This document shows, in pieces, positions 1 to 64,000 of a stretch of DNA of 64,000 nucleotides. Positions within the stretch are counted from its first letter, which is position 1. Each line of letters starts with the position of its first letter. Both the position numbers and the translations under genes were made by a program. The notes beneath the pieces are model-generated. The model did no database searches, was not told where the DNA came from, and saw nothing but the letters and a program-made list of their open reading frames with translations. The stretch lies in contig NZ_LR732817.1 of assembly GCF_902506195.1 (NCBI RefSeq), forward strand, positions 513,147 through 577,146, in the 5' to 3' direction. The DNA is from Citricoccus sp. K5 (GTDB lineage Bacteria; Actinomycetota; Actinomycetes; Actinomycetales; Micrococcaceae).

Positions 1-1
1 T

Positions 2-1867
2 CCGGGCCACCGTGGGGTGATCTCCTGGACGGCCTCGGGCTGGACCGCCCTGCTCCTCGCCGCACTGGGGACCGCTGCACCCCTGCTGCTGCCGTTCCTG
101 GTGGTGGGCGTGCTGGGCCTCGCCGTGCTGATGGGCCAGCGCGGGCGTGCCCTGTGGTGGACGCCCCTGCCGGGCCTGGCCCTGTTCCTGCCCACCGTCC
201 TGACACATTGGACGGACCTGCGCGCGGTCCTCGGTGATCCAGGGGTGCCGCAGGCCTACGATCCGGCCCCGCTGTGGCAGCAGATCCTCGGCTTCCCGGA
301 GGCCTTCGCCGCGGACTCCGGCCTGCTGGCCCTGCCGTGGCTGGACACGGCAGGGCCGGGCGGGGCCGGGTACCCCTGGGCCCTGGTCGCTGCGCTCGTC
401 ATCGGCCTTCCCGTCCTGGCAGCCGCCGTTGTGGGCGCCTTCATGACCGGGCGGATCGGCACGCAGGCCCGCATCGGCCTGGGGGCCACGGTGCTGGGAC
501 TGGCCGGCGCCGCCGTCGCGCCCCTGATTGCCACTTCGGTGGACGCCAACGGTGACCTGGTCACCGTGTTCACCGGCCCCTTCACCTCCACCGCGTTGCT
601 GGGCGTGCTGATCGCCGCCGTGGCCGGCTTCAACGGCGTCCTCGGCCCGCGCCGGGTCCCCGGCGCGTCACGTCTGGGTCTGCGCGCCGGCATCGGCCCC
701 GCGCGGCGGACCGCCGTGGTGGTGCTGGCGGTCCTGGCCAGCTGTTCCGTGGCCCTGACCGCGACGCTCTGGGCGGTCCCGCGCACTGTCCCCGGCTCGA
801 CCCTGGACCCCGCCGCCGGCGAAGCCCTGGCCTCCCGCACCGCGGACGGCGAGGCAGAGGCGGTGCTGTCCACGCTGGGCACCGGCAGCGTCATCGAGTC
901 CAGCCCCGCCCGGCTCCTCCCGGCCACCGCTGCCGACCAAGGCGCCAGTGCGCTGGCGACCCGGACCGTGGTCCTGGAACGCCGTGCCGACGAACTGCAG
1001 GTCAGCCTTGCCAGTGGTGCCGGCCCCGCACTGGACCGGCTCAGCGCCGGGTGGACCGCACGCTCCCTGACCGGCCCCTTGTCCAGCCCGACGGCGGCCG
1101 CCCCGGACCGTGCCGACGAACAGTTGCGCAGCCTGGGCGCTCAGCTGGTCTCCGGTGCCAACGCGGACCCGCGGCCCGCCCTCGAGGACTTCGGAGCCGC
1201 CTTCGTGGTGCTGCGGGATCGGGATGGGGGAGAGCTCGGCACTGCCGCCTCCATCGACGCCGTCCCGGGCCTCGCTCCGGTTGGCCTGACCGACTCGGGC
1301 TGGTTGTGGCGCGTGCTTCCCGAGGAGACCGGCGGCATCCCCGTGGCCGGAACGCATGACCTCGAGGACCGGATGGGCTTCTCGACGGCCCGCGCCCGGA
1401 TCGTCGACGGCGCCGGCGAGACCACCCATTTGGTGTCCCGGCCCGGCACCACCGTGGAAACGCCCATTCCGGCCGCCGAGGACGCGGCGGAGGGCGGAGA
1501 CCGCCGGTTGGTCCTGGCCGAACGGGCCGACGCCGGCTGGCACGCCACGCTCGATGGTGAGCCGCTCGGCGCCCACACCGATGACGGCACCGGCTGGGCC
1601 CAAGCCTTTGAACTGCCCGCTGACGGTGGTCAGCTCCGGGTCTGGCACTCCTCCCCGGCTGCGGCCTGGGCCTGGTGGATTCCCGGACTCCTGCTCGTAC
1701 TCGCCGCCCTGCTGGCCATCCCCTCGCCCACCCGGCGCACGGACGGCCGGCCGCGGGCTGGCGACGCCGGCTTCGGTGACGGAGCCGGTGTCGGCACCGG
1801 TGAGCGCACGGTTGAAGACACCGTTGACGACACGGTTGATGACAATGCGCGGACGGAGCAACGATGA
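2..1867 (+). CDS. Membrane C-terminal part of a large glycosyltransferase, 5'-truncated by the window
   Basis: The frame is open to the left edge (codons run in frame from base 2), so the real start lies outside the window; the GTG at 17 is only the first start-like codon inside it. About 620 residues are visible: roughly six hydrophobic helices in the first 250 residues, a polar, probably extracytoplasmic stretch of about 300 residues, one more helix near residues 555-575 (WWIPGLLLVLAALLAI), and a charged tail. No glycosyltransferase catalytic motif falls in this part. The call rests on context: in Micrococcaceae a very long family-2 glycosyltransferase with a membrane C-terminus directly precedes a DUF5719 gene, as here, with an ATGA overlap. 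The likely role is transfer of sugars to a cell-envelope polymer; the substrate is unknown. Confidence 0.6.
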   Translation, partial: PGHRGVISWTASGWTALLLAALGTAAPLLLPFLVVGVLGLAVLMGQRGRALWWTPLPGLALFLPTVLTHWTDLRAVLGDPGVPQAYDPAPLWQQILGFPEAFAADSGLLALPWLDTAGPGGAGYPWALVAALVIGLPVLAAAVVGAFMTGRIGTQARIGLGATVLGLAGAAVAPLIATSVDANGDLVTVFTGPFTSTALLGVLIAAVAGFNGVLGPRRVPGASRLGLRAGIGPARRTAVVVLAVLASCSVALTATLWAVPRTVPGSTLDPAAGEALASRTADGEAEAVLSTLGTGSVIESSPARLLPATAADQGASALATRTVVLERRADELQVSLASGAGPALDRLSAGWTARSLTGPLSSPTAAAPDRADEQLRSLGAQLVSGANADPRPALEDFGAAFVVLRDRDGGELGTAASIDAVPGLAPVGLTDSGWLWRVLPEETGGIPVAGTHDLEDRMGFSTARARIVDGAGETTHLVSRPGTTVETPIPAAEDAAEGGDRRLVLAERADAGWHATLDGEPLGAHTDDGTGWAQAFELPADGGQLRVWHSSPAAAWAWWIPGLLLVLAALLAIPSPTRRTDGRPRAGDAGFGDGAGVGTGERTVEDTVDDTVDDNARTEQR

Positions 1868-3666
1868 GCGGCCAAGACCACGATCAGCACCCCGACGCCT
1901 CCAGCCCCCCGGACGAGTCCGGTACACCGAGCCAGGACTCGCTGCAGGACCCACCCGCCTCGCGGGGGCAGCTCAAGGGCCAGCGGGCCGCAGCCGCCCG
2001 TGACCTCAAGCGTCAGGCCGCGCTCGAGGCGCACCAAAGGGGCGTGGTCCGCAGGGCACCCATGACCGCGGGCCTGGCCGGGGCCGGCGTCGTGGTCCTG
2101 GTGGCGGCCGCGGTCACCGCCGGGACGCTCGTACCGCCCGCCACGCCGGAGGTGGACGGCCGGGCCGTGCCCGCCGCGCTGAATGCCGTGCCGGTCCGTT
2201 CGGTCTGCGCCGGACCGCCGCGACTGCCCGCCGGCGCCGAGGAGGGGACGGACACGCAGTTCAGTCCCGTCTCCACCTCCGCCGTCTCCCGGGTCACCTC
2301 GGTGCTGCTCTCCGATCTGGCCGGTCGTTTCCCCGGCACCTCGATCAGCACCCTGCAGTCGGCGGAGAACGGTGACTCCGGCGAGGGTGCCGAACCCGTG
2401 GACCTGACCGAGTCCCAGCCTGAAGAGGTCCAGCAGGGGGATCCGGCCACGGCCGGTGCGGATGGTGTCCCGGTCCGGGAGTCCGCCGTGGACCACGTGC
2501 AGTCCCCGGGGGGCGAAGCGGGCGAGGCCACGGCGGTCACGGTCGAGCCGATCGGCGGACAGGCGATGCCCTCGGACGCCGTGTCCCTGTACTCCGCCAC
2601 GGACGGCGACCTCGCCGGCACCGACGCCAGCTCCTGCCTCGCCCCGGCCCACGAGCACTGGCTCACCGGCATGACCACCACGGTGGGCTCGACCTCGATC
2701 CTGGTGCTCTCGAACCCCTCGGCGTCAGCCAGCACCGTGGACCTGACCCTCTACGGGGCCGACGGGCCGGTCGAGGCACCGGGCACCGCCGGCATCGTCC
2801 TGGCACCCGGACAGACCCGGTCGATCGTGCTGGGCGGCATGGCCCCGGACGAGGAGCACCTGGCCGTCCAGGTCCGTGCCCAGGGGGGTGCGGTCGGTGC
2901 CACGGCCCAGCAGCACCGGCTCTTCGGCATCACGCCGGGCGGCGTGGAGATCATCCAGCCGACCTCGAACCCGTCCCAGGGTGCGGTCATGCCCGGGCTC
3001 GTGGTGCCGAACAGGGCGGTCACCGAGGAGATCGTCGGCCAGGACGGCTATGAGCAGGCCGGTCCGGCCCTCTCGCTCGCGGCGCCGGCCAGTGCGGCCA
3101 CGGCCGAGATCACCGTGAGCGGCCCGGACGGCACCGTGGAGCTGCCGGAGGGCGGCCTGGTGGACATCGGCGCCGGTTCCACCGTGCGCTTCCCCCTCGA
3201 CGGGCTGGACCATGACGTGTACACCGTCACCGTGAGCGCTGATGCGCCCGTGGCGGCCAGCGCCCGGGGCCTGTCCGGCCAGGCCGGCGAACCGGTCGAC
3301 TTCTCCAGCGTGTCCGCCGTGGGCTCGCTGGGCCTGGAACGGCTGGTGTCCCGGCCCGAGAACACCACCGCGAACCTCGTGCTGTATTCGGCCGATGGCG
3401 GGGCCGTGGAGATCACCCCCGTCTCAGAGGACGGCAGCCTGGGGGAGTCCCGGGTGCAGGAACTCGGTCCGGAATCCACCCACGCGCTCTCCTTCGCGGA
3501 CCTGGCTGGCGGTGAAGGTGCCGTCCCCAGTGGGGCTCTGGTGGAGACCGTGGAGGGTCAGGTGTACGCCGCCGTGGACGTGCGTGGCGCGCAGGGGATC
3601 TCCGCGTATCCGGTGGTGCCTCAGCAGCAACAGGTCTCCGGCGTCCCGGTGCGCGTGGGGTACTGA
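1864..3666 (+). CDS. DUF5719 family membrane-anchored extracytoplasmic protein
   Basis: 600 residues. Residues 1-65 are polar and probably cytoplasmic, one transmembrane helix spans about 68-90 (AGVVVLVAAAVTAG), and the rest is an acidic, Gly/Ala/Ser-rich region of beta-domain character expected outside the membrane. The start ATG overlaps the stop of the upstream glycosyltransferase gene as ATGA (1864-1867), so the two are translationally coupled and probably act together in envelope glycan biology. DUF5719 proteins are known mainly by this conserved pairing; no enzymatic motif is visible and the biochemical role is unknown. The gene ends 62 bp before the convergent metallopeptidase-like gene. 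Confidence 0.75.
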   Translation: MSGQDHDQHPDASSPPDESGTPSQDSLQDPPASRGQLKGQRAAAARDLKRQAALEAHQRGVVRRAPMTAGLAGAGVVVLVAAAVTAGTLVPPATPEVDGRAVPAALNAVPVRSVCAGPPRLPAGAEEGTDTQFSPVSTSAVSRVTSVLLSDLAGRFPGTSISTLQSAENGDSGEGAEPVDLTESQPEEVQQGDPATAGADGVPVRESAVDHVQSPGGEAGEATAVTVEPIGGQAMPSDAVSLYSATDGDLAGTDASSCLAPAHEHWLTGMTTTVGSTSILVLSNPSASASTVDLTLYGADGPVEAPGTAGIVLAPGQTRSIVLGGMAPDEEHLAVQVRAQGGAVGATAQQHRLFGITPGGVEIIQPTSNPSQGAVMPGLVVPNRAVTEEIVGQDGYEQAGPALSLAAPASAATAEITVSGPDGTVELPEGGLVDIGAGSTVRFPLDGLDHDVYTVTVSADAPVAASARGLSGQAGEPVDFSSVSAVGSLGLERLVSRPENTTANLVLYSADGGAVEITPVSEDGSLGESRVQELGPESTHALSFADLAGGEGAVPSGALVETVEGQVYAAVDVRGAQGISAYPVVPQQQQVSGVPVRVGY

Positions 3667-3728
3667 GCCGGCCACCGGGCGGACCCGGCAGGTCTCGGCC
3701 CGCGCCGGGCACCGGCTGTGCAGGCCGT

Positions 3729-4271
3729 CTACCAGTGGAAGTCGGGGTCCACGGCCTCTGGCGCCACACCGGTCAGCTCGGCCCACTGCTCCACGACCGC
3801 CCCGTAGACGAGGTCGGGCAGCAGGGACGGAGCCGGGCAGCGGGCCTCGAGTGGGCGCCGGTGGATGGTGATGACGGCCGTACCTTGGGCATCGCGGCGC
3901 GTGGAGCCGGTGGGATCGTCCACCAGTTCCGTGCCCCAGGCCCGCACCAACTCCAGGCGGTTCTCCAGGTCCTCGGGGATCATGGTCATGCGGAAGCGGG
4001 CCTGTTCCACGGCGGGGCCGCAGACCTCGGCCAGCCGGGACACCGCGGCAGCCAGGTAGTCGGAGAAGGCCTCGTTGCGGCTCCGGGCGCCGGGCAGTCC
4101 CGGCGGCATCAGTGGTCCGCGCAGGCCGCGTCCACGGCGGTCCCGGCGGGGAGACCGGGACACGTTTCCTGACGTGGATCCTGACGTGCGGGGTGCGCGG
4201 GCTTGGCCCGAATCCTGCCCCATGCCCCGTGCCACGCCGTGTTCCACGGCAACGGGTTCGAAGGAAGTCAT
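3729..4271 (-). CDS. Metallopeptidase-family (zincin-like) protein without an HExxH motif
   Basis: 180 residues. The core from about residue 44 (RDRRGRGLRGPLMPPGLPG) matches the small actinobacterial 'metallopeptidase family' proteins encoded next to DUF3499. The helix where a zincin would carry HExxH reads VVEQWAEL, so the zinc-binding histidines are absent and protease activity is doubtful. The first ~40 residues are a polar, poorly conserved-looking extension. The start is supported by a -10 box TAGCAT six nucleotides upstream, as in leaderless actinobacterial mRNAs. It is divergent from the DUF3499 gene and converges with the DUF5719 gene. Its function is unknown; its value is mainly as a conserved marker of this neighbourhood. 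Confidence 0.65.
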   Translation of the reverse strand: MTSFEPVAVEHGVARGMGQDSGQARAPRTSGSTSGNVSRSPRRDRRGRGLRGPLMPPGLPGARSRNEAFSDYLAAAVSRLAEVCGPAVEQARFRMTMIPEDLENRLELVRAWGTELVDDPTGSTRRDAQGTAVITIHRRPLEARCPAPSLLPDLVYGAVVEQWAELTGVAPEAVDPDFHW

Positions 4272-4277
4272 GACTCG

Positions 4278-4283
4278 ATGCTA
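4278..4283 (-). promoter_or_regulatory. -10 box (TAGCAT) of a leaderless gene
   Basis: TAGCAT on the minus strand lies 6 nt before the ATG of the metallopeptidase-like gene, the spacing expected when transcription starts at the start codon. No Shine-Dalgarno sequence intervenes. Confidence 0.5.
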
Positions 4284-4431
4284 GACCCCGCAGGGGTGGG
4301 CCGGTACCGGACACCGGAAGGCCGGTACCGGACACGGAGGTTCTGCGGCCGGACGCCATCAGGTGGGGGCTGGAACGCCGCCGGACACGCGTCCCGACGA
4401 AGCAGTGCACGGCTTCAGGGGCCCAGCGCGG

Positions 4432-4437
4432 TAGGGT
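4432..4437 (+). promoter_or_regulatory. -10 box (TAGGGT) of a leaderless gene
   Basis: TAGGGT lies 8 nt before the GTG at 4446. This supports the GTG, not the ATG three codons later, as the start of the DUF3499 gene. Confidence 0.45.
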
Positions 4438-4445
4438 GGTCTGCC

Positions 4446-4868
4446 GTGGGATCGATGCGACAGTGCTCCAAGACCAGCTGCCAATCTGCGGCTCTGGCAA
4501 CGCTGACGTACAACTATGCCGATTCCACCGTGGTTCTGGGCCCCATGTCCCGATTGGCCGAACCCCACACCTATGATCTGTGCGAGAAGCACGCCCGCAG
4601 CATGACCGCGCCGAAAGGCTGGGAGCTGCTGCGCATCCAGCCGCCGGAGGGTGCCGAACCCCCCGTTCCGGAGGAGCCGGACGACCTGTTGGCCTTGGCC
4701 CACGCCGTCCGTGAGCCCGCTGTCCGCCCTGCTTCCTCGAGTCCCTCGGTCGGTCGCCGAGGCACCACTCCCGACGCCGGCCCCCGCCCGGAGACGACCG
4801 GTTCCGTCAACGGTGACGCTCCCGCGCGCCCCGGCCGGCCCGCCCTTCGCCTGCTGCGGGATTCCTGA
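4446..4868 (+). CDS. DUF3499 family protein (Cys/His-rich small protein)
   Basis: 140 residues. The N-terminal 55 residues carry the family hallmark: M-R-Q-C-S near the start, a second Cys five residues on, LATLTYNYADSTVVLGP, and CEKH about 30 residues later. The C-x4-C plus C-x2-H pattern looks like a treble-clef or zinc-ribbon metal site. The C-terminal half is Pro/Arg-rich and probably disordered. The start is chosen from the -10 box TAGGGT 8 nt upstream; the ATG at 4455 is the alternative. Function is unknown. In many relatives phosphomannomutase and phosphomannose isomerase genes separate DUF3499 from ahcY; here they are adjacent. Confidence 0.8.
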   Translation: MGSMRQCSKTSCQSAALATLTYNYADSTVVLGPMSRLAEPHTYDLCEKHARSMTAPKGWELLRIQPPEGAEPPVPEEPDDLLALAHAVREPAVRPASSSPSVGRRGTTPDAGPRPETTGSVNGDAPARPGRPALRLLRDS

Positions 4869-4873
4869 CCCCG

Positions 4874-4919
4874 CCCGGCGAGCCGGGGAACAGCGCCATG
4901 CGGGGAAACCTCCGCGCTG
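4874..4919 (+). other. Two hairpins between DUF3499 and ahcY
   Basis: CCCGG-CGAG-CCGGG (4874-4887) is followed by CAGCGC ... GCGCTG (4891-4919), whose interior can pair further. There is no T-run. They lie upstream of the ahcY -10 box, so they are not in its mRNA; they may end the DUF3499 transcript. Confidence 0.35.
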
Positions 4920-4938
4920 GTGAGGACGTGGTCTGCCC

Positions 4939-4944
4939 TAGGCT
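4939..4944 (+). promoter_or_regulatory. -10 box (TAGGCT) of ahcY
   Basis: TAGGCT is 6 nt upstream of the ahcY ATG with no room for a ribosome-binding site, so ahcY is probably leaderless. Confidence 0.5.
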
Positions 4945-4950
4945 GGGTCC

Positions 4951-6504
4951 ATGACTGAGAACCCTGCCGTCAGCGCTCCAAGCCCTGCCACCGACCCGGG
5001 GTACGCCAACCGCGTCACCGTCCCCGGGGCCGCCTTCGACTTCGCCGTCCGGGACCTCTCCCTGGCTGAGGCCGGCCGCCACCAGATCCGCCTGGCCGAG
5101 CACGAGATGCCGGGGCTGATGTCCCTGCGCCGCGAGTTCGGCGAGGCCCAGCCCCTCAAGGGTGCCCGGATCGCCGGCTCCCTGCACATGACGGTTCAGA
5201 CCGCCGTGCTGATCGAGACGTTGGTGGCCCTCGGCGCTCAGGTTCGATGGGCGTCCTGCAACATCTTCTCCACCCAGGACGAGGCGGCCGCCGCCATCGT
5301 GGTCGGCACCGGAACTCCGGACGAGCCCAACGGCGTCCCGGTCTTCGCCTGGAAGAACGAGACCCTCACCGACTACTGGTGGACCGCCTCCCAGATCCTC
5401 CTCTGGCCCGGGGCTGACCAGGACCCGGAACTGGGCCCGAACATGATCCTCGACGACGGCGGGGACGCCACCATGCTGCTGCACAAGGGCGTCGAGTTCG
5501 AATCCGCCGGCGCCGTGCCGAGCCCCACTGCGGAGGACCCCGAGGAGTACCAGGTCGTCCTCGAGACCCTGCGTGCCTCGCTCGCCACGGACGGCCAGCG
5601 CTTCACGCGGATCGCCCAGGGCGTCCGCGGGGTCACCGAGGAGACCACCACCGGCGTGCTCCGCCTCTACCAGCTGGCCGAGACGGGTCAGCTGATGTTC
5701 CCGGCCATCAACGTGAACGACTCGGTCACCAAGTCGAAGTTCGACAACAAGTACGGCATCCGCCACTCGCTGCCGGACGGGATCATGCGCGGCACCGACG
5801 TGCTGATCGGCGGCAAGACGGCAGTCGTCTGCGGCTATGGCGACGTCGGCAAGGGCGCCGCCGAGGCCTTCCGCGGCCAGGGGGCCCGCGTGGTCGTCAC
5901 CGAGGTGGACCCGATCAACGCCCTGCAGGCCGCCATGGACGGGTTCCAGGTGGTCCGCCTCGACGAGGTGATCTCGTCCGGAGACATCTTCATCACGACC
6001 ACGGGCGGCATGGACATCATCATGGCCGAGGACATGGTCCAGATGAAGGACAAGGCGATCGTCGGCAACGTCGGCCACTTCGACAACGAACTGGACATGG
6101 CCGGCCTGGCCAGGATTCCCGGTGTCAGCAAGACCGAGATCAAGCCACAGGTCCACGAGTGGACGTTCGACTCCGGCACCGCGGACGAGCGCTCGATCAT
6201 CGTGCTGTCCGAGGGGCGCCTGCTGAACCTGGGCAACGCCACCGGCCACCCGTCCTTCGTGATGAGCGCCTCCTTCACCAACCAGGTGATGGCCCAGATG
6301 GAACTCTTCGCCCGCCACGGGTCCATCACCGGCGTGGAGTACGAGAAGCAGGTGTACGTGCTGCCGAAGGTCCTGGACGAGAAGGTCGCCCGCCTCCACC
6401 TGGACGCCCTCGGCGCGCACCTGACCGAGCTGAGCAAGAGCCAGGCCGAGTACCTCGGGGTGGACGTGGCCGGCCCGTACAAGGCGGACCACTACCGCTA
6501 CTGA
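4951..6504 (+). CDS. ahcY: Adenosylhomocysteinase (S-adenosyl-L-homocysteine hydrolase)
   Basis: 517 residues. It reversibly hydrolyses S-adenosylhomocysteine to adenosine and homocysteine, relieving product inhibition of methyltransferases and feeding the methionine cycle in the cytoplasm. Family landmarks are all present: [45 protein letters not shown] (substrate/NAD contact region), the NAD-binding loop [10 protein letters not shown], and the conserved C-terminal end [10 protein letters not shown] that reaches into the neighbouring subunit's NAD site. The length fits the longer actinobacterial form. The ATG is preceded by the -10 TAGGCT at leaderless spacing. It converges with the RDD gene with 3 bp between stops. 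Identification is secure. Confidence 0.97.
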
Positions 6505-6507
6505 CCG

Positions 6508-7311
6508 TCAGGAGAACGGCAGGGAGTGCAGGCGCTCGGCGGCGGCGTCCGCCCTCTCCTGCTGACGGCTCAGCAGCCGGAAGTCGCGGTTGCGCCGCTC
6601 GGCCACCACGGCCAGCAGGAAGTCCTCCATGGGCACCCCGGGTGGCGGGCCGGGGGCCACGAACGGCGCCACCTGCGCTGCCAGGCGGCCTGCGGTCTGG
6701 TGGCGGACCGCAGGCGGGACGGAGCGGGCGTTGCGCAGGAACTGCGTCACGGAGGCGACCAGGGCGTCCGGGAGGCGGCCGACGTCGGCCACCTCGGCCC
6801 ACGGCCGCATCGACTCGGGAACGCCGGGCAACGGCGGAGGGACGGCGCGCTGGCGCTCGACGACCACCTGGCTGCCGGCGACCATGTCCGCCAGGCGCTT
6901 GCCGCGTTCGTTCAGCATGGACGCGATCAGCGCCACGGAACCGAACGTCATCCACAACTCCATGATCCCGACCAGGACGCGGACCAGACTGTGCCGCAGG
7001 CGGATGGAGCCGCCGTCGTCCCGCACCACGCGGGTGCCGAAGACGAGCTTGCCCAGTGAACGGCCCCGGCTGAGGGTCTCCACGGCCAGCGGGACGCCCA
7101 CGAGCATGCCGACGACGAGGGCCAGCACCGTGGCCTGGGCTGCGGCGGGGTCCAGCTCCTCGAGGATCGTCTGGGCCAGGACCCAGACCACCGCGAGGAA
7201 GAGCAGCACGAGGGCGATGGCGTCTATGAGGGCGCCGGCGGCCCGGACCACGAAGGACGCGGGCCGCAATTGCAGCACCACCGCCTCGCCGGTGACCACC
7301 GTCGTGCTCAT
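6508..7311 (-). CDS. RDD family integral membrane protein
   Basis: 267 residues. The N-terminus (ELRP-like QLRPASFVVRAAGALIDAI) starts the RDD domain, with Arg-Asp at the first helix. Helices follow at about residues 27-50, 60-85 and 110-140, with GRSLGKLVFGTRVVRDDGG between the second and third. The C-terminal ~120 residues are soluble and Arg-rich. I start at the ATG at 7311 because AGGGGG lies about 6 nt upstream; an in-frame upstream start at 7356 would add 15 residues lacking family similarity. The gene is divergent from a SpoIIM-type gene, a conserved actinobacterial pairing often linked to MoxR/DUF58 genes (those are at 28-30 kb here). The transport or scaffold role is unknown. Confidence 0.85.
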   Translation of the reverse strand: MSTTVVTGEAVVLQLRPASFVVRAAGALIDAIALVLLFLAVVWVLAQTILEELDPAAAQATVLALVVGMLVGVPLAVETLSRGRSLGKLVFGTRVVRDDGGSIRLRHSLVRVLVGIMELWMTFGSVALIASMLNERGKRLADMVAGSQVVVERQRAVPPPLPGVPESMRPWAEVADVGRLPDALVASVTQFLRNARSVPPAVRHQTAGRLAAQVAPFVAPGPPPGVPMEDFLLAVVAERRNRDFRLLSRQQERADAAAERLHSLPFS

Positions 7312-7393
7312 GAACAACCCCCTGATACGGTCCAGCAGCTGCGCCGAACGGGTCATGCGGCCCGTCGTGCGCCCCGCCCAGCGTAGCGGCCGG

Positions 7394-7399
7394 TAGCCT
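7394..7399 (+). promoter_or_regulatory. -10 box (TAGCCT) of a leaderless gene
   Basis: TAGCCT lies 6 nt before the GTG start of the SpoIIM-like gene; transcription would begin at or next to the start codon. Confidence 0.5.
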
Positions 7400-7405
7400 G
7401 AAGTC

Positions 7406-8398
7406 GTGGATCTGGACGCCTACACCTCGGTACATCGCCCCACGTGGGAGCGGTTGGACTCGTTGGCGCGCACCCGCCGTCTCGACGCCGGGCAGGCCGA
7501 CGAGCTGCTCGAGCTCTACGGCCGGGCCTCCACCCACCTGTCCGTGGTGCAGGCGCATGACCCGGACGGGCCGCAGGCCGCCGGGCTGTCCATGGTGCTG
7601 GCCCGGGCCCGCAACCGCATCACGGGGGCGCCCTCCAACGCCTCCGCCGGCTTCTCCCGCTTCTTCCTCGAACAGCTGCCCGCCGCGTTCTACCGGATCC
7701 GCTGGCTCACGGTGCTCCTCGGGGCGGCCTTCTGCCTCGTGGCCGTCTGGTTCGGATTCTGGGTGAACGGCGAACCCGAGGTGCTCGCCTCCCTGGGCAC
7801 CGAGGAGCAGATGCGCGAGTACGCCGAGGAGCAGTTCACCGGCTACTACTCCGAGAACCCGGCCGCTTCCTTCGCCGGGCAGGTGTGGACCAACAACGCA
7901 TGGATCGCCGCGCAGGAGGTGGCCTTCGGGATCACCGGCTACTTCGTGCCCTATGTGCTCTTCGTCAATGCGCAGGGCGTCGGGATCTCCGGCGGGGTCA
8001 TGGCGGCCCACGGCGAGCTGGACACCTTCTTCCTGTACATCCTCCCGCACGGATTCATGGAGCTCACGGCGATCTTCATCGCCGGTGCCGCCGGCCTGCG
8101 GATCTTCTGGGCCTGGGTGGCCCCGGGGCAGCGGACCCGGCTCGATTCGCTGGCCTCCGAGGGCCGCTCGCTGTTCACGGTGGCCGCCGGGCTGGTCCTC
8201 GTGCTGGCCGTGTCCGGCGTGGTGGAGGGCTTCGTCACCCCGTCCGGGCTGCCGCACTGGCTGCGCCTGGGCATCGGTCTGCTCGTGTTGGCCGGCTACT
8301 GGGCCTACACGCTGATCCTGGGGCGCCGGGCCGTCGCCGCCGGCGCCACCGGGGACCTCGAGGCCCACGACGCCGGCGCCCGCCAGCTCACAGCGTAG
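7406..8398 (+). CDS. SpoIIM-family (stage II sporulation protein M-like) membrane protein
   Basis: 330 residues. The soluble N-terminus begins MDLDAYTSVHRPTWERLDSL, the usual opening of actinobacterial SpoIIM-like proteins. Membrane helices lie at about residues 108-130, 170-195, 205-240, 255-275 and 285-305. The organism shows no sporulation genes here, so the name reflects homology only; these proteins are thought to act in envelope or membrane remodelling. Start GTG with leaderless -10. Head-to-head with the RDD gene across 94 bp, a frequently conserved pair. Confidence 0.85.
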   Translation: MDLDAYTSVHRPTWERLDSLARTRRLDAGQADELLELYGRASTHLSVVQAHDPDGPQAAGLSMVLARARNRITGAPSNASAGFSRFFLEQLPAAFYRIRWLTVLLGAAFCLVAVWFGFWVNGEPEVLASLGTEEQMREYAEEQFTGYYSENPAASFAGQVWTNNAWIAAQEVAFGITGYFVPYVLFVNAQGVGISGGVMAAHGELDTFFLYILPHGFMELTAIFIAGAAGLRIFWAWVAPGQRTRLDSLASEGRSLFTVAAGLVLVLAVSGVVEGFVTPSGLPHWLRLGIGLLVLAGYWAYTLILGRRAVAAGATGDLEAHDAGARQLTA

Positions 8399-8548
8399 GT
8401 CGCCCTGGGTGCCCCGCACCCGGAAGCCCACGTGAGCGCAACGATCTGGCCACCAGTGCGGTGGTGTGGTTGTGCTCGAAGATCGACAGTGTGACGATGA
8501 AGAAGCACTGCCAGTGGAGTGCTGGCAGGCAGGAAGAGGGACCGAACC

Positions 8549-9502
8549 GTGAACGCATTCTCGGGGCCCATCGTCAAAGCCCTGGGCCTCGGAGCGGCCG
8601 TCCTGTTCGTCGCCACCGCGTGTGCACCCTCAGGGGCTCCAGCGGGCAGCGGGAGCGTCGCCTCGGAGACACGGACCGTCACCAGTCCCGCGGAGAACAC
8701 CACGTCCCCGGCCGGCGAGCCCAGTCAGACCGATGCGCCCAGTCCGAGTGGGCACAGCAGTTCCGGTGAGCCCAGCAGTTCTGGTGAGCCCAGTCCGGAC
8801 CAGGACGGCACCACCGCGTCCGGCCCAGGCTCCGAACCCCTGCCTGACGACGAGATCAACGCGCTCAGTCCGTACGACGACGAGAACGCGGAGCCTGCTT
8901 TCCCGGACACGGACGAGGTCCACGTCGTCGGGGTCCCCGAGGGCAGCGGCCTGAACATCCGGTTGCAGCCCGGAGTGGGTCCGGACGGTGATGTGATCGC
9001 CAGCGCCGGCCCGATGGACCAACTGACGCTGACCGGACGCGAGGGATTCTTCGTGGACGAGGGTGGGTGGTGGATCGAGATCGTCACCGAGTCCGAGGAC
9101 GGTGGAGACCTCTACGGATGGGTGAACCGCCAGTACGTGGCCACCTTCGGCCCGACGGCGGATGTCACCGAGGACGTCGCGGACGCCGGATCCAGGACCG
9201 ATGCAGAAGAGCTCGTGCTCCACGTGGCAGACCTCCGTGCCCCGGAGAGTGAACCGGGCCCCGAACACCAGGACACGGGGACCGAACGCACCATCGTCCG
9301 CTCTCCGCAGGGCGGAGTCGGCGCATGGACTGTTGATCTGATCGGTGGTTACCGAGACGGGCAGGATGACGCTGGAGACATGGCGCACGGCGAGCGGCTG
9401 GAGGTCCAGTTGCAGGACAGCGGCGGTCAGTTCACCGTGTCCTCGGTGCAGTCCACGACGCTGTGCAGGGGCGCGTTCGATGATGATGGGGTCTGCGGTT
9501 GA
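8549..9502 (+). CDS. Putative secreted lipoprotein with a bacterial SH3-like domain
   Basis: 317 residues. A hydrophobic signal segment (VKALGLGAAVLFVATAC) ends at a Cys that could be lipidated, although the residue at -3 is Ala, so the lipobox is not ideal. A ~70-residue Ser/Pro/Gly/Glu linker follows, with near-repeats SSSGEP. About residues 125-215 resemble an SH3b domain (GSGLNIRLQPGVG ... GWVNRQYV), which in other secreted proteins binds peptidoglycan. The C-terminal 110 residues are unassigned. I place the start at GTG 8549 because GGAAGAGGG ends 8 nt upstream; GTG 8519 is an in-frame alternative without such a site. The gene stands alone and has no recognised name. Confidence 0.65.
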   Translation: MNAFSGPIVKALGLGAAVLFVATACAPSGAPAGSGSVASETRTVTSPAENTTSPAGEPSQTDAPSPSGHSSSGEPSSSGEPSPDQDGTTASGPGSEPLPDDEINALSPYDDENAEPAFPDTDEVHVVGVPEGSGLNIRLQPGVGPDGDVIASAGPMDQLTLTGREGFFVDEGGWWIEIVTESEDGGDLYGWVNRQYVATFGPTADVTEDVADAGSRTDAEELVLHVADLRAPESEPGPEHQDTGTERTIVRSPQGGVGAWTVDLIGGYRDGQDDAGDMAHGERLEVQLQDSGGQFTVSSVQSTTLCRGAFDDDGVCG

Positions 9503-9638
9503 ACTGACGCCGTCCTGACCGATGATGGCTTGGCAACGCCGTGGAGACCTGGCTCGGGCGTGCCCCCGCCTCTGACTCTTCGGGCGGCACTAGTCTCTGA
9601 AGGAAACGTCTCATCACGCGCGAACAGAAGGCAGGACG

Positions 9639-11081
9639 ATGGCTGGCAAGGACAGGTCACAGGACGGCACGAACGCCTCCTCCGGCAAGAATGGGGACCG
9701 GGACGGGCGTGCAGCGGAGCACGCGGATAGCCACGAGTTCGAGAGCGGCCTGGACTACGCGGCGTTCATGGAGGACGACGAGGCGGACACCTCTGATCCG
9801 AACGCCGAGGAGAGTCCTGACACCGCGCCGGTGACCTCGGATGCCCTGGATTCCAGTGATGGCGGCTCACACCGTGCGGATCTGGGCACCCAGCCGACCG
9901 AGTCCATCGACCGACCCGACGGTGCCGGCCGCGCCGAGCACCGCGCGGACCCGGGAACCCAGTCGACACAGTCCATCGACCGGGCCGAGCTCGATGCCTG
10001 GGCTGCCGGCGATACTGTGGCGCGGGACCGGCCGGCTGCCCGGGCGCGCGGTGACAGGAACGGACTGCCGCCGGAGACCGTGACAGCCACGTCCACGCCG
10101 GAGCCCGATCCCGAGTCCAGCCGCGCCGGAACGGGCACCCTGTGGGACGACGTCGCCGTGGCAGGCTCCACCGCCGCCGGCGCAGGAGCGGCTGCGGGGG
10201 CCCCCGTCACGGCGCCCCAGACCGCCCAGTCCGCCCAGGACGACTACCGGGGCTTCGCCAGCGGTGCACACGCAACGGACGCTGAGGACCGGCGTCGGGA
10301 CCTGCGTGGCGCCGAGGCGCGTGCCGCGGCCCGGGACGAGGCGCTGGAAGGCCCCTCGACCGCACCCAAGGTGCTGCAGGTGCTGTTGGCGATCTTCTTC
10401 CCGATCGTCGTGCTGATCGCCGCCGTCCGCGCCGTGGCCTCCCCACTGTTCCTGTGGATCGAGTACCACCGTCCCGGCTTCCCGGCCGACGAGCTTGGCT
10501 TCACCACCGAGGACCGGCTGACCTACGGCTCCGCCGGCATGGACTTCCTCTTCAACGCAGCACCGCCCCGGTATCTGTCCGACCTGACACACCAGGGCAA
10601 CCAGCTGTTCACGGACACCGAGGTCTCCCACATGGCGGACGTCAAGCTCGTCATGCTCATCAGCATGGCCGTCGGCGCCGTCCTGGGCCTGCTGTGCATC
10701 GTCTTCATGATCGTTCTGGCCCGCACCGCCAAGGGTGGCATCCGCCGCTCGCTGTTCGCCGGGTCGGTCTGGATGCTCGTGGTCCTGATCGCCCTGGCCG
10801 TGCTGGCCGTGCTCGGCTGGGAGCAGTTCTTCGCGACCTTCCACAGCCTGTTCTTCGCCGACGGCACCTGGACCTTCCAGGCCACGGACGCCCTGATCCG
10901 GCTCTACCCGAACCAGTTCTGGATGGACGCCGGGATCGGCATCGCCGCCCTGGTGCTGGTCACCCTCATCGTGACCCTGATCTGCACGTGGCCCACCCGC
11001 CGCCGGCGGCACGAGTCCCGCCTGGCGCAGATGGACCTGATCCAGCGCCGCAACGACTGGTACGACGCCCAGGAGGCCTGA
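9639..11081 (+). CDS. DUF1461 (TIGR01906-type) integral membrane protein with long acidic N-terminal extension
   Basis: 480 residues. The membrane part has helices at about 245-270, 335-360, 371-393 and 431-452. The long extracytoplasmic loop after the first helix contains the family-typical stretch RYLSDLTHQGNQLFTDTEVSHMADVK. Residues 1-240 are acidic, Ser/Asp/Ala-rich and probably disordered. Within them HRAD-GTQ-(S/T)-SIDR occurs twice (about 78-92 and 101-115), an internal duplication. GAAGGCAGGA just upstream of the ATG can serve as ribosome-binding site. Function of the family is unknown. The gene converges with the acyl-CoA ligase across a strong hairpin. Confidence 0.8.
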   Translation: MAGKDRSQDGTNASSGKNGDRDGRAAEHADSHEFESGLDYAAFMEDDEADTSDPNAEESPDTAPVTSDALDSSDGGSHRADLGTQPTESIDRPDGAGRAEHRADPGTQSTQSIDRAELDAWAAGDTVARDRPAARARGDRNGLPPETVTATSTPEPDPESSRAGTGTLWDDVAVAGSTAAGAGAAAGAPVTAPQTAQSAQDDYRGFASGAHATDAEDRRRDLRGAEARAAARDEALEGPSTAPKVLQVLLAIFFPIVVLIAAVRAVASPLFLWIEYHRPGFPADELGFTTEDRLTYGSAGMDFLFNAAPPRYLSDLTHQGNQLFTDTEVSHMADVKLVMLISMAVGAVLGLLCIVFMIVLARTAKGGIRRSLFAGSVWMLVVLIALAVLAVLGWEQFFATFHSLFFADGTWTFQATDALIRLYPNQFWMDAGIGIAALVLVTLIVTLICTWPTRRRRHESRLAQMDLIQRRNDWYDAQEA

Positions 11082-11096
11082 CCCCGAGAACACGAA

Positions 11097-11141
11097 AGCG
11101 GTAACTGTCGAGACTCTCCGGTGGAGTCGACAGTTACCGCT
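11097..11141. terminator. Bidirectional terminator hairpin
   Basis: A perfect 15-bp inverted repeat (11097-11111 with 11127-11141) encloses a smaller CTCC-GGT-GGAG hairpin. It sits between two convergent stops (11081 and 11171). There is no long T-run, as is common in high-GC actinobacteria. Confidence 0.75.
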
Positions 11142-11170
11142 CTCGTGATGGAGGGGGTGGAGGCGAGGGG

Positions 11171-12988
11171 CTACGCCCGGTACAGCTCCTCGATGGCGTC
11201 CGCGTAGTCGGTGATGACCACGTTGCGCTGCAGCTTCAGGGACGGGGTGAGGTGGCCGGACTCCTCGGTCAGCTCGGTGTCCAGGATGGTGAACTTCCGG
11301 ATGGACTCCGCCTGGGAGACCGACTCGTTGGCCAGGTCCACGGCCTTCTGCACCTCGGCTCGCAGCCCCTCGTGGGTGCTCGCCTCGGCCAGGGAGAGGG
11401 GCGAAACGCCCTGGGCGTTGGCCCACTGGGCCAGCCCGTCCGCGTCCAGGGTGACGAGGGCGCCCACGAAGGGACGGCCGTCGCCCACCACGACCACCTG
11501 GGAGACCACACCGGCGGAGCGGATGGTCTCCTCGAGAGGCGTCGGGTAGACGTTCTTGCCGCCGGCGGTGACGATGATCTCCTTCTTGCGGCCGGTGACA
11601 TAGAGGTAGCCGTCCGCGTCCAGGCGGCCGATGTCCCCGGTCCGGAAGAAGCCGTCCTCATCCAGCGCCGCGGCGGACGCTTCGGGCTGACCGTGATACC
11701 CGTCGAAGACGATGGTGCCCCGGATGAGGATCTCCTGGTCCTCGGCGATGCGGATGGTGGTCCCCGGCACCGGCAGTCCCACGGAGCCGATGCGCGTGTG
11801 GCCGGGGATGTTGAGCGTGGCGGGAGCGGTGGTCTCGGTCAGGCCGTACCCTTCCTGCATCCCCAGTCCGGCGCCGCGGAAGAAGTGGGCCAGTTCGGGG
11901 TTCAGGGCGCTGGCCCCGGAAACGGTGTACTTCGCCGAGCCGCCGAGGATCCGGCGGATCTTCGGGTAGACCAGCTTGTCGAACAGTGCATGGCGGGCCC
12001 GCAGCAGGGCACCGGGCCCGCTGCCCTCACCCCTGGCCTCGGCGTCCTGGGCCTCCGAGTACTCGATCGCGGTGGCGCGGGCGGCCGCGAAGATCTTCGC
12101 GGTTCCGCCCTCGTGCGCGGCGGCGGCAGCGCCGGCGTCGAGCTTCTCGAACACGCGCGGCACGGCCAGCAGCCACGTGGGATGGAAGGAGGAGAGGTCC
12201 GTGGTCAGGGTCTTCAGGTCCGAGGCGTGGGCGATCTGGATCCCGCCGACCAGGCAGATGTACTGCACGGCATGGGCCAGCACGTGCGCCAGCGGCAGGA
12301 ACATCAGGGTGCGCTGCTCGCTGCCGCCCACGATCCCCTGGGCGAAGGGGAGGATGTTGGCGGCCCCCACGGCGAAGTTCGCGTGCGTGATCCGGGCGCC
12401 CTTGGGCTTGCCCGTGGTGCCGGAGGTGTAGACGAGGGAGGCGACGTCGGCCAGGCAGTTCGCGGACCGGGCCGCCTCGAGCGCCTCGTCCGTCACGCCC
12501 CGGCCTGCGCGGCCCAGCTCGGCCAGTCCGGCGGCGTCGAGCGGGACCACGGAGACCTCGAAACCTCCCTGCCCGGCGGCACGCTCCACGGCGGTGCGGT
12601 GCCGTGCGGCGGCGGTGAAGACCAGCCGGGCGCCGGAGTCCGCGAGGATGTGCTCCACCTGCATCGGTGAGGACGTCTCGTAGACGGGGACGGACACGGC
12701 ACCGGCGAACCAGATGGCCTGGTCTATCACGGCCCACTCATAGGAGGTGGGTGCCATGATGCCCACCATGGATTTCGGCTCCACGCCGAGGGCGATCAGC
12801 CCCTTGGCGGCGGACCTCACCTGGTCGAGGAAGGAGGCGTAGGAGACGTCCAGCCACCCGCCGGCCCCATTGCGCACGGCGTAGGCCGGGGCGTGGGGTC
12901 GTTCGGCCGCCACGGCCAGGAACCGGTCCGTCACGTTGGTCTCGGCGGGGAGGTCGGCGACCTGGTCGGTCTGGGCTTCCTGCATCAT
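11171..12988 (-). CDS. Long-chain fatty-acid--CoA ligase (AMP-forming)
   Basis: 605 residues. It activates free fatty acids with ATP and CoA through an acyl-adenylate. Adenylate-forming superfamily motifs are clear: the P-loop YTSGTTGKPKGA, the GYGLTET motif, and TGDIGRLDADGYLYVTGRKKEIIVTAGG split over the hinge to the mobile C-terminal domain; the final Lys region is present (SLKLQRN). The subtype resembles FadD15-like ligases. An upstream in-frame start at 13054 would overlap the preceding gene, whereas ATG 12988 has a -10 box TAGGCT 7 nt upstream and leaves a 29-bp gap. It lies downstream of, but is probably transcribed separately from, the O-mannosyltransferase. Confidence 0.92.
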   Translation of the reverse strand: MMQEAQTDQVADLPAETNVTDRFLAVAAERPHAPAYAVRNGAGGWLDVSYASFLDQVRSAAKGLIALGVEPKSMVGIMAPTSYEWAVIDQAIWFAGAVSVPVYETSSPMQVEHILADSGARLVFTAAARHRTAVERAAGQGGFEVSVVPLDAAGLAELGRAGRGVTDEALEAARSANCLADVASLVYTSGTTGKPKGARITHANFAVGAANILPFAQGIVGGSEQRTLMFLPLAHVLAHAVQYICLVGGIQIAHASDLKTLTTDLSSFHPTWLLAVPRVFEKLDAGAAAAAHEGGTAKIFAAARATAIEYSEAQDAEARGEGSGPGALLRARHALFDKLVYPKIRRILGGSAKYTVSGASALNPELAHFFRGAGLGMQEGYGLTETTAPATLNIPGHTRIGSVGLPVPGTTIRIAEDQEILIRGTIVFDGYHGQPEASAAALDEDGFFRTGDIGRLDADGYLYVTGRKKEIIVTAGGKNVYPTPLEETIRSAGVVSQVVVVGDGRPFVGALVTLDADGLAQWANAQGVSPLSLAEASTHEGLRAEVQKAVDLANESVSQAESIRKFTILDTELTEESGHLTPSLKLQRNVVITDYADAIEELYRA

Positions 12989-12995
12989 GGGACTC

Positions 12996-13001
12996 AGCCT
13001 A
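12996..13001 (-). promoter_or_regulatory. -10 box (TAGGCT) of the acyl-CoA ligase
   Basis: TAGGCT on the minus strand is 7 nt before the ATG at 12988, a leaderless arrangement that fixes the start codon. Confidence 0.5.
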
Positions 13002-13017
13002 TCCGCTGAGGTCGGAC

Positions 13018-14682
13018 TCAGATCCAGCTGCTCATCCACATCCGCAGCCGCCACTGGTCATAGGGGATCATCTCGCCGGTCCAGACCGGCATGAAGAAGG
13101 CGCTGGCCGCCACGGCCACCGCCACGAACGCCAGGACCAGCACCGTGTTCCGGCGGCGGTTCGCGGGGCCGCCGAAGCGCATCAGGGCGCCGAGGCAGAG
13201 GGTGAGCGCGAGGATGAGGAAGGGCGTGTAGGCGATCGTGTAGAAGAAGAACATGGTCCGCTCCGGCCAGAGGAACCAGACGAGCTGGCCGGCCGCGTAG
13301 ACCCCGAGGAATGCCCCGGCCCGCCAGTCGCGGCGACCCAGCCACAGGAACACCAGGGCCAGCACTGCCAGGGTTCCCGCCCACCAGATGACGGGGTTCG
13401 CCAGATCGGTGATGGCAGCGGAACAGGTGTCCACTGGGCAGCCGTTCGCGCCGTCGTCGTAGCCTTCGTAGTAGAAGGACGTGGGGCGGCCCATGAACGG
13501 CCACGTCCACGGGTTCGAGGCGTAGTCGTGTCCGGAGGACAGGCCCCCGTGGAACTGGGTGGACTGCCGGTGGTAGTCGCCCAGCGAGCGCAGCGGGCCG
13601 GGCACGAGGTGCTCCCACCAGGACTGCGGGGGATGGGTGGCGTGCCACTGCCGGTTGTAGCCGTTGCCGGTGACGAGCCAGCCGGTCCAGGTGGCCAGAT
13701 AGGTCGCCGCGCCCACGCCGACGACGGCGACGAAGGCATAGAGCCCGTCATGCGTGACGCCGGCGCGGACCCAGTGCCGGATGCCCGCCACGCGCCGGGC
13801 GTTCATGTCCCACAGCACGGTCGTCAGCCCGAAGACGGCCATGAAGGCCAGCCCGGAGAGCTTCACCCCGCAGGCCGCACCCAGGAGGATCCCGGCCACC
13901 AGGCGCCACGGGCGCCATCCCAGCCACGGCCCGTACCTCAGCAGGGACGACGGCGGCGCCCCACCATGGCGTGCGGCCGCGGCCGCGAGCCGCTCGGCCA
14001 GACGGCGCCTGCCGTCCGCGCGGTCCAGCAGCAGCGCACCGAAGGCGGCCAGGACGAAGAAGGAGAGGAAGATGTCCAGCAGCCCAGTGCGGGACATCAC
14101 GAGGTGATGGCCCTCCACCGCCAGCAGCAGGCCGGCGATCCCGCCGAGGAAGACCGAACGGAAGAGCCGTTGGGCGATCAGTGCGGTCAGCAGCACGGAC
14201 AGGGTGCCCGCCACGGCCGCGGAGAACCGCCAGCCGGTGCCGTTGTCCGCACCGAACACTGCCATGCCGAGGGCGATCAGCCACTTGCCCAGCGGGGGGT
14301 GCACCACGTACTCGGGAGTGTTCTCCGGTTGCGGGTTACCGGCCGCGAACTGCTCGTTGTGGTCCTCCGGCCAGTTCATCTCCACGCCGGACTGCAGCAG
14401 GGTGAAGGCGTCCTTGACGTAGTAGGTCTCGTCGAAGATCAGCTGGTGCGGGTGGTCCAGCCGAATCAGACGCAGGACGCCGGCCAGGATGGTGACGGCC
14501 AGCGGGACGATCCAACCCCAGTGGCCCGGATGGAAACGCTCGCCGAGCAGCCGAAGACGCAGGGCCGCATCCGTGTAGGCGGCTGCGGGGGTGCTCAACC
14601 ACCGGGTTGGGGATGTGGCGGGCGCTGGAGATGCCGGCTGCACCGGCCGTACCGACTGCGCTGTGGGGGTGGACTGAGGCAC
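13018..14682 (-). CDS. Protein O-mannosyltransferase (PMT/GT39 family)
   Basis: 554 residues, about ten or eleven membrane helices. It transfers mannose from polyprenyl-phosphate-mannose to Ser/Thr of proteins during secretion, acting at the outer face of the membrane. The acidic catalytic motif of the first loop is present as FDETYYVKD, followed by EYVVHPPLGKWLIALGM and later GHHLVMSRTGLLDIFLSFF, all typical of the bacterial PMT family. Two exterior loops (Trp/His/Tyr-rich around residues 390-440) match the family layout. GTG 14682 is chosen because a -10 box TACGAT lies 6 nt upstream; the frame stays open to 14931, but that extension lacks family features. In many relatives this gene is next to rsmI; here rsmI is 8 kb away. 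Confidence 0.9.
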   Translation of the reverse strand: MPQSTPTAQSVRPVQPASPAPATSPTRWLSTPAAAYTDAALRLRLLGERFHPGHWGWIVPLAVTILAGVLRLIRLDHPHQLIFDETYYVKDAFTLLQSGVEMNWPEDHNEQFAAGNPQPENTPEYVVHPPLGKWLIALGMAVFGADNGTGWRFSAAVAGTLSVLLTALIAQRLFRSVFLGGIAGLLLAVEGHHLVMSRTGLLDIFLSFFVLAAFGALLLDRADGRRRLAERLAAAAARHGGAPPSSLLRYGPWLGWRPWRLVAGILLGAACGVKLSGLAFMAVFGLTTVLWDMNARRVAGIRHWVRAGVTHDGLYAFVAVVGVGAATYLATWTGWLVTGNGYNRQWHATHPPQSWWEHLVPGPLRSLGDYHRQSTQFHGGLSSGHDYASNPWTWPFMGRPTSFYYEGYDDGANGCPVDTCSAAITDLANPVIWWAGTLAVLALVFLWLGRRDWRAGAFLGVYAAGQLVWFLWPERTMFFFYTIAYTPFLILALTLCLGALMRFGGPANRRRNTVLVLAFVAVAVAASAFFMPVWTGEMIPYDQWRLRMWMSSWI

Positions 14683-14688
14683 CCTGCC

Positions 14689-14694
14689 ATCGTA
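14689..14694 (-). promoter_or_regulatory. -10 box (TACGAT) of the O-mannosyltransferase gene
   Basis: TACGAT on the minus strand, 6 nt before GTG 14682, again at leaderless spacing. Confidence 0.45.
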
Positions 14695-14778
14695 CGTGCA
14701 GGCGGGGGCGGTGTCCGGGGCCTTGGGGGTCCGATCCGCTGGCCCCTGGTGGCCGCTTCCGCTCGCCGCCTCGCCCAT

Positions 14779-14807
14779 TTGCGCAGGAACCGCCACGCTG
14801 GCATGAT
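14779..14807 (+). promoter_or_regulatory. Candidate promoter for the CNNM/CorC operon
   Basis: TTGCGC (14779-14784) and CATGAT (14802-14807) are separated by 17 bp. Initiation would fall near 14814, at the base of the first leader hairpin. This is inferred from spacing only. Confidence 0.35.
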
Positions 14808-14814
14808 TTCGTAC

Positions 14815-14955
14815 ATCCCCGGCCGACGGTCGGGGATTTTTCTGATTTCTTGAGAGGAAACCGATGTCTACTCCCGGTGACAGTCCGGGGCACAGTCCGT
14901 GCCTCCCACTGACACGAGCGCATGCGCTCACAACGTGCGGTGGGGGGTGTAGTCA
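14815..14955 (+). ncRNA. Structured 5' leader of the CNNM/CorC operon
   Basis: Four consecutive hairpins can form. The first has a 10-bp stem with a GAC loop (14815-14837, one G-U pair) followed by TTTTTCT. Then come CCCGG/CCGGG (14873-14889), GGCAC/GTGCC (14889-14903) and a perfect 14-bp palindrome GAGCGCATGCGCTC (14916-14929). The first could be a 5'-stabilising stem or an intrinsic terminator. I could not match the leader to the M-box or yybP-ykoY classes. It also contains a small ORF. Confidence 0.4.
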
Positions 14956-14965
14956 TTGGAAATAG
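14864..14965 (+). CDS. Putative small leader ORF (33 aa) overlapping the CNNM start
   Basis: ATG 14864 is preceded by GAGAGG with a 6-nt spacer, the best ribosome-binding site in this leader. The predicted peptide begins MSTPGDSPGHSPC and ends CGGGCSHWK, with three Cys. Its stop (14963-14965) lies just inside the downstream gene, overlapping its TTG start by 10 bp, which would suit translational coupling or leader-peptide control. No homologue is recognised; the ORF could also be chance. Confidence 0.35.
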   Translation: MSTPGDSPGHSPCLPLTRAHALTTCGGGCSHWK

Positions 14966-16302
14966 TCTCGATCCTGGTCGGCCTCGTGCTGATCATCGCC
15001 TGCGGCCTCTTCGTGGCTGCGGAATTCGCCCTGATCACGGTCAACAAGAACGAGGTCCGTGAGGCCGCCGCGCAAGGGGACCAGAAGGCAGCGGGTGTGC
15101 TCAAGGGTATGAACACCCTGTCCACGCAGCTCTCCGGGGCACAGTTGGGCATCACCTTGACCAACCTGGGCATCGGCTTCCTGGCGGAACCGGCCATCGC
15201 CGCCCTGGTGGTCGGTCCCCTGACGGACGCCGGCCTGGCCGCACCGCTGGCCCGGTCCGTCTCCGTGGCGCTCGCCCTGGTCCTGGCCACCGTCCTGACC
15301 ATGGTGTTCGGCGAGCTGGTGCCCAAGAACCTGGCCATCGCCCGGCCCCTGGCGACCGCACGGGCCGTCGTCGGCTTCCAGCGGGGGTTCAGCACCGTGA
15401 CCAAACCCCTGCTGACGTTCTTCAACGGCACGGCCAACCGGATCGTGCGACTGTTCGGCATCGAGCCCCAGGAGGAACTCGCCTCGGCCCGCTCGCCGGA
15501 GGAACTCACGGTGCTGGTGCGCCACTCCGCCCGTCAGGGTGTGCTGCCAGCGGAGACCGCCGAGCTCATCCAGCGGTCCTTCGCTTTCGGCAACCGCCGT
15601 GCGCACGACTCGATGACCCCGAGTACCCGGATGACCACCCTGGCGCCGGGCAGCAGTGTCCAGGACCTGCTGCAGGTGGCGGCCACGACCGGCCACTCGC
15701 GGTTCCCCGTGATGGAGCCGGGCTCGTCGGCAGTCGAGGGCCTGGTCCACATCCGCCGTGGCCTGGCCGTTCCGTTCGACGAGCGCCCCTCCACGCCCGT
15801 CTCGGACGTGATGGAGACGCCCACCCTGATGCCGGACACGATCGAGCTGGACCAACTGATGGACACCCTGCGTGCCGGTGGCCTGCAGATGGCCGTCCTG
15901 ATGGATGAGACCGGGGACGTGGCAGGCCTGATCACCCTCGAGGACCTCGTGGAGGAACTCGTGGGGGAGGTGGTCGACGAACACGATCCGGACGACCGGA
16001 CCAGTGAGAGGCTGCCCGATGGGGCCTGGGCCTTCGATGGCGCGCTGCGCCCGGACGAGGTCACCGAACTGCTGGGGCATCGGATCGCCGAGGACGCCGA
16101 GTACGACACCATCGCCGGCTTGCTGACCCTGCACCTCGGGCGAATCGCGGCCGTGGGCGACGGTATCGAGCTGGAGACCGAATCCGAACACGGCTACCCG
16201 GCTGCTCGCGTCTCCCTCACGGTGGAGGCCATGGACGGGTCCCGCATCGCCCGCGTCCATGCCACCGCATCACCCCTCGAGTCCCAGGAGGACGATCGCT
16301 AG
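14956..16302 (+). CDS. CNNM/CorC (HlyC/CorC) family protein with DUF21, CBS pair and CorC_HlyC domains
   Basis: 448 residues. The N-terminal DUF21 membrane domain (three to four helices, residues 1-150; EFALITVNKNEVREAA opening) is followed by a CBS pair (about 210-330) ending LITLEDLVEELVGEVVDEHD, and a CorC_HlyC transporter-associated domain (about 345-435). Relatives are implicated in Mg2+/Co2+ transport or resistance despite the 'hemolysin' name. The start is an unusual TTG with GGGGGG about 7 nt upstream, inside the structured leader. Its stop TAG shares a base with the GTG of the next CNNM gene, so the two are coupled and may form a heteromer. Confidence 0.88.
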   Translation: MEIVSILVGLVLIIACGLFVAAEFALITVNKNEVREAAAQGDQKAAGVLKGMNTLSTQLSGAQLGITLTNLGIGFLAEPAIAALVVGPLTDAGLAAPLARSVSVALALVLATVLTMVFGELVPKNLAIARPLATARAVVGFQRGFSTVTKPLLTFFNGTANRIVRLFGIEPQEELASARSPEELTVLVRHSARQGVLPAETAELIQRSFAFGNRRAHDSMTPSTRMTTLAPGSSVQDLLQVAATTGHSRFPVMEPGSSAVEGLVHIRRGLAVPFDERPSTPVSDVMETPTLMPDTIELDQLMDTLRAGGLQMAVLMDETGDVAGLITLEDLVEELVGEVVDEHDPDDRTSERLPDGAWAFDGALRPDEVTELLGHRIAEDAEYDTIAGLLTLHLGRIAAVGDGIELETESEHGYPAARVSLTVEAMDGSRIARVHATASPLESQEDDR

Positions 16303-17339
16303 TGGATACCGTCGGTATTGTCCTGACCGTCGTGCTGCTCGCGGCGAACTTCTTCTTCGTGGGAGCCGAGTTCTCCCTCATCGCGGCCCGCCGCAGCATT
16401 GTGGAGCCCAAGGCCCAGGAGGGCGGGCGCGGGGCCAAAATGACCCTGTGGGCCATCGAGAACGTCTCGCTGATGATGGCCGGGGCGCAGTTGGGGATCA
16501 CGGTGTGTTCCCTGGCCCTGGGCTATGTCACCAAGCCCATGATCGTCTACGCCCTGCAGGGACCCTTCGAGGCCTGGGGGATCCCGGCGACGATGATCGA
16601 CACCATCGCGTACATCATCGCGTACGCCCTGGTGACCTACCTCCACGTGGTGCTCGGCGAGATGGTGCCCAAGAACATCGCCCTGGCCGGGCCCGAGCGC
16701 ATGGCCTTCATCCTGGGCCCCGCCCTGGTGGTCGTCGTGCGTGCCCTGCAGCCGCTGCTGTGGACCATGAACGCGATGGGCAACGGCATCCTGCGCCTGT
16801 TCAAGGTGGAGCCCAAGAACGAGGTCGCCAGCACCTTCACCCGGGACGAGGTGGCCGGGTTGGTGGGTGAGTCCCGTGAGGGCGGGCTGCTGGACCACCA
16901 GGACGAGCGGCTGCTGCTCGGTGCTCTCACCTTCGAGGAGCGCTCCGTCCAGAGCATCGTGATCCCGTTGCATGAGGTCGTCACCCTGCCGGCCGGATGC
17001 ACACCGGAGCAGATCGAGAAGGTCGCGGCGAACGGCTATTCACGGTTCCCGGTCCAGGCCGAGGACGGGCACCTGAACGGCTACATCCACGTCAAGGACC
17101 TGCTGGGCCTGGAACCGGCGGCGCGGACCGTGCCGGTGCCGGACGGCCTGGTGCGGGAACTTCCGCGGCTGCACGTGGAAGACCACCTGCAGTCGTCCCT
17201 GCGCCGCATGCAGCGCGACGGTGCGCACCTCGCCCTGGCCGTGGACGAGTCCGGTCACCCTTACGGCGTTGTGACCCTGGAGGACATGCTGGAGGAACTC
17301 GTCGGCCAGATCCGTGATGACAGCCGTGCCACCCGGTAG
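16302..17339 (+). CDS. CNNM/CorC family protein, short form (DUF21 + CBS pair)
   Basis: 345 residues. DUF21 membrane region (residues 1-165) with EFSLIAARRS and the conserved GEMVPKNIALAGPE, then a CBS pair ending VTLEDMLEELVGQI. It stops right after the CBS pair, so it lacks the CorC_HlyC domain of its upstream neighbour. Start GTG overlaps the previous stop by one base. Tandem long and short CNNM genes are common in Actinobacteria, often before guaB1, which is not present here. The predicted role is divalent-cation transport or its regulation. Confidence 0.88.
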   Translation: MDTVGIVLTVVLLAANFFFVGAEFSLIAARRSIVEPKAQEGGRGAKMTLWAIENVSLMMAGAQLGITVCSLALGYVTKPMIVYALQGPFEAWGIPATMIDTIAYIIAYALVTYLHVVLGEMVPKNIALAGPERMAFILGPALVVVVRALQPLLWTMNAMGNGILRLFKVEPKNEVASTFTRDEVAGLVGESREGGLLDHQDERLLLGALTFEERSVQSIVIPLHEVVTLPAGCTPEQIEKVAANGYSRFPVQAEDGHLNGYIHVKDLLGLEPAARTVPVPDGLVRELPRLHVEDHLQSSLRRMQRDGAHLALAVDESGHPYGVVTLEDMLEELVGQIRDDSRATR

Positions 17340-17363
17340 GCCCCGGATGGCCGGAGCTGCGGC

Positions 17364-17759
17364 GTGAACGGCCTCGAAGGCGCCGGGGTGGCGGGGGACC
17401 TGATCTCCTGGATCGGGCTGATCCTCGGACTGCCCGTGCTGCTCGTGGGATTGCTGCTGCGCTCGGGTGAGAAGGGCCTGGTCCCCACCGAGGTCGTCCT
17501 CGTGGCGGACGCCGGGACGCTGTGGGCGCGTTGGTTCTCCGCCGGTGAGTTCCATGAGCGGCCCCTGAGCGGCGCCGAACGCGCGCGCCTGGCCGGCCAG
17601 GACGTGTGCCGGGGCTATGTGAGCCGGCGTGACCCCTCCGCGGTGCGGTTCGAGCGCCGCACGCCGGCGACCAGCGTCTGCCTGGCCCTGGGCTCCACCT
17701 TCGTGGTGCTGGGTGTGTGCGGGTTCGCGCTGTCCCTCCTGCCGATGGTGTTCGGCTGA
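17364..17759 (+). CDS. Small membrane protein of unknown function
   Basis: 131 residues with a hydrophobic helix near residues 12-35 and another at the C-terminus (about 108-128, FVVLGVCGFALSLLPMVFG). The middle is soluble and Arg/Glu-rich (RPLSGAERARLAGQDVCRGYVSRRD). GGAG lies 7 nt before the GTG start. It follows the second CNNM gene by 24 bp and may be co-transcribed. No family recognised. It converges with the CDF gene with 8 bp between stops. Confidence 0.6.
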   Translation: MNGLEGAGVAGDLISWIGLILGLPVLLVGLLLRSGEKGLVPTEVVLVADAGTLWARWFSAGEFHERPLSGAERARLAGQDVCRGYVSRRDPSAVRFERRTPATSVCLALGSTFVVLGVCGFALSLLPMVFG

Positions 17760-17767
17760 CGGCGGAC

Positions 17768-18679
17768 TCAGGGCCCTGCCTGGGCAGGGGAGAGGAGGGT
17801 GGTGGCCTGGTGTAAGTGGGGAACGTGTCCGCGCAAGCTCCCCTCGACGGCGAGGGCAAGGCGATGTCCGGCTTCGATGTTCAGGCTCGCCTGGACGGCA
17901 AGGGTGAGTTCGGCCTCCAGGTGATGCCCGCTCCACCGGGCGCGCACCTGTTCCACGGAGATGACCCCCGGAACGGCTGCTGCGGTGCTCTCGATCAGAT
18001 CCAGGGTGCCGGCTTCGACACCATCCATAAGTCGGCGCAGGACCGTGCGCATCGAGCCGACAAGTACCGCGACGACGACCGCTGCGATGACCAGCCCGAT
18101 GATCGGGTCCACCCAAGGCAGGCCCACCCAAGCGCCGAGAACGCCCAAGATGACAGCCAGGGATGTCAGCGCATCGGTTCGCGCGTGTTGGCCCTCGGCG
18201 ATCAAGGCCGCTGATCCAATGCGCCGCCCTGCCTGGATCCGGTACCTGGCTACGATCTCGTTGCCGACGGCCCCGACCACCGCGGCGGTCAACACCCACC
18301 CCAGATGGGTCATGTCCCGCTGCGCGGTCAAGGCTCGGACCGATTCCCAGATGATCAGCCCGGCAGAGAGGGCGATGACGGCCCCGATCAGGAGGCCGAC
18401 GAGATCTTCGGCCCGCCGGAACCCGTAACTGTACCGTCGGGAGGGCGCTCGACGGCCGAGACGGAAGGCGATAATCAGCGGGACTGTGGTCGCCAGGTGC
18501 CCCAGGTTGTGCAGGGTGTCGGCCAATTGGGCCACCGAACCGCTCAGCCAGACGATCACGATCTGCAGAAGCGCAGTGGCCCCCATGCCTGCCAGGCTGA
18601 TCTGCGCGGCGCGGATTCCGATGGAGCTGGCTTCTTCGGCGGTCTGGATCGCCTCGGAGTGGTCGTGACTGTGAGGCAC
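17768..18679 (-). CDS. Cation diffusion facilitator (CDF) efflux transporter
   Basis: 303 residues. Probable Zn2+ (or Co2+/Cd2+)/H+ antiporter. The His/Asp-rich N-terminus (PHSHDHSE) and six helices with CDF signatures are visible: ALADTLHNLGHL in TM2 and AEGQHARTDALTSLAV in TM5, the positions of the D/H transport-site residues, followed by a cytoplasmic C-terminal domain (SVEQVRARWSGHHLEAELTLAV). The GTG at 18679 is chosen because CDF proteins typically begin with such a His-rich tail; an ATG at 18757 would overlap the divergent regulator. With GTG 18679 the start is only 2 bp from the start of that ArsR-family gene. Confidence 0.88.
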   Translation of the reverse strand: MPHSHDHSEAIQTAEEASSIGIRAAQISLAGMGATALLQIVIVWLSGSVAQLADTLHNLGHLATTVPLIIAFRLGRRAPSRRYSYGFRRAEDLVGLLIGAVIALSAGLIIWESVRALTAQRDMTHLGWVLTAAVVGAVGNEIVARYRIQAGRRIGSAALIAEGQHARTDALTSLAVILGVLGAWVGLPWVDPIIGLVIAAVVVAVLVGSMRTVLRRLMDGVEAGTLDLIESTAAAVPGVISVEQVRARWSGHHLEAELTLAVQASLNIEAGHRLALAVEGSLRGHVPHLHQATTLLSPAQAGP

Positions 18680-18681
18680 CA

Positions 18682-19002
18682 ATGCTTGTCCACGCCGCCC
18701 CTGATGACGATCATGCGCGGATTGCCGCGGAGACCTTTCGAATGCTCTCCGACGCAACGCGAGTGAAGATCCTCTGGGCGCTGTTCCAGGGCGAGTCCAG
18801 TGTGAACGCCCTGGCCGAGCTTGTCGGTGCCGCGCCCACGGCGGTGAGCCAACATCTGTCCAAGCTGCGACTGGCGGGCCTGGTGGACAGCCGGCGTGAG
18901 GGCACCTTCGCTTACTACTCAGCGACCGATGCGCACGTGAACCGCCTTCTGGCCGAGGCGCTCTCGCACGCCGAACACATCACCGGCACAGCCACGGCGT
19001 AA
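18682..19002 (+). CDS. ArsR/SmtB-family metal sensor with a CzrA-type alpha-5 zinc site
   Basis: 106 residues. Winged-helix DNA-binding domain with recognition helix TAVSQHLSKLRLAGLV. The C-terminal helix has D83-x-H85-x10-H96-x2-H99, exactly the ligand spacing of the alpha-5 site in CzrA/SmtB, which binds Zn(II)/Co(II) between subunits and releases DNA. That and the divergent CDF pump suggest a zinc- or cobalt-responsive repressor of efflux. The start codons of the two divergent genes are 2 bp apart, so the operator and promoters must lie within one or both coding sequences. Specificity is inferred from ligand spacing only. Confidence 0.88.
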   Translation: MLVHAAPDDDHARIAAETFRMLSDATRVKILWALFQGESSVNALAELVGAAPTAVSQHLSKLRLAGLVDSRREGTFAYYSATDAHVNRLLAEALSHAEHITGTATA

Positions 19003-19055
19003 GACCTGCAGCTACCGCATGGCTGCGGCAGGCCGCCCATCACCGCGGCCCCCAT

Positions 19056-19826
19056 TCAGTTCAGTTGTGCGAAAGCCTCGGCTTTGCGGGTCGGTCCGGC
19101 CACAAGCAGGGTGTCATCGGCCTGGAGGATGTAGTCGCGGTCCGGGTAGATCCATTCGCCTTGGTCCTTCACGGCCACGACCGAGACGCCCCGTTCGGCC
19201 CGTAGCCTGGTCTCTGCCAGTTCCCGCCCGACGTATCGCTGGGGGACTCCGGTGCGGACGATGGCGAATCCGGGCTCGACCTCCACATAGTCCTCCATGG
19301 AAATCCGGACCAGGTGGGCCAGTCGGCGGCCCATGTCCCGTTCGGGGTGGACCACGTGTTGGACTCCGAGTTGGCGCAGGATCGTCTCGTGAGCGTCGTC
19401 GTTGGCCTTGGCCCAGATGTTGTCGATGCCGAACCGGATCATCAGTGAGGTCGTGAGGATCGAGGCGGCGAGGTGGGTTCCGATGGCGATCACCACCCGA
19501 TCGGCCTCGTGGACCGAGAGTTGGCGCATGGCCTCCTCGGAGGTCGTGTCGGCGCGCACCACGTGGGTCAGCTGGCCGTTGAGGGCCTGCACCGGTTGCT
19601 CCCGGACGTCGATCCCCAGGACCTGACACCCGGATTCCATGAGTTCCAGGGCCAATCCGGCTCCGAACCGGCCCAGGCCCAGGACGACGACGGTTTGTCC
19701 GGCAGGACGGGCGGAGGTCGGGCCGGTGAACGGGTTGGTGAAGGCGCCGACGACTCGGTGCCGGTGCCGGCGTCGCGGCTCACCGCGCGGGGGCTCGCGG
19801 GGGTCAGTGGCGGGGATGTCAGCCAA
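19056..19826 (-). CDS. TrkA/KtrA-type potassium uptake regulatory protein
   Basis: 256 residues. Cytosolic gating subunit: an RCK-N (TrkA-N) Rossmann domain with VVVLGLGRFGAGLALEL, acidic GIDVRE at the end of the second strand, and IWAKANDDAH, then a TrkA-C domain (about 170-256). It would bind nucleotides (ATP/ADP or NAD(H); TrkA-C domains often bind c-di-AMP) to open or close the TrkH-type channel. The start is TTG 19826 with AGGAAAGG about 7 nt upstream; it overlaps the upstream TrkH gene by 8 bp. About 40 polar residues precede the Rossmann fold, longer than usual. Confidence 0.9.
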   Translation of the reverse strand: MADIPATDPREPPRGEPRRRHRHRVVGAFTNPFTGPTSARPAGQTVVVLGLGRFGAGLALELMESGCQVLGIDVREQPVQALNGQLTHVVRADTTSEEAMRQLSVHEADRVVIAIGTHLAASILTTSLMIRFGIDNIWAKANDDAHETILRQLGVQHVVHPERDMGRRLAHLVRISMEDYVEVEPGFAIVRTGVPQRYVGRELAETRLRAERGVSVVAVKDQGEWIYPDRDYILQADDTLLVAGPTRKAEAFAQLN

Positions 19827-21213
19827 GGAGGGGCCTTTCCTTTGGGAGTTCGTAGAGCAGTTGGCGTTCGCGCAGCGCCAGGGCGCCGGCGACGGTGGCA
19901 GGACCGATCCGGCCCAGGAACATCAGGACCATCAGGACCCATTGACCGGCCTCGGGAAGGGTCGCGGTGATGCCGGTTGACAGCCCCACCGTGGCGAAGG
20001 CAGAGACGGCCTCGAAGAGCAGCCGGTCCGAGGTCTCCTCGCTGAGGCCCATGAGGACGGCCGTGCCGACGGTCACGGCGGCGACCGAGAGTAGCACCAC
20101 GGTGATGGCCTCCCGGTGCGCCGACCGGGCCAGACGGCGGCCCATGACGTTGACCGCGGCCTGTCCGCGCAGCTCAGTGAGCATGATGAAGAACAGTACG
20201 CCGAAGGTCGTGATCTTCAGCCCGCCGGCGGTCCCGGCGGGGCCGGCACCGATGAACATCAGGACGTCTGTGCCCAGCAGGGTGATGGGGTCCATCTGCC
20301 CGAAGTCCAGGGAGTTGAACCCCGCGGTGCGGGTCGTCACGGATTGGAAGAAGGCCGCCAGCACACGGGCGGCCGGGTCCAGGGGGCCCAAGGTCTTCGG
20401 GTTGGACCACTCCAGGATCAGGTACATGGCGGTGCCCCCGGCCAGCAGGAGCGCGCTGCCCAGAAGAACCAGCCGGGTGTTCATGGTCCACCGGTGCGGA
20501 AGCCGCCAGTGTCGGCGTAATTGGACCAGGACCGGGAAGCCGATGCCGCCGAGGATGATGCATCCGGCGATGGGTAGGCAGATGAATGGGTCGTCCACGA
20601 AGTCCATGAGATTGGCCGAGTACAGGGCGAAACCGGCGTTGTTGAAGGCCGAGACCGCGTGGAAGACACCGTGCCAGGCCGCCGTGCCGACGTCGAGTCC
20701 GTGTCCGAGCCAGAACCGTAGGAACAGCAGCACCGCACCGGCCGATTCGATGACAGCGGAGACCTTGACGATGCCGAGCAGGATGCGGGACAGATCTCCG
20801 ATGCCCTCGGCCCGGGCCTCCGCTGCGGTCTCCAGCCTCCGAGACAGACCCAATCGGCGGGAGATGAGCAGGCCCAGCACCGTGGCGAAGGTCATCACCC
20901 CCAGTCCGCCCACCTTGATGAGGACCAGGATCACCAGCTGGCCGAAGATGGTCCAGAACTCCGGGGTGTCCACCACGGCCAGACCCGTCACGGTGATGGC
21001 ACTGGTGGTCGTGAAGGCGGCTTCGGTAAGGGTCGGGGCGCGGTCCTGGTAGGACACGGGGAGCATGAGCAGCGCGGTGCCGGCCACGATCGCGGCCAGG
21101 AACCCCAGGACGATCACCTGGGCCGGTTTCCGGTGGGACCGGCGGGGCGCAGGTCGCGAGGCCGGCCGGCGTGCCGAACGGAGAAGGTTCCGCCGAAGCG
21201 GGGGCAAGGTCAC
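19819..21213 (-). CDS. TrkH/KtrB family potassium channel subunit
   Basis: 464 residues. Membrane pore protein of a Ktr/Trk K+ uptake system with four M1-P-M2-like repeats; selectivity-filter regions are visible, e.g. AFTTTSAITVTGLAVVDT, FHAVSAFNNAGFALY, TRTAGFNSLDF and FATVGLSTGIT. It assembles as a dimer on the TrkA-like ring encoded immediately downstream. The frame is open far upstream, but GTG 21213 is the likely start, with a -10 box TAGCTT 8 nt before it. The divergent neighbour is the Zur-controlled CobW-like gene. Confidence 0.92.
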   Translation of the reverse strand: MTLPPLRRNLLRSARRPASRPAPRRSHRKPAQVIVLGFLAAIVAGTALLMLPVSYQDRAPTLTEAAFTTTSAITVTGLAVVDTPEFWTIFGQLVILVLIKVGGLGVMTFATVLGLLISRRLGLSRRLETAAEARAEGIGDLSRILLGIVKVSAVIESAGAVLLFLRFWLGHGLDVGTAAWHGVFHAVSAFNNAGFALYSANLMDFVDDPFICLPIAGCIILGGIGFPVLVQLRRHWRLPHRWTMNTRLVLLGSALLLAGGTAMYLILEWSNPKTLGPLDPAARVLAAFFQSVTTRTAGFNSLDFGQMDPITLLGTDVLMFIGAGPAGTAGGLKITTFGVLFFIMLTELRGQAAVNVMGRRLARSAHREAITVVLLSVAAVTVGTAVLMGLSEETSDRLLFEAVSAFATVGLSTGITATLPEAGQWVLMVLMFLGRIGPATVAGALALRERQLLYELPKERPLLG

Positions 21214-21221
21214 GAGGGAAC

Positions 21222-21227
21222 AAGCTA
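21222..21227 (-). promoter_or_regulatory. -10 box (TAGCTT) of the trkH-like gene
   Basis: TAGCTT on the minus strand ends 8 nt before GTG 21213; supports that start and a leaderless transcript. Confidence 0.4.
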
Positions 21228-21349
21228 CTCTCGACGAACCGTGTTGACCAGCGAAACGATGCTGCCGTACGTCACATCTTGAGTGGGTGCCGTTCCCTCG
21301 ACGCGTGACACAGAGGTGATACTGCCCCTGGTGGGGCCCGACACGGTAT

Positions 21350-21364
21350 TGAGAATCGTTCTCA
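21350..21364 (+). promoter_or_regulatory. Zur-box-like operator
   Basis: TGAGAA-TCG-TTCTCA is a perfect 6-bp inverted repeat with a 3-nt centre. It fits the actinobacterial Zur pattern TGAnAAtnnTTnTCA. It lies 2 bp upstream of the -10 box of a CobW-like/L36 pair, where a bound repressor would block RNA polymerase. Both genes are typical Zur targets. Confidence 0.7.
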
Positions 21365-21366
21365 TG

Positions 21367-21372
21367 TAGCAT
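21367..21372 (+). promoter_or_regulatory. -10 box (TAGCAT) of the CobW-like gene
   Basis: TAGCAT lies 7 nt before ATG 21380. The earlier in-frame ATG at 21371 overlaps this box and is unlikely to be used. Confidence 0.5.
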
Positions 21373-21379
21373 GTCGACT

Positions 21380-22519
21380 ATGCACCTCACCGTCGTCAGC
21401 GCCCTCGATGCCCTATGCCGTCAACAGGCCTGCGACATGCTGGCCGTTGCCTATCCCGAAGCCGTGCTGATGCTGCATGACCTACTGGAGGACGGCCTGC
21501 TGGTGCGCCGATCGATCCGGTCCGGGGCGCCCCCACAGCGGGGAGAGACTCGACTGGAACATCCCTGTCCCAACTGCGCCATCCGGTTGGACATTGAGCC
21601 CTCCGTGCAACGCGCAGGGAAAGCTGGCGTGGACCACCTCATTCTCGGCTTGCCTCCCGCGCTGCCGGCGGCTGCCGTGGTGCGGGCGCTGAGCGGCGGC
21701 GCGCGCCGGTCACTGGTGCTCAACGCCGTGGTGCTGGCCTGCTCGCCGGGTGCGGTCGAGGACCAGATCTGGGACCGTCACACCCTCTTCGAGTCCGGCT
21801 ATCTGGCCCTGCCCGATGATGAAAGGACCTCCGGAGAGTTCCTCATGGAGGAGCTGGCCTCGATCGACACCGTGCTACTGGCAGACCCCGACGTGGTCCC
21901 GGCCGACCCTGCTGCCAGCGCTCGAGGCGTGCAGCTGCTCCGGGAACTGGCTCCTCATGCGCGGGTCACCGACCGGGCAACCGACATCTGTCCTGCCCAC
22001 CCAGGAGCGACTGCATCGGGACGGAACACAGACGTGGGAGGGCCATCATGCGCCGGGATCGCGAAGGAATCTCCGTTCACCACCGTCGTCCACCAGTTCC
22101 ACCGCCCGCTGCACCCAGGGCGCTTCCATCACGCACTGCGTTCTCTCGCCCAGGGATGCTGCCGTCTGCGTGGCCAACTCTGGATGGCACCGGCACCGGA
22201 GTGCCGGATCCTGCTGCGGGGGGCCGGTCCCCGCGTATGGCTGGAGAATGTGGGTCCCTGGCCTGCCTACCTGCACGATCACCCGCAGGAGCCAACAGGC
22301 GTTGAAGACCCGGTCACCACCGTCCGCGCCAGGGCGGACGCAGGCCACCCGAGCACCGTGATCGCCGCAACCGGGGAAAGCCTCGACGCTGCCGAGATCA
22401 TCCGACTTCTCACCGACTGTCAGCTGACAGAGACCGAGATGAAGAACGGTTTCACCACATTGGCCGACCCGTTCGGCCTGGACACCACCCATGACATCGA
22501 TTCCCGGAGGGCATCATGA
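21380..22519 (+). CDS. CobW/COG0523-like protein of zinc homeostasis, P-loop lost
   Basis: 379 residues. The layout follows CobW/COG0523 GTPases: N-terminal beta strand ([10 protein letters not shown]), a Cys motif CPNCAIRLD near residue 70, and a CobW_C-like domain (about 240-320, [18 protein letters not shown] ... GQLWMAP). Where true members have the Walker A GxxGxGKT, this one has [11 protein letters not shown], so nucleotide binding by the classical P-loop is not expected. Such degenerate members accompany zinc-free ribosomal proteins in Zur regulons and may help mobilise or deliver zinc. A Zur-type palindrome and a leaderless -10 precede ATG 21380. Its stop overlaps the L36 start as ATGA. 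Confidence 0.75.
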
Positions 22520-22638
22520 AAGTACGGAACTCACTGCGGGCGCTGAAGAAGGTCCCCGGCGCACAGGTGGTCCGCCGGCGCGGGCGCGTGTTCGTCGTCA
22601 ACAAGAAGAATCCTCGAATGAAGGCCCGCCAGGGCTGA
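22516..22638 (+). CDS. rpmJ: 50S ribosomal protein L36, zinc-independent (C-) paralogue
   Basis: 40 residues, beginning [15 protein letters not shown] and ending [12 protein letters not shown]. The four zinc-binding Cys/His residues of ordinary L36 are absent, which marks the paralogue made under zinc starvation to replace zinc-containing L36 and spare metal. GGAGG lies about 7 nt upstream. The start overlaps the CobW-like stop (ATGA), placing it under the same Zur-box promoter. Its stop codon is inside the first arm of the terminator hairpin. Confidence 0.93.
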
Positions 22639-22658
22639 GGCGAGTCAGCCCTGGCGGG
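22625..22658 (+). terminator. Terminator hairpin after rpmJ
   Basis: A perfect 14-bp inverted repeat (22625-22638 and 22645-22658) with a 6-nt loop GGCGAG. The first arm includes the rpmJ stop codon. Confidence 0.75.
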
Positions 22659-22681
22659 GACTCAGTCCTCGGACAGGGCTC

Positions 22682-22687
22682 TAGCAT
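22682..22687 (+). promoter_or_regulatory. -10 box (TAGCAT) of rsmI
   Basis: TAGCAT lies 6 nt before ATG 22694. The intervening GAGGGG could also act as a very close ribosome-binding site if initiation is earlier. Confidence 0.4.
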
Positions 22688-22693
22688 GAGGGG

Positions 22694-23569
22694 ATGGCGC
22701 CTACACAGACTCCCGAGGACCGGCTCGGCGACACCACCGGTCAGATCGTGCTGGCAGCCACACCGATCGGGAACCTGGCCGACGCCTCCCAGCGGCTCAA
22801 GGACCTGCTCGCCACCGCGGACATCGTGGCTGCCGAGGACACCCGGCGGGCTCATCACCTGGCCCAGGGGCTGGGCGTGCGGATCACCGGGAAGGTCGTC
22901 AGCCACCACGAGCACAACGAACGCGAATCCACGCCGGAACTGTTGGCGGCCGCCCGGGGCGGGGCCGTCGTCGCCGTCGTCACCGATGCGGGAATGCCGC
23001 TGGTGTCCGATCCCGGCTACCGGCTGGTGTCCACAGCCGCGGCCGAGGGCGTGGACGTCACCTGTGCCCCGGGGCCCAGCGCCGTCACCACGGCGCTCGC
23101 GCTGTCCGGCCTGCCGACGGACCGCTTCGCCTTCGAGGGGTTCCTGCCCCGCAAGGAGGGGGAGCGGGCACGCCTGCTGACCGAACTGGCGCGGGACGCC
23201 CGCACCCTGGTGTTCTTCGAGTCACCGCACCGGCTGGCCGCCTCCCTGGCCTCACTGCGCGACGCCTTCGGCGCCGACCGGCCCGCGTGCGTGGCCCGGG
23301 AACTGAGCAAACTCCACGAGGAGGTGGCCCGGGGATCGCTGGCCCACCTGGTGCAGTGGGCGAACTCCAAGGAGATCCGCGGCGAGATCGTCATCGTCAC
23401 CGGAGGGACCGAAGCGGAACCCGACACGGACACGGCCGGCCAGGTGGCCGACGTCGAGGTCCTGGTGGCCTCCGGAACCCGGTTGAAGGAGGCGGTGAAC
23501 ACCGTGGCCGCCGCCCGCGGCGTGCCGAAGCGGGACCTCTATGAGGCGGTGCTGGCCGCCCGCGCCTGA
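22694..23569 (+). CDS. rsmI: 16S rRNA (cytidine(1402)-2'-O)-methyltransferase
   Basis: 291 residues. SAM-dependent methylation of the 2'-O of C1402 in the decoding centre of 16S rRNA. Tetrapyrrole-methylase fold with family motifs: GQIVLAATPIGNLADAS at the N-terminus, AAEDTRRAHHL, VTDAGMPLVSDPGYRLV, CAPGPSAVTTALALSGLP, FFESPHRL and ARELSKLHEEV. The length is normal. It has its own promoter downstream of the rpmJ terminator. Confidence 0.95.
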   Translation: MAPTQTPEDRLGDTTGQIVLAATPIGNLADASQRLKDLLATADIVAAEDTRRAHHLAQGLGVRITGKVVSHHEHNERESTPELLAAARGGAVVAVVTDAGMPLVSDPGYRLVSTAAAEGVDVTCAPGPSAVTTALALSGLPTDRFAFEGFLPRKEGERARLLTELARDARTLVFFESPHRLAASLASLRDAFGADRPACVARELSKLHEEVARGSLAHLVQWANSKEIRGEIVIVTGGTEAEPDTDTAGQVADVEVLVASGTRLKEAVNTVAAARGVPKRDLYEAVLAARA

Positions 23570-23596
23570 GGCCTCGGCCTTCCGATTCCGGAGAGG

Positions 23597-23602
23597 TACG
23601 GT
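23597..23602 (+). promoter_or_regulatory. -10 box (TACGGT) of the VOC gene
   Basis: TACGGT lies 7 nt before ATG 23610, favouring that ATG over the in-frame GTG at 23601. Confidence 0.35.
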
Positions 23603-23609
23603 GGCGCCC

Positions 23610-24011
23610 ATGGCTATCGCACGCTTTCCCACGTTCGTGATCGACTGTCCGGATCCGGCGGCTCTGGCGGAGTTCTACGGTGCCCTGCTCGGGTGGGACG
23701 CCCAGGACCAGGCCGACGGCGACGACCACTGGCTCGACCTCCGTCCCGCCGATGGCAGCAACTGCATCTCCTTCCAGCGGGCCCAGGACTACCGCGCACC
23801 GGACTGGCCGGGGCAGGACAACCCGCAGCAGATGCACCTCGACGTGATGGTGGAGGATCTCGACGCCGGGGAGAAAGCCGTCCTCGAGTTGGGGGCCACC
23901 AAGACGGACTACCAACCGGGCGAGAGCTTCAGGGTCTTCCTCGACCCGGCGGGGCACCCGTTCTGTCTGTGCCAGGCCGAGGAGTCGGACCGGCTCCCCA
24001 CGGGCGGCTGA
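23610..24011 (+). CDS. VOC (glyoxalase/bleomycin-resistance fold) family protein
   Basis: 133 residues. Two beta-alpha-beta-beta-beta modules: FVIDCPDPAALAEFYGALLGW opens the first and MHLDVMVEDLDAGEKAVLELGA the second; the last strand reads RVFLDPAGHPFCLCQ. The sequence matches the Glyoxalase_6-like group common in Actinobacteria. Metal-ligand positions (His in QMHLD, Glu in CQAEE) are plausible. The substrate cannot be predicted. The start is ATG 23610 by its -10 spacing; GTG 23601, 4 nt after GAGAGG, is the alternative. Confidence 0.8.
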   Translation: MAIARFPTFVIDCPDPAALAEFYGALLGWDAQDQADGDDHWLDLRPADGSNCISFQRAQDYRAPDWPGQDNPQQMHLDVMVEDLDAGEKAVLELGATKTDYQPGESFRVFLDPAGHPFCLCQAEESDRLPTGG

Positions 24012-24193
24012 CACCGCGGCTGACTCCCCAGTGATCTCCTGGGCAGTATCCGCGGCCGCACCAGCGCAGTCGCAAAGTGACCTGCTCGCGTCACGGGGCT
24101 TCGTCGCCAGTAGGCTGAGATCGAAGGTGCCCAGCCGCGCGGTCTCACCGGCGCTGGCCCGACCGAGCCGACTGACCGGAAAAGAGGTTCCCC

Positions 24194-25687
24194 ATGACTG
24201 TCACCACTGTCACTGCCGAACGCGAGCAGGAACTGCTGCAGTCCGTCCCCACCGGCCTGCTGATCGACGGGGCGTGGCGTGACGCCAGCTCCGGCAAGAC
24301 CCTGGATGTCCATGACCCGGCCACCGGCAAGGTCCTGCTGTCCATCCAGGACGGCAACTCCGATGACGCCATGGCCGCCCTGGACGCCGCCGCGGCCGCC
24401 CAGCACGACTGGGCCCTGACCGCCCCGCGTGAGCGCGCCGAGATCCTGCGCCGCGCCTTCGACCTGGTCACCGAACGGGCCGAGGACTTCGCCCTGCTGA
24501 TGACCCTGGAGATGGGCAAGCCGCTGGCCGAGGCCCGCGGTGAGGTCACCTACGGCGCCGAGTTCCTGCGGTGGTTCTCCGAGGAGGCGGTGCGCCACTA
24601 CGGCCGCTACTTCACCTCGCCCGAGGGCAAGAACAAAATGATCGTGACCCACAAGCCGGTGGGCCCGTCCCTGCTGATCACCCCGTGGAACTTCCCGCTG
24701 GCGATGGCCACCCGCAAGGTCGCCCCCGCCGTGGCCGCCGGGTGCACCATGGTGCTCAAGCCCGCCAAGCTCACTCCCCTGACCTCCATGCTGTTCGCGC
24801 AGGTCATGCAGGAGGCCGGGTTGCCGAAGGGCGTGCTGAACGTGGTGGCCGGCTCCTCGGCCTCCGCCATCTCTGGCCCGCTGATGAAGGACTCGCGCCT
24901 GCGCAAGGTCTCCTTCACCGGATCCACCCCGGTGGGCGTGAAGCTGATGCAGGACGCCGCCAACAACGTGCTGCGCACCTCCATGGAGCTCGGCGGCAAC
25001 GCCCCGTTCCTGGTGTTCGCGGATGCGGACCTGGATGCCGCCGTCGAGGGCGCCATGGCCGCCAAGATGCGCAACATGGGCGAGGCCTGCACCGCGGCCA
25101 ACCGCTTCCTGGTCCATGAGGACGTGGCCGTGGAGTTCAAGGCCAAGTTCGCCGCCGCGCTGAAGGCCCTGAACCCGGCCCGTGGCACCGAGCCGGAGTC
25201 CACCGTGGGTCCGATCATCGACGGCGGCGCTCGGGATGACATCCACCAGCTGGTCACGGACTCCGTGGCGGCCGGCGGCGAGGTCGTCACCGGTGGCCAG
25301 CCGAAGGACGGCGACGGTTACTTCTACCTCCCGACCCTGCTGTCCGTGGGCAATGACAACCCGATCCTCTCCGAGGAGATCTTCGGCCCGGTGGCCCCCG
25401 TGACCACCTTCGCCACCGAGGAGGAAGCCATCGAGCTGGCGAACGCCTCGCAGTACGGGCTGGCCTCGTACATCTACACAAAGGACGTCAACACGATGTT
25501 CCGGGTCTCGGAGCAGATCGAGTTCGGCCTGGTCGGCTTCAACGCCGGTGTCATCTCCAACGCCTCCGCCCCGTTCGGCGGGGTGAAGCAGTCCGGCCTG
25601 GGCCGCGAGGGAGGCGCCGAGGGCATCGAGGAGTACACCACGGTGCAGTACATCGGCATGGCGGACCCGTACGCCGCTAAGAGGTAG
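24194..25687 (+). CDS. gabD: NAD(P)-dependent aldehyde dehydrogenase, probably succinate-semialdehyde dehydrogenase
   Basis: 497 residues. It oxidises an aldehyde to the acid with NAD(P)+, probably succinate semialdehyde to succinate (GABA catabolism). ALDH signatures are complete: TPWNFPLAMATRKVAPA, coenzyme loop SFTGSTPVGVKLM, catalytic Glu in MELGGNAP, nucleophile Cys in GEACTAANRF, and EEIFGPVAPV. The overall pattern (LTLEMGKPLAEARGE, GLNxG-like FNAGVISNASAPFGGVKQSG) is that of the GabD subfamily. AGAGG is 6 nt before the ATG. A TAGGCT sequence at 24111-24116 may be its -10, which would give a leader of about 75 nt. The exact substrate is inferred. Confidence 0.85.
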   Translation: MTVTTVTAEREQELLQSVPTGLLIDGAWRDASSGKTLDVHDPATGKVLLSIQDGNSDDAMAALDAAAAAQHDWALTAPRERAEILRRAFDLVTERAEDFALLMTLEMGKPLAEARGEVTYGAEFLRWFSEEAVRHYGRYFTSPEGKNKMIVTHKPVGPSLLITPWNFPLAMATRKVAPAVAAGCTMVLKPAKLTPLTSMLFAQVMQEAGLPKGVLNVVAGSSASAISGPLMKDSRLRKVSFTGSTPVGVKLMQDAANNVLRTSMELGGNAPFLVFADADLDAAVEGAMAAKMRNMGEACTAANRFLVHEDVAVEFKAKFAAALKALNPARGTEPESTVGPIIDGGARDDIHQLVTDSVAAGGEVVTGGQPKDGDGYFYLPTLLSVGNDNPILSEEIFGPVAPVTTFATEEEAIELANASQYGLASYIYTKDVNTMFRVSEQIEFGLVGFNAGVISNASAPFGGVKQSGLGREGGAEGIEEYTTVQYIGMADPYAAKR

Positions 25688-25733
25688 TCCCTGACGTCAG
25701 GGCGTCGCGCCGGTTGCCCACTTTTGACCCGCC

Positions 25734-25778
25734 GATCGTGACGATTCCCGGTGATCATCACCGGGAATCGTCACGATC
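25734..25778. terminator. Bidirectional terminator: perfect 22-bp inverted repeat
   Basis: 25734-25755 is the exact reverse complement of 25757-25778, with one base between. It lies between the convergent gabD (stop 25687) and transglutaminase (stop 25822) genes. In practice the loop would be about five bases. Confidence 0.8.
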
Positions 25779-25821
25779 AGTGGGTCTTGTGATGTGTTGG
25801 TCCGTCACTGGTCGCGTGGGA

Positions 25822-28194
25822 TCAGCGGCGGAGTGACTCTGGCACCAGGGACCGCGGGAACCACCGGGCACGACGCCGGACGGCCGGATCCGCGGCGTCC
25901 TCCAGTCCCACGATGATCACCCGGGCGGCCACAGCCACGTCCTCGGTCCCCTCCGGGGGCGGCGTACCGTCCGGGGCGTAGCGGAGCCAGGTGATCGCCT
26001 CGACCAGGGTGTGCCCGGCCGCCACGAGGTCCCGTGAACCCCCGGCCATCCCTGCCAACCCTGCCACCCCGACCGCCTCGAGGTCCGGCGACCGCCCTGC
26101 CATCCCTGCCGTCCCTGCCGCCACAGCCACCGCGGGCGCATCGCTCACCGAAGCCACCGCCGTCAGCCTCGAGGCGAACACCGGCTCGGACTCATGCGGC
26201 TTCCGGCCCAGGCCGAGGTCCACGGTGGTGTCCTCCACCTCCGCCCAGGCCAGGGGCGTGGATCCGGAGGACAGGCGTGTCTGCCGCCGACGGTGCCGGA
26301 GTCCGCGGGGGAGTGCCAGCAACAGCATCACGGCGAGGATCGTCCCGGCCAGGGTGAGCAGCACGCCGACCGGCAGTCCGGGGGCACCTGGGGTGCCGGG
26401 CCCGGCCGTGGCGCCCGGGCCGGCGTCGTCACCGGGGGACTCCGGCTCCTCGGAGGCGGACGGGGATGGGGAGGCTTCCTGGCCCTCCACCGAGGGATCG
26501 GGTGCGGCGGTGGGCTCCGCGGTGTCCTCGGACTGGGCGTAGGACGGCACGCGGCCGACGCTCTGGGTGGGTTCGAAGGGGACCCAGCCGACCTGGTCGA
26601 TGTAGAGCTCCGGCCAGGCGTGGGCACGGTCCGCCGTCACCCGGTGGCGCCCGTCCACCGCGCCGACCGGAGCGTACCCCACCACCACACGGGCCGGGAT
26701 GTCCACGGACTGAGCCATCATCACCATGGCCGAGGCGAAGTGGATGCAGTACCCGGCGCCGGCCTCCAGGAACTGCTCCGTCAACTCGAGGCCGGACCCG
26801 TCATAGCCCTGCTCCACGGGAGCCGTCTCCGAATAGGTGAAGTCGTCGGAGAGCAGGTGGTCCTGGAGTGCCACGGCCTGCTCCACCGGATTGTCCGTGC
26901 CCGCGGTGAGGTCCTCGGCGAGCGCTTGGACGGCGGAGCCCTCCAGTGCCGGGTCAGCACCCCACCGGTTGTACACGCCCTGCGGGGCGATGGCGCCGGC
27001 CCGGTCGGCCAGTTCCTCGAACGTCAGGTCCAGGGGCAGCACGGCCGTCTGGTAGGAGATCTCCACCGGGCTTGCCTCCTGGCGGTAGGCGCTGAAGGTG
27101 GTGGGATCCACCTGCCAGCCCCACTCGCCGACGATCGGCTCGATCTCCACGGTCTGGTCCGGCAGCGGGGCCCAGTTCCCGGCCCATCCGTCGAGGGTCA
27201 GGGACACCAGGTCCCGGCTCGGCGGGGCACTGCCCTCCCCGGTGCCCGCGGTGCCGTCGGTGCCGGCAGCGTCGCCGGCATTGTCTGCATTGCCTGCATC
27301 GACAACCTCGCCGCCCTCGATCTCAGCGAGGTGGGCCGCGGCCGGGTAGAATGGGGTGTTGGACGGATCGCCGGCGTACTGCGGTGGATTCGCATCCCAG
27401 GGGGAGGCCATCACGTCGTCCACCACGGCGGTGCGCAGGTAGACGCCCAGACCGTCGTCCGTCTCATAGGTGATACCCGCATACCCCTGGCCGCTGCGCA
27501 GTTCCTGGCTCAGGTCCGCCGCTGGGTTCACCGGCCCGGTGCCCTGTCCGAGGATGAAGCGCTGGCCCTCGGGTGCCAGCCCGGCGGACAGGAAGGGCAG
27601 CGTCAGCTGCGCCACGATCAGCGCCCCCACCGCGACGCCGGCCGCGGCGGCGAGCGCCAGGGCCGGCCACGGGGTGGACCCCGCCGTGAGTGCGGCCGAC
27701 CCGGCGATCAGGGCCAACGGGGGCAGGCCGGCGATGGCGGGGCAGCGCAGGCCCACGGCGATGGCATCGGTCACCAGGGCGGTCAGGGCCAGGACGGCGC
27801 CGACGCCGGCCAGCAGCGGCGCGCTGGTCTCCACCGGGATGGTCGCCGTCCAGATGGTCTCCCGCAGGTCGGCGGTGGAGGTGGTGATCGCTGTGAGGGT
27901 CTCCGGTTGTGGCACCAGCCCGACCATCAAGGTCTCGGGCCACCACTGCCGGCACCAGAACCATCCGGCGGCCAGCAGCCCCGCCAGCAGCGGGCGCAGC
28001 ATCCGGGGCCCCAGGCTGCGCACCACGGCCGCTGCCCCCAGCCCCACCACGGCAGGTCCGGCGGCCGGCATCAGCCACGTGGTCAGCGGTGCCCGGAAGG
28101 CGGCATCCACGGCCACGGCGGCGGACAACACCAGCACCGCGACCAGCACCGCCGGCAGCCACACGGTCCTGAACAGCTGACGAGCCGCGGTCAT
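25822..28194 (-). CDS. Transglutaminase-like membrane protein (TgpA/DUF3488 family)
   Basis: 790 residues. Six or seven N-terminal helices (residues 1-220) form the DUF3488 region. An extracytoplasmic transglutaminase-like domain follows, with catalytic Cys in GAGYCIHFASAM, His in RAHAWPEL and the Asp position in YIDQVGWVPFEPT. One more helix lies near residue 620 (LLTLAGTILAVMLLLALP), and the cytoplasmic tail contains a duplicated AGMAG(R/G)S(P/R)DL unit. The function is unproven; in bacteria this protein always travels with MoxR and DUF58 genes. The start overlaps the DUF58 stop as ATGA (28191-28194). A longer frame upstream is only a shadow of the DUF58 gene. Confidence 0.88.
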   Translation of the reverse strand: MTAARQLFRTVWLPAVLVAVLVLSAAVAVDAAFRAPLTTWLMPAAGPAVVGLGAAAVVRSLGPRMLRPLLAGLLAAGWFWCRQWWPETLMVGLVPQPETLTAITTSTADLRETIWTATIPVETSAPLLAGVGAVLALTALVTDAIAVGLRCPAIAGLPPLALIAGSAALTAGSTPWPALALAAAAGVAVGALIVAQLTLPFLSAGLAPEGQRFILGQGTGPVNPAADLSQELRSGQGYAGITYETDDGLGVYLRTAVVDDVMASPWDANPPQYAGDPSNTPFYPAAAHLAEIEGGEVVDAGNADNAGDAAGTDGTAGTGEGSAPPSRDLVSLTLDGWAGNWAPLPDQTVEIEPIVGEWGWQVDPTTFSAYRQEASPVEISYQTAVLPLDLTFEELADRAGAIAPQGVYNRWGADPALEGSAVQALAEDLTAGTDNPVEQAVALQDHLLSDDFTYSETAPVEQGYDGSGLELTEQFLEAGAGYCIHFASAMVMMAQSVDIPARVVVGYAPVGAVDGRHRVTADRAHAWPELYIDQVGWVPFEPTQSVGRVPSYAQSEDTAEPTAAPDPSVEGQEASPSPSASEEPESPGDDAGPGATAGPGTPGAPGLPVGVLLTLAGTILAVMLLLALPRGLRHRRRQTRLSSGSTPLAWAEVEDTTVDLGLGRKPHESEPVFASRLTAVASVSDAPAVAVAAGTAGMAGRSPDLEAVGVAGLAGMAGGSRDLVAAGHTLVEAITWLRYAPDGTPPPEGTEDVAVAARVIIVGLEDAADPAVRRRARWFPRSLVPESLRR

Positions 28195-29357
28195 GACCCG
28201 CCCTCCGCGACGAGCCAGCCGCCGGCCTCCAACCGCGTGGCGGCATCCCGGCGGCCCTCCGCCCCGAACAGCACCGCCACCCGCTGCAGGTGGTGCGGCA
28301 CCGTGGCCAGCACCGGGAGGTCCTGTGCCACGGCGGTCCCGAGCAGGGCGACGACGGCGGCTGCCTCGCCCGGCAAGGCGGCCGGCCACGTGGCCTCCCG
28401 GAAGGACGGTTCGAGGACGGCCGGCGCCAGGGACGGGTCCAGGGCGTGGCCGTCCTGGTCCATCAGCAGCACCTGGTGGCCGGCATCCTGCAGCCGCAGG
28501 ATCAGGGCGGCTGCCGCCTGCAGGGCCCGTTCGAACCCGGGGGAACTCTGCCAGTGGCGGCCGGCACCGCCGTCCACGTCGAACCGCCCGGCGGCGAAGG
28601 AGACCGCGCGGCAGTCCAGGACCACCACCGCCCAGGGGTCGTGTGCCCACTCCTCCTGACGCACCATGAGCCGGCCGGTCCTGGCGGTTGCGCCCCAGTG
28701 GACGCGGGTCAGCGCGTCCCCGTCCCGGTGCTCGCGCACCAGCAGGTCGTCCGGGGCGGCCTGGCTGCCCAGCAGGTCGGCTGCGTCGTGTTCACCGACG
28801 CCGGCCCGCAGGACCTGGTCGAGCTCGTCGTCCTCCAGCGGCAGGGGCTCCACCTCGACCCTGCTCGTCCCGGCGACCTGGGCTCGGGCCGACCATAGGC
28901 CGAAGGGGCCGGTCAGGCGGGCCAGGGCCGGGCCGACGTCGTACACCCCGCGCTCGCCGGCCCGCCACCGGTAGCCGCCCTGCGCTACGGGAATCGACCG
29001 GCCGCCGGGGAGCGCATCGATGAGGCCGGGTACGCCACCGTCAAAGGTGACCTGCGCGTTGCCACCCACCTGCAGCGCGCCGGGCACCACGGACCGCGTC
29101 AGCCGGATGCGCCGGGCCAGCACGGTCCGTGCGGCCAGCACCGCACAGGACACCGCCACGACGACGGCCAGGAAGAGTCCCAGCGCGACGGCCTCACGCC
29201 GGCCCAGGGCCAGCCCCGCCACCACGAGCAGGGCCGCCGCCACGGTCAGGGCCAGTCCGCGCGGCGTCGGCCGGGGCGTGGTCGGGGAGGAGGCGCCCGC
29301 GATGGCGCGGCGGGAGGTACGGGCGGACGGGCGCCGGGAGGGGAGGTCGGAGGCCAT
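28191..29357 (-). CDS. DUF58 domain protein
   Basis: 388 residues. Two N-terminal helices (about 32-75), a beta-rich middle, then the DUF58 signature region with REHRDGDALTRVHWGATARTGRLMVRQEEW (middle part of the protein), and a von Willebrand A-like C-terminal half (WAVVVLDCRAVSF). It is the middle gene of a MoxR-DUF58-transglutaminase operon read right to left: 33 bp after MoxR, 4-bp overlap with the next gene. Such cassettes are thought to assemble or activate membrane or secreted protein complexes with the MoxR chaperone. Confidence 0.9.
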   Translation of the reverse strand: MASDLPSRRPSARTSRRAIAGASSPTTPRPTPRGLALTVAAALLVVAGLALGRREAVALGLFLAVVVAVSCAVLAARTVLARRIRLTRSVVPGALQVGGNAQVTFDGGVPGLIDALPGGRSIPVAQGGYRWRAGERGVYDVGPALARLTGPFGLWSARAQVAGTSRVEVEPLPLEDDELDQVLRAGVGEHDAADLLGSQAAPDDLLVREHRDGDALTRVHWGATARTGRLMVRQEEWAHDPWAVVVLDCRAVSFAAGRFDVDGGAGRHWQSSPGFERALQAAAALILRLQDAGHQVLLMDQDGHALDPSLAPAVLEPSFREATWPAALPGEAAAVVALLGTAVAQDLPVLATVPHHLQRVAVLFGAEGRRDAATRLEAGGWLVAEGGS

Positions 29358-29390
29358 GGCGGGGGGATCGTCTCAGAGCGGCTCAGGACA

Positions 29391-30449
29391 TCACGGGCCG
29401 GCCGGCACCGGGACCGAATGCAGGATCCGCTGGGTGGTCGCGTCGGCCTGGGCGGCCTCCTGCGTGGAGCGGCGCCGGAGCATCAGCCGGTGCGGGAACA
29501 CCACGGGCACGACGCCGGCCACGTCCTGGGGCGTGGTGAAGGATCGGCCGCTGATCGCGGCCTCGGCCTTGGCCGCCCGCAGCAGCTGCAGCAGGGACCG
29601 TGGGCTCGCGCCGACGAGGACGTCCGGGTGCTCACGGCTGGCACGGCCCAGGTCGATCACGTACCGGGCGACGGCCTCGGAGACGTGCACGCGGGACACC
29701 GCCTCGATCATCTGCAGGACCTGCTGTGTGGTGGTCACGGGGGCCAAACGGTTCACGGGGGCGGAGGAGGGCAGCGGCCCTTGGTGGGTGCGGAGCATCT
29801 GCAGCTCGGCCTCCGGGTCCGGATAACCCATGGTGATGCGGGCCATGAACCGGTCCCGCTGGGCCTCTGGCAGGGGATAGGTGCCCTCGGACTCCACCGG
29901 GTTCTGGGTGGCCACCACCATGAACGGCTCCTCGAGTCGGTGGGTGGTCCCGTCCACGGTGACCTGATGCTCCTCCATGCACTCGAGCAGGGCGGACTGG
30001 GTCTTGGCCGAGGCGCGGTTGATCTCGTCTCCGATGACGATGTTGGCGAACACCGCTCCCGGGCGGAACTCGAAGGTGTGGCGGTCCTGGTTGAACACCG
30101 AGACGCCGGTGACGTCCCCGGGCAGTAGGTCCGGGGTGAACTGGATGCGATTGACCTTCCCGCCCACGGTCCGGGCCAGGGCCCGGGCCAGCAGGGTCTT
30201 GCCCACCCCCGGGACATCCTCCACGAGCAGGTGCCCACCGGCCAGCAGGACCAGTAGGGCGGCGCGGACCGCCTGGTGCTTGCCGTCCACCACGGAGTCC
30301 ATGGCGTTGAGCATCGCCGCCGCGGCGGCCGTCAGCCGCTCGCCGCCTGCCGCCCACGAGTCGTCCTGCCGCGGGCCGCTTCCGGGCCCGTCCTCGTGCC
30401 GTTGTCCGGCTCCGTCCTCGTGCTCCTGCCTGGCGGTTGACACGTCCAC
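29391..30449 (-). CDS. MoxR-family AAA+ ATPase
   Basis: 352 residues. Chaperone-like AAA+ ATPase. Walker A EDVPGVGKTLLARALA (Lys at about 84), Walker B IGDEINRASAKTQ, sensor-1 region VATQNPVESEGTYPLPEAQRDRF and the lid with GASPRSLLQLLRAAKA are all present. The first ~35 residues are a polar extension. The start GTG 30449 has AGGAGG 4 nt upstream; a second GTG two codons later has a 10-nt spacer. First gene of the cassette with DUF58 and the transglutaminase. The promoter lies in the 187 bp shared with rplY. Confidence 0.93.
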   Translation of the reverse strand: MDVSTARQEHEDGAGQRHEDGPGSGPRQDDSWAAGGERLTAAAAAMLNAMDSVVDGKHQAVRAALLVLLAGGHLLVEDVPGVGKTLLARALARTVGGKVNRIQFTPDLLPGDVTGVSVFNQDRHTFEFRPGAVFANIVIGDEINRASAKTQSALLECMEEHQVTVDGTTHRLEEPFMVVATQNPVESEGTYPLPEAQRDRFMARITMGYPDPEAELQMLRTHQGPLPSSAPVNRLAPVTTTQQVLQMIEAVSRVHVSEAVARYVIDLGRASREHPDVLVGASPRSLLQLLRAAKAEAAISGRSFTTPQDVAGVVPVVFPHRLMLRRRSTQEAAQADATTQRILHSVPVPAGP

Positions 30450-30496
30450 GGATCCTCCTGCGCTGGTGCGGGTCCCTCGGGAACCCAGCCTACTGG

Positions 30497-30502
30497 TAGG
30501 AT
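30497..30502 (+). promoter_or_regulatory. Candidate -10 box (TAGGAT) for rplY
   Basis: TAGGAT lies 134 bp before the rplY start and would give a leader of about 128 nt. No convincing -35 hexamer is visible at 16-18 bp. Confidence 0.3.
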
Positions 30503-30636
30503 GGTCGGCGTTGCCCAGGCGAGGGAGCTTTCAGCTCCGTGATCGACGAGGCCGCCGTACTGCACGGCTGTTTTCCTGCCTGGAAGGCCCGCCGCCACCA
30601 CCGTGGCCGCGGATGAAGAAGTACAGGAGGAACACC

Positions 30637-31242
30637 ATGAGCGACAACACCAAGATCCAGGTCACCCTGCGCGAGGACTTCGGCAAGGGCGCATCCCGCC
30701 AGGCGCGCCGCGACGGGCTGATCCCCGCCGTGGTCTACGGGCACGGCGGCGACCCCGTGCACCTGCTGATGCCGGCCCAGCAGACCTCGCTGGCCGTCCG
30801 TAACCCCAACGCCCTGCTGACCGTGGTCCGCGACGGCGAGGAGCACCTCGTGCTGCCGAAGGCCATCCAGCGCAACTTCATCAAGCAGACCATCGACCAC
30901 CTGGACCTCATCGTCGTCCAGCGCGGCGAGAAGGTCGTCGTGGACGTGTGGGTGCACGTCGAGGGTGAAGCCGCCCCGGGCACCACCTTCAACCTCGAAG
31001 AGGCCTCCGTGCCGGTGCTGGCCGATGCCACGCAGCTGCCGGAGAGCGTCACCATCAACATCGAGGGCCGCGCCGCGGGCGAGCACGTCTTCGGTGCCGA
31101 CGTCCAGCTGCCCGCCGGCTCCACCCTGGAGCTGGCCGACGACTACGTCATCGCCACCATCTCCGAGCTCACGGTCCAGGACCTGGGCGACACCGAGGGT
31201 GAAGGCGAAGAGACCGCGGCCGCCGAGTCCACCGAGGGCTGA
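30637..31242 (+). CDS. rplY: 50S ribosomal protein L25 / general stress protein Ctc
   Basis: 201 residues. It binds 5S rRNA in the large subunit. The N-terminal L25 domain (about 1-95; [26 protein letters not shown], then [21 protein letters not shown]) is followed by the TL5 beta domain (about 96-180) and an acidic Glu/Ala tail, typical of the long Ctc form. A consensus AGGAGG lies 6 nt before the ATG. It is followed 8 bp later by pth, the standard actinobacterial pair. In many relatives this pair follows tRNA-Gln-glmU-prs; here it stands about 22 kb from tRNA-Gln. Confidence 0.95.
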
Positions 31243-31250
31243 TTCCTCTC

Positions 31251-31895
31251 GTGACAACGCAGGATACGGCGCGGGGGGCCGGTGCTCCGGCCTCCCCGTC
31301 AGCCTCAGGTGCTTCCACCTGGCTGGTGGTCGGGCTCGGCAACCCCGGGCCCGACTACGCCCGTACCCGGCACAACGTCGGCCAGATGGTCATCGACGAA
31401 CTGGCCGACCGCTTCGGGACCCGCCTGACCGCGCACAAGGCGGGCGCCGCCGTCGGGACAACCCATGTCCGTCCCGGCGGACCCAAGCTGCTGCTGGCCA
31501 AGCCGGCCAGCTACATGAACGTGTCAGGGCGTCCCGTGGGCGCCCTGGCGCGGTTCTACTCCGTGGCTCCGGCGAACATCATCGTGGTGCATGACGAGCT
31601 CGACATCCCCTTCGACGCGCTGAAGCTCAAGATCGGCGGCAGCGAGGGCGGCCACAATGGGCTGAAGTCCATCTCCCAGGTGCTCGGCACCAAGGATTAC
31701 CTCCGCGTCCGCGTCGGCGTCGGCCGGCCGCCGGGACGTCAGCCCGCCGCCGACTTCGTCCTGAGGCCCTTCAGCGCCGCCGAACGCGAACTGCTGCCCC
31801 TCCACCTGGACCGGGCGGCCGACGCCGTGGTCGAACTGGCCACCGCGTCCCTGGAACAGGCCCAGCAGAAGTTCCACCCCGCGCCGACGCGCTGA
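31251..31895 (+). CDS. pth: Peptidyl-tRNA hydrolase
   Basis: 214 residues. It cleaves the ester bond of peptidyl-tRNAs released from stalled ribosomes. All catalytic signatures are present: [19 protein letters not shown] (substrate Asn and catalytic His), [20 protein letters not shown] (catalytic Asp) and [13 protein letters not shown]. The first ~22 residues are a Ser/Ala-rich extension before the first strand. Start GTG 31251 lies 8 bp after the rplY stop, without a strong ribosome-binding site, suggesting coupled translation. It converges with the phosphatase gene with 1 bp between stops. Confidence 0.95.
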
Positions 31896-31896
31896 A

Positions 31897-32514
31897 TCAG
31901 CGGGCGAGCTCCGCCAGCAACTGAGCCATGTGGCCGACCGCCGGCTCCAGCACCTCGGCCATGGCCGGGTAGGCGGCATCCTCACGGCCATAGGGGTCCG
32001 GCAGGTCGATCGATTCCAGCGAGCCGCGGACCACCGCGCGGTGCCGGGCCAGGTGCCGTGCCAGGGACCGGACCAGCTCGGGCAGGTCCTCGGAAGATCC
32101 AGTGCCCGACGACGGACCGCCCCACGCCGGCAAGGTTCCGTTCTGCAGGGCCTCGGCGGACGCACCGAACTCGGTCATGGTGAAGGTCCGGTTCAACGCG
32201 CCCGGAGTGTCCCGCAGGATCCGGGCGATGTGGTCCTCGGTGGCCGCGAGGATGAGGTCCGCCCGCTGCACCGTCCGCGGATTGAGCGCTGTGGGGGAGT
32301 GGGTGCCCAGCGTCTGCAGGCCGGCGGCGCCCGGAAGCCCGTGGATCTGCTGCGGGACCGTGAGGCGGGGATTGACCTGGGTGCCCGCCGAGATGACCCG
32401 GTAGCGGCCGGGGGCCTCCTGTTCCAGCCGCTGGGCCAGCATGTGGTGGCCGTAGGCGGAACGGCAGATGTTGCCCGTGCACACGAAGAGCACCGTGGCT
32501 TGCTGATCGGTCAT
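31897..32514 (-). CDS. Low-molecular-weight protein-tyrosine phosphatase family protein
   Basis: 205 residues. The active-site loop CxxxxxR(S/T) is at the N-terminus as FVCTGNICRSAYGHHML, with the general-acid region near the C-terminus (DLPDPYGREDA, DP motif). In Gram-positives such enzymes dephosphorylate tyrosine kinases or substrates in capsule synthesis; a related fold is arsenate reductase. The start ATG 32514 is chosen because GAAGAGA precedes it and the family begins just before the active-site strand; an ATG at 32577 would add 21 residues. The gene forms the left boundary of the low-GC island. Confidence 0.88.
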   Translation of the reverse strand: MTDQQATVLFVCTGNICRSAYGHHMLAQRLEQEAPGRYRVISAGTQVNPRLTVPQQIHGLPGAAGLQTLGTHSPTALNPRTVQRADLILAATEDHIARILRDTPGALNRTFTMTEFGASAEALQNGTLPAWGGPSSGTGSSEDLPELVRSLARHLARHRAVVRGSLESIDLPDPYGREDAAYPAMAEVLEPAVGHMAQLLAELAR

Positions 32515-32999
32515 TCTCTTCAGGGAGCCTTTCGCAGGTGACGGGTGCAACTGTCCATGGTAGTGAACGGGGAGCATATCCTCGCATCCACCTGATCCAG
32601 CGGCCTGATGTCCAGTGCGGTCTCACCGTGACAGAGGGCCGGATTCGTGGTTCCTCAGATATCGCCCCCCTTCACCGGACAGATCATGGGATGGGTCCTA
32701 CGGACACTGTTTGAGGGCTGGTCCCGTTCGACCAGGTCAGCATCGGGTGTGCCCCGTAATGGTTCCCCTCACGGGACGGGCGGCAGTGTGCTTCTCCCGA
32801 CCGACCATTCTGTGTCGGAGGTCGGCGGCTGCCAGAACGACTACCCTCGGATTTGGCGGAGAAACCTGCCGACCAAGCGTTGCGCGACCGACCTGCTTGC
32901 CGCGGATGGACTGCTCGACCAAATGAAGTGGACTGGTGTGTCGTGAGTATTGAATCGGAGCGACGGTTGGCCGTCGACGGGCCCAGGGCTTGAGTTCGC
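32515..32999. other. Gene-poor left flank of the low-GC island
   Basis: 485 bp without a supportable gene. Short frames exist (e.g. 32647-32946, 99 codons) but show neither family similarity nor a ribosome-binding site. A hairpin CGACGG-TTGG-CCGTCG (32961-32976) ends 23 bp before the first island gene. GC falls visibly from the phosphatase side towards the island. No integrase, transposase or inverted terminal repeat is seen. Confidence 0.4.
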
Positions 33000-33674
33000 A
33001 TGTCCGACGAAGTTAGGAACTTGGATGATCGGCAGAAGCGTATCTTTGAAGCCCTAGTGGAAAAGGAGCGTGCTGATCTCGCGGACTTGTATCGTTCCGC
33101 GCTTGATCTGCTTGCCTCGGCACCCGAGGAAAACACTCAGCGAACGCGGATCTCGTACATATGCCACTCGATGCGTGAGGTCATGAACCGTGTGCTCGGA
33201 GCCATGGGAAACAGCGCCAGCCCCAGGATCAGGCCTTCGACCGATGACCAGGTTCAGGTGCTTCCGAACGTTGTCGCGCAATACCCAGACCTAGCCCTCG
33301 ACGCGGAAGGCGAATCGATTCCGGTTCCGCAGGCCGTTGCCGAAATGTTCGACAAACTGATCAAGACCGCCATCCAGGAGAAGCGCCGAAGCCGGGATGA
33401 TGTTGCGGCCTTGCTCACAGACGACGACAACAGCGAGCATGCCGCCGTGACGCGCTGGATCGAATCACGGACGTTCTTCGTGAAGTGGGCGCACCTGCAC
33501 GGCACGCATATGGACGTGTCTGAACTGCCTGGAGATGACGTGATAAGAGACCACATCAACGTATTCGACGAGTTGTTCGACGGCGTCATCACCGGCTTCT
33601 TCACGCTCAGCCATTCGATCGAGGATCTGCTTGCCGAGATCAACGCTCCAGTGATGGAGAGCGGTGATGAATAA
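33000..33674 (+). CDS. Island gene A: predicted all-helical protein of unknown function
   Basis: 224 residues. Predicted almost entirely helical, acidic, no signal or membrane segment, no Walker motif. Notable stretches are RISYICHSMREVMNRVLG (residues 50-67, containing R-x5-H as in HEPN-type helical domains) and WIESRTFFVKWAHLHG (about residues 151-166). I do not recognise a named family; HEPN relationship is only a suggestion. No clear ribosome-binding site precedes the ATG. It overlaps the following 958-residue gene by 11 bp, so both are surely one operon. Codon use is mixed at the third position, unlike the strongly GC-ending housekeeping genes, pointing to horizontal acquisition. Confidence 0.75.
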   Translation: MSDEVRNLDDRQKRIFEALVEKERADLADLYRSALDLLASAPEENTQRTRISYICHSMREVMNRVLGAMGNSASPRIRPSTDDQVQVLPNVVAQYPDLALDAEGESIPVPQAVAEMFDKLIKTAIQEKRRSRDDVAALLTDDDNSEHAAVTRWIESRTFFVKWAHLHGTHMDVSELPGDDVIRDHINVFDELFDGVITGFFTLSHSIEDLLAEINAPVMESGDE

Positions 33675-36540
33675 GTTCAAAGCGCCGACTTCCGCGGACG
33701 TCAACGCAACACTTCTGAAGGTTCCGACTCTTCAACTTCGTCGAGTGTTCTACGAAGGTCTGCTAAACCCCCTTTGGGTCAAGCCGCTGTGCGAGGCCGG
33801 CGCGTTCTCATCGCCACCTGAGCCACAGGCGACCGACGACGGCTACGTACGCGACGTCTACTGGCCCGAGCTCTCTTACTTGAGCCGAGTTGCCTCCGTG
33901 GTTCCGGCTGATGTCGTGGACGTGCTGCTTCGCCTCAAAAACAGTAACAACGCGTGGGTGCGGCGAGCGGTCTTCGAGATCGGCGTGAAAATCCCGGCCA
34001 ATGAGGGCAAACGACTTCGACCTCTATTAGAGGCCTGGAAGACGACGGGTTTTAGCTGGCGGACTGATCCGGGCGAGCTTGTTTCATTCGCGATCACGCT
34101 TCTCGAGGGTGGGGAATCGAAGACCGGGCGTTGGCTTACCAACCTGCTCTTCGAGCCGCGGGCGCCGAAGACAGAGGGCCCCTTGAAGAAGCCGCACGTG
34201 GAGCTGGAGGAGTACTGGTACCAAAAGGGGCTGCCGAGGGTGTTGCCGGCGCTCGGGGACGATGCCCTCAAAGCAGCCACGGGTTGGCTCGCGAAGTATG
34301 CACAGTTTGCTGGTCACTCAGGCAAGGGGCATGACTTCAGCGGCATGATCCGACCATCAATCCGAGAACGCCGTGATGGCCATCCGGATATTGAACATGC
34401 GCTCGTCGACGCTGTGCGTGACCTTGCCGTTCCAGCGATGTTGAGTGATCCGGAAGCCACGCTGGAGATACTTCTGCGTCCCGGAGTGCAACTCGTACGA
34501 AAGATAGGTTTGTTTGCGGTTGGCGAGGCGCTTCGTCAACGTGTTGAAGAGGGCAATGTCGCGACGTACCTGTCTGGAGTGGCCGAGCGACTCCTCGGCG
34601 ATACCGGGTCCGACAACGAATACCTGAGAGTCGAGTACGCCGAGTTGGCACAGGCAGTGGCAAAGGTTGAACCCCAAGCGCTGAATGTCATCAACGAGTT
34701 CATTGCCGCTGCCTACGAAGAAGACCTCAGGTGGATGAGAGAGCGGCTGACCGAGGAGGACGCCGCAGGAGACGATTCTGAAGCGCAGATCGTCGAACGA
34801 GCCGACCGATACAAGCATCACTGGCTGTCGACAATAGGCGCGGAGGCACTTCCGCCACAGTTGCGTGACGCCTTGTCGTCATTGAATGACAGATTCGGTT
34901 TGATTGGGGATGCACTTACTCCGTTAGGTATGGTCACGAGCTGGACGGGCCCGAATCCCTACCTGAGCCAGAACGAGATGGCGGTGGTTAGTCCGCAAGA
35001 GCTCGTTGCTCAGCTGTCTAGTTGGCATGACACTGGAGATGGCTGGGGCCCAGAGCCATCTCACGAAGGCCAAGGTAGAGAGTTGTCTGCACTTCTCACC
35101 ACGAATCCGCTCGCTCTCTCGGGAGTGAATGACCTCATGCTCCAACTGAGGCCGACGTACCTTCGGGCGATCGTCCGAGGATGGGCGGCAGCGCTCAAGG
35201 CAGACCTGGAGCTCGACTGGATGCAGGTCGCCAATCTGATTCGGGACGTCCTCGAGCACGAGAATGAGTCGTCTTTTCCAGTTGAGGGGAGAGACTTCGA
35301 CGATGACAAGGACTTCCGCGGAGCTAAACGTGCCGCCGTTGGACTGCTCGTCGAATTGGTAAAGGTGCGTAAGGGCGTAACGATTCCCACCGAATCCGTG
35401 CGTAAGTTCGCAGAGCTGCTCATCGAGCAAGCAGAGGATGACGAAGCGTGGGCGGAATACGACTCCTACGAGCGGGGCGAGGATACTGGGGACCCGCTCA
35501 CCATGTCACTCAACTGGCAGTGGCCTGAACGGCTTCGTGGCCTCTTTCACCTCGCCCTGCGCAAAGAAGACTCCCCGTGGAAGAAAGACGCGTTCTCAGT
35601 GCTAGAGGTGGAGTTGGACCGTCCGGATGAGCATGGCGCGGGTCGTGCTGTGCTAGGAGAGAATCTCGGTCGAATGTATAACCACGCATTCGAATGGTTG
35701 ACTTCGCGCTCGAAAGAGTTCTTCGGATCTGTAGAGGGAATTATTGTTCCTCAACAGATTGCCCTCACGACGGCCATGGCAATGCACCACTACCACCGAG
35801 ATCTGTACGACCTGCTGGCCCCGTCACTGGCCGCAGCGATCGAGATCGGGGACAACCTGGTGAGTGGATGGCGCACCGACTCGGACCCGCTCCAGCGCAT
35901 TGGGGAGTGGGCCACTAATGCGATCGTCTTCGGACACAAGACGATCGACGATCCAGTCGCAAATGCGTTCTTTACGAAAACGCCCGCGACCGTACGGGGC
36001 GAAGCAATCGGAAAGATTGCGTGGTCGTTTTTCCATGCAGAGAACGTTGATGATGTGATTCGCGATCGCTTTGCTAAGTTCCTTGACGACCGGATAGCTC
36101 ACGTGGCCGCCCACCCTGAGGACGGCGCGGAACTTACCGGCCTCCATTGGATCGCTAAGGGTGGCAAGTTCTCAACCGAGTGGTGGCTTCTTCGGCTGCG
36201 GCGAGCATTAGAGCTCAACCCAGACATTGCCACGGAGCGGCACATGATCGGCGCCGAACTTGGGAAAGCTTCGAGCGTCGACCCCGGGAATGCGCTAGCG
36301 GTGCTGCAGCTGCTCCTAGCAGGACGCGACGAAGACGGGATGGCTTCGTTCGATCTCACTCGACATGCGGTGCCAAGGGTGATATCAAACGCTCTACAGT
36401 CCGGGGATGACGACCTGCGACAAGAAGCTGATCGATACATGAACGAGCTTGGCGCGAAAGGCAATTTGGGTCTCGAAGCGGAGGTGCTCGCGATTCTCGA
36501 GCAGGAAGTCACGTTCCAATACCTTGACGAGGAGTCCTGA
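33664..36540 (+). CDS. Island gene B: large (958 aa) helical-repeat protein of unknown function
   Basis: 958 residues (957 if ATG 33667 is used instead of GTG 33664). No signal peptide, membrane helix, Walker A or nuclease motif was seen. The sequence is a long series of amphipathic helices with conserved-looking Leu/Trp/Arg spacing, suggesting an alpha-solenoid (HEAT-like) fold. A region around residues 610-680 (LNWQWPERLRGLFHLALRKE ... GAGRAVLGENLGRMY) resembles the C-terminal solenoid of large defence-associated NTPase or SIR2 proteins, by memory only. It overlaps gene A by 11 bp. Lower GC than neighbours (one counted line, 34501-34560, is 31/60). Possible role: sensor or scaffold working with gene A. 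Function not assigned. Confidence 0.75.
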   Translation: MMNKFKAPTSADVNATLLKVPTLQLRRVFYEGLLNPLWVKPLCEAGAFSSPPEPQATDDGYVRDVYWPELSYLSRVASVVPADVVDVLLRLKNSNNAWVRRAVFEIGVKIPANEGKRLRPLLEAWKTTGFSWRTDPGELVSFAITLLEGGESKTGRWLTNLLFEPRAPKTEGPLKKPHVELEEYWYQKGLPRVLPALGDDALKAATGWLAKYAQFAGHSGKGHDFSGMIRPSIRERRDGHPDIEHALVDAVRDLAVPAMLSDPEATLEILLRPGVQLVRKIGLFAVGEALRQRVEEGNVATYLSGVAERLLGDTGSDNEYLRVEYAELAQAVAKVEPQALNVINEFIAAAYEEDLRWMRERLTEEDAAGDDSEAQIVERADRYKHHWLSTIGAEALPPQLRDALSSLNDRFGLIGDALTPLGMVTSWTGPNPYLSQNEMAVVSPQELVAQLSSWHDTGDGWGPEPSHEGQGRELSALLTTNPLALSGVNDLMLQLRPTYLRAIVRGWAAALKADLELDWMQVANLIRDVLEHENESSFPVEGRDFDDDKDFRGAKRAAVGLLVELVKVRKGVTIPTESVRKFAELLIEQAEDDEAWAEYDSYERGEDTGDPLTMSLNWQWPERLRGLFHLALRKEDSPWKKDAFSVLEVELDRPDEHGAGRAVLGENLGRMYNHAFEWLTSRSKEFFGSVEGIIVPQQIALTTAMAMHHYHRDLYDLLAPSLAAAIEIGDNLVSGWRTDSDPLQRIGEWATNAIVFGHKTIDDPVANAFFTKTPATVRGEAIGKIAWSFFHAENVDDVIRDRFAKFLDDRIAHVAAHPEDGAELTGLHWIAKGGKFSTEWWLLRLRRALELNPDIATERHMIGAELGKASSVDPGNALAVLQLLLAGRDEDGMASFDLTRHAVPRVISNALQSGDDDLRQEADRYMNELGAKGNLGLEAEVLAILEQEVTFQYLDEES

Positions 36541-36828
36541 CCAGCGGACCGGTCCGCGGAAACACCGAGATAGGGTTCGAGTCCTAGGCCTTCCTGTATG
36601 GGGATCCTGTTGCGGGACGGATTGGCAGTTCAGGCGAACGTCCTATCCAGTATTCTCCCGGCGTCATGGTTTCCAATGAAGGTGATTGTTGTCGTCAACC
36701 GAAGCGTTGCCTTTGGTCAACACCAGCACGAACATCGGCCACCACGGCGTTCATGACAGGTCCATCGCCGTCGGCAGACTGGTGGCGGAATGCCCCTCAC
36801 GCAGGGCTGAATATCCCGATGTGCCAGC
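36541..36828. other. Right flank of the low-GC island
   Basis: 288 bp without a supportable gene. It begins with a 14-bp palindrome GCGGACCGGTCCGC (36544-36557) 3 bp after the gene B stop, a possible terminator. A T-arm-like string GGTTCGAGTCC lies at 36574-36584, but no tRNA folds around it. GC rises again towards tatD. Confidence 0.4.
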
Positions 36829-37857
36829 ATGGAGGACATGGCCTCCGAAACACCCACACCGTCCGCCGAAGCCGAGAGCACCGTCCCTGAGGCGTACCGG
36901 CCGGCCCCGGCCGCCGACGAGGCCGCCGGCCGATCCGGCGACCCGGCTACCGACGCGGGCGAGACGAACGTCTCGGGAGATGGCCGTCGTCGTGAACCGA
37001 CGGAGGAGAAGTCCAAGCGCCAGCGTCGGCTGGAGTATCCGCCGGCGCCCGAGCCGCTGGGGGTGTCCGTGGTGGACAACCACACCCACCTGGACTTCCG
37101 TGACGGCCTGATTTCTGTGGACGTGCACCAGGCGATGGACGCCGCGGCCGCCGTCGGGGTCGCCGGGGCCATCCAGGTGGGCTGTGACGTGGAGTCGGCG
37201 CGCTTCACCATCGAGGCCATCGAGGCCGAGCCCCGGCTGCTGGGGGCCGTGGCCATCCACCCCAACGACGCCGCCCGGCTGGCCTCCCGCGGCCACCTGG
37301 ACGCCGCGCTGGCAGAGATCGAGACGCTCGCGGCCCACCCCCGGGTGTGCGCAGTGGGGGAGACCGGCCTCGACTACTACCGCACGGGCCCCGAGGGGGT
37401 GGAGGACCAGCAGGAGGCGTTCCGCTGGCACCTGGACCTGGCGCACCGGTTGGGCAAGGCCGTGCAGATCCACGATCGGGACGCCCATGAGGACGTGGTC
37501 CGGATCCTCCTGGACACCCCGCAGCGCCCGGACCGGGTGGTGTTCCACTGCTTCTCCGGTGATGTGGACCTCGCCCGGATCTGCAACGAGCACGGCTGGT
37601 ACATGTCCTTCGCCGGCCCCGTGACCTTCAAGGCCAATGACGGCCTGCGCGCGGCGCTGGCCGAGGCCCGCGAGGACCTGCTCCTGGTGGAGACCGACGC
37701 TCCCTTCCTGACCCCGCACCCGTGGCGGGGCCGCCCCAACGCGCCCTACCTGGTGCCGCTCACCCTGCGCGGCATGGCGGAGACCCGCGGGCTGGAGGCG
37801 GACGCGCTGGCGGCGGCTGTGGCGAACAACACCCGGCGCGTCTACGGGGACTTCTGA
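36829..37857 (+). CDS. TatD family metal-dependent hydrolase (3'-5' DNA exonuclease type)
   Basis: 342 residues. TIM-barrel metallo-hydrolase; relatives are Mg2+-dependent 3'-5' exonucleases on single-stranded DNA. Metal ligands are all visible: DNHTHLD (HxH), Glu in GETGLDYY, His in QIHDRDAHEDV, His in FHCFSG and Asp in VETDAPFLTPHPWRGRPN. A polar, Arg/Glu-rich extension of about 75 residues precedes the barrel. Starts at 36829 and 36838 (both ATG) are possible; neither has a well-spaced ribosome-binding site. The order tatD-rpf-rsmA-ispE-ABC-F is conserved in Micrococcaceae. Confidence 0.92.
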   Translation: MEDMASETPTPSAEAESTVPEAYRPAPAADEAAGRSGDPATDAGETNVSGDGRRREPTEEKSKRQRRLEYPPAPEPLGVSVVDNHTHLDFRDGLISVDVHQAMDAAAAVGVAGAIQVGCDVESARFTIEAIEAEPRLLGAVAIHPNDAARLASRGHLDAALAEIETLAAHPRVCAVGETGLDYYRTGPEGVEDQQEAFRWHLDLAHRLGKAVQIHDRDAHEDVVRILLDTPQRPDRVVFHCFSGDVDLARICNEHGWYMSFAGPVTFKANDGLRAALAEAREDLLLVETDAPFLTPHPWRGRPNAPYLVPLTLRGMAETRGLEADALAAAVANNTRRVYGDF

Positions 37858-37934
37858 CCAGCGCTTTCGACTCCCCGTGGTAGCGCCGGACGGGTTCCGG
37901 ACACTCAGGCCACCGTGATCAGTTTGAGATATTT

Positions 37935-37951
37935 GTTATCTTGCCGTTATC
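37935..37951 (+). promoter_or_regulatory. MtrA-like direct repeat upstream of rpf
   Basis: GTTATC occurs at 37935-37940 and 37946-37951, an 11-bp period (one helical turn) typical of OmpR/PhoB-family response regulators. MtrA controls rpf genes in other Actinobacteria and binds GTTAC-type direct repeats. A third, weaker unit (GTTGTC) starts near 37952. Confidence 0.4.
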
Positions 37952-38014
37952 GTTGTCCCTCAATTGGCCGGATCGGGCCGTTCAGTATGCCTGCGCCATC
38001 GGCCCTGAAGCCCC

Positions 38015-39064
38015 GTGACCGGAGATGACAACGTCTGGACGTACATGGCACGAGTGATGAAGGGCCGCCTGGCCAAGGTGATCGCCCAAGTAGCAGCCCT
38101 GGCCCTGGTGGTCGGCGGACTGGTGGCCTTCGTGGCCACCCAGCGCGGAGCCGAGGTCACCGCCTCGGAGCAGACCGCCAGCCAGGTCTCCGCCGGAGAC
38201 GCCGGTCAGGACGGGACGGCGCCGGGCGAAGGCCTCGGCGAATCCGTCCTCCAGCTGGAGCGCGCATCCCAGGTGACCGTGGACCTGCCGAAGGTGCTCA
38301 CCGTGACCGCCGGCGGGGAGACCACGAGCTTCGCCACCCAGGCAGCCACCATCGAACAGGCGCTGCGGGAGAACGAGGTGTCCTTCGATGAGGACGACCA
38401 GGTCTCGCCGGCCCTGGACACCGAGATCACCCAGGACGTGGACGTGACCGTCCAGCGGGTGGACACCGGCACCGAGACCACCTCCGAGGAGGTGCCGTTC
38501 GAGACCATCGAGGTCGAGGACGAGGACCTGGCCGAGGGCAAGACCTCTGTCCTGGCCGCCGGCACCCCTGGCGAGAAGACCACCACCTGGACCGTCACCA
38601 CCGTGGACGGTGAGGAGACCGACCGCGAGGCGACGTCCACTGAGACCGTGCGCGAACCGGCCGAGCGTCGCATCGCCGTCGGGACCAAGAAACCGGAGCC
38701 GACCCCCTCCTCCGCCAGCTCGTCCACGGACTCCGCCGATTCGTCTGAGTCGTCCGGAACCTCGTCTTCATCTGAGTCGTCCGAAACCTCGTCCGCCTCG
38801 CAGGCCAGCGCCCCGGCGTCCGGCGTGTGGCAGTCCCTGGCCGAGTGCGAGTCCGGCGGCAACTGGTCCATCAACACCGGCAACGGCTACTACGGCGGCT
38901 TGCAGTTCTCGGCCTCCTCGTGGGCCGGTGCCGGCGGCACCCAGTATGCGCCTCTGCCGCACCAGGCCACGCCGGCCGAGCAGATCGCCACCGCCGAGAA
39001 GCTGCGGGCCAACGGCGGCTGGGGACACTGGCCGCACTGCTCCGCTCAGCTCGGCCTGCGCTGA
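38015..39064 (+). CDS. Resuscitation-promoting factor (RpfB-like: DUF348, G5, Rpf domains)
   Basis: 349 residues. Secreted or membrane-anchored muralytic enzyme that restarts growth of dormant cells. One N-terminal helix (about 20-42), a DUF348 ubiquitin-like domain (about 87-140), a G5-type region (about 165-230, ending RIAVGTKK), a Ser/Glu-rich linker, and the C-terminal lysozyme-like Rpf domain (about 265-345) with the catalytic Glu in LAECESGGNWSINTGNGYYGGLQF. RpfB usually has several DUF348 copies; only one is clear here. Start GTG 38015; ATG 38045 is an alternative. GTTATC repeats upstream suggest MtrA-like control. A terminator follows. Confidence 0.92.
   Translation: MTGDDNVWTYMARVMKGRLAKVIAQVAALALVVGGLVAFVATQRGAEVTASEQTASQVSAGDAGQDGTAPGEGLGESVLQLERASQVTVDLPKVLTVTAGGETTSFATQAATIEQALRENEVSFDEDDQVSPALDTEITQDVDVTVQRVDTGTETTSEEVPFETIEVEDEDLAEGKTSVLAAGTPGEKTTTWTVTTVDGEETDREATSTETVREPAERRIAVGTKKPEPTPSSASSSTDSADSSESSGTSSSSESSETSSASQASAPASGVWQSLAECESGGNWSINTGNGYYGGLQFSASSWAGAGGTQYAPLPHQATPAEQIATAEKLRANGGWGHWPHCSAQLGLR
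38744..38797 (+). repeat. 27-bp tandem repeat in the Rpf linker
   Basis: Two adjacent copies, 38744-38770 and 38771-38797, differ at one position within their first 23 bases and again in the last four. They encode the Ser/Glu linker between the G5 and Rpf domains, whose length may therefore vary between strains. Confidence 0.7.
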
Positions 39065-39112
39065 GCGACTGAAGCGCACCGCTGCACCAGCATCAGCAGC
39101 ACGCCGTTATCC

Positions 39113-39140
39113 CCAAGGGCCCGCCTCGGCGGGCCCTTGG
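39113..39140 (+). terminator. Intrinsic terminator after rpf
   Basis: CCAAGGGCCCGC pairs perfectly with GCGGGCCCTTGG around a four-base loop CTCG, followed by TGTCTCTTCC. It lies 49 bp after the rpf stop and ends 16 bp before the rsmA -10 box. Confidence 0.85.
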
Positions 39141-39155
39141 TGTCTCTTCCCCACG

Positions 39156-39161
39156 TAGGAT
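39156..39161 (+). promoter_or_regulatory. -10 box (TAGGAT) of rsmA
   Basis: TAGGAT lies 7 nt before GTG 39169. It overlaps the ATG at 39160, which is therefore probably not the start. Confidence 0.45.
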
Positions 39162-39168
39162 GGAACGC

Positions 39169-40089
39169 GTGACCGCACCCGACGCCCCCCTGCTTTCCGC
39201 TGCCGACATCCGGCGCCTGGCCTCGGAACTGGACCTGCGGCCCACCAAGACCCTGGGGCAGAACTTCGTGATCGATCCCAACACCATCCGGCGGATCACG
39301 GCCGTCTCCGGCACGGGTGCCGGCGAGCACGCCCTCGAGGTCGGCCCCGGCCTGGGGTCGCTGACCCTCGGGCTGTTGGACGCCGCCGAGGCCGTCACCG
39401 CCGTGGAGATCGACCCCGTTCCGGCCGGCCGGCTGGCCCGCACCGCCGAGGAGTTCCGGCCCGGGGCGGGTCAACGCCTGGCCGTGGTACTGGCCGACGC
39501 CATGCACGTCTCGGCCGCAGAGCTCGAGGCCGCCCGCCCCGCGGCGACCTCCGGCCCGCCCACCGCCTTGGTCGCGAACCTGCCCTACAACGTGGCCGTG
39601 CCCGTGCTGCTGCACCTGCTGGCCGAGTTGCCCTCGTTGGAGCACGGCTTGGTCATGGTGCAGGAGGAAGTCGCGGACCGGCTCGCCGCCGGCCCGGGGT
39701 CCAAGACGTACGGGGTGCCCTCCGCGAAGGCCGCCTGGTACGCCTCCGTCCGCAAGGCCGGCACCATCGGCAAGAACGTGTTCTGGCCGGCCCCCAAGAT
39801 CCAGTCCGGGCTCGTGGCCTTCACCCGGCGCCAACCGCCCGAGACCACGGCCAGCCGCCAGGAGGTCTTCGCCGTGGTAGACGCCGCCTTCGCCCAGCGC
39901 CGCAAGACCCTGCGGGCCGCCCTGTCCGGCTGGGCCGGCTCGCCCACCGCGGCCGAGGCCACCCTGCGGGCCGCCGGAGTCGACCCCCGTGCCCGCGGTG
40001 AGGTGCTCGGCATCGAGGACTTCGCCCGCATCGCCGCCCACCGGGTGGACGGCGCCGCCGAGACCCCCACTGAAGGAGCCGGCCTGTGA
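39169..40089 (+). CDS. rsmA: 16S rRNA dimethyladenosine transferase (KsgA/RsmA)
   Basis: 306 residues. SAM-dependent dimethylation of two adjacent adenosines (A1518/A1519, E. coli numbering) in the 3' hairpin of 16S rRNA. Motifs: [16 protein letters not shown] loop [12 protein letters not shown], acidic VEID, and catalytic ANLPYN; the C-terminal helical domain carries [18 protein letters not shown] 39169 is chosen from the leaderless -10; ATG 39160 is in frame. The stop overlaps the ispE start as GTGA, giving an operon rsmA-ispE-ABC-F. Confidence 0.95.
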
Positions 40090-41054
40090 GCCTTCCTGCC
40101 CCCTCGACCACCCGGCTTTTCAGCCACGCGACGGCGCAGGCCCCCGGCAAGGTCAACCTCTCCCTGCGCGTCGGCACCCCGCGAGCGGACGGCTACCACC
40201 CGGTGGCAAGCGTCTACCTCGCGGTCTCGATGCTGGAGGAGGTGACGGCCACCCCGCGCCAGGACGGCGAGATCACGGTGACCCTCTCCGAGCAGTCCAG
40301 TGCCTTCGTGGATCCGGACGCCATCCCCGTGGACTCCTCGAACCTGGCCGCCCGGGCCGCGCTGCGCCTGCGAGAGCACCTGGGCCGGGATCCGCAGACC
40401 CACGGCGTGCACCTGGAGATCACCAAGCAGGTCCCGGTGGCCGGCGGCATGGGCGGGGGGTCCGCGGATGCCGCCGCCGCCCTGCTGGCCTGCGCCGCCC
40501 TGTGGGACGCCGGCCTGTCCCGGCAGGCCCTGGCCGAGATCGCCGCGCCGTTGGGCGCGGACGTGCCCTTCGCCGTGATGGGCGGGGCCGCCGTCGGGCT
40601 CGGGGTGGGCGACGAGCTCACGCCCCTGCTGGCCCGCCACCCGGTGCACCTGGTCCTGGTGCCCGCCACCACCGGACTCTCCACGCCGCAGGTCTATGGG
40701 CTGTTGGACCAGCTGCGCGAGGAGGGCGGGCTGCCGATGCCCGAGGCGGACCCCGAGGTGGACCCCCACCTCGTCCAGGCGCTGACCTCCGGTGACGCCG
40801 AGGAGCTGGCCCTGCTGCTGGCCAATGACCTGCAGGTCCCCGCCGCCACCCTGGTGCCCGAGCTCTCGGAGATGCTGGACGTCGGGCTCGAGGAGGGGGC
40901 CCTGGCCGGCCAGGTCTCCGGCTCGGGGCCGACCGTGATGTTCCTGGCCCGCAGCGCGGAGGAGAGCTTCCAGCTGGCCGCCCGCATCGAGGACCGCACC
41001 GGGGTGGCCGCCGTGGCCGTCCACGGACCGGTCCACGGGGCTAGAGTGCTGTAA
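40086..41054 (+). CDS. ispE: 4-diphosphocytidyl-2-C-methyl-D-erythritol kinase
   Basis: 322 residues. GHMP kinase that phosphorylates CDP-ME in the non-mevalonate isoprenoid pathway. [12 protein letters not shown] (N-terminal substrate motif), the ATP loop [39 protein letters not shown] and the C-terminal [12 protein letters not shown] are all family signatures. Start GTG overlaps the rsmA stop by 4 bp; the ABC-F gene begins immediately after its stop. Confidence 0.96.
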
Positions 41055-42923
41055 ATGGCTCATCTGCTCGGCGCCGAGAACATCGGCATCTCCTTTGGCA
41101 CGCGTACCGTCCTCGACTCCGTCTCGATCGGTGTGGACGAGGGGGACCGGATCGGCCTCGTCGGCCGCAACGGTGACGGCAAGTCCACCCTGATGCGCAT
41201 CCTCGCCGGCCAGCAGGATCCCGACGACGGCCGGGTCACCCGCCGCGGCGGCACCACCTTGGGCGTCCTGGACCAGCGGGACGACCTGGACCCCGAGGAT
41301 ACGGTCCAGCACGCCGTGGTCGGCGATGTCCCGGACCATGTATGGGCCTCCGATGCGAAGGTCCGCGACGTCATGGGCGGCCTGCTCGGCGGCCTGGACT
41401 GGGGCCGCACCGTGGGCACCCTCTCCGGCGGCCAGCGCCGCCGCACCGCCCTGGCCCGGCTGCTCGCCGGCAGCGACGACCTGATCTTCCTGGACGAGCC
41501 CACCAACCACCTGGACGTGGAGGGCGTGGCCTGGCTGGCCGAACACCTCAAGACCCGCTGGCGCGCCACGGACGGCGGACTGCTCGTGGTCACCCACGAC
41601 CGCTGGTTCCTCGACGAGGTCTGCACGCGCACGTGGGAGGTCCATGACGCCACGGTGGAGCCCTTCGATGGCGGCTACGCGGCCTGGATGCTCGCCCGTG
41701 TGGAGCGGGACCGCGCCGCGTCCGTGATCGAGGGCAAGCGCCAGCAACTGGTGAAGAAGGAACTGGCCTGGCTGCGCCGCGGCGCCCCGGCCCGCACCGC
41801 CAAGCCCAAGTTCCGCATCGAGGCCGCCAATGCCGTCATCGCGGACGTCCCCGAGCCTCGGGACTCCGTCTCACTCTCCAAGATGGCCACGGCCCGGTTG
41901 GGCAAGGACGTGTTGGACCTGGAGGATGTCACCTACTCCGTCCCGGTGCCCGACGGCGGGGGGAGCCGAACGCTGTTCGACGACGTCACGCTGCGGCTGG
42001 CCCCCGGCGAGCGGGTGGGGATCGTGGGCGTCAACGGCGCCGGCAAGTCCACCCTCATGCGCCTGCTCGACGGCCAGCTCACCCCGGACTCCGGCCGGAT
42101 CCGCCGCGGCAAGACCGTGCAGACGGCCATCCTCACCCAGGACGTCACGGAACTCGACGAGGTGCGGCACCTGCGCGTGGCCGAGGTCATGGCCCAGGAA
42201 GGCAACTCGTTCCAGGTGGGCGGCAAGGACCTGTCTCCGGGGCAGCTGCTGGAACAGCTCGGCTTCGGCACCTCCCGCCAGTGGACGCCGGTGGCGGACC
42301 TCTCCGGCGGCGAACGCCGCCGGCTGCAGCTGCTGCGCCTGATGGTCGGCTCACCGAACGTGCTCATGCTGGACGAGCCGACCAACGACCTGGACACGGA
42401 CACCCTGGCCGCGGTGGAGGACATGCTGGACGGCTGGCCCGGCACCCTGGTGGTGGTGTCCCACGACCGGTACTTGCTCGAACGGGTCACCGACCATCAG
42501 CTGGCCCTGCTCGGCGACGGTCAGATCCGTGACCTGCCCGGGGGCGTGGAGCAGTACCTCCAGCTGCGTGCGGCCCAGGAGGCCGGCGGCACCGGTTTCG
42601 GCGGGACCGGCACCGGAGCGGGCGGTACGGGCGCTGACGGCTCCGGGGCAAGCGTCGGGAAAGCCGGTGAGGGAGTCGCCGGACAGGGCGGCGTCAGCGA
42701 GGCCGAGAAGCGGGCCGCCCGCAAGGAGGCCGCCAAACTGGAGAAGCAGCTGGCCCGGATGACCCAGGAGGAGGCTGCGCTGCACGAGCGGATGGCCACC
42801 TTCTCCGCGGCCGGCGACTTCGGCGCCCTGGCCGAGGCCAACGCCCAACTCCAGGACCTGCACCAGCGCAAGGACGAGGCCGAGATGGCCTGGCTCGAGG
42901 CCGGCGAGGTCGCCGAAGGCTAG
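41055..42923 (+). CDS. ABC-F family ATPase (Uup/EttA-like, translation-associated)
   Basis: 622 residues, two ABC domains and no membrane segment, so not a transporter. Domain 1: Walker A GRNGDGKST, signature LSGGQRRR, Walker B FLDEPTNHLDV. Domain 2: GVNGAGKST, LSGGERRR, MLDEPTNDLDT. A Gly/Thr-rich linker of about 45 residues near 510-555 leads to a charged C-terminal coiled coil (AEKRAARKEAAKLEKQLARM), the layout of Uup-like proteins. ABC-F proteins act on ribosomes, clearing stalls or antibiotics. Start ATG follows the ispE stop with no gap. Members of this locus are housekeeping; drug resistance cannot be claimed. Confidence 0.93.
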   Translation: MAHLLGAENIGISFGTRTVLDSVSIGVDEGDRIGLVGRNGDGKSTLMRILAGQQDPDDGRVTRRGGTTLGVLDQRDDLDPEDTVQHAVVGDVPDHVWASDAKVRDVMGGLLGGLDWGRTVGTLSGGQRRRTALARLLAGSDDLIFLDEPTNHLDVEGVAWLAEHLKTRWRATDGGLLVVTHDRWFLDEVCTRTWEVHDATVEPFDGGYAAWMLARVERDRAASVIEGKRQQLVKKELAWLRRGAPARTAKPKFRIEAANAVIADVPEPRDSVSLSKMATARLGKDVLDLEDVTYSVPVPDGGGSRTLFDDVTLRLAPGERVGIVGVNGAGKSTLMRLLDGQLTPDSGRIRRGKTVQTAILTQDVTELDEVRHLRVAEVMAQEGNSFQVGGKDLSPGQLLEQLGFGTSRQWTPVADLSGGERRRLQLLRLMVGSPNVLMLDEPTNDLDTDTLAAVEDMLDGWPGTLVVVSHDRYLLERVTDHQLALLGDGQIRDLPGGVEQYLQLRAAQEAGGTGFGGTGTGAGGTGADGSGASVGKAGEGVAGQGGVSEAEKRAARKEAAKLEKQLARMTQEEAALHERMATFSAAGDFGALAEANAQLQDLHQRKDEAEMAWLEAGEVAEG

Positions 42924-42927
42924 GCGC

Positions 42928-44535
42928 CTACCCTTCCATCGTCATGGTGGTCCACGGCATCCGGTTAGTCATCGGCGTGGGCTCGTCCTGACCCTGCCAG
43001 CGCGTGGTGTTGATGGTGGGGAAAGCGCCGTTGAACCAGGCCAGCGGCGCGTAGTACATCATCTCGGCGGCGCGGTCCTGCAGGGCCGTGAGCGCCGCAC
43101 CCCGGTCTGCCTGGTCCGAGACGGCCAGGGCCTCGGCGGCCGCTTCGTCGATCTCCGGATCACACAGGCCGGAGGGATTGGCCGCGGCCGCCTTCGCCTC
43201 GTTGCACTCGTACCAGCGCACGATCCCGATGCTGGGGTCCGCTCCGACGGTTGATCGCAGGAACGCCAGGTCGAACTCGCTCTCCGTGTAGACCTTCTCG
43301 GTGAACACCGCGCCTGAGGTGCCCTGCATCTCGATGCCGATGCCGACCTCCTCCAGCATGGACTGGGCCATCTCCACGGTGGCGGCCACGTCAGAGAGCT
43401 CGTTGATGTACCGGACGTTCAGGGTGAACCGCATCCCGTCCGCCCCGCGCTCGAAGCCGGCCTCGTCCAGGGTCTCGTTGATGGCATCCACGTCCCGCGG
43501 GAAATCCTGCGAGAAGTCCACGTTGGGGCTCACGGCCCACTCCAGGGCCTCGGGGAAGAACCCGTTGGCCGGCGTGCCGATGCCGCTCAGGGCGGTGTCC
43601 ACGATCGCCTCCCGGTCCAGGGCGGCGAAGACGGCGGCCCGTACCGCCGGATCCTCCAGGTACTCGCTCTGGGCGTTGAACATGACGGTCACGAGCTGCG
43701 GGAAGTTGCTCTCCTCCAGCAGCAGCGTGGTGGGGTCATCCGACACTCGGTCCTGCTGGGAGACGTCCACAGAGGCCTGGTCCACCTCGCCGGCGAACAG
43801 GGCCTCGGCCCGGGCGTTCGGATCCGTCATGATCGGGTAGACGGCCCGGTCCACCTGGACCTCCCCGCCCCAGTAGTCCGGGTTGGCGGTCAGGGTCACC
43901 TGCTCCCCGGAACTGTAGGAGTCGAACACCATGGGCCCGGTGCCGATCGGCTCCATGTTCGCCTGGTTCGTCACGTAGTCGGTGCCCTCGTAGATGTGCT
44001 TGGGGACCATGAACTGGGAGGCCACCGTCTCCAGCAGGGGACCGAACGGCTCGCTCAGGTGCAGGACCACGGTGTGCTCGTCCACCACCTCCGCCGATTC
44101 CAGCCGCTCGCCGATCTGGGCGCCGAAGGACTGCAGGGGCACGATCTCCTCGAAGTTGAAGGCCACGTCCTCCGCGGTGAACGGCTCGCCGTCATGCCAC
44201 GTGACGCCCTCGCGCAGGACCAGCGTTAGGTTCAGGCCGTCGTCGCTGAGCTCCCAGGACTCCGCCAGTCCGGGCGTCATCTCGTAGTCCTGGGAGAGGA
44301 AGATCAGCGGGTCCAGGATCTGGGCGCTGAACATGGAGGGGGTGGCGCCGCTGATCAACTGGGCGTTCAGGCCCATCGGATCGTCGGCGATGGCCTGGAC
44401 GTAGACGCGTTCCCCGCCCTCGGCCCCGTTGCCGCCTCCGCCGCCGGCGGTGCCTCCGGTGCACGCGGTCAGGGCCAGGGCCCCGGCGGCGAGCACGGCC
44501 AGCAGGCCGGTGGTTCGCTTCTGTGGTGTGCGCAT
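42928..44535 (-). CDS. Peptide/nickel-type ABC transporter substrate-binding lipoprotein (SBP_5 family)
   Basis: 535 residues. The signal peptide with lipobox LTAC (residues 22-25) is followed by a Gly-rich tether and an SBP_5 fold: DPMGLNAQLISGATPSMFSAQILDPLIFLS, then ESWELSDDGLNLTLVLREGVTWHDGEPFTAEDVAFNFEE split over the typical family signature, and RAAVFAALDREAIVDT. Last gene of the importer operon, 54 bp after the second ATPase gene. Binds oligopeptides or other cationic or polar compounds; the ligand is unknown, although linkage to SDR and UGSC genes suggests a catabolic substrate. Converges with the ABC-F gene with 4 bp between. Confidence 0.92.
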   Translation of the reverse strand: MRTPQKRTTGLLAVLAAGALALTACTGGTAGGGGGNGAEGGERVYVQAIADDPMGLNAQLISGATPSMFSAQILDPLIFLSQDYEMTPGLAESWELSDDGLNLTLVLREGVTWHDGEPFTAEDVAFNFEEIVPLQSFGAQIGERLESAEVVDEHTVVLHLSEPFGPLLETVASQFMVPKHIYEGTDYVTNQANMEPIGTGPMVFDSYSSGEQVTLTANPDYWGGEVQVDRAVYPIMTDPNARAEALFAGEVDQASVDVSQQDRVSDDPTTLLLEESNFPQLVTVMFNAQSEYLEDPAVRAAVFAALDREAIVDTALSGIGTPANGFFPEALEWAVSPNVDFSQDFPRDVDAINETLDEAGFERGADGMRFTLNVRYINELSDVAATVEMAQSMLEEVGIGIEMQGTSGAVFTEKVYTESEFDLAFLRSTVGADPSIGIVRWYECNEAKAAAANPSGLCDPEIDEAAAEALAVSDQADRGAALTALQDRAAEMMYYAPLAWFNGAFPTINTTRWQGQDEPTPMTNRMPWTTMTMEG

Positions 44536-44589
44536 TTGTGGTGCCTTTCGACTGTGAGGTGCAGGTGCAGGGTGGATGCCGGCCGGTTC

Positions 44590-45366
44590 TCAGGGCAGGG
44601 CCGGAGACGCCGCGAGCAGTTCGCGGGTGTAGGGGTGGGAGGGGTCCGCGAAGATCTGGTCCTTCGGGCCGTGCTCCAGGATGCGGCCGTGACGCATGAC
44701 GTACACGTGGTCCGCGACCTTCTGCACCACCGGCAGGTCGTGGGTGATGAACACGTAGCCGACCCCGAGCCGGTCCTTCAGGTCCGCCATCACGGCCAGC
44801 ACGCCGGCCTTCACCGAGGCGTCCAGGGCGGAGACGGCCTCGTCGGCCACGATGATGCGGGGGTCCAGGGCGATGGCGCGCGCGATCAGCACCCGCTGCC
44901 GCTGCCCGCCCGAGAGCTCGTGGGGGAACCGGTCCATGAAGGCCGCCGCGGGCTCCATGCCCACGAGCTCGAGGACCTCGGTGACCCGTTGTCGGGTCTC
45001 GTCGGACCCCCGGGCCATCCCGTGGAGCCGGATGACCTCACCGATCGCCTGCGCCACCCGCTTGCGGGGGTTCAGGGACCCGGCGGGGTCCTGCAGCACC
45101 GCCTGGACGCTGCGCCGGTATGCGCGGCGCTCGGTGCGGTCCATGGAGCCGACCTCGCGTCCGTCCAGCCGGATGGAGCCCTCGGTGGGATCGAGCAGGT
45201 CCAGCAGGAGGCGGGCCAGGGTGGACTTGCCGGAGCCGGACTCACCTACGATCGCCACGAACTCGCCGGGCCTGGCCTGCAGGGTGGCGTTCTGCACGGC
45301 GTGGACGGGCGCCGATGTGCGGCGGGAACGGAACGTCTTGGAGACGTCGATGGCCTCAAGCAACAT
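44590..45366 (-). CDS. ABC transporter ATPase (OppF/DppF type)
   Basis: 258 residues. Walker A GESGSGKSTLARLL, Q-loop QDPAGSLNPRKRV, signature LSGGQRQR, Walker B IIVADEAVSALD and the C-terminal Opp/Dpp region HPYTRELL are present. The start ATG 45366 overlaps the end of the preceding ATPase gene by 11 bp. Together the two ATPases energise the DppB/DppC-like permease. The frame remains open upstream to 45549 but only as a shadow of the neighbour. Confidence 0.93.
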   Translation of the reverse strand: MLLEAIDVSKTFRSRRTSAPVHAVQNATLQARPGEFVAIVGESGSGKSTLARLLLDLLDPTEGSIRLDGREVGSMDRTERRAYRRSVQAVLQDPAGSLNPRKRVAQAIGEVIRLHGMARGSDETRQRVTEVLELVGMEPAAAFMDRFPHELSGGQRQRVLIARAIALDPRIIVADEAVSALDASVKAGVLAVMADLKDRLGVGYVFITHDLPVVQKVADHVYVMRHGRILEHGPKDQIFADPSHPYTRELLAASPALP

Positions 45367-46273
45367 GGGTCGGCTCCTCGGCGAACCGCTGGCGCAGGGC
45401 CAGGGGGATGGAATACAGATCGGTGTCCCGGTCGGTGAGGCTGCGGACACTGCGCAGCAGGGCCTGCGTGTACTCGTGCCGGGGCTCCGCGAGCACCCGC
45501 GCGGTGGGGCCCTCCTCCACGATCCGGCCCGCGTACATGACGTAGACACGGTCGGTCATCCCCGCCACCACCGCGAGGTCGTGGGAGATGAGCATGAGGG
45601 AGGTCCCGAGCTCGGCCACGGTCTCGTCCAGGGTCCGCAGCACGTGCTGCTGCACGGTGGCGTCCAAGGCCGTGGTCGGCTCATCGGCCAGGACCAGGGA
45701 CGGCTCCTTGGCGATGGCGATGGCGATCAGCACCCGCTGCCGCATGCCGCCGGAGAGCTCGTGCGGGAAGGACGCGGCCACCTGCTCGGCGTCCGGCAAC
45801 CCGGCTTGCCGCAGGAACCGGAACACGGCCCGGTCCCGCGCCGTGCGGTCCCCGCGCGCCCCGGAGCGGACCAGCCGCCGGTCGGGGATCGATTCGGCCA
45901 CCTGCCGCCCCACCCTCATGGTGGGATTCAGGAACGTCAGCGGGTCCTGGAAGATCATGCCCACGGTCTTGCGCCGGACGTCGTTCCAGGTGCGGGCCGG
46001 GGCCCCGACCATCTCCTGGCCGCGGATACGGATGGAGCCGCTCACCCGCACCCGGGGGGAGGTGGGCAGCAGGCCGGCGATGGACCGGCCGGTGACGGAC
46101 TTGCCGGAGCCGGACTCACCGACCAGGCCGACGCGCTCGCCGTCGTGGACCACCAGGTCCACCGACTTCACCGCCTCCACCTCGCTGCGTTCTCCGGTCG
46201 GCAGCACCACGTTCAGTCCGGTGAGCTCAATCAGCGGGGTGCCGGCGGCCGGTGGGTTCTCTGCGATGGTCAT
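45356..46273 (-). CDS. ABC transporter ATPase (OppD/DppD type)
   Basis: 305 residues. Walker A GESGSGKSVTGRSI, Q-loop FQDPLTFLNPTMRVG, signature LSGGMRQR, Walker B LVLADEPTTALD, H-loop LISHDLAV, and the OppD C-terminal stretch HEYTQALLRSVRSL. The start ATG overlaps the stop of the DppC-like permease as ATGA (46270-46273). The Cys-rich iron-sulfur motif seen in some OppD/DppD proteins is not present. Confidence 0.93.
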   Translation of the reverse strand: MTIAENPPAAGTPLIELTGLNVVLPTGERSEVEAVKSVDLVVHDGERVGLVGESGSGKSVTGRSIAGLLPTSPRVRVSGSIRIRGQEMVGAPARTWNDVRRKTVGMIFQDPLTFLNPTMRVGRQVAESIPDRRLVRSGARGDRTARDRAVFRFLRQAGLPDAEQVAASFPHELSGGMRQRVLIAIAIAKEPSLVLADEPTTALDATVQQHVLRTLDETVAELGTSLMLISHDLAVVAGMTDRVYVMYAGRIVEEGPTARVLAEPRHEYTQALLRSVRSLTDRDTDLYSIPLALRQRFAEEPTHVA

Positions 46274-47256
46274 TTCACCCTCCCGACGGTGGGGTTGTAG
46301 GCGTCGTTGAGGGCGTCGCCGAGCATGTTGACGGCGAGCACCACGAGGAAGATGCACAGGCCGGGGGCCACGGCCAGCCACCAGCCGTCCCGCATGTAGG
46401 CCTGGGCGGAGTTCAGCAGGGCACCCCACGAGGGGTGGGACGGGTCACCGATGCCCAGGTAGGCCAGGCCCGACTCGATGAGGATGGCCCGGCCCACCGT
46501 CATGGACGTGGCCACCAGCACGGGCGGCAGGGCGTTGGGCAGGACATCGGACCAGATGATGCGCACGGACCGGAACCCGGCGGCGCGGGCGGATTCCACG
46601 TAGCCCAGCTGGGAGATGCGCATGGCCTCGGCCCGCACGATCCTGGCCACCGCCGGCCACATGGTGATGGAGAGGATGGCCACGATGATGAAGACGTTGG
46701 CCCCCAGCAGCGCCGCCGCCACCAGTGCCAGCACGATCCCGGGCAGCACCTGGAAGAACTCCGCCAGCTTGACCATCAGGGTGTCCATCCAGCCGCCGTG
46801 GTAGCCGGCGAGTCCGCCGACGACCAGGCCGATGGTCATGCAGAGCACCGCCACGGTAAAGCCCACCAGGAGGGAGATCTGGCCGCCATTGACCACCCGG
46901 GACAGGTAGTCCCGCCCCAGGTGGTCGGTACCCAGTGGGTGGGCGGCGCTGGGAGCGAGCAGTTCGGCGTTCCCGGTCGCGGAGGGATCACCCACCAGGA
47001 GCGGGCCGAGGGCCGCGATGAGGACGAACAGCCCCAGCAGGGGCAGGAACACCATCGTGCTGGGCTTGCGCAGGAACACCCGCCAGGGGGACCGTTCGGT
47101 GCCCGGGGGACGACGCCGGCCGGAGGCACCGGCGGGGGCGTCCGGCCGTGCCGGTGGTGGGGCCCCGGTGCCGTCGGGTGGCGCCATAGTGCCGGCTGCG
47201 CCGGCGGTGCCGGCGGCCTCCGGTGGGGGGACCATGCTGGTTTCCTGCTGGGTCAT
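46270..47256 (-). CDS. ABC transporter permease (OppC/DppC type)
   Basis: 328 residues. A Pro/Ala/Gly-rich cytoplasmic N-terminus of about 55 residues precedes a helix and the family motif HPLGTDHLGRDYLSRVVNG, then five helices and the EAA loop (YVESARAAGFRSVRIIWSDVLPN) that contacts the ATPases. It overlaps the genes on both sides by 4 bp, so the whole importer is translationally coupled. Confidence 0.92.
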   Translation of the reverse strand: MTQQETSMVPPPEAAGTAGAAGTMAPPDGTGAPPPARPDAPAGASGRRRPPGTERSPWRVFLRKPSTMVFLPLLGLFVLIAALGPLLVGDPSATGNAELLAPSAAHPLGTDHLGRDYLSRVVNGGQISLLVGFTVAVLCMTIGLVVGGLAGYHGGWMDTLMVKLAEFFQVLPGIVLALVAAALLGANVFIIVAILSITMWPAVARIVRAEAMRISQLGYVESARAAGFRSVRIIWSDVLPNALPPVLVATSMTVGRAILIESGLAYLGIGDPSHPSWGALLNSAQAYMRDGWWLAVAPGLCIFLVVLAVNMLGDALNDAYNPTVGRVK

Positions 47257-48275
47257 GCCGCTACCTCGTCACTCTGCCGGTCCTGCCGGCCCTCGGGCGG
47301 CAGGGTGCGTTGGGGGGAGAACTGGGCCCGCAATCGTGGATCGACCAGCCCGTACACCACGTCCGTGAGGATGTTGACGAGGATGATCACCACGGTCAGG
47401 ACGATCACCACGCCCAGGATGACCATGTTGTTCTGGCGGTTGATGGCGTCGATGAACAGCAGGCCCATCCCGGGCCAGCCGAACACGCGCTCCACCAGCA
47501 CGGACCCGGCCAGGATGTAGCCGAGGCTGTAGCCGGAGACCGTGACCATGGGCAACAGGGCGTTGGGCAGGGCATGGCGCCAGAGCACGTGGGACGAGGA
47601 GAGGCCCTTGGAGCGGGCGGTGTCCACGAAGTCCTGACCCAGGGACTCGATCATGGACGAGCGCATGATGCGGGTCTTGTACGCCAGTTCGCTGGTGGCC
47701 ATGGTGACCACGGGCAGGACCAGGTACTCGAGCCCGATGCCCGGCTGCCCGTACGGGCTCTTGCCCTGGGTGGGGAACCAGCCCAGCCAGATCGAGAACA
47801 CCATGATCAGCAGCATGCCGAACCAGAAGTTGGGGACGGAGAACAGCGCCACGGCGCCGCCGGAGATGCCGCCGTCCAGCCACCGCTTGCGGGTCCGGGC
47901 GGCGATCGAGCCGAGGATGATGCCCCCGATGGTGGAGATCAGGAAGGCGGGGACCGCCAGGGCAAGGGTGTTCCCGGCCCGGCTGAGGATCAGATCCAGC
48001 ACCGGTTCGTTGTTCGTGCCGAAGGAGAACCCGAGGTTTCCGGTGAAGACGTTGCCGAGGTAGAGCACATACCGCTCCCAGACCGGCTTGTCCAGGCCGT
48101 AGGCGGCGGTGATCTGCGCCCGGAACGCCTCGGAGAGGGGGACGTCCCCGACCAAGGTCTGGATGGGATCCCCGGGGGCCAACTCCAGCAGGAAGAACAG
48201 CACCGTGATCACAGCGATGAACAGGATGAGGGACGACAACAACAATCTGCCGTAGTGAAACAATCGGGCCTTCAC
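47253..48275 (-). CDS. ABC transporter permease (OppB/DppB type)
   Basis: 340 residues. Six helices with the DppB pattern: N-terminal helix, LLELAPGDPI, long periplasmic-side loop, and the EAA loop DFVDTARSKGLSSSHVLWRHALPNA. GTG 48275 is chosen because AGGAGG lies 5-6 nt upstream; the longer open frame starting at 48437 is not supported. First gene of the importer operon. Upstream, 157 bp away, is a TTCCA-N5-TGGAA palindrome shared with the UGSC operon. Confidence 0.93.
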   Translation of the reverse strand: MKARLFHYGRLLLSSLILFIAVITVLFFLLELAPGDPIQTLVGDVPLSEAFRAQITAAYGLDKPVWERYVLYLGNVFTGNLGFSFGTNNEPVLDLILSRAGNTLALAVPAFLISTIGGIILGSIAARTRKRWLDGGISGGAVALFSVPNFWFGMLLIMVFSIWLGWFPTQGKSPYGQPGIGLEYLVLPVVTMATSELAYKTRIMRSSMIESLGQDFVDTARSKGLSSSHVLWRHALPNALLPMVTVSGYSLGYILAGSVLVERVFGWPGMGLLFIDAINRQNNMVILGVVIVLTVVIILVNILTDVVYGLVDPRLRAQFSPQRTLPPEGRQDRQSDEVAA

Positions 48276-48429
48276 CGGCACCTCCTCGGCGGTGGGGGAA
48301 CCGGTCAGGAGGCGGGTGCGAATGCACCGGGGTCCGTGGCCTCGGCGGTGAGGCCGGGGAGCTGGACCGGGACCGTCTGGACCGGGTTTCCCCTCAGTCT
48401 GCTGGGGCTGTGATGTGGGCCACAGGGTG

Positions 48430-48448
48430 CCTTCCATGCGTTGGAAGG
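48430..48448. promoter_or_regulatory. IclR-type operator candidate, copy 1
   Basis: CCTTCCA-TGCGT-TGGAAGG is a perfect 7-bp inverted repeat with a 5-nt centre, between the IclR gene and the importer operon. The core TTCCA-tGCGt-TGGAA recurs once more, upstream of the UGSC gene at 52285-52299. A short terminator for the IclR gene is the alternative reading. Confidence 0.55.
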
Positions 48449-48482
48449 CGCACCGGACGGTGGCGGGGTTCGGCCGGCGTCG

Positions 48483-49343
48483 TCAGCCCAGGCCGGCCTG
48501 GCTCCGGTTGAAGGCGATGGTGCGGGGGTCCAGGACGGGGCGCTCGGAGCGCGCCCGGGCAATGCGGCGGGCGGTGGCAAGGACCAGGTCCGGCAGCCCG
48601 TGGGGTTCCGGGTTCCGGTGTGCGTAGATGGCGCCCACGGCCACATCGACCCGGCCCAGGGCATCGGGCACCGGGGCCGCGATGGAGCCGGCCCCGGCAG
48701 CCACAGCGCCATCCAGCCGGAGGATCCCCTCGCGCCGGGCCGCGTCCATGGTCTCGTGCAGCTCCTCAGGCCGGGTCTTGGTGAACCGGGTGTACCGCTT
48801 GAGGGGAGTGGCCAGGTACTCGTCCTGTACCTGCCGGCCGGAGTTGGCCAGCAGGACCAGCCCGGTGGCCGTGACGTGGAGAGGGAGCCGCCCGCCCATG
48901 CGGTTCTGCCCCGTGTAGTTGGGATGGGCCCGCAGGGCCTCGAGGTACATGACGTCATGGCCCTCCCGCACCGAGAGGTTGACGGTGAGTCCGGTCCGGC
49001 GCTGCAGGTCCACGAGGTGTGGCAGGGCCAGCTCACGGATGCGCAGGTCCTCCGTGGAGGCGCTCGCCAATTCCAGGATCTTGCGGCTGAGGCAGTACCG
49101 TCCCTCCTCATCCAGGTCCAGGCCGCCCCATTCCCGCACCTCGTGGGCGAGGCGGTGGGTGGTGGTCAGGCTCAGATCGGCACGTCGGGCTATCTCGGAG
49201 AGGGTCAGCGGTTCACCCCGGTCGGCGAACGCGTCCAGCAGGGACAGGACGCGGGCGGCAGCCGTTCGCTTCGGGTGTCCGGGTGCGGTGTCGCGGAGCC
49301 GGTCTCGCACGCTCTGGATGTCCACGGGTGGGTTCTGGTTCAT
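48483..49343 (-). CDS. IclR family transcriptional regulator
   Basis: 286 residues. An N-terminal winged helix (about 25-85: RTAAARVLSLLDAFADRGEPLTLSEIARRADLSLTTTHRL) precedes the IclR effector-binding domain (about 100-280: LALPHLVDLQRRTGLTVNLSV, HVTATGLVLLANSG, SIAAPVPDALGRVDVAVGAI). ATG 49343 is chosen because the family-like sequence begins just after it, with GGAGGA about 10 nt upstream. Located between the importer and the SDR/UGSC genes, all on the minus strand; identical palindromes before both groups suggest it controls both. The effector is probably the imported compound or a breakdown product. Confidence 0.92.
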   Translation of the reverse strand: MNQNPPVDIQSVRDRLRDTAPGHPKRTAAARVLSLLDAFADRGEPLTLSEIARRADLSLTTTHRLAHEVREWGGLDLDEEGRYCLSRKILELASASTEDLRIRELALPHLVDLQRRTGLTVNLSVREGHDVMYLEALRAHPNYTGQNRMGGRLPLHVTATGLVLLANSGRQVQDEYLATPLKRYTRFTKTRPEELHETMDAARREGILRLDGAVAAGAGSIAAPVPDALGRVDVAVGAIYAHRNPEPHGLPDLVLATARRIARARSERPVLDPRTIAFNRSQAGLG

Positions 49344-49616
49344 CTCGGTCAGTCCTCCGGTGCCACCCGGTTGTGGTGCGCCGTCAACGGGACCGGATCG
49401 GCGGATGCCGGAGGCCGTGGGAACGGTGGCGGGCGCGAGGCAGGGCTCGCGGGGCACGGGACGCACCGGTGGTGGGTGTGGCCAAGGTTAGGAGCCGGCG
49501 TCGTGCCTACCGGCCGGTTTCCGCCGGGCGAAAGCCGGAGGGAAGGGGATGGGGCAGGCCGGTGCGGACTGGCGGGGGCCGGTGCCGAGGTGGCAGGTCC
49601 AGGCCGTGGCGAACCG
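49344..49616. other. Intergenic spacer between the SDR and IclR genes
   Basis: 273 bp without a supportable gene. A minus-strand TAACCT at 49485-49490 could be a -10 for the IclR gene, but no matching -35 is evident. The TTCCA-N5-TGGAA palindrome is absent here. Confidence 0.3.
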
Positions 49617-50513
49617 TCAGGAGGTGGTGGAGCCGGCCTGGCCCGCGCTCGGGGCCACCGTCCCGCCACCGTCCACCGGGAGGACCTGGCCGGTGACCCA
49701 CCTGGCGGCGGGGGTGCAGAGGAAATGTGCGGCGGAGGCGATGTCCCAGACATTGCCCTCGGTGCGCAGAGCCACGCTGCCAGCCCTCAGCTCGCGGCGT
49801 TCCTGGGTCATGCCGCGGGCGGCGAAGGCGCCCCAGATCATGCCGACCCGGATGCAGTTCACGCGGATGCCCCGCGGGGCCAGGGTGGCGGCCGCGCCCA
49901 CGCAGAGCTTCTCGAGGGCGGTCTTGGCCAGGGTGTAGGGCAGGCCGGGGCCGCGGCCCTCCACCGCTCCGGAGGACACGTGGACGATGGCCCCGCCGGA
50001 TGACATGTGCGGCTGCACGGCACGCATCAGCAACAGGGCGGTGCCCAGGTTGACGTCGAAGGCCCGCTGGTAGTCCTCCAGGGAGGTCTCGAAGATGCCG
50101 GTGATGCCGCCGCCGCCCACCGAGTTGCCCACCACGTCGATGGGTCCGTACTCGGCCAGCACCCGGTCCACGGTGGCCAGGACATCGGCCTCGTCGGTGA
50201 GGTCCACGGCGAAGCGACTGGCGTGGCCTCCGGCCTGCCGGATGGCGTCCACGGTCCGCTGTGCCGCCTCCTGGTCCCGGTCCAGCACCGCGATGCGGGC
50301 TCCGGCCCGGGAGAAGAGCCAGGCCATGGCGAAACCCACCCCGCCCTCGGGCCCGCTCAGGCCGCCACCGGCGACGACGGCGGTCTTGCCGGTGAGCCAG
50401 GGGGTCTGTTCGGCCTGGGCGATCTCATCCTGGACGGCTGCGGACCAGGGGTGGGTTTGAGTACCGGTGCTGGTGCCCGGGCTGGTGCTGGCGCTGGAAG
50501 CGGTGGTGGTCAC
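49617..50513 (-). CDS. Short-chain dehydrogenase/reductase (SDR) family oxidoreductase
   Basis: 298 residues. NAD(P)(H)-dependent Rossmann enzyme. Catalytic Ser in VHVSSGAVEG, Tyr/Lys as YTLAK, and the Asn in the NxxG-like VVGNSVGGGG are visible; the C-terminal LPVDGGGTVAP is typical of SDRs related to FabG. The nucleotide loop VVAGGGLSGPEGGVGFAMA is longer than the usual TGxxxGIG. GTG 50513 is chosen because AGGAGC lies 8 nt upstream. A Ser/Thr-rich tail of about 45 residues precedes the fold. The gene follows the UGSC partner gene by 58 bp, so it likely acts on the same catabolite. Confidence 0.9.
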   Translation of the reverse strand: MTTTASSASTSPGTSTGTQTHPWSAAVQDEIAQAEQTPWLTGKTAVVAGGGLSGPEGGVGFAMAWLFSRAGARIAVLDRDQEAAQRTVDAIRQAGGHASRFAVDLTDEADVLATVDRVLAEYGPIDVVGNSVGGGGITGIFETSLEDYQRAFDVNLGTALLLMRAVQPHMSSGGAIVHVSSGAVEGRGPGLPYTLAKTALEKLCVGAAATLAPRGIRVNCIRVGMIWGAFAARGMTQERRELRAGSVALRTEGNVWDIASAAHFLCTPAARWVTGQVLPVDGGGTVAPSAGQAGSTTS

Positions 50514-50571
50514 GGCGGGGTGCTCCTGGGTTCGGTGTGAGTGGGTGTGCGGGATCTGTGAGGTCTGTGGT

Positions 50572-51645
50572 TCAGTGCACCCGGAAGGACTGTCCTGACC
50601 AGGTGCTGAACACCCGGACCACCATGGAGATCGCCGCGTTGGGAGAGCCGGCCACCACGATCGGCAGGGAGGCCGGCGTGGCGTCGGTGATGGCCGGGTG
50701 GACATGGTCCGGGGCGAAGGGGCCGAAGGAGCGGTCACTCAGGCCCTTGCCCGTGGCGGCCAGATCGGCCTCGGTGTGCCCGGAGTTCTCGACGAGCCAC
50801 TGGCGGACGTCCTGCTTCGACAGGCCCTCGTCGTCGAGGGCACGGGCATGCGCCGGGTTCAGGACGAGGACGGCTGAACTGCTGCGGAAGATCCACGGAC
50901 CCATCCTCTGCAGGGTGTCCGCGAAGTCCCGCAGGAGCTCCCCGGCGCTGCGGAAGGACCGGTTGTCGATGAACTCGCTGGTCCGGGACAGGACCACGCT
51001 GACGGCATCCTGCCCTGCCGGCACCCCGGTCTCGGCGCTGTGCGGGGCCCAGGGGCTGGACTCCTCATCCTCACCCACGCAGTGGAACCAACGGCCGGGG
51101 ACCCCCTGGGTCGCCTGTTCCAGTTGCTGCGGCACCACGCCGAAGCCGTTGCGCACGGTCAGGCCCAGGGCGCGCGGGATGGTCATGTTCGCCCGGAACC
51201 CCGGACCGAAAACTCCACCGGTGGAGTTGACGCCCAGGCGGTGGCGGATCGGGCCGTTGACGATCACCAGGGGTGCCGGTCCGCTGGTGGACTGCCAGCC
51301 GCCACCCCGGGCGGCCCGTTCATGGGACAGCGCCTCCCAGGCGGTCAGCACGACGGGCAGGTACTCCGGACGGCACCCGGCCATGGCGGAGTGCAGGGCG
51401 ATGTCCCGGACGGTGGCATGGCGGTCCAGCTGGGGCAGACCGGCCAGGACTTCGTCCGGGTCCCGGTCGGTGTGGAGCAGGAACTCCTCGACCACGTCCT
51501 GCGTGGCCGGCAGCACGGGAAGGCCGTCCGACCAGCCGCGGTCGAACAGGTACTCGGCCATGGCGCGGGAGGCGGCGGGATCCAGCTCGGACTCCGGGAC
51601 TGTGGTGCGGGTGAGGGCCGGGTGGCCCGCCTGGCCGGAGCTCAT
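50572..51645 (-). CDS. Partner protein of the UGSC family protein (DGLP...GCRPEY type)
   Basis: 357 residues, soluble. Recognisable stretches are RGWSDGLPVLPAT near the N-terminus, HSAMAGCRPEYLPVVLTAWEAL and PLVIVNGPIRHRLGVNSTGGVFGPGFRANMTIPRAL, which I recall from proteins encoded beside UGSC-family genes. The Cys of GCRPEY is a candidate functional residue. The start ATG overlaps the UGSC stop as ATGA (51642-51645), so the two are probably subunits of one enzyme. The reaction is unknown; a thiol- or selenol-based reductase is possible. Family assignment is from memory of the motif and context. Confidence 0.6.
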   Translation of the reverse strand: MSSGQAGHPALTRTTVPESELDPAASRAMAEYLFDRGWSDGLPVLPATQDVVEEFLLHTDRDPDEVLAGLPQLDRHATVRDIALHSAMAGCRPEYLPVVLTAWEALSHERAARGGGWQSTSGPAPLVIVNGPIRHRLGVNSTGGVFGPGFRANMTIPRALGLTVRNGFGVVPQQLEQATQGVPGRWFHCVGEDEESSPWAPHSAETGVPAGQDAVSVVLSRTSEFIDNRSFRSAGELLRDFADTLQRMGPWIFRSSSAVLVLNPAHARALDDEGLSKQDVRQWLVENSGHTEADLAATGKGLSDRSFGPFAPDHVHPAITDATPASLPIVVAGSPNAAISMVVRVFSTWSGQSFRVH

Positions 51646-52205
51646 GCGGCCGCACCGAGGAAGTGGTCGCGAACGCGGGGCGCCAGCGTCTGGCCGCGTT
51701 CGGCGAGGTCCGCGGCGGTCAGATTGGCGATCGGATGCGGCATGAGGAGCACCGGGAAGTCCGGCCGCCCCTTGAGCCCGGCCATGGCACGTGACGTGAC
51801 CTCGAAGGCCTCCGTGCACAGGACCGCCACGGGCACCCCCCGCTGCTCCAACGCGATGCCGTCAGCGACAGCGGCGGCGCTGCAGGACCCGCAGTCACCG
51901 ACGCCGATCACCACCACGTCGCAGTCACGGATGAGGCCGTCCACCACGTCCTCGGCCAGGGGCATGGCGAAGTCCTGCTTCGTCATCCGGACCAGGTCGA
52001 CGTGGTCCGTCTCCGTCAGCACGGTGCCCAGGGCATCCAGGAGGGCAGCGGCATTGCGTTTCGTGTTCTCCAGCAGGCCCACGCGTTTGCCCCGGAGGGT
52101 CTCCACCGGGGGCGCCGCGGCCGCCTGGATGGTGGCGACCGGTCCGCTGGGACGGCCTCTGCTGCTCATACTGCTGATGGTGGGGTCAAGGATCCCGGCC
52201 GTCAT
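51642..52205 (-). CDS. UGSC-family protein, cysteine form (CGSC motif)
   Basis: 187 residues. The central motif VVIGVGDCGSCSAAAVADGIALEQRG places Cys105-Gly-Ser-Cys108 where selenoprotein relatives carry Sec-Gly-Ser-Cys; the codon here is TGC, so this is the Cys homologue. Other family features are ILDPT at the start, KRVGLLENTKRNA, and LLMPHPIANL near the end. The motif follows a beta strand, as in a redox-active loop. ATG 52205 is chosen because GGAGG lies exactly 5 nt upstream; two earlier in-frame ATGs lack this. First gene of the operon with the partner protein and SDR. The physiological substrate of the family is not established. Confidence 0.75.
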   Translation of the reverse strand: MTAGILDPTISSMSSRGRPSGPVATIQAAAAPPVETLRGKRVGLLENTKRNAAALLDALGTVLTETDHVDLVRMTKQDFAMPLAEDVVDGLIRDCDVVVIGVGDCGSCSAAAVADGIALEQRGVPVAVLCTEAFEVTSRAMAGLKGRPDFPVLLMPHPIANLTAADLAERGQTLAPRVRDHFLGAAA

Positions 52206-52284
52206 GGCTTCCTCCATCCTCGCGGCAGCTGCCGCAGTCTCGTCCGGCAACTATGACCGGGGTGGAGGCTCTCATCGGGGTGGA

Positions 52285-52299
52285 TTCCAAGCGATGGAA
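52285..52299. promoter_or_regulatory. IclR-type operator candidate, copy 2
   Basis: TTCCA-AGCGA-TGGAA lies 80 bp upstream of the UGSC start. It shares both half-sites, the 5-nt spacing and the GCG centre with the palindrome at 48430-48448. Confidence 0.55.
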
Positions 52300-52388
52300 G
52301 ACCTACGTGTGCCACCGACGTCTGCGCAGGTCCGGACTCTGTGGAAGAATGGGTTGCCGGTCCGCGACGACCGTTCGACGCCGACCCT

Positions 52389-52463
52389 TCCGCCCTGGTG
52401 TAACGGCAGCACGCCAGCCTTTGGAGCTGTGCAGTATAGGTTCGAATCCTATGGGCGGAACCA
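52389..52463 (+). tRNA. tRNA-Gln (anticodon UUG), CCA encoded
   Basis: Cloverleaf folds completely: acceptor TCCGCCC/GGGCGGA, D-arm GTGT...GCAC, anticodon stem CCAGC/GCTGT (one C-U mismatch at the base), loop CTTTGGA giving TTG, a five-base variable loop, and a perfect T-arm ATAGG-TTCGAAT-CCTAT. Discriminator A is followed by genomic CCA (52461-52463). In relatives tRNA-Gln follows the ABC-F gene and precedes glmU; here catabolic and LuxR genes flank it, so the site may have received insertions. Confidence 0.95.
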
Positions 52464-52693
52464 CGCGTCAGGGAGAACTGGCCGATGCATCGTCCCGGCC
52501 CGATGTCAAGGGTTAAGTCTGAGGGTTGAATTCACCCCGGCACACCCCATTCCCGTGGACGAACCTTCCGCTCCACACCGGCGCTCCATAGTATGTGGTG
52601 GCTAGAGGCATCCCCGCCCCTTGACCGCCGTTCACCCGGCGGTCCGTCCGGATCCCCCTCCGGATGGACAGTACTGAACCGGAAGCTCACAAC
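52464..52693. other. Spacer between tRNA-Gln and the first LuxR gene, with two hairpins
   Basis: No gene is seen in these 230 bp. Near its right end GACCGCC/GGCGGTC (52623-52644) and TCCGGA/TCCGGA (52647-52664) form adjacent hairpins just before the start of the first LuxR gene. They may end upstream transcription or form a leader. Confidence 0.35.
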
Positions 52694-55405
52694 ATGCAAC
52701 CGTCTCCAACGTCCCCATCCATCGCGCCCGAACGGCTCGTCACCGAATCCCCCTCAGACGAGCAGGACCAGCCCCGACGTCCCGGCCCCACACCGGGCAT
52801 CCACCTCACCGGACGGCCGGCGTCCGTTGCCGTGGCCATCGCCGACCTGGCACCGCTCGACCTCTCCTGGCTTGACCCGGGGGCAGATGGCCGCTGGATG
52901 GAATCCCCGGACGAGGCGACCCGGGCCCTCGGCAGGATCCTGACCGGCCACGGTGCCGGTGGGGCGATCGTGACCGGCGAACTCGGTGATCGCCGCGAGA
53001 CCATCGAATCAGCGCTTTCAGAGGTCAGCCCGGACCGCTCGGTCTTCCGGCTCCATGGCAGCTCCTTCGCGGCGACCACCCCGTACGGAGCCCTGGCCAT
53101 CCTGCTCTCGGGGCTGAACGAGGCGCCCCCGGCCAACATCCACGGCATGGTCCGCGCCCTGGCGGACTATCTGGGATCGCCCGGAGGTCAGCCGGCCATC
53201 GTGATCGTGTCCCAAGCGGATCAGATCGACCCGGACACCATCACCGTCCTGGCCCAGCTGTCCCAGATCAACCGCATCACCCTGGTGGTGCACTGCGACC
53301 GGCCGACGGAGGTCCCCGTCGACCTGGCGGCCCTGCGCCGCTTGGGGACCCTGACCGGGATCACCGTCTGGCCGCTGACTCCCACGGCCAGTCACGGTCT
53401 GCTCGAAGAGGTGCTCGGGGGAACCGTGTCCCGCTTCGCCTCGACCGTGCTGTGGCAGCACAGTTCGGGGTCCGTCCATCGCTTGCGGCAGCTGGCCCGC
53501 GACTGCGTGGTCTCCGGGAAGCTGCGGCGTATCGACTCCAGTTGGGTCCTCGCCCCGGGACCGCTGCCCCGCTCCACGTCGGGAGGGGCCTCGACCGCGG
53601 TGCTGCGTGACCTGCCGGTGCGCCACCGAGCCCTGCTGGAAATGCTCGCGATCTGCGGGCCCATGCGCGTCGCTGACCTCATCCACACGGGCTTCGCCGC
53701 CGAACTGGACGACCTCGAGGACGACCGGGTGCTCGAGATCAGGAACGACCACAGCGGTCGGCTGGCCCTGGTCACGTCCGTCCAGGCGGCAGAGATCCTG
53801 GCCGCCATCGAACCGGACCGTCACCGCGAACTGGCCAGCACGCTCGAGGCCCTCGACCCCGGGTACCTCAGTGTGCTCCGAGCGGCCCAGGATCTGGTGG
53901 CCATCGGCGACGCCGAGGGAGCCATCTCCCTCTTCGCCGAGGTCGGCCGAGCCTCGGGCGGCCAGCAGCGGGCCTCCCTGGCGTCCGGCAGGATCCACCT
54001 GGCCTGGGCAGAGTCACAGGCACGGGCCGTGGTGGGAGACCTGGACGGCGCCGAAGCCGTGATCCGCCGATCCCCGGAACATTCCTCCGCCGTGCTCGGT
54101 GTCCAGGCCGCGGCACTGTCCGTAGCCCGCGGAGACCTCCGTAAGGCCTTGTCCCGCTTGGAGTCGATCTCCGCCGACCACCGTCCGGAGCTGCTCGACG
54201 CCGGCGGCGCCTTCTTCACGGGCGAGGCCGTTCACTTCCGCGCCAGGTCCGTGCGTGCCGAAGCGCTGGCCATGGCAGACGACCAGGCCGGTGCCCTCGA
54301 CCTCGTGGTCTCGGTGGACCGGGAACTCACCGGATTCCGGACCCTCGGGATCATCAATGACGTGCTCAGCCCCTACGAGCGGGCAGTGGTGGCGGACTCC
54401 ATGCTGACCGTCCTGCTGACCTGCGGCCAAACTCAGAGGTGCCGGGAACTGGCCGAGGCCATCCTGGCCGGCAGGCATGGAAACCCCCATGCGGTGTTGT
54501 ATGCCGACCTCGTCATCGCCGCCCTGGACGCCATGACGGGTTTCCGTGAGCGAGCCGCACTAGGGGCCTCACACGCGGCAGCCCAACTGGAGGTGGCCGG
54601 CCGACCCCAGGACCTCCAGTTGGCGCTGGCCATCCAGGCCTACTGCGCCACGGACCGGAACGACCCGTCCGGTGCGGACGCCTCGCGACTGTTGGACGCC
54701 CGGGCGGAGGGCCATCCTCGAGTAGCGGCGGCCTCATCCTTGGGACGGCTCGGTTGGTTGGCCGAACTGTTCCTGGCCTGGTCCACGGGTGAGATCCACT
54801 CCACCCGGGCGCGGACAGCGAGGATCCTGGCACTCGCGGACCGGGCCGCCGCGGACGGACTCTACGCCGTGGAATTCTATGCGGTGGCCAGTGCCTTCCA
54901 GTTCGGTGAGACCTGGCTGGCACCGCGGCTCGCCGAGACGGCTGCCAGTACCCAGACGCTGACCTCAGGACCGAGTCTGCTGATGGCCCGCTCGGTGCTC
55001 GAGGGCGATCAGGACCTGCTGTACCGGTCCCTGGAGCAGCTGGCGGCGGCCGGTCTCGCGGCGCACGTCGAACGAATCAACTCGCCCCTGCTGAAGGACC
55101 TGCCGCAGGCCCAATTGCGGCGGCTGGCTGAGACCGCGGCCGCCGCGGGGCGCAGGGGCGGCGCGGAGACCGAGGACCCGGAGGGAGAGCCGGACTGGAT
55201 GGTTGACCTGACCCGCCGGGAGAAGGAGATCTCGCGGCTAGTGGTGGCGGGCAAGAGCAATGCCATGATCGCGCGGATCAGCGGTATCTCCATCCGGACG
55301 GTGGAAGGACACCTGTATCAGATCTACGCCAAGCTCCAGCTCAAGGGCCGGGCCGAACTGACCCGCCTGGCAGCGGCGCACGCCCCGCAGCGGAACGCAT
55401 CATGA
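52694..55405 (+). CDS. Large LuxR-family (LAL-like) regulator with degenerate Walker A
   Basis: 903 residues. The C-terminal LuxR helix-turn-helix (about 845-900) reads DLTRREKEISRLVVAGKSNAMIARISGISIRTVEGHLYQIYAKL, interrupted only by numbering here. The N-terminal part aligns in layout with the ATPase of LAL regulators, but the P-loop position is GELGDRRE (about 95-102) without GKS/T, so ATP binding is doubtful. The middle ~500 residues are helical, TPR-like. ATG 52694 has GGAAG 8 nt upstream; ATG 52664 lacks a site. The stop overlaps the next LuxR gene (ATGA), whose Walker A is intact, suggesting a hetero-regulator. Confidence 0.8.
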   Translation: MQPSPTSPSIAPERLVTESPSDEQDQPRRPGPTPGIHLTGRPASVAVAIADLAPLDLSWLDPGADGRWMESPDEATRALGRILTGHGAGGAIVTGELGDRRETIESALSEVSPDRSVFRLHGSSFAATTPYGALAILLSGLNEAPPANIHGMVRALADYLGSPGGQPAIVIVSQADQIDPDTITVLAQLSQINRITLVVHCDRPTEVPVDLAALRRLGTLTGITVWPLTPTASHGLLEEVLGGTVSRFASTVLWQHSSGSVHRLRQLARDCVVSGKLRRIDSSWVLAPGPLPRSTSGGASTAVLRDLPVRHRALLEMLAICGPMRVADLIHTGFAAELDDLEDDRVLEIRNDHSGRLALVTSVQAAEILAAIEPDRHRELASTLEALDPGYLSVLRAAQDLVAIGDAEGAISLFAEVGRASGGQQRASLASGRIHLAWAESQARAVVGDLDGAEAVIRRSPEHSSAVLGVQAAALSVARGDLRKALSRLESISADHRPELLDAGGAFFTGEAVHFRARSVRAEALAMADDQAGALDLVVSVDRELTGFRTLGIINDVLSPYERAVVADSMLTVLLTCGQTQRCRELAEAILAGRHGNPHAVLYADLVIAALDAMTGFRERAALGASHAAAQLEVAGRPQDLQLALAIQAYCATDRNDPSGADASRLLDARAEGHPRVAAASSLGRLGWLAELFLAWSTGEIHSTRARTARILALADRAAADGLYAVEFYAVASAFQFGETWLAPRLAETAASTQTLTSGPSLLMARSVLEGDQDLLYRSLEQLAAAGLAAHVERINSPLLKDLPQAQLRRLAETAAAAGRRGGAETEDPEGEPDWMVDLTRREKEISRLVVAGKSNAMIARISGISIRTVEGHLYQIYAKLQLKGRAELTRLAAAHAPQRNAS

Positions 55406-58071
55406 CGGCAGCCGCCCGGGGGCGGCGGGTCCCTCCGCGGACCCTGCCGCGCAGGACGCCGGAAGTCGAGATCCTGGTGGACATCCTGCAGGGCGACCGC
55501 TTCGCCGGTGCCGTGATCCTCGGCGGACCTGGCATGGGCAAGTCCTCCCTCGTCCAGACCGCACTGGAGATCAGCGGACGCACGGCAGAAGTGCAGACCG
55601 TCCAATGCAGTCCCAACCTGCGCGAGGTGCCGTACGGCGCCCTGACACCGCTGCTCGCCGCGCTGCCCGAGCTCAGCACCCCCGTGGAGGTGCTGCGCGC
55701 CCTGCAGCAGTTCGGACAGGACCCCGTGATCGTGGTGGTGGACGTCCAGCACCTGGACGCTGCCAGTGCCTTCGTGCTGGCGCAGCTCGTGCAGAACCGG
55801 GCCGCCACGCTGCTGACGATCGGGACCGGCTCGCTAAGCCGCGAATCGGGCATCGCGGCCCTGGCGGACACCGGGGTGCTGAGCACCATCCACTTGGAAC
55901 CCGCTGATCTGAACCAGGTCCGGCGGCAGTGCACGGGGGTGCTTGACGGGCCGCTGACCGAGGCCGCCGTGCGGACCATCCACGGGATGACCGGCGGCAA
56001 CCCCCGGCTGATCAACGCCTACCTGGCCTCCGCCCATGACCAGGGGATCCTCGTGCGGGCTCCGAAGGGGGCGGCGCTGCCGGGGAGGCCGGCGCCGTGG
56101 ATGCTGCTGCGGGCCGCACCGGATCCGGACGGACGGCTCATCGACACGGTGGAGGCCATGCACGGTTCCCTGCTGCCCGGCGAACGCGAGACACTCGATC
56201 TGGTGGCCCTGGCCGGGTGGGCTCCGAGGTCCCTCCTGCGAACGGTGGCAGGGGAGCACGTCCATGACCTGCTCGACGCGGGCTTCCTCCGCTCGGGGGA
56301 TTCCCCAGACACGGTGGGCCCGGCCGCGGTCATCCATGCCGAGGTGCTGCGGACCCGCATCCCGCCGGGACGCAGCTACGAGTTGTACAAGAGGTGGCAT
56401 GCGGCGGGCGGCAATGCAGCAGAGCACCGGACGGCCCGCAGCGTCCTCTGGGCGCTGGAATGCGGACAGCCCGTGCCGCTCAGCGAGATCATGGACGCCG
56501 GCTACCGCGCCCTGCAGGCCCAGGACTGGCCCACCGCCCGCGCCATGGCCCCCCTGCTGTCCGAGTCACAGGATCCACGGGCGGCCCTACTCGTGTCCGA
56601 GCTCATGCTCGTGGGCGGACGGACGTGGGCGGCCAGCACGGAACTGGAGGAACTGACGGTCCGGACCACGGATCCGAACCTCAGGTTGGAGGCTGTCAGC
56701 CTGATGGCCCTGAACCGGGTGCGGACCGGGGAGGCGGCCAACCCCTGGGCCGCCCTGCCCGCTCTGATGGCCGAGCTCAGGGAGCGGTTGCCGCAGCACA
56801 CCGTCACCCCGCCGTCCCTGGCCACGCTGGTGGACATGCTGATCCATGACGCCGTCCACCTGCACCGGCCCGAACTGCTGGAGCAGGCCCGGCTCCTGGT
56901 GGAGGACCCGGAGACCACGGACTTCACCCGGGCCATCATGCTGCTCATGCAGGCCGATGCCCTCGCCATGGCCGGACAACCGGATGCGGCCATCCCGGCC
57001 GCGGAGCGGGCCTTCGAGCTGGCGGCCACCGTTCCGGTCTTCTCCGCCCGGTTCGGGCTGGACGCGCTGGTGTACCTGGTGCTCGCCTACACCTCCGCCG
57101 GATACACGGACCGGGCCAGGGCCGTCCTGCAGGGCCAGCAGGGTCAGCCGGGCCTGGAACCACGCCAGTGGCATGAGCGGTCCGGCACCGTCCTGATCCT
57201 GCAACACCTGGTCGAGACCGGCGGCGGGACGCCGGTGCAGGCCTCCGCGTGGCTGGAGGACGCCGTTGTTGAGCTACGGCACCACGATCCCGTCCAGATG
57301 CTCCCGCTCGCCGAGGCCCTGCTGGCACCGCAGCGGGCCGCCGTCACCGTGGGCCTGCCCAGTCCCACCGCCGAGGAGCGTGCCGCGGGATCGACCTGCG
57401 GCCCGGAGAGCCGCTGGCTGATGTCCCTGGCCCTGTTCAGCATCGCCGAGGACCGCAATCCGGATGCCGCGGACGAGGGACCACCGCTGTGGCGCCGGGT
57501 CCTCGATGACCCGCGGCTGAAGCAGGACCCTGTCATCCGGCAGGAGATCCTGCTCAGCCTCATCCTGCTGCGGGACCCCGTGGACCTGGACGAGGCCCTG
57601 CTGGAGGAATTGCACGGCATCGCCACGGTCACGCAGGGGCCGCGTTCAACGGCCATCGCCCGGGCACTGGACCCGTCCCTGGCGCGGGACCCGCGGGGAC
57701 TGGCCGAGGCCGCCGAGGAGACGGCTGCCACAGGGGCGTTCCTGCCGGCGGCCCTCTGCTGGTCCCGGCTGATCCTGCTCCACCACCGGGCCGGCGACCT
57801 GCGCCGCCGGGGGGAAGCACTCCGGCGGCTCAAGCACCTGCAGGTGCGGTCCGGGCTCGACTTCCCGCCGTACATCGCCGGGGCCCTGGCTCTAGGCGAG
57901 CTGACCGCACGCGAACAGGAGATCGTGGACCTGGCCGCCCAGGGACTGAGCAACGCCGCCGTGGCAGAGAAGCTCTTCGTCTCCCAACGGACCGTGGAAG
58001 GACACCTGTACCGGGTGTTCACCAAGCTGGGCATCGCCGACCGATCGGAGCTGCGGGACCTCCAGTTCTGA
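55402..58071 (+). CDS. Large LuxR-family (LAL) ATPase regulator
   Basis: 889 residues. STAND-type ATPase region with Walker A LGGPGMGKSSL (about 40-50) and a Walker B-like IVVVDVQHLD, a long helical TPR-like middle, and a C-terminal LuxR helix-turn-helix (about 830-885: ELTAREQEIVDLAAQGLSN then VSQRTVEGHLYRVFTKL). Such proteins act as signal-gated transcription activators. The start overlaps the previous regulator's stop by 4 bp. Both regulators precede the exopolysaccharide operon in the same orientation, so they may control it, although a terminator lies between. Confidence 0.88.
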   Translation: MTAAARGRRVPPRTLPRRTPEVEILVDILQGDRFAGAVILGGPGMGKSSLVQTALEISGRTAEVQTVQCSPNLREVPYGALTPLLAALPELSTPVEVLRALQQFGQDPVIVVVDVQHLDAASAFVLAQLVQNRAATLLTIGTGSLSRESGIAALADTGVLSTIHLEPADLNQVRRQCTGVLDGPLTEAAVRTIHGMTGGNPRLINAYLASAHDQGILVRAPKGAALPGRPAPWMLLRAAPDPDGRLIDTVEAMHGSLLPGERETLDLVALAGWAPRSLLRTVAGEHVHDLLDAGFLRSGDSPDTVGPAAVIHAEVLRTRIPPGRSYELYKRWHAAGGNAAEHRTARSVLWALECGQPVPLSEIMDAGYRALQAQDWPTARAMAPLLSESQDPRAALLVSELMLVGGRTWAASTELEELTVRTTDPNLRLEAVSLMALNRVRTGEAANPWAALPALMAELRERLPQHTVTPPSLATLVDMLIHDAVHLHRPELLEQARLLVEDPETTDFTRAIMLLMQADALAMAGQPDAAIPAAERAFELAATVPVFSARFGLDALVYLVLAYTSAGYTDRARAVLQGQQGQPGLEPRQWHERSGTVLILQHLVETGGGTPVQASAWLEDAVVELRHHDPVQMLPLAEALLAPQRAAVTVGLPSPTAEERAAGSTCGPESRWLMSLALFSIAEDRNPDAADEGPPLWRRVLDDPRLKQDPVIRQEILLSLILLRDPVDLDEALLEELHGIATVTQGPRSTAIARALDPSLARDPRGLAEAAEETAATGAFLPAALCWSRLILLHHRAGDLRRRGEALRRLKHLQVRSGLDFPPYIAGALALGELTAREQEIVDLAAQGLSNAAVAEKLFVSQRTVEGHLYRVFTKLGIADRSELRDLQF

Positions 58072-58107
58072 ATCGCAGCACGAGCGCGTCCGGATCCCGG
58101 ACCACCT

Positions 58108-58142
58108 GAGGCACCCGCCCCCACCTGAGGGGAGGGTGCCTC
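58108..58142 (+). terminator. Intrinsic terminator after the LuxR pair
   Basis: GAGGCACCC (58108-58116) pairs with GGGTGCCTC (58134-58142), with an inner CCCC/GGGG pairing, followed by TCTCGTTT. It lies 37 bp after the second LuxR stop and separates the regulators from the polysaccharide operon. Confidence 0.8.
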
Positions 58143-58445
58143 TCTCGTTTGCGGCCGGACCAGTGTGGACGGCGTCATTCCACGTGGGGGCCGGGTACCC
58201 GTAGGGAGCGGGCAGGTGTACCGCACGCGGTCCGCGGAAGCGAATCGAGTAGGCCGCTACGGGTGTGGACAGGGGCTTCCGAACCTACGCTCAAGGTGTC
58301 CGAACGGCAGGCCATCCCCCCGGCCCGCCTGAACGGTCACCGTCCGTCGCCACGCTCATGGGTGGCTCCCGCACCAACCCCCGGTGGGAGATCCGATGCA
58401 GTACTCCGTTGCCGCCGCGCGCCGGCATGGGCTTGGGAAGTGACC
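58143..58445. other. Upstream region of the polysaccharide operon
   Basis: 303 bp with no supportable gene, although the frame of the following gene stays open through it to 58149. The long GC-rich spacer probably holds the operon promoter; no clear -35/-10 pair was recognised. Confidence 0.3.
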
Positions 58446-60074
58446 ATGTCCCACGCCACCGAACGCTTGATCACACCGCACCACCCCGCCACGGGCATGG
58501 CGTCCCGGTCCCGACGCTCATCCCTGCGCAACGCCGTCCGCGCCATCCGCCCCCTCCGCACTCTCTGGGGAATCGGGCCCGCCGGCCGGCACCGCATCGC
58601 CGCCCCCGGCGGCACCGTGGAGGGGCCGGCCACGCTCCAGCTGACCGGCACCGTACCGGCCACCTACTGGCGGGACCGCTACCGGCGCAGCGTCCTCGTG
58701 ACCGACGTGGTCCTGGTCGTCCTGGCCACGGCTGTGGGCGGACATGTCTCCACACTGGCCTTCACCGACCCTGACCGGCCCGCCGTGGTGGTGGCCGGCG
58801 TCGTGGCACTGCTGTGGGTGGGCATGCTGCAACTGTTCCGGACACGCTCGGCACGCAGCATGGCCGTGGGGGCGACCGAGTACAAGCGGGTCCTCGACGC
58901 CACTGCGGCGACCGCCGGCCTCTACGCGATCCTGGCCCTGCTGGTGGGCGGAACAGGTGGTCGGTACTTCCTGCTCATCGCCTTCCCGGCCGGGCTGACC
59001 GGACTGCTGGCGGGGCGGTGGCTCTGGCGTGTGTGGCTGCACCGGCGGCGCATCCAGGGCTGCGCTCTGTCCGACGTCGTGGTGGTCGGCCAACCGGCCG
59101 ACGTGCAGTACGTGCTGCGCCAGATCGAGCGGAAGTCCGGTGGCGCCTACCGGGTGGTCGGAGTGGTCCTGGACGGGGAGGCCACGTCCGAGGACGAGGA
59201 GGAGACCTCCCTCGCCTCCCGTCACGCCCCCAGCTTCCTCGGCGTCCACCACGTCACCTCCGCCGTGGCACGCCTGCACGCCGACGCCGTGATTGTGGCC
59301 GGGGCGCTGACCGGCGGGAACCAGGCCATCCGTGATCTCGGCTGGTCCCTGGAGGAATCCCGGGCCGAGCTGATCCTGGTGTCCTCACTGACCAACGTGG
59401 CCGGCCCACGGATCAGCGTCCGCCCCGTGGAGGGGCTGCCGCTGATGCACGTGGAGCAGCCCACCTTCGACGGCGGGCGCCATCTGGTCAAGCGCACCAT
59501 GGACATCGCCGTCTCCGCCGTGGCGTTGCTGCTGATGCTGCCCCTCCTCGGGACCCTGGCGTTGATGATCCACCGGGACTCTCCCGGAGGGGTGCTCTTC
59601 GCCCAGACCCGCACCGGACGCCGCGGGCTGCCGTTCCGGATGTACAAGTTCCGCACCATGAGGGCGGACGCCGAGCAGCAGAAGGCCGCGCTCGCCCTCG
59701 CCAATGAGGGAGCGGGACCGCTGTTCAAGCTGAAGGACGACCCCCGGGTCACCCGGATCGGCACCCGGCTCCGGCACCATTCGCTGGACGAGCTGCCGCA
59801 GTTCTGGAATGTGCTCAAGGGGGACATGTCACTCGTCGGCCCCCGGCCCCCGCTGCCGGACGAGGTGGCTGCGTATGCCGGCCACGAGGGCCGCCGGCTG
59901 TTCATCAAGCCCGGACTCACCGGTCTGTGGCAGATCAGCGGCCGCTCAAACCTGGGGTGGGACGAAAGCGTCCGCCTCGATCTCTACTACGTCGAGAACT
60001 GGTCCGTCACGGGCGATCTACAGATCATGTGGCGCACCTTCAAGGTCATGATCCAACCCGAAGGAGCGTACTGA
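58446..60074 (+). CDS. Polyprenyl-phosphate sugar-1-phosphate transferase (exopolysaccharide priming enzyme)
   Basis: 542 residues. It transfers sugar-1-phosphate from a UDP-sugar to undecaprenyl phosphate, the first step of polysaccharide repeat-unit synthesis at the inner membrane. Four or five N-terminal helices and a CoA-binding-like middle domain lead to the bacterial sugar transferase domain (about 345-542) with KRTMDIAVSAVALLL, YKFRTMRADAE, DELPQFWNVLKGDMSLVGPRP and GLTGLWQISGRSNL, all family hallmarks. ATG 58446 has GGGAAG about 6 nt upstream. It shares a base with the next start (TGATG), beginning a tightly coupled operon. Confidence 0.93.
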   Translation: MSHATERLITPHHPATGMASRSRRSSLRNAVRAIRPLRTLWGIGPAGRHRIAAPGGTVEGPATLQLTGTVPATYWRDRYRRSVLVTDVVLVVLATAVGGHVSTLAFTDPDRPAVVVAGVVALLWVGMLQLFRTRSARSMAVGATEYKRVLDATAATAGLYAILALLVGGTGGRYFLLIAFPAGLTGLLAGRWLWRVWLHRRRIQGCALSDVVVVGQPADVQYVLRQIERKSGGAYRVVGVVLDGEATSEDEEETSLASRHAPSFLGVHHVTSAVARLHADAVIVAGALTGGNQAIRDLGWSLEESRAELILVSSLTNVAGPRISVRPVEGLPLMHVEQPTFDGGRHLVKRTMDIAVSAVALLLMLPLLGTLALMIHRDSPGGVLFAQTRTGRRGLPFRMYKFRTMRADAEQQKAALALANEGAGPLFKLKDDPRVTRIGTRLRHHSLDELPQFWNVLKGDMSLVGPRPPLPDEVAAYAGHEGRRLFIKPGLTGLWQISGRSNLGWDESVRLDLYYVENWSVTGDLQIMWRTFKVMIQPEGAY

Positions 60075-61192
60075 TGAGTATCGCCGCCGATTCCACCGTC
60101 AACCCCGCCCTCCGCGTCGCCGTCATCGGCGCCGGCTACTGGGGCCCCAACCTGGCCCGGAACTTCGCCATGAGCTCCGACTGGGAGCTCGTCGCCATCT
60201 GTGACATGGACCGCGAGCGGGCCGAGGAGCTGGCCCGGAAGACCGGCGAGCCGGCCGTGGTCACCTCCGTGGACGAGCTGTTCGCCGAGCACGAGGTGGA
60301 CGCCGTGGCCATCGCGACGCCGGCCCGCACCCACTTCGGCATCGCCATGCAGGCGATCGCGGCCGGCAAGCACGTGGTGGTGGAGAAGCCCCTGGCGGAC
60401 ACCACCGAGCGTGGCCGCGAGATGGTGGAGGCCGCCCGTGCCGCCGGAACCGTCCTGATGGCCGACCACACCTACTGCTACACCCCGGCCGTGCTCAAGA
60501 TCCGTGAGCTCATCGCCTCCGGCGAGCTGGGTGAGATCCTCTACGTGGACTCGGTCCGCATCAACCTGGGCCTGGTCCAGCCGGACGTGGACGTCTTCTG
60601 GGACCTGGCCCCGCATGACCTCTCCATCCTGGACTTCATCCTCCCGGGCGGCCTGGAACCGGTGTCCGTCTCCGCCCAGGGGGCTGACCCGCTGCGCTCC
60701 GGGAAGTCCTGCGTGGGCTACCTGTCCCTGCCGCTGGCCAACGGCGCCCTGGCCCACGTCCACGTCAATTGGCTGTCCCCGACCAAGATCCGGCAGATGG
60801 TGATCGGCGGCAGCAAGAAGACCCTGGTCTGGGACGACCTGAACCCGCAGCAGCGGCTGAGCGTCTTCGACCGGGGCGTGGACCTGGGCCGCCAGGAGCA
60901 GGTCTTCGGGGACACGGCCTCCCGCAAGGGCGCCGCCATCTCCTACCGCCTGGGGGACACCTGGTCCCCGGCGCTGTCCGAGTTCGAGCCCCTGGGCCTG
61001 ATGGTCACCTCCTTCGCCGAGGCCATCCGCAAGGACCAGCCGGCGCCCACTGACGGCAGTTCCGCGCTGCGGGTGCTCTCCGTACTGGAGGCCGCCAGCG
61101 CCTCCCTGGCCGCCGGCGGGGCGAAGGCCCTGCTGGGCGGGGGCATCTCCTCTGATGCCGCCAAGAACACAACGATGGAGTCTGCACTGTGA
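60074..61192 (+). CDS. Gfo/Idh/MocA family sugar dehydrogenase (WlbA/WbpB-like)
   Basis: 372 residues. Rossmann N-terminus VAVIGAGYWGPNLARNF, then AIATPARTHF, the EKP motif VVVEKPLADT, and the substrate-side ADHTYCYTPAVLKIREL followed by FWDLAPHDLSILDF containing the Asp-x3-His-like catalytic pair. Sequence style matches WlbA/WbpB, which oxidise C3 of UDP-GlcNAc(A) with NAD+ to make 3-amino sugars. A downstream DegT aminotransferase and acyltransferase fit that pathway. Start overlaps the previous stop by one base; its stop overlaps the next GTG by 4 bp. Confidence 0.9.
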   Translation: MSIAADSTVNPALRVAVIGAGYWGPNLARNFAMSSDWELVAICDMDRERAEELARKTGEPAVVTSVDELFAEHEVDAVAIATPARTHFGIAMQAIAAGKHVVVEKPLADTTERGREMVEAARAAGTVLMADHTYCYTPAVLKIRELIASGELGEILYVDSVRINLGLVQPDVDVFWDLAPHDLSILDFILPGGLEPVSVSAQGADPLRSGKSCVGYLSLPLANGALAHVHVNWLSPTKIRQMVIGGSKKTLVWDDLNPQQRLSVFDRGVDLGRQEQVFGDTASRKGAAISYRLGDTWSPALSEFEPLGLMVTSFAEAIRKDQPAPTDGSSALRVLSVLEAASASLAAGGAKALLGGGISSDAAKNTTMESAL

Positions 61193-62241
61193 AAACTGTC
61201 CAATCCACTGACAGGAGCATCCTTGACGGTGCCCGGATTGTCGTCACCGGCGGAGCCGGCTTCATCGGAAGCCACCTCGTGGATGCGCTTCTGAGAGACC
61301 GGAGTCCGGCCGCCGTCACGGTGGTCGACAATCTCGCCAACGGGTCCAAGGACAACGTGCAGCACTGGCATGGCGATGACAGATTCGCGCTGCAGGTTGC
61401 CGATGTCCGGGACAGAGAGGCGATGGAAGCCGTCTGTACTGGTGCCGACGTCATCTTCCACCTTGCCTGCCTGGGCGTCCGGCACAGTCTCCATTCCCCT
61501 GAGGAGAACCATGCAGTCAATGCCGAGGGGTCCCTGACGGTCGGCTTGGCGGCCCGCGACGCCGGGGTTCGACTCCTCGTTCACGTCAGCAGCAGTGAGG
61601 TTTTCGGCACAGCCCAGTACGCGCCCATGGATGAGCGCCATCCGACCTGGCCGGAAACCGTCTACGGGGCAGGCAAACTCGCCGGTGAGGCGAATTCCCG
61701 GGCCATGTACCGGACATACGGCGTGCCGACCATTGTGGCCCGCCCCTTCAACACCTATGGGCCACGGAGCCACCACGAGGGTGACAGTGGCGAGATCATC
61801 CCACGCACGATCGTCCGGCTCCTGGGAGGAACAGCTCCGGTGCTGTTCGGCAACGGGGAGCAGACCCGGGATTTCATGCATGTCCTCGATACCGCAGCTG
61901 GACTGATGGCCCTGGCCGAGTGCGGAAGGGCGGTGGGCGAGACTGTCAACCTCGGCACGGGGCAGGAGGTCAGCATGCGATCCCTGTGCGAGCTCATCTC
62001 GGAGGCGGTGGGACGCTCCGACCTCGTGCCCGAGGTGTTGCCGGATCGCCCTGGTGATGTTCGGCGGCTCATCGTGGACAACCGACGAATGACCGAGTTG
62101 ACCGGGTGGCGCCCCACCCAGGACTTCACGGCTGGCATCAGCGACCTGGTCGAGTGGTTCCGCACCTGCGGCAAGAGTCCGGACGAACTGCTGGACCAGG
62201 TCTCAGCGATGAACTGGTCCGGGGAGTCGGTGCCGACGTGA
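61189..62241 (+). CDS. NAD-dependent epimerase/dehydratase (extended SDR)
   Basis: 350 residues. NAD loop VVTGGAGFIGSHLVDALL, catalytic Ser/Thr in HVSSSEVFG, Tyr-x3-Lys as YGAGKLAGE, and ARPFNTYGPRS are typical of UDP-sugar 4-epimerases or 4,6-dehydratases of the extended SDR class. In this operon it could supply the 4-epimer or the 4-keto substrate for the aminotransferase. Codon use is less GC-biased than in the flanking genes (more CTT, AGA, ATT), suggesting a separate origin or exchange. It overlaps both neighbours by 4 bp (GTGA), so it is fully integrated into the operon. Confidence 0.9.
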   Translation: MKTVQSTDRSILDGARIVVTGGAGFIGSHLVDALLRDRSPAAVTVVDNLANGSKDNVQHWHGDDRFALQVADVRDREAMEAVCTGADVIFHLACLGVRHSLHSPEENHAVNAEGSLTVGLAARDAGVRLLVHVSSSEVFGTAQYAPMDERHPTWPETVYGAGKLAGEANSRAMYRTYGVPTIVARPFNTYGPRSHHEGDSGEIIPRTIVRLLGGTAPVLFGNGEQTRDFMHVLDTAAGLMALAECGRAVGETVNLGTGQEVSMRSLCELISEAVGRSDLVPEVLPDRPGDVRRLIVDNRRMTELTGWRPTQDFTAGISDLVEWFRTCGKSPDELLDQVSAMNWSGESVPT

Positions 62242-63422
62242 GCAACCGGATTGATGTCATGAAGCCCTGGCTGGGCCCGGAGGAGACCGAAGCCGTCTCC
62301 CGGGTCATCGCCTCGGGCTGGGTCGCCCAGGGGCCCCGGACCGTCGAGTTCGAACGGGCCTTCAGTACGGCCCACGGGGTGTCCCACGGCGTGGCCACCT
62401 CCTCCTGCACCACCGCCCTGCACCTGGCCCTGCTCGTGGCGGGGGTGCAGCCCGGCGACGATGTCATCGTCCCCTCCTTCTCCTTCATCGCCACGGCCAA
62501 CGCGGTGACCTATGTGGGAGCCCGTCCGGTGTTCGCGGACGTGGACCTGCTGACCGGCAACGTGACCGCCGAGACCCTGGACGCCGTGCTGACCCCCCGG
62601 ACCACGGCGGTGATCGCCGTGGACCAGGGCGGCGTCCCCGTGGACCTGGACCCGATCCGGACCCTGTGCGACCGGCATTCCCTGGCCCTGGTCGAGGACG
62701 CCGCCTGCGGCGCGGGCTCCACCTACCGCGGATACCCGGTGGGTGTGGGAGCCGATGTGACCGCGTGGTCCTTCCATCCGCGCAAGCTGCTCACCACCGG
62801 TGAGGGTGGCATGCTCACCACGGACAACCCCGAGTGGGCCGCCCGCGCCCGGCGGCTGCGGGAGCACTCCATGGACGTGTCCGCGGCCGAGCGGCACACC
62901 TCCGTGCTGCCCGTCCAGGAGGGCTACCCCGAAGTGGGGTTCAACTTCCGGATGACGGACCTGCAGGCGGCCATGGGCCTGGTCCAGCTGGGCAAGCTCC
63001 CGGAGATGGTCCGCCGGCGCCGTGCCCTGGCAGAGGACTACCGGGCCGTGCTGTCCACCCTGGCCGGGCTGCGCTACGTCACGGACCCGGAGTACGGCAC
63101 CTCCAATTTCCAGTCCTTCTGGATCGAGGTCCTGCCCGACTTCCCGCTGAATCGCGAGGAACTGCTCGAGTGGCTGGCGGCGGACGGGATCTCCGCCCGG
63201 AGGGGGATCATGGCGGCCCACCGCCAGGGCGCCTATGCCGGACACTCGGGCCTGGTCAGCCCCCTGCCCATGACCGAGAGGCTCGCGGACAACACGCTGA
63301 TCCTGCCGGTGTTCCACTCCATGACCGATGACGAGCACCGCCGCGTGACCTCGAGCCTCAGGGCCGCTGCGGAATCACCGCGCAACACCCGCCACCGCTC
63401 CACCAGCACGGGGAGCCGATAG
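62238..63422 (+). CDS. DegT/DnrJ/EryC1-type PLP-dependent sugar aminotransferase
   Basis: 394 residues. It transfers an amino group to a keto-sugar nucleotide. PLP-binding Lys is in WSFHPRKLLTTGEGGML, with GVATSSCTTALHLALL, DVIVPSFSFIATANAV, VEDAACGAGSTYRG and GFNFRMTDLQAAMGL as further family motifs. Start GTG overlaps the epimerase stop by 4 bp. Together with the upstream dehydrogenase and downstream acyltransferase it should make an N-acylated amino sugar for the polysaccharide. The last ~20 residues are a basic Ser/Thr/Arg tail. Confidence 0.93.
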   Translation: MSNRIDVMKPWLGPEETEAVSRVIASGWVAQGPRTVEFERAFSTAHGVSHGVATSSCTTALHLALLVAGVQPGDDVIVPSFSFIATANAVTYVGARPVFADVDLLTGNVTAETLDAVLTPRTTAVIAVDQGGVPVDLDPIRTLCDRHSLALVEDAACGAGSTYRGYPVGVGADVTAWSFHPRKLLTTGEGGMLTTDNPEWAARARRLREHSMDVSAAERHTSVLPVQEGYPEVGFNFRMTDLQAAMGLVQLGKLPEMVRRRRALAEDYRAVLSTLAGLRYVTDPEYGTSNFQSFWIEVLPDFPLNREELLEWLAADGISARRGIMAAHRQGAYAGHSGLVSPLPMTERLADNTLILPVFHSMTDDEHRRVTSSLRAAAESPRNTRHRSTSTGSR

Positions 63423-63424
63423 CC

Positions 63425-64000
63425 ATGACACGCATCCTGCTGGTGGCCGCCAGTGGCCTGGCGCGCGAGACTCTGGCGTCCATCCGGTCCTCGGGCCGGG
63501 ACACGGTGGTGGGCTTCCTCGATGACGACGAGGCGCTGCACGGCACCGTGCTGGACGGTGTCCCCGTGCTCGGGGGCCTGGACGAAGCGGCCGGAGGCCG
63601 GGAGAAGTTGCTGCTGTGCGCCGGCCAGGGCCACAGTCGTGCGGCCATCGAGGCCCGGTTGGCAGGGCTGGGCGTGGAGGTGGGGCGCTATGCCACCCAT
63701 GTGCACCCCTCGGTGGTGATCGGCGGTGGCAGCCGGATCGGAGCGGGGTCCATCCTCCTGGCCGGCTGCGTGCTGACCAGTGATGTCACCCTGGGCCGCC
63801 ACACGGTGCTGATGCCGCGCACCGTGCTCACGCACGATGACGTCCTCGGCAACCACGTCAGCTGTGCGGCCGGCACCACGCTGGCCGGCCGGGTGCACGT
63901 GGGCTCCCGCGCCTATATCGGCATGCAGGCCTCCGTCCGGCAGGACGTCCGGGTGGGGGAGGACGCCGTCATCGGGATGGGGGCCGTGGTGCTGCAGGAC
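63425..64000 (+). CDS. NeuD/PglD-like sugar O/N-acyltransferase, 3'-truncated by window
   Basis: 192 residues visible, still in frame at the right edge. The N-terminal PglD-like Rossmann domain (TRILLVAASGLARETLASI, then VVGFLDDDEALHG) is followed by left-handed beta-helix hexapeptide repeats (HPSVVIGGGSRIGAGSILLAG, NHVSCAAGTTLAGRVHVG, AVIGMGAVVLQD) with the candidate catalytic His in LTHDDVLGNHV. It would acetylate the amino sugar made by the preceding aminotransferase. Starts 2 bp after the previous stop. Confidence 0.88.
   Translation, partial: MTRILLVAASGLARETLASIRSSGRDTVVGFLDDDEALHGTVLDGVPVLGGLDEAAGGREKLLLCAGQGHSRAAIEARLAGLGVEVGRYATHVHPSVVIGGGSRIGAGSILLAGCVLTSDVTLGRHTVLMPRTVLTHDDVLGNHVSCAAGTTLAGRVHVGSRAYIGMQASVRQDVRVGEDAVIGMGAVVLQD

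Follow-up and report, generated by a model that had tools for sequence, protein, structure and literature searches.

The gene pair and its surroundings

Two genes of low GC content lie on the forward strand of the 64-kb stretch of DNA that was analysed (the window). Gene A (33000..33674, + strand) starts with ATG and encodes a predicted all-helical protein of 224 aa, while gene B (33664..36540, + strand) starts with GTG, has an in-frame ATG further on at 33667, and encodes a protein of 958 aa. They overlap by 11 bp (33664..33674, + strand), an arrangement compatible with translational coupling. The genes on either side we take, from their sequences, to be a phosphatase gene (31897-32577) and tatD (36829-37857). 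GC content is 56.9% in gene A and 58.3% in gene B, compared with 70-74% in eight neighbouring genes (counted in the right frame). Among 47 ORFs of 150 aa or longer, chosen mechanically across the window and not overlapping one another, B and A had the lowest third-position GC (0.653 and 0.702, respectively; mean 0.865, sd 0.067). An earlier note on this DNA had described two overlapping genes of this size, poorer in GC than their surroundings and flanked by phosphatase and tatD genes, and in all of this it was right.

The foreign DNA occupies approximately 32539..36817, the interval without DNA homology to congener G001, in which the same slot holds other cargo. Its bounds were set by where homology between the window and G001 ends (32538) and restarts (36818). 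The earlier note had drawn the island from 32515 to 36828; a foreign stretch is indeed there, but it starts slightly to the right of 32515. Neither repeats that stand out nor a tRNA or Rfam RNA were found at the ends of the interval. Just behind B, at 36574-36584, is a string resembling a tRNA T-arm (GGTTCGAGTCC); ARAGORN predicts no tRNA at this position and only one in the window, a tRNA-Gln at 52389.

To compare the slot, the surroundings of tatD, a gene present in all eight genomes of the genus, were taken from the seven congeners and the proteins neighbouring the pair in the window were placed on them. Phosphatase and tatD genes are side by side in five of the seven (G002, G003, G004, G006 and G007), the aligned coding parts being 158-265 bp apart. 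A gap of about 3 kb separates them in G001 (L032:7451-10339; GC 61-66%); it contains a transposase that by eye is IS256-like, together with a TetR-like gene and a partial CPBP-like gene. The phosphatase gene did not turn up in the stretch taken from G005, so this slot was left out of the open/closed judgement. As homology between the window and G001 stops and resumes on the two sides, these are two different cargos in one slot, which looks like an insertion hotspot. Identity at the DNA level (window 32000-37600 against L032 and L033) is 92% to G001 and 75% to G002 on the phosphatase side and 83% and 93%, respectively, on the tatD side; this opposite closeness hints at recombination across the slot. 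None of the 58 other genomes searched, the seven congeners among them, has a relative of gene B. The pair is a horizontally acquired, foreign and variable locus, and the expectation of the earlier note that it would vary among related genomes, and not be fixed in them, was borne out.

Relatives are rare and A and B are often fused

A pattern scan of a species-genome collection with B alone, which picks up close relatives only, found relatives in three species, with identities of 74% in Knoellia flava, 64% in Micromonospora alfalfae and 56% in Psychromicrobium xiongbiense. The Micromonospora relative has A and B joined in one ORF of 1205 aa. Profile searches added relatives in G209, G681, G670, G796, G841, G791 and G932; G268 has only a remnant of 138 residues. 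A plasmid of Streptomyces sp. NBC_00212 encodes a fused protein of 1090 aa and a second Streptomyces plasmid matches across 94 residues only. Directly behind the fused relative on the Streptomyces plasmid L005 are TniB, Mu-type transposase and TnsA-like genes (L005:10840-15482), making it a possible Tn7-like cargo.

Distribution is patchy. Among 59 near relatives the only B match is in the window's own genome. In the order there were matches in seven of 396 genomes, own genome included, of which those in G121 and G370 were judged to be chance and rejected as relatives, that in G268 is the remnant and that in G326 is a SIR2 protein. Four of 394 genomes matched in the class (own genome counted) and four of 150 in the family of G670 (G670 itself counted). 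A six-row profile of fused proteins matched nine of 296 in the class, some of these being SIR2 proteins, and a two-row A profile matched one of 198 in the phylum, the same profile giving no match in the window's own genome. Searches of phage sequences and IMG/VR found no relative.

A and B are intact at 11 of 13 loci; of the other two, G268 has only the remnant, and in G796 the contig breaks off immediately upstream of B. They are fused in six (L003, L005, L027, L028, L066 and L069) and adjacent in five (the window, L002, L004, L025 and L067). The ORFs overlap in four of the five adjacent pairs, although the start codon of B is uncertain in three; in L025 a gap of 6 bp separates them. A maximum-likelihood tree of 18 solenoids nests the Micromonospora fusion among split pairs, and its starred branches require the fused label to change three times; fusion or fission has therefore occurred more than once. 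By the established Rosetta-stone argument, fusion at some loci implies that A and B act together. A group II intron-type reverse transcriptase and a transposase-like ORF (L025:9358-11319) lie beside the split pair of G209.

Gene B resembles the solenoid of DSR1

Neither A nor B reaches any family in Pfam or NCBIfam, and no profile search places either in a housekeeping family, the assignment that the earlier note had set against its own proposal of a defence system. A fold search describes B as a HEAT/armadillo-like α-solenoid. The PADLOC scan suggested in that note proved informative, since the Dsr1 profile matches B (E = 5.9e-6) over residues 423-718 (34930..35817, + strand; profile positions 725-1009 of 1227). 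Two fused relatives match the same profile more strongly (L028, E = 4.8e-28; L027, E = 5.1e-12). By PADLOC the pair makes up no complete known system: part of B matches Dsr1 only and A matches nothing.

Profile-profile comparison extends this likeness along the solenoid. With hhalign, five B sequences aligned to five SIR2-solenoid proteins with a probability of 96.6% (E = 5.8e-10) and five fused relatives aligned to them with 99.5% (E = 4e-23) over 859 columns, columns 180-1121 pairing with 269-1172 of 1180, that is, with the whole region following SIR2. Twenty column shuffles of the B alignment gave at most 0.4% and its reversal 0.2%; for a three-row fused alignment, 20 shuffles gave at most 0.5%, its reversal 0.8% and reversed B 0.1%. 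Searching with the B profile by itself retrieved the SIR2-solenoid protein G326 (E = 1.2e-5), which carries the sirtuin motifs GAGxS and TTNxD. Judged by these alignments, B and the solenoid located behind SIR2 in DSR1-type proteins are homologous. The earlier note had likened B to the C-terminal solenoid of defence NTPases; kinship with a defence solenoid holds, but the protein concerned is a defence sirtuin and not an NTPase.

The pair shares with DSR1 the same solenoid along its length behind an N-terminal domain, a close total size (A plus B, 1182 aa; DSR1-like proteins in this study, 1163-1212 aa) and a patchy distribution. It differs in having the A domain in place of SIR2 and, in the window, in being two genes, whereas DSR1 is one protein; those intact relatives that are a single chain also carry A and not SIR2. 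With SIR2 absent, depletion of NAD+ upon phage infection is not expected. Compared with DSR2, SIR2 is again missing, and B and its relatives match Dsr1 models only, a Dsr2 model presumably being in PADLOC as well. There is a likeness to DSR2 in the two-part logic of an N-terminal effector and a helical C-terminal sensor (PMC10973363). The same report states that the C-terminal domain of DSR2 senses a phage tail tube protein, whereupon the SIR2 domain destroys NAD+, and that the C-termini of DSR1 and DSR2 have little sequence in common (PMC10973363).

Gene A takes the place of the sirtuin

Gene A stands where the SIR2 effector stands in DSR1. The motifs GAGxS and TTNxD are found in four of four DSR1-like proteins, in no A protein and not within the first 300 residues of any fused relative, and A and SIR2 profiles have no similarity (0.1%). 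On both grounds A was ruled out as a sirtuin, and as far as sequence can tell its chemistry is not that of one. Five residues are invariant across ten aligned relatives: L19, H56, R59, E60 and H165. The codons of H56-x-x-R59-E60, in the third predicted helix, are at 33165..33179 (+ strand) and that of the second invariant histidine, H165, is at 33492..33494 (+ strand). The best matches of A, both below threshold, are Vhr1 (E = 0.16) and phrog_8421 (E = 0.03).

HEPN domains (the C-terminus of AbiA, DUF4145) were counted among the closest known systems for A. An R-x5-H at H56, within the R-x(4-6)-H spacing of the HEPN motif, occurs in the window, L002, L003 (by eye), L004, L027 and L067, and is missing in L005, L025, L028, L066 and L069. 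That A is a HEPN-type RNase is a tentative first guess at its chemistry, and one that we would sooner bet against than for.

Defence genes beside the relatives

Neighbours of the relatives were picked by eye and then scanned with PADLOC. Recognised were a type I restriction enzyme and Shedu beside L004, HmaA and HmaB beside L026, type I restriction-modification methylase and specificity subunits with AbiEii beside L027, and a DrmMI/type IIG-like methylase with PDC-S19 beside L069. Weaker matches were an Mrr-type nuclease beside L002 (Pfam, E = 3.2e-13; PDC-S02, 1.1e-9) and a trypsin domain beside L067 that matches the start of Avs1b (E = 1.2e-6). Thus, strong defence neighbours flank four of 11 relatives with flanks, or six if the weak ones are admitted, a count that omits L062 and the window. 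In L067 the trypsin-domain protein (1205 aa) and a small companion (L067:568-4552) are near the split A-B pair. A C-terminal remnant of B, 138 residues long, is at L026:9521-9934 beside HmaA/HmaB and a transposase-like ORF; it represents decay of the system inside a defence island.

A joint scan covered 33 neighbours from the window, L003, L005, L025, L028, L066 and L067, the best 25 of 54 families being listed. Among the matches listed were HTH, TnsB, GlgB-like and QatD (TatD-like) models, whose loci were assigned by eye, and a mad2 match left without a locus; a single group II intron-type protein in L025 matches 41 families. Among these listed matches, no defence gene was recognised in the flanks of L003, L005, L025, L028 or L066.

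As a control, 72 genes were scanned, six from around the midpoint of each of 12 stretches, which lie at the one-third or two-thirds points of contigs in nine genomes. Eleven families matched, and restriction-modification, Shedu, AbiE and Hma models matched in none of the 12 stretches. Matches in the control included mad3 (5.4e-30), a subtilase (3e-23), AriA (9.9e-12), PDC-M72A (1.6e-11), a desaturase model and, with values up to 1.3e-6, models of mad8, IetS and CARF. If matches as weak as those of L002 and L067 are let in, the control thus has hits too, and since it has fewer genes scanned per stretch and was not picked by eye, the comparison of neighbours is indicative.

A probable DSR1-like module with an exchanged effector

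These observations are best explained if A and B are a DSR1-like antiphage module in which B is the sensor and A a non-sirtuin effector exchanged for SIR2 (probability roughly 0.62). That the pair is an antiphage system of some kind is highly probable, and that A is its effector is probable to a lesser degree. Because B is homologous to that half of DSR1 which corresponds to the C-terminal sensor of DSR2, B would sense and A execute. B would keep A inactive until it binds a phage protein, as the DSR2 C-terminal domain binds the tail tube protein; binding would free A, which, by way of His56, Arg59, Glu60 and His165, could attack a target in the infected cell and so stop phage growth. As an undescribed helical protein seems to stand in for the sirtuin part, phages may be halted by a new mechanism.

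Among the alternatives, the one that comes nearest, although unlikely, is that A is a dimerisation or nucleic-acid-binding domain and no enzyme, B recruiting a separate effector in a module that regulates rather than kills. No Pfam family matches A, as would suit such a domain, and PMC11077055 describes the HEPN domain of AbiA as serving dimerisation, with an R-x-H motif dispensable for defence. However, A occupies the place of an enzyme in DSR1, and H, R, E and H are invariant although the A domains of relatives are as little as 18-25% identical to that in the window.

Somewhat less likely still is a toxin-antitoxin-like addiction pair, in which A is a small toxin masked by a large protein B that senses no phage. 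A small gene overlapping a large one on foreign DNA, with A in the effector position, would fit, but in such pairs it is usually the antitoxin that is smaller and labile, and a labile antitoxin could not serve as part of one chain with its toxin, as A and B are at six of 11 loci; moreover, B is related to the sensing half of a phage-defence protein. Least likely is an ordinary actinobacterial helical pair with a cellular role outside immunity, its horizontal movement being incidental. The scanned flanks of five relatives, in which no defence gene was recognised, are consistent with such a role. Against it are the patchy presence (one of 59 near relatives; seven of 396 in the order, including two chance matches, a SIR2 protein and a remnant), the closed sites in congeners and the strong defence genes beside four relatives, of kinds absent from the 12 control stretches.

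Other N-termini on related solenoids

Two proteins, G604 (1050 aa; L080:6995-10207) and G543 (1087 aa; L081:7446-11309), carry the same solenoid behind a third kind of N-terminal domain. Their solenoid aligns to the fused family with 99.5% (E = 2.6e-23) and directly to DSR1 with only 12.6%. The N-terminus is a different helical-looking domain with an R-A-V-H motif, which in G543 (RGVANRAVH) resembles that of the DUF4145 proteins taken for comparison (for example, RRIANTAVH). In the tree the four SIR2 rows fall on one side of a branch (100/100) and G604 and G543 on another, with long branches meeting there. By eye, transposase-like and TIR-like ORFs are nearby in L081.

With at least three N-termini (SIR2, A and, in two genomes, the R-A-V-H type) on related solenoids in Actinomycetota, the odds are about even that DSR1-type sensors are receptors of modular build whose front ends can be exchanged, and that A is an undescribed non-sirtuin immune effector able to act in trans, sensor and killer being separable. 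Coupling of a sensor to different effectors is familiar from NLR and Avs proteins. If the same is true of the DSR1 solenoid, it would be a phage sensor of general use, joined in evolution to different effectors, and A would add an effector domain matched by none of Pfam, NCBIfam and PADLOC. In the split form, sensor and effector could then be purified, exchanged and assayed apart, making phage recognition by DSR1-class proteins testable without NADase toxicity. Among the open-access papers that literature searches listed, none, judged by title and start of abstract, is about a DSR1 solenoid that lacks SIR2 or is divided between two genes.

In G130 (L060:5347-8924) a SIR2 ORF of 581 aa overlaps a Dsr1-solenoid ORF of 723 aa in another reading frame, and this locus is a split or frameshifted DSR1.
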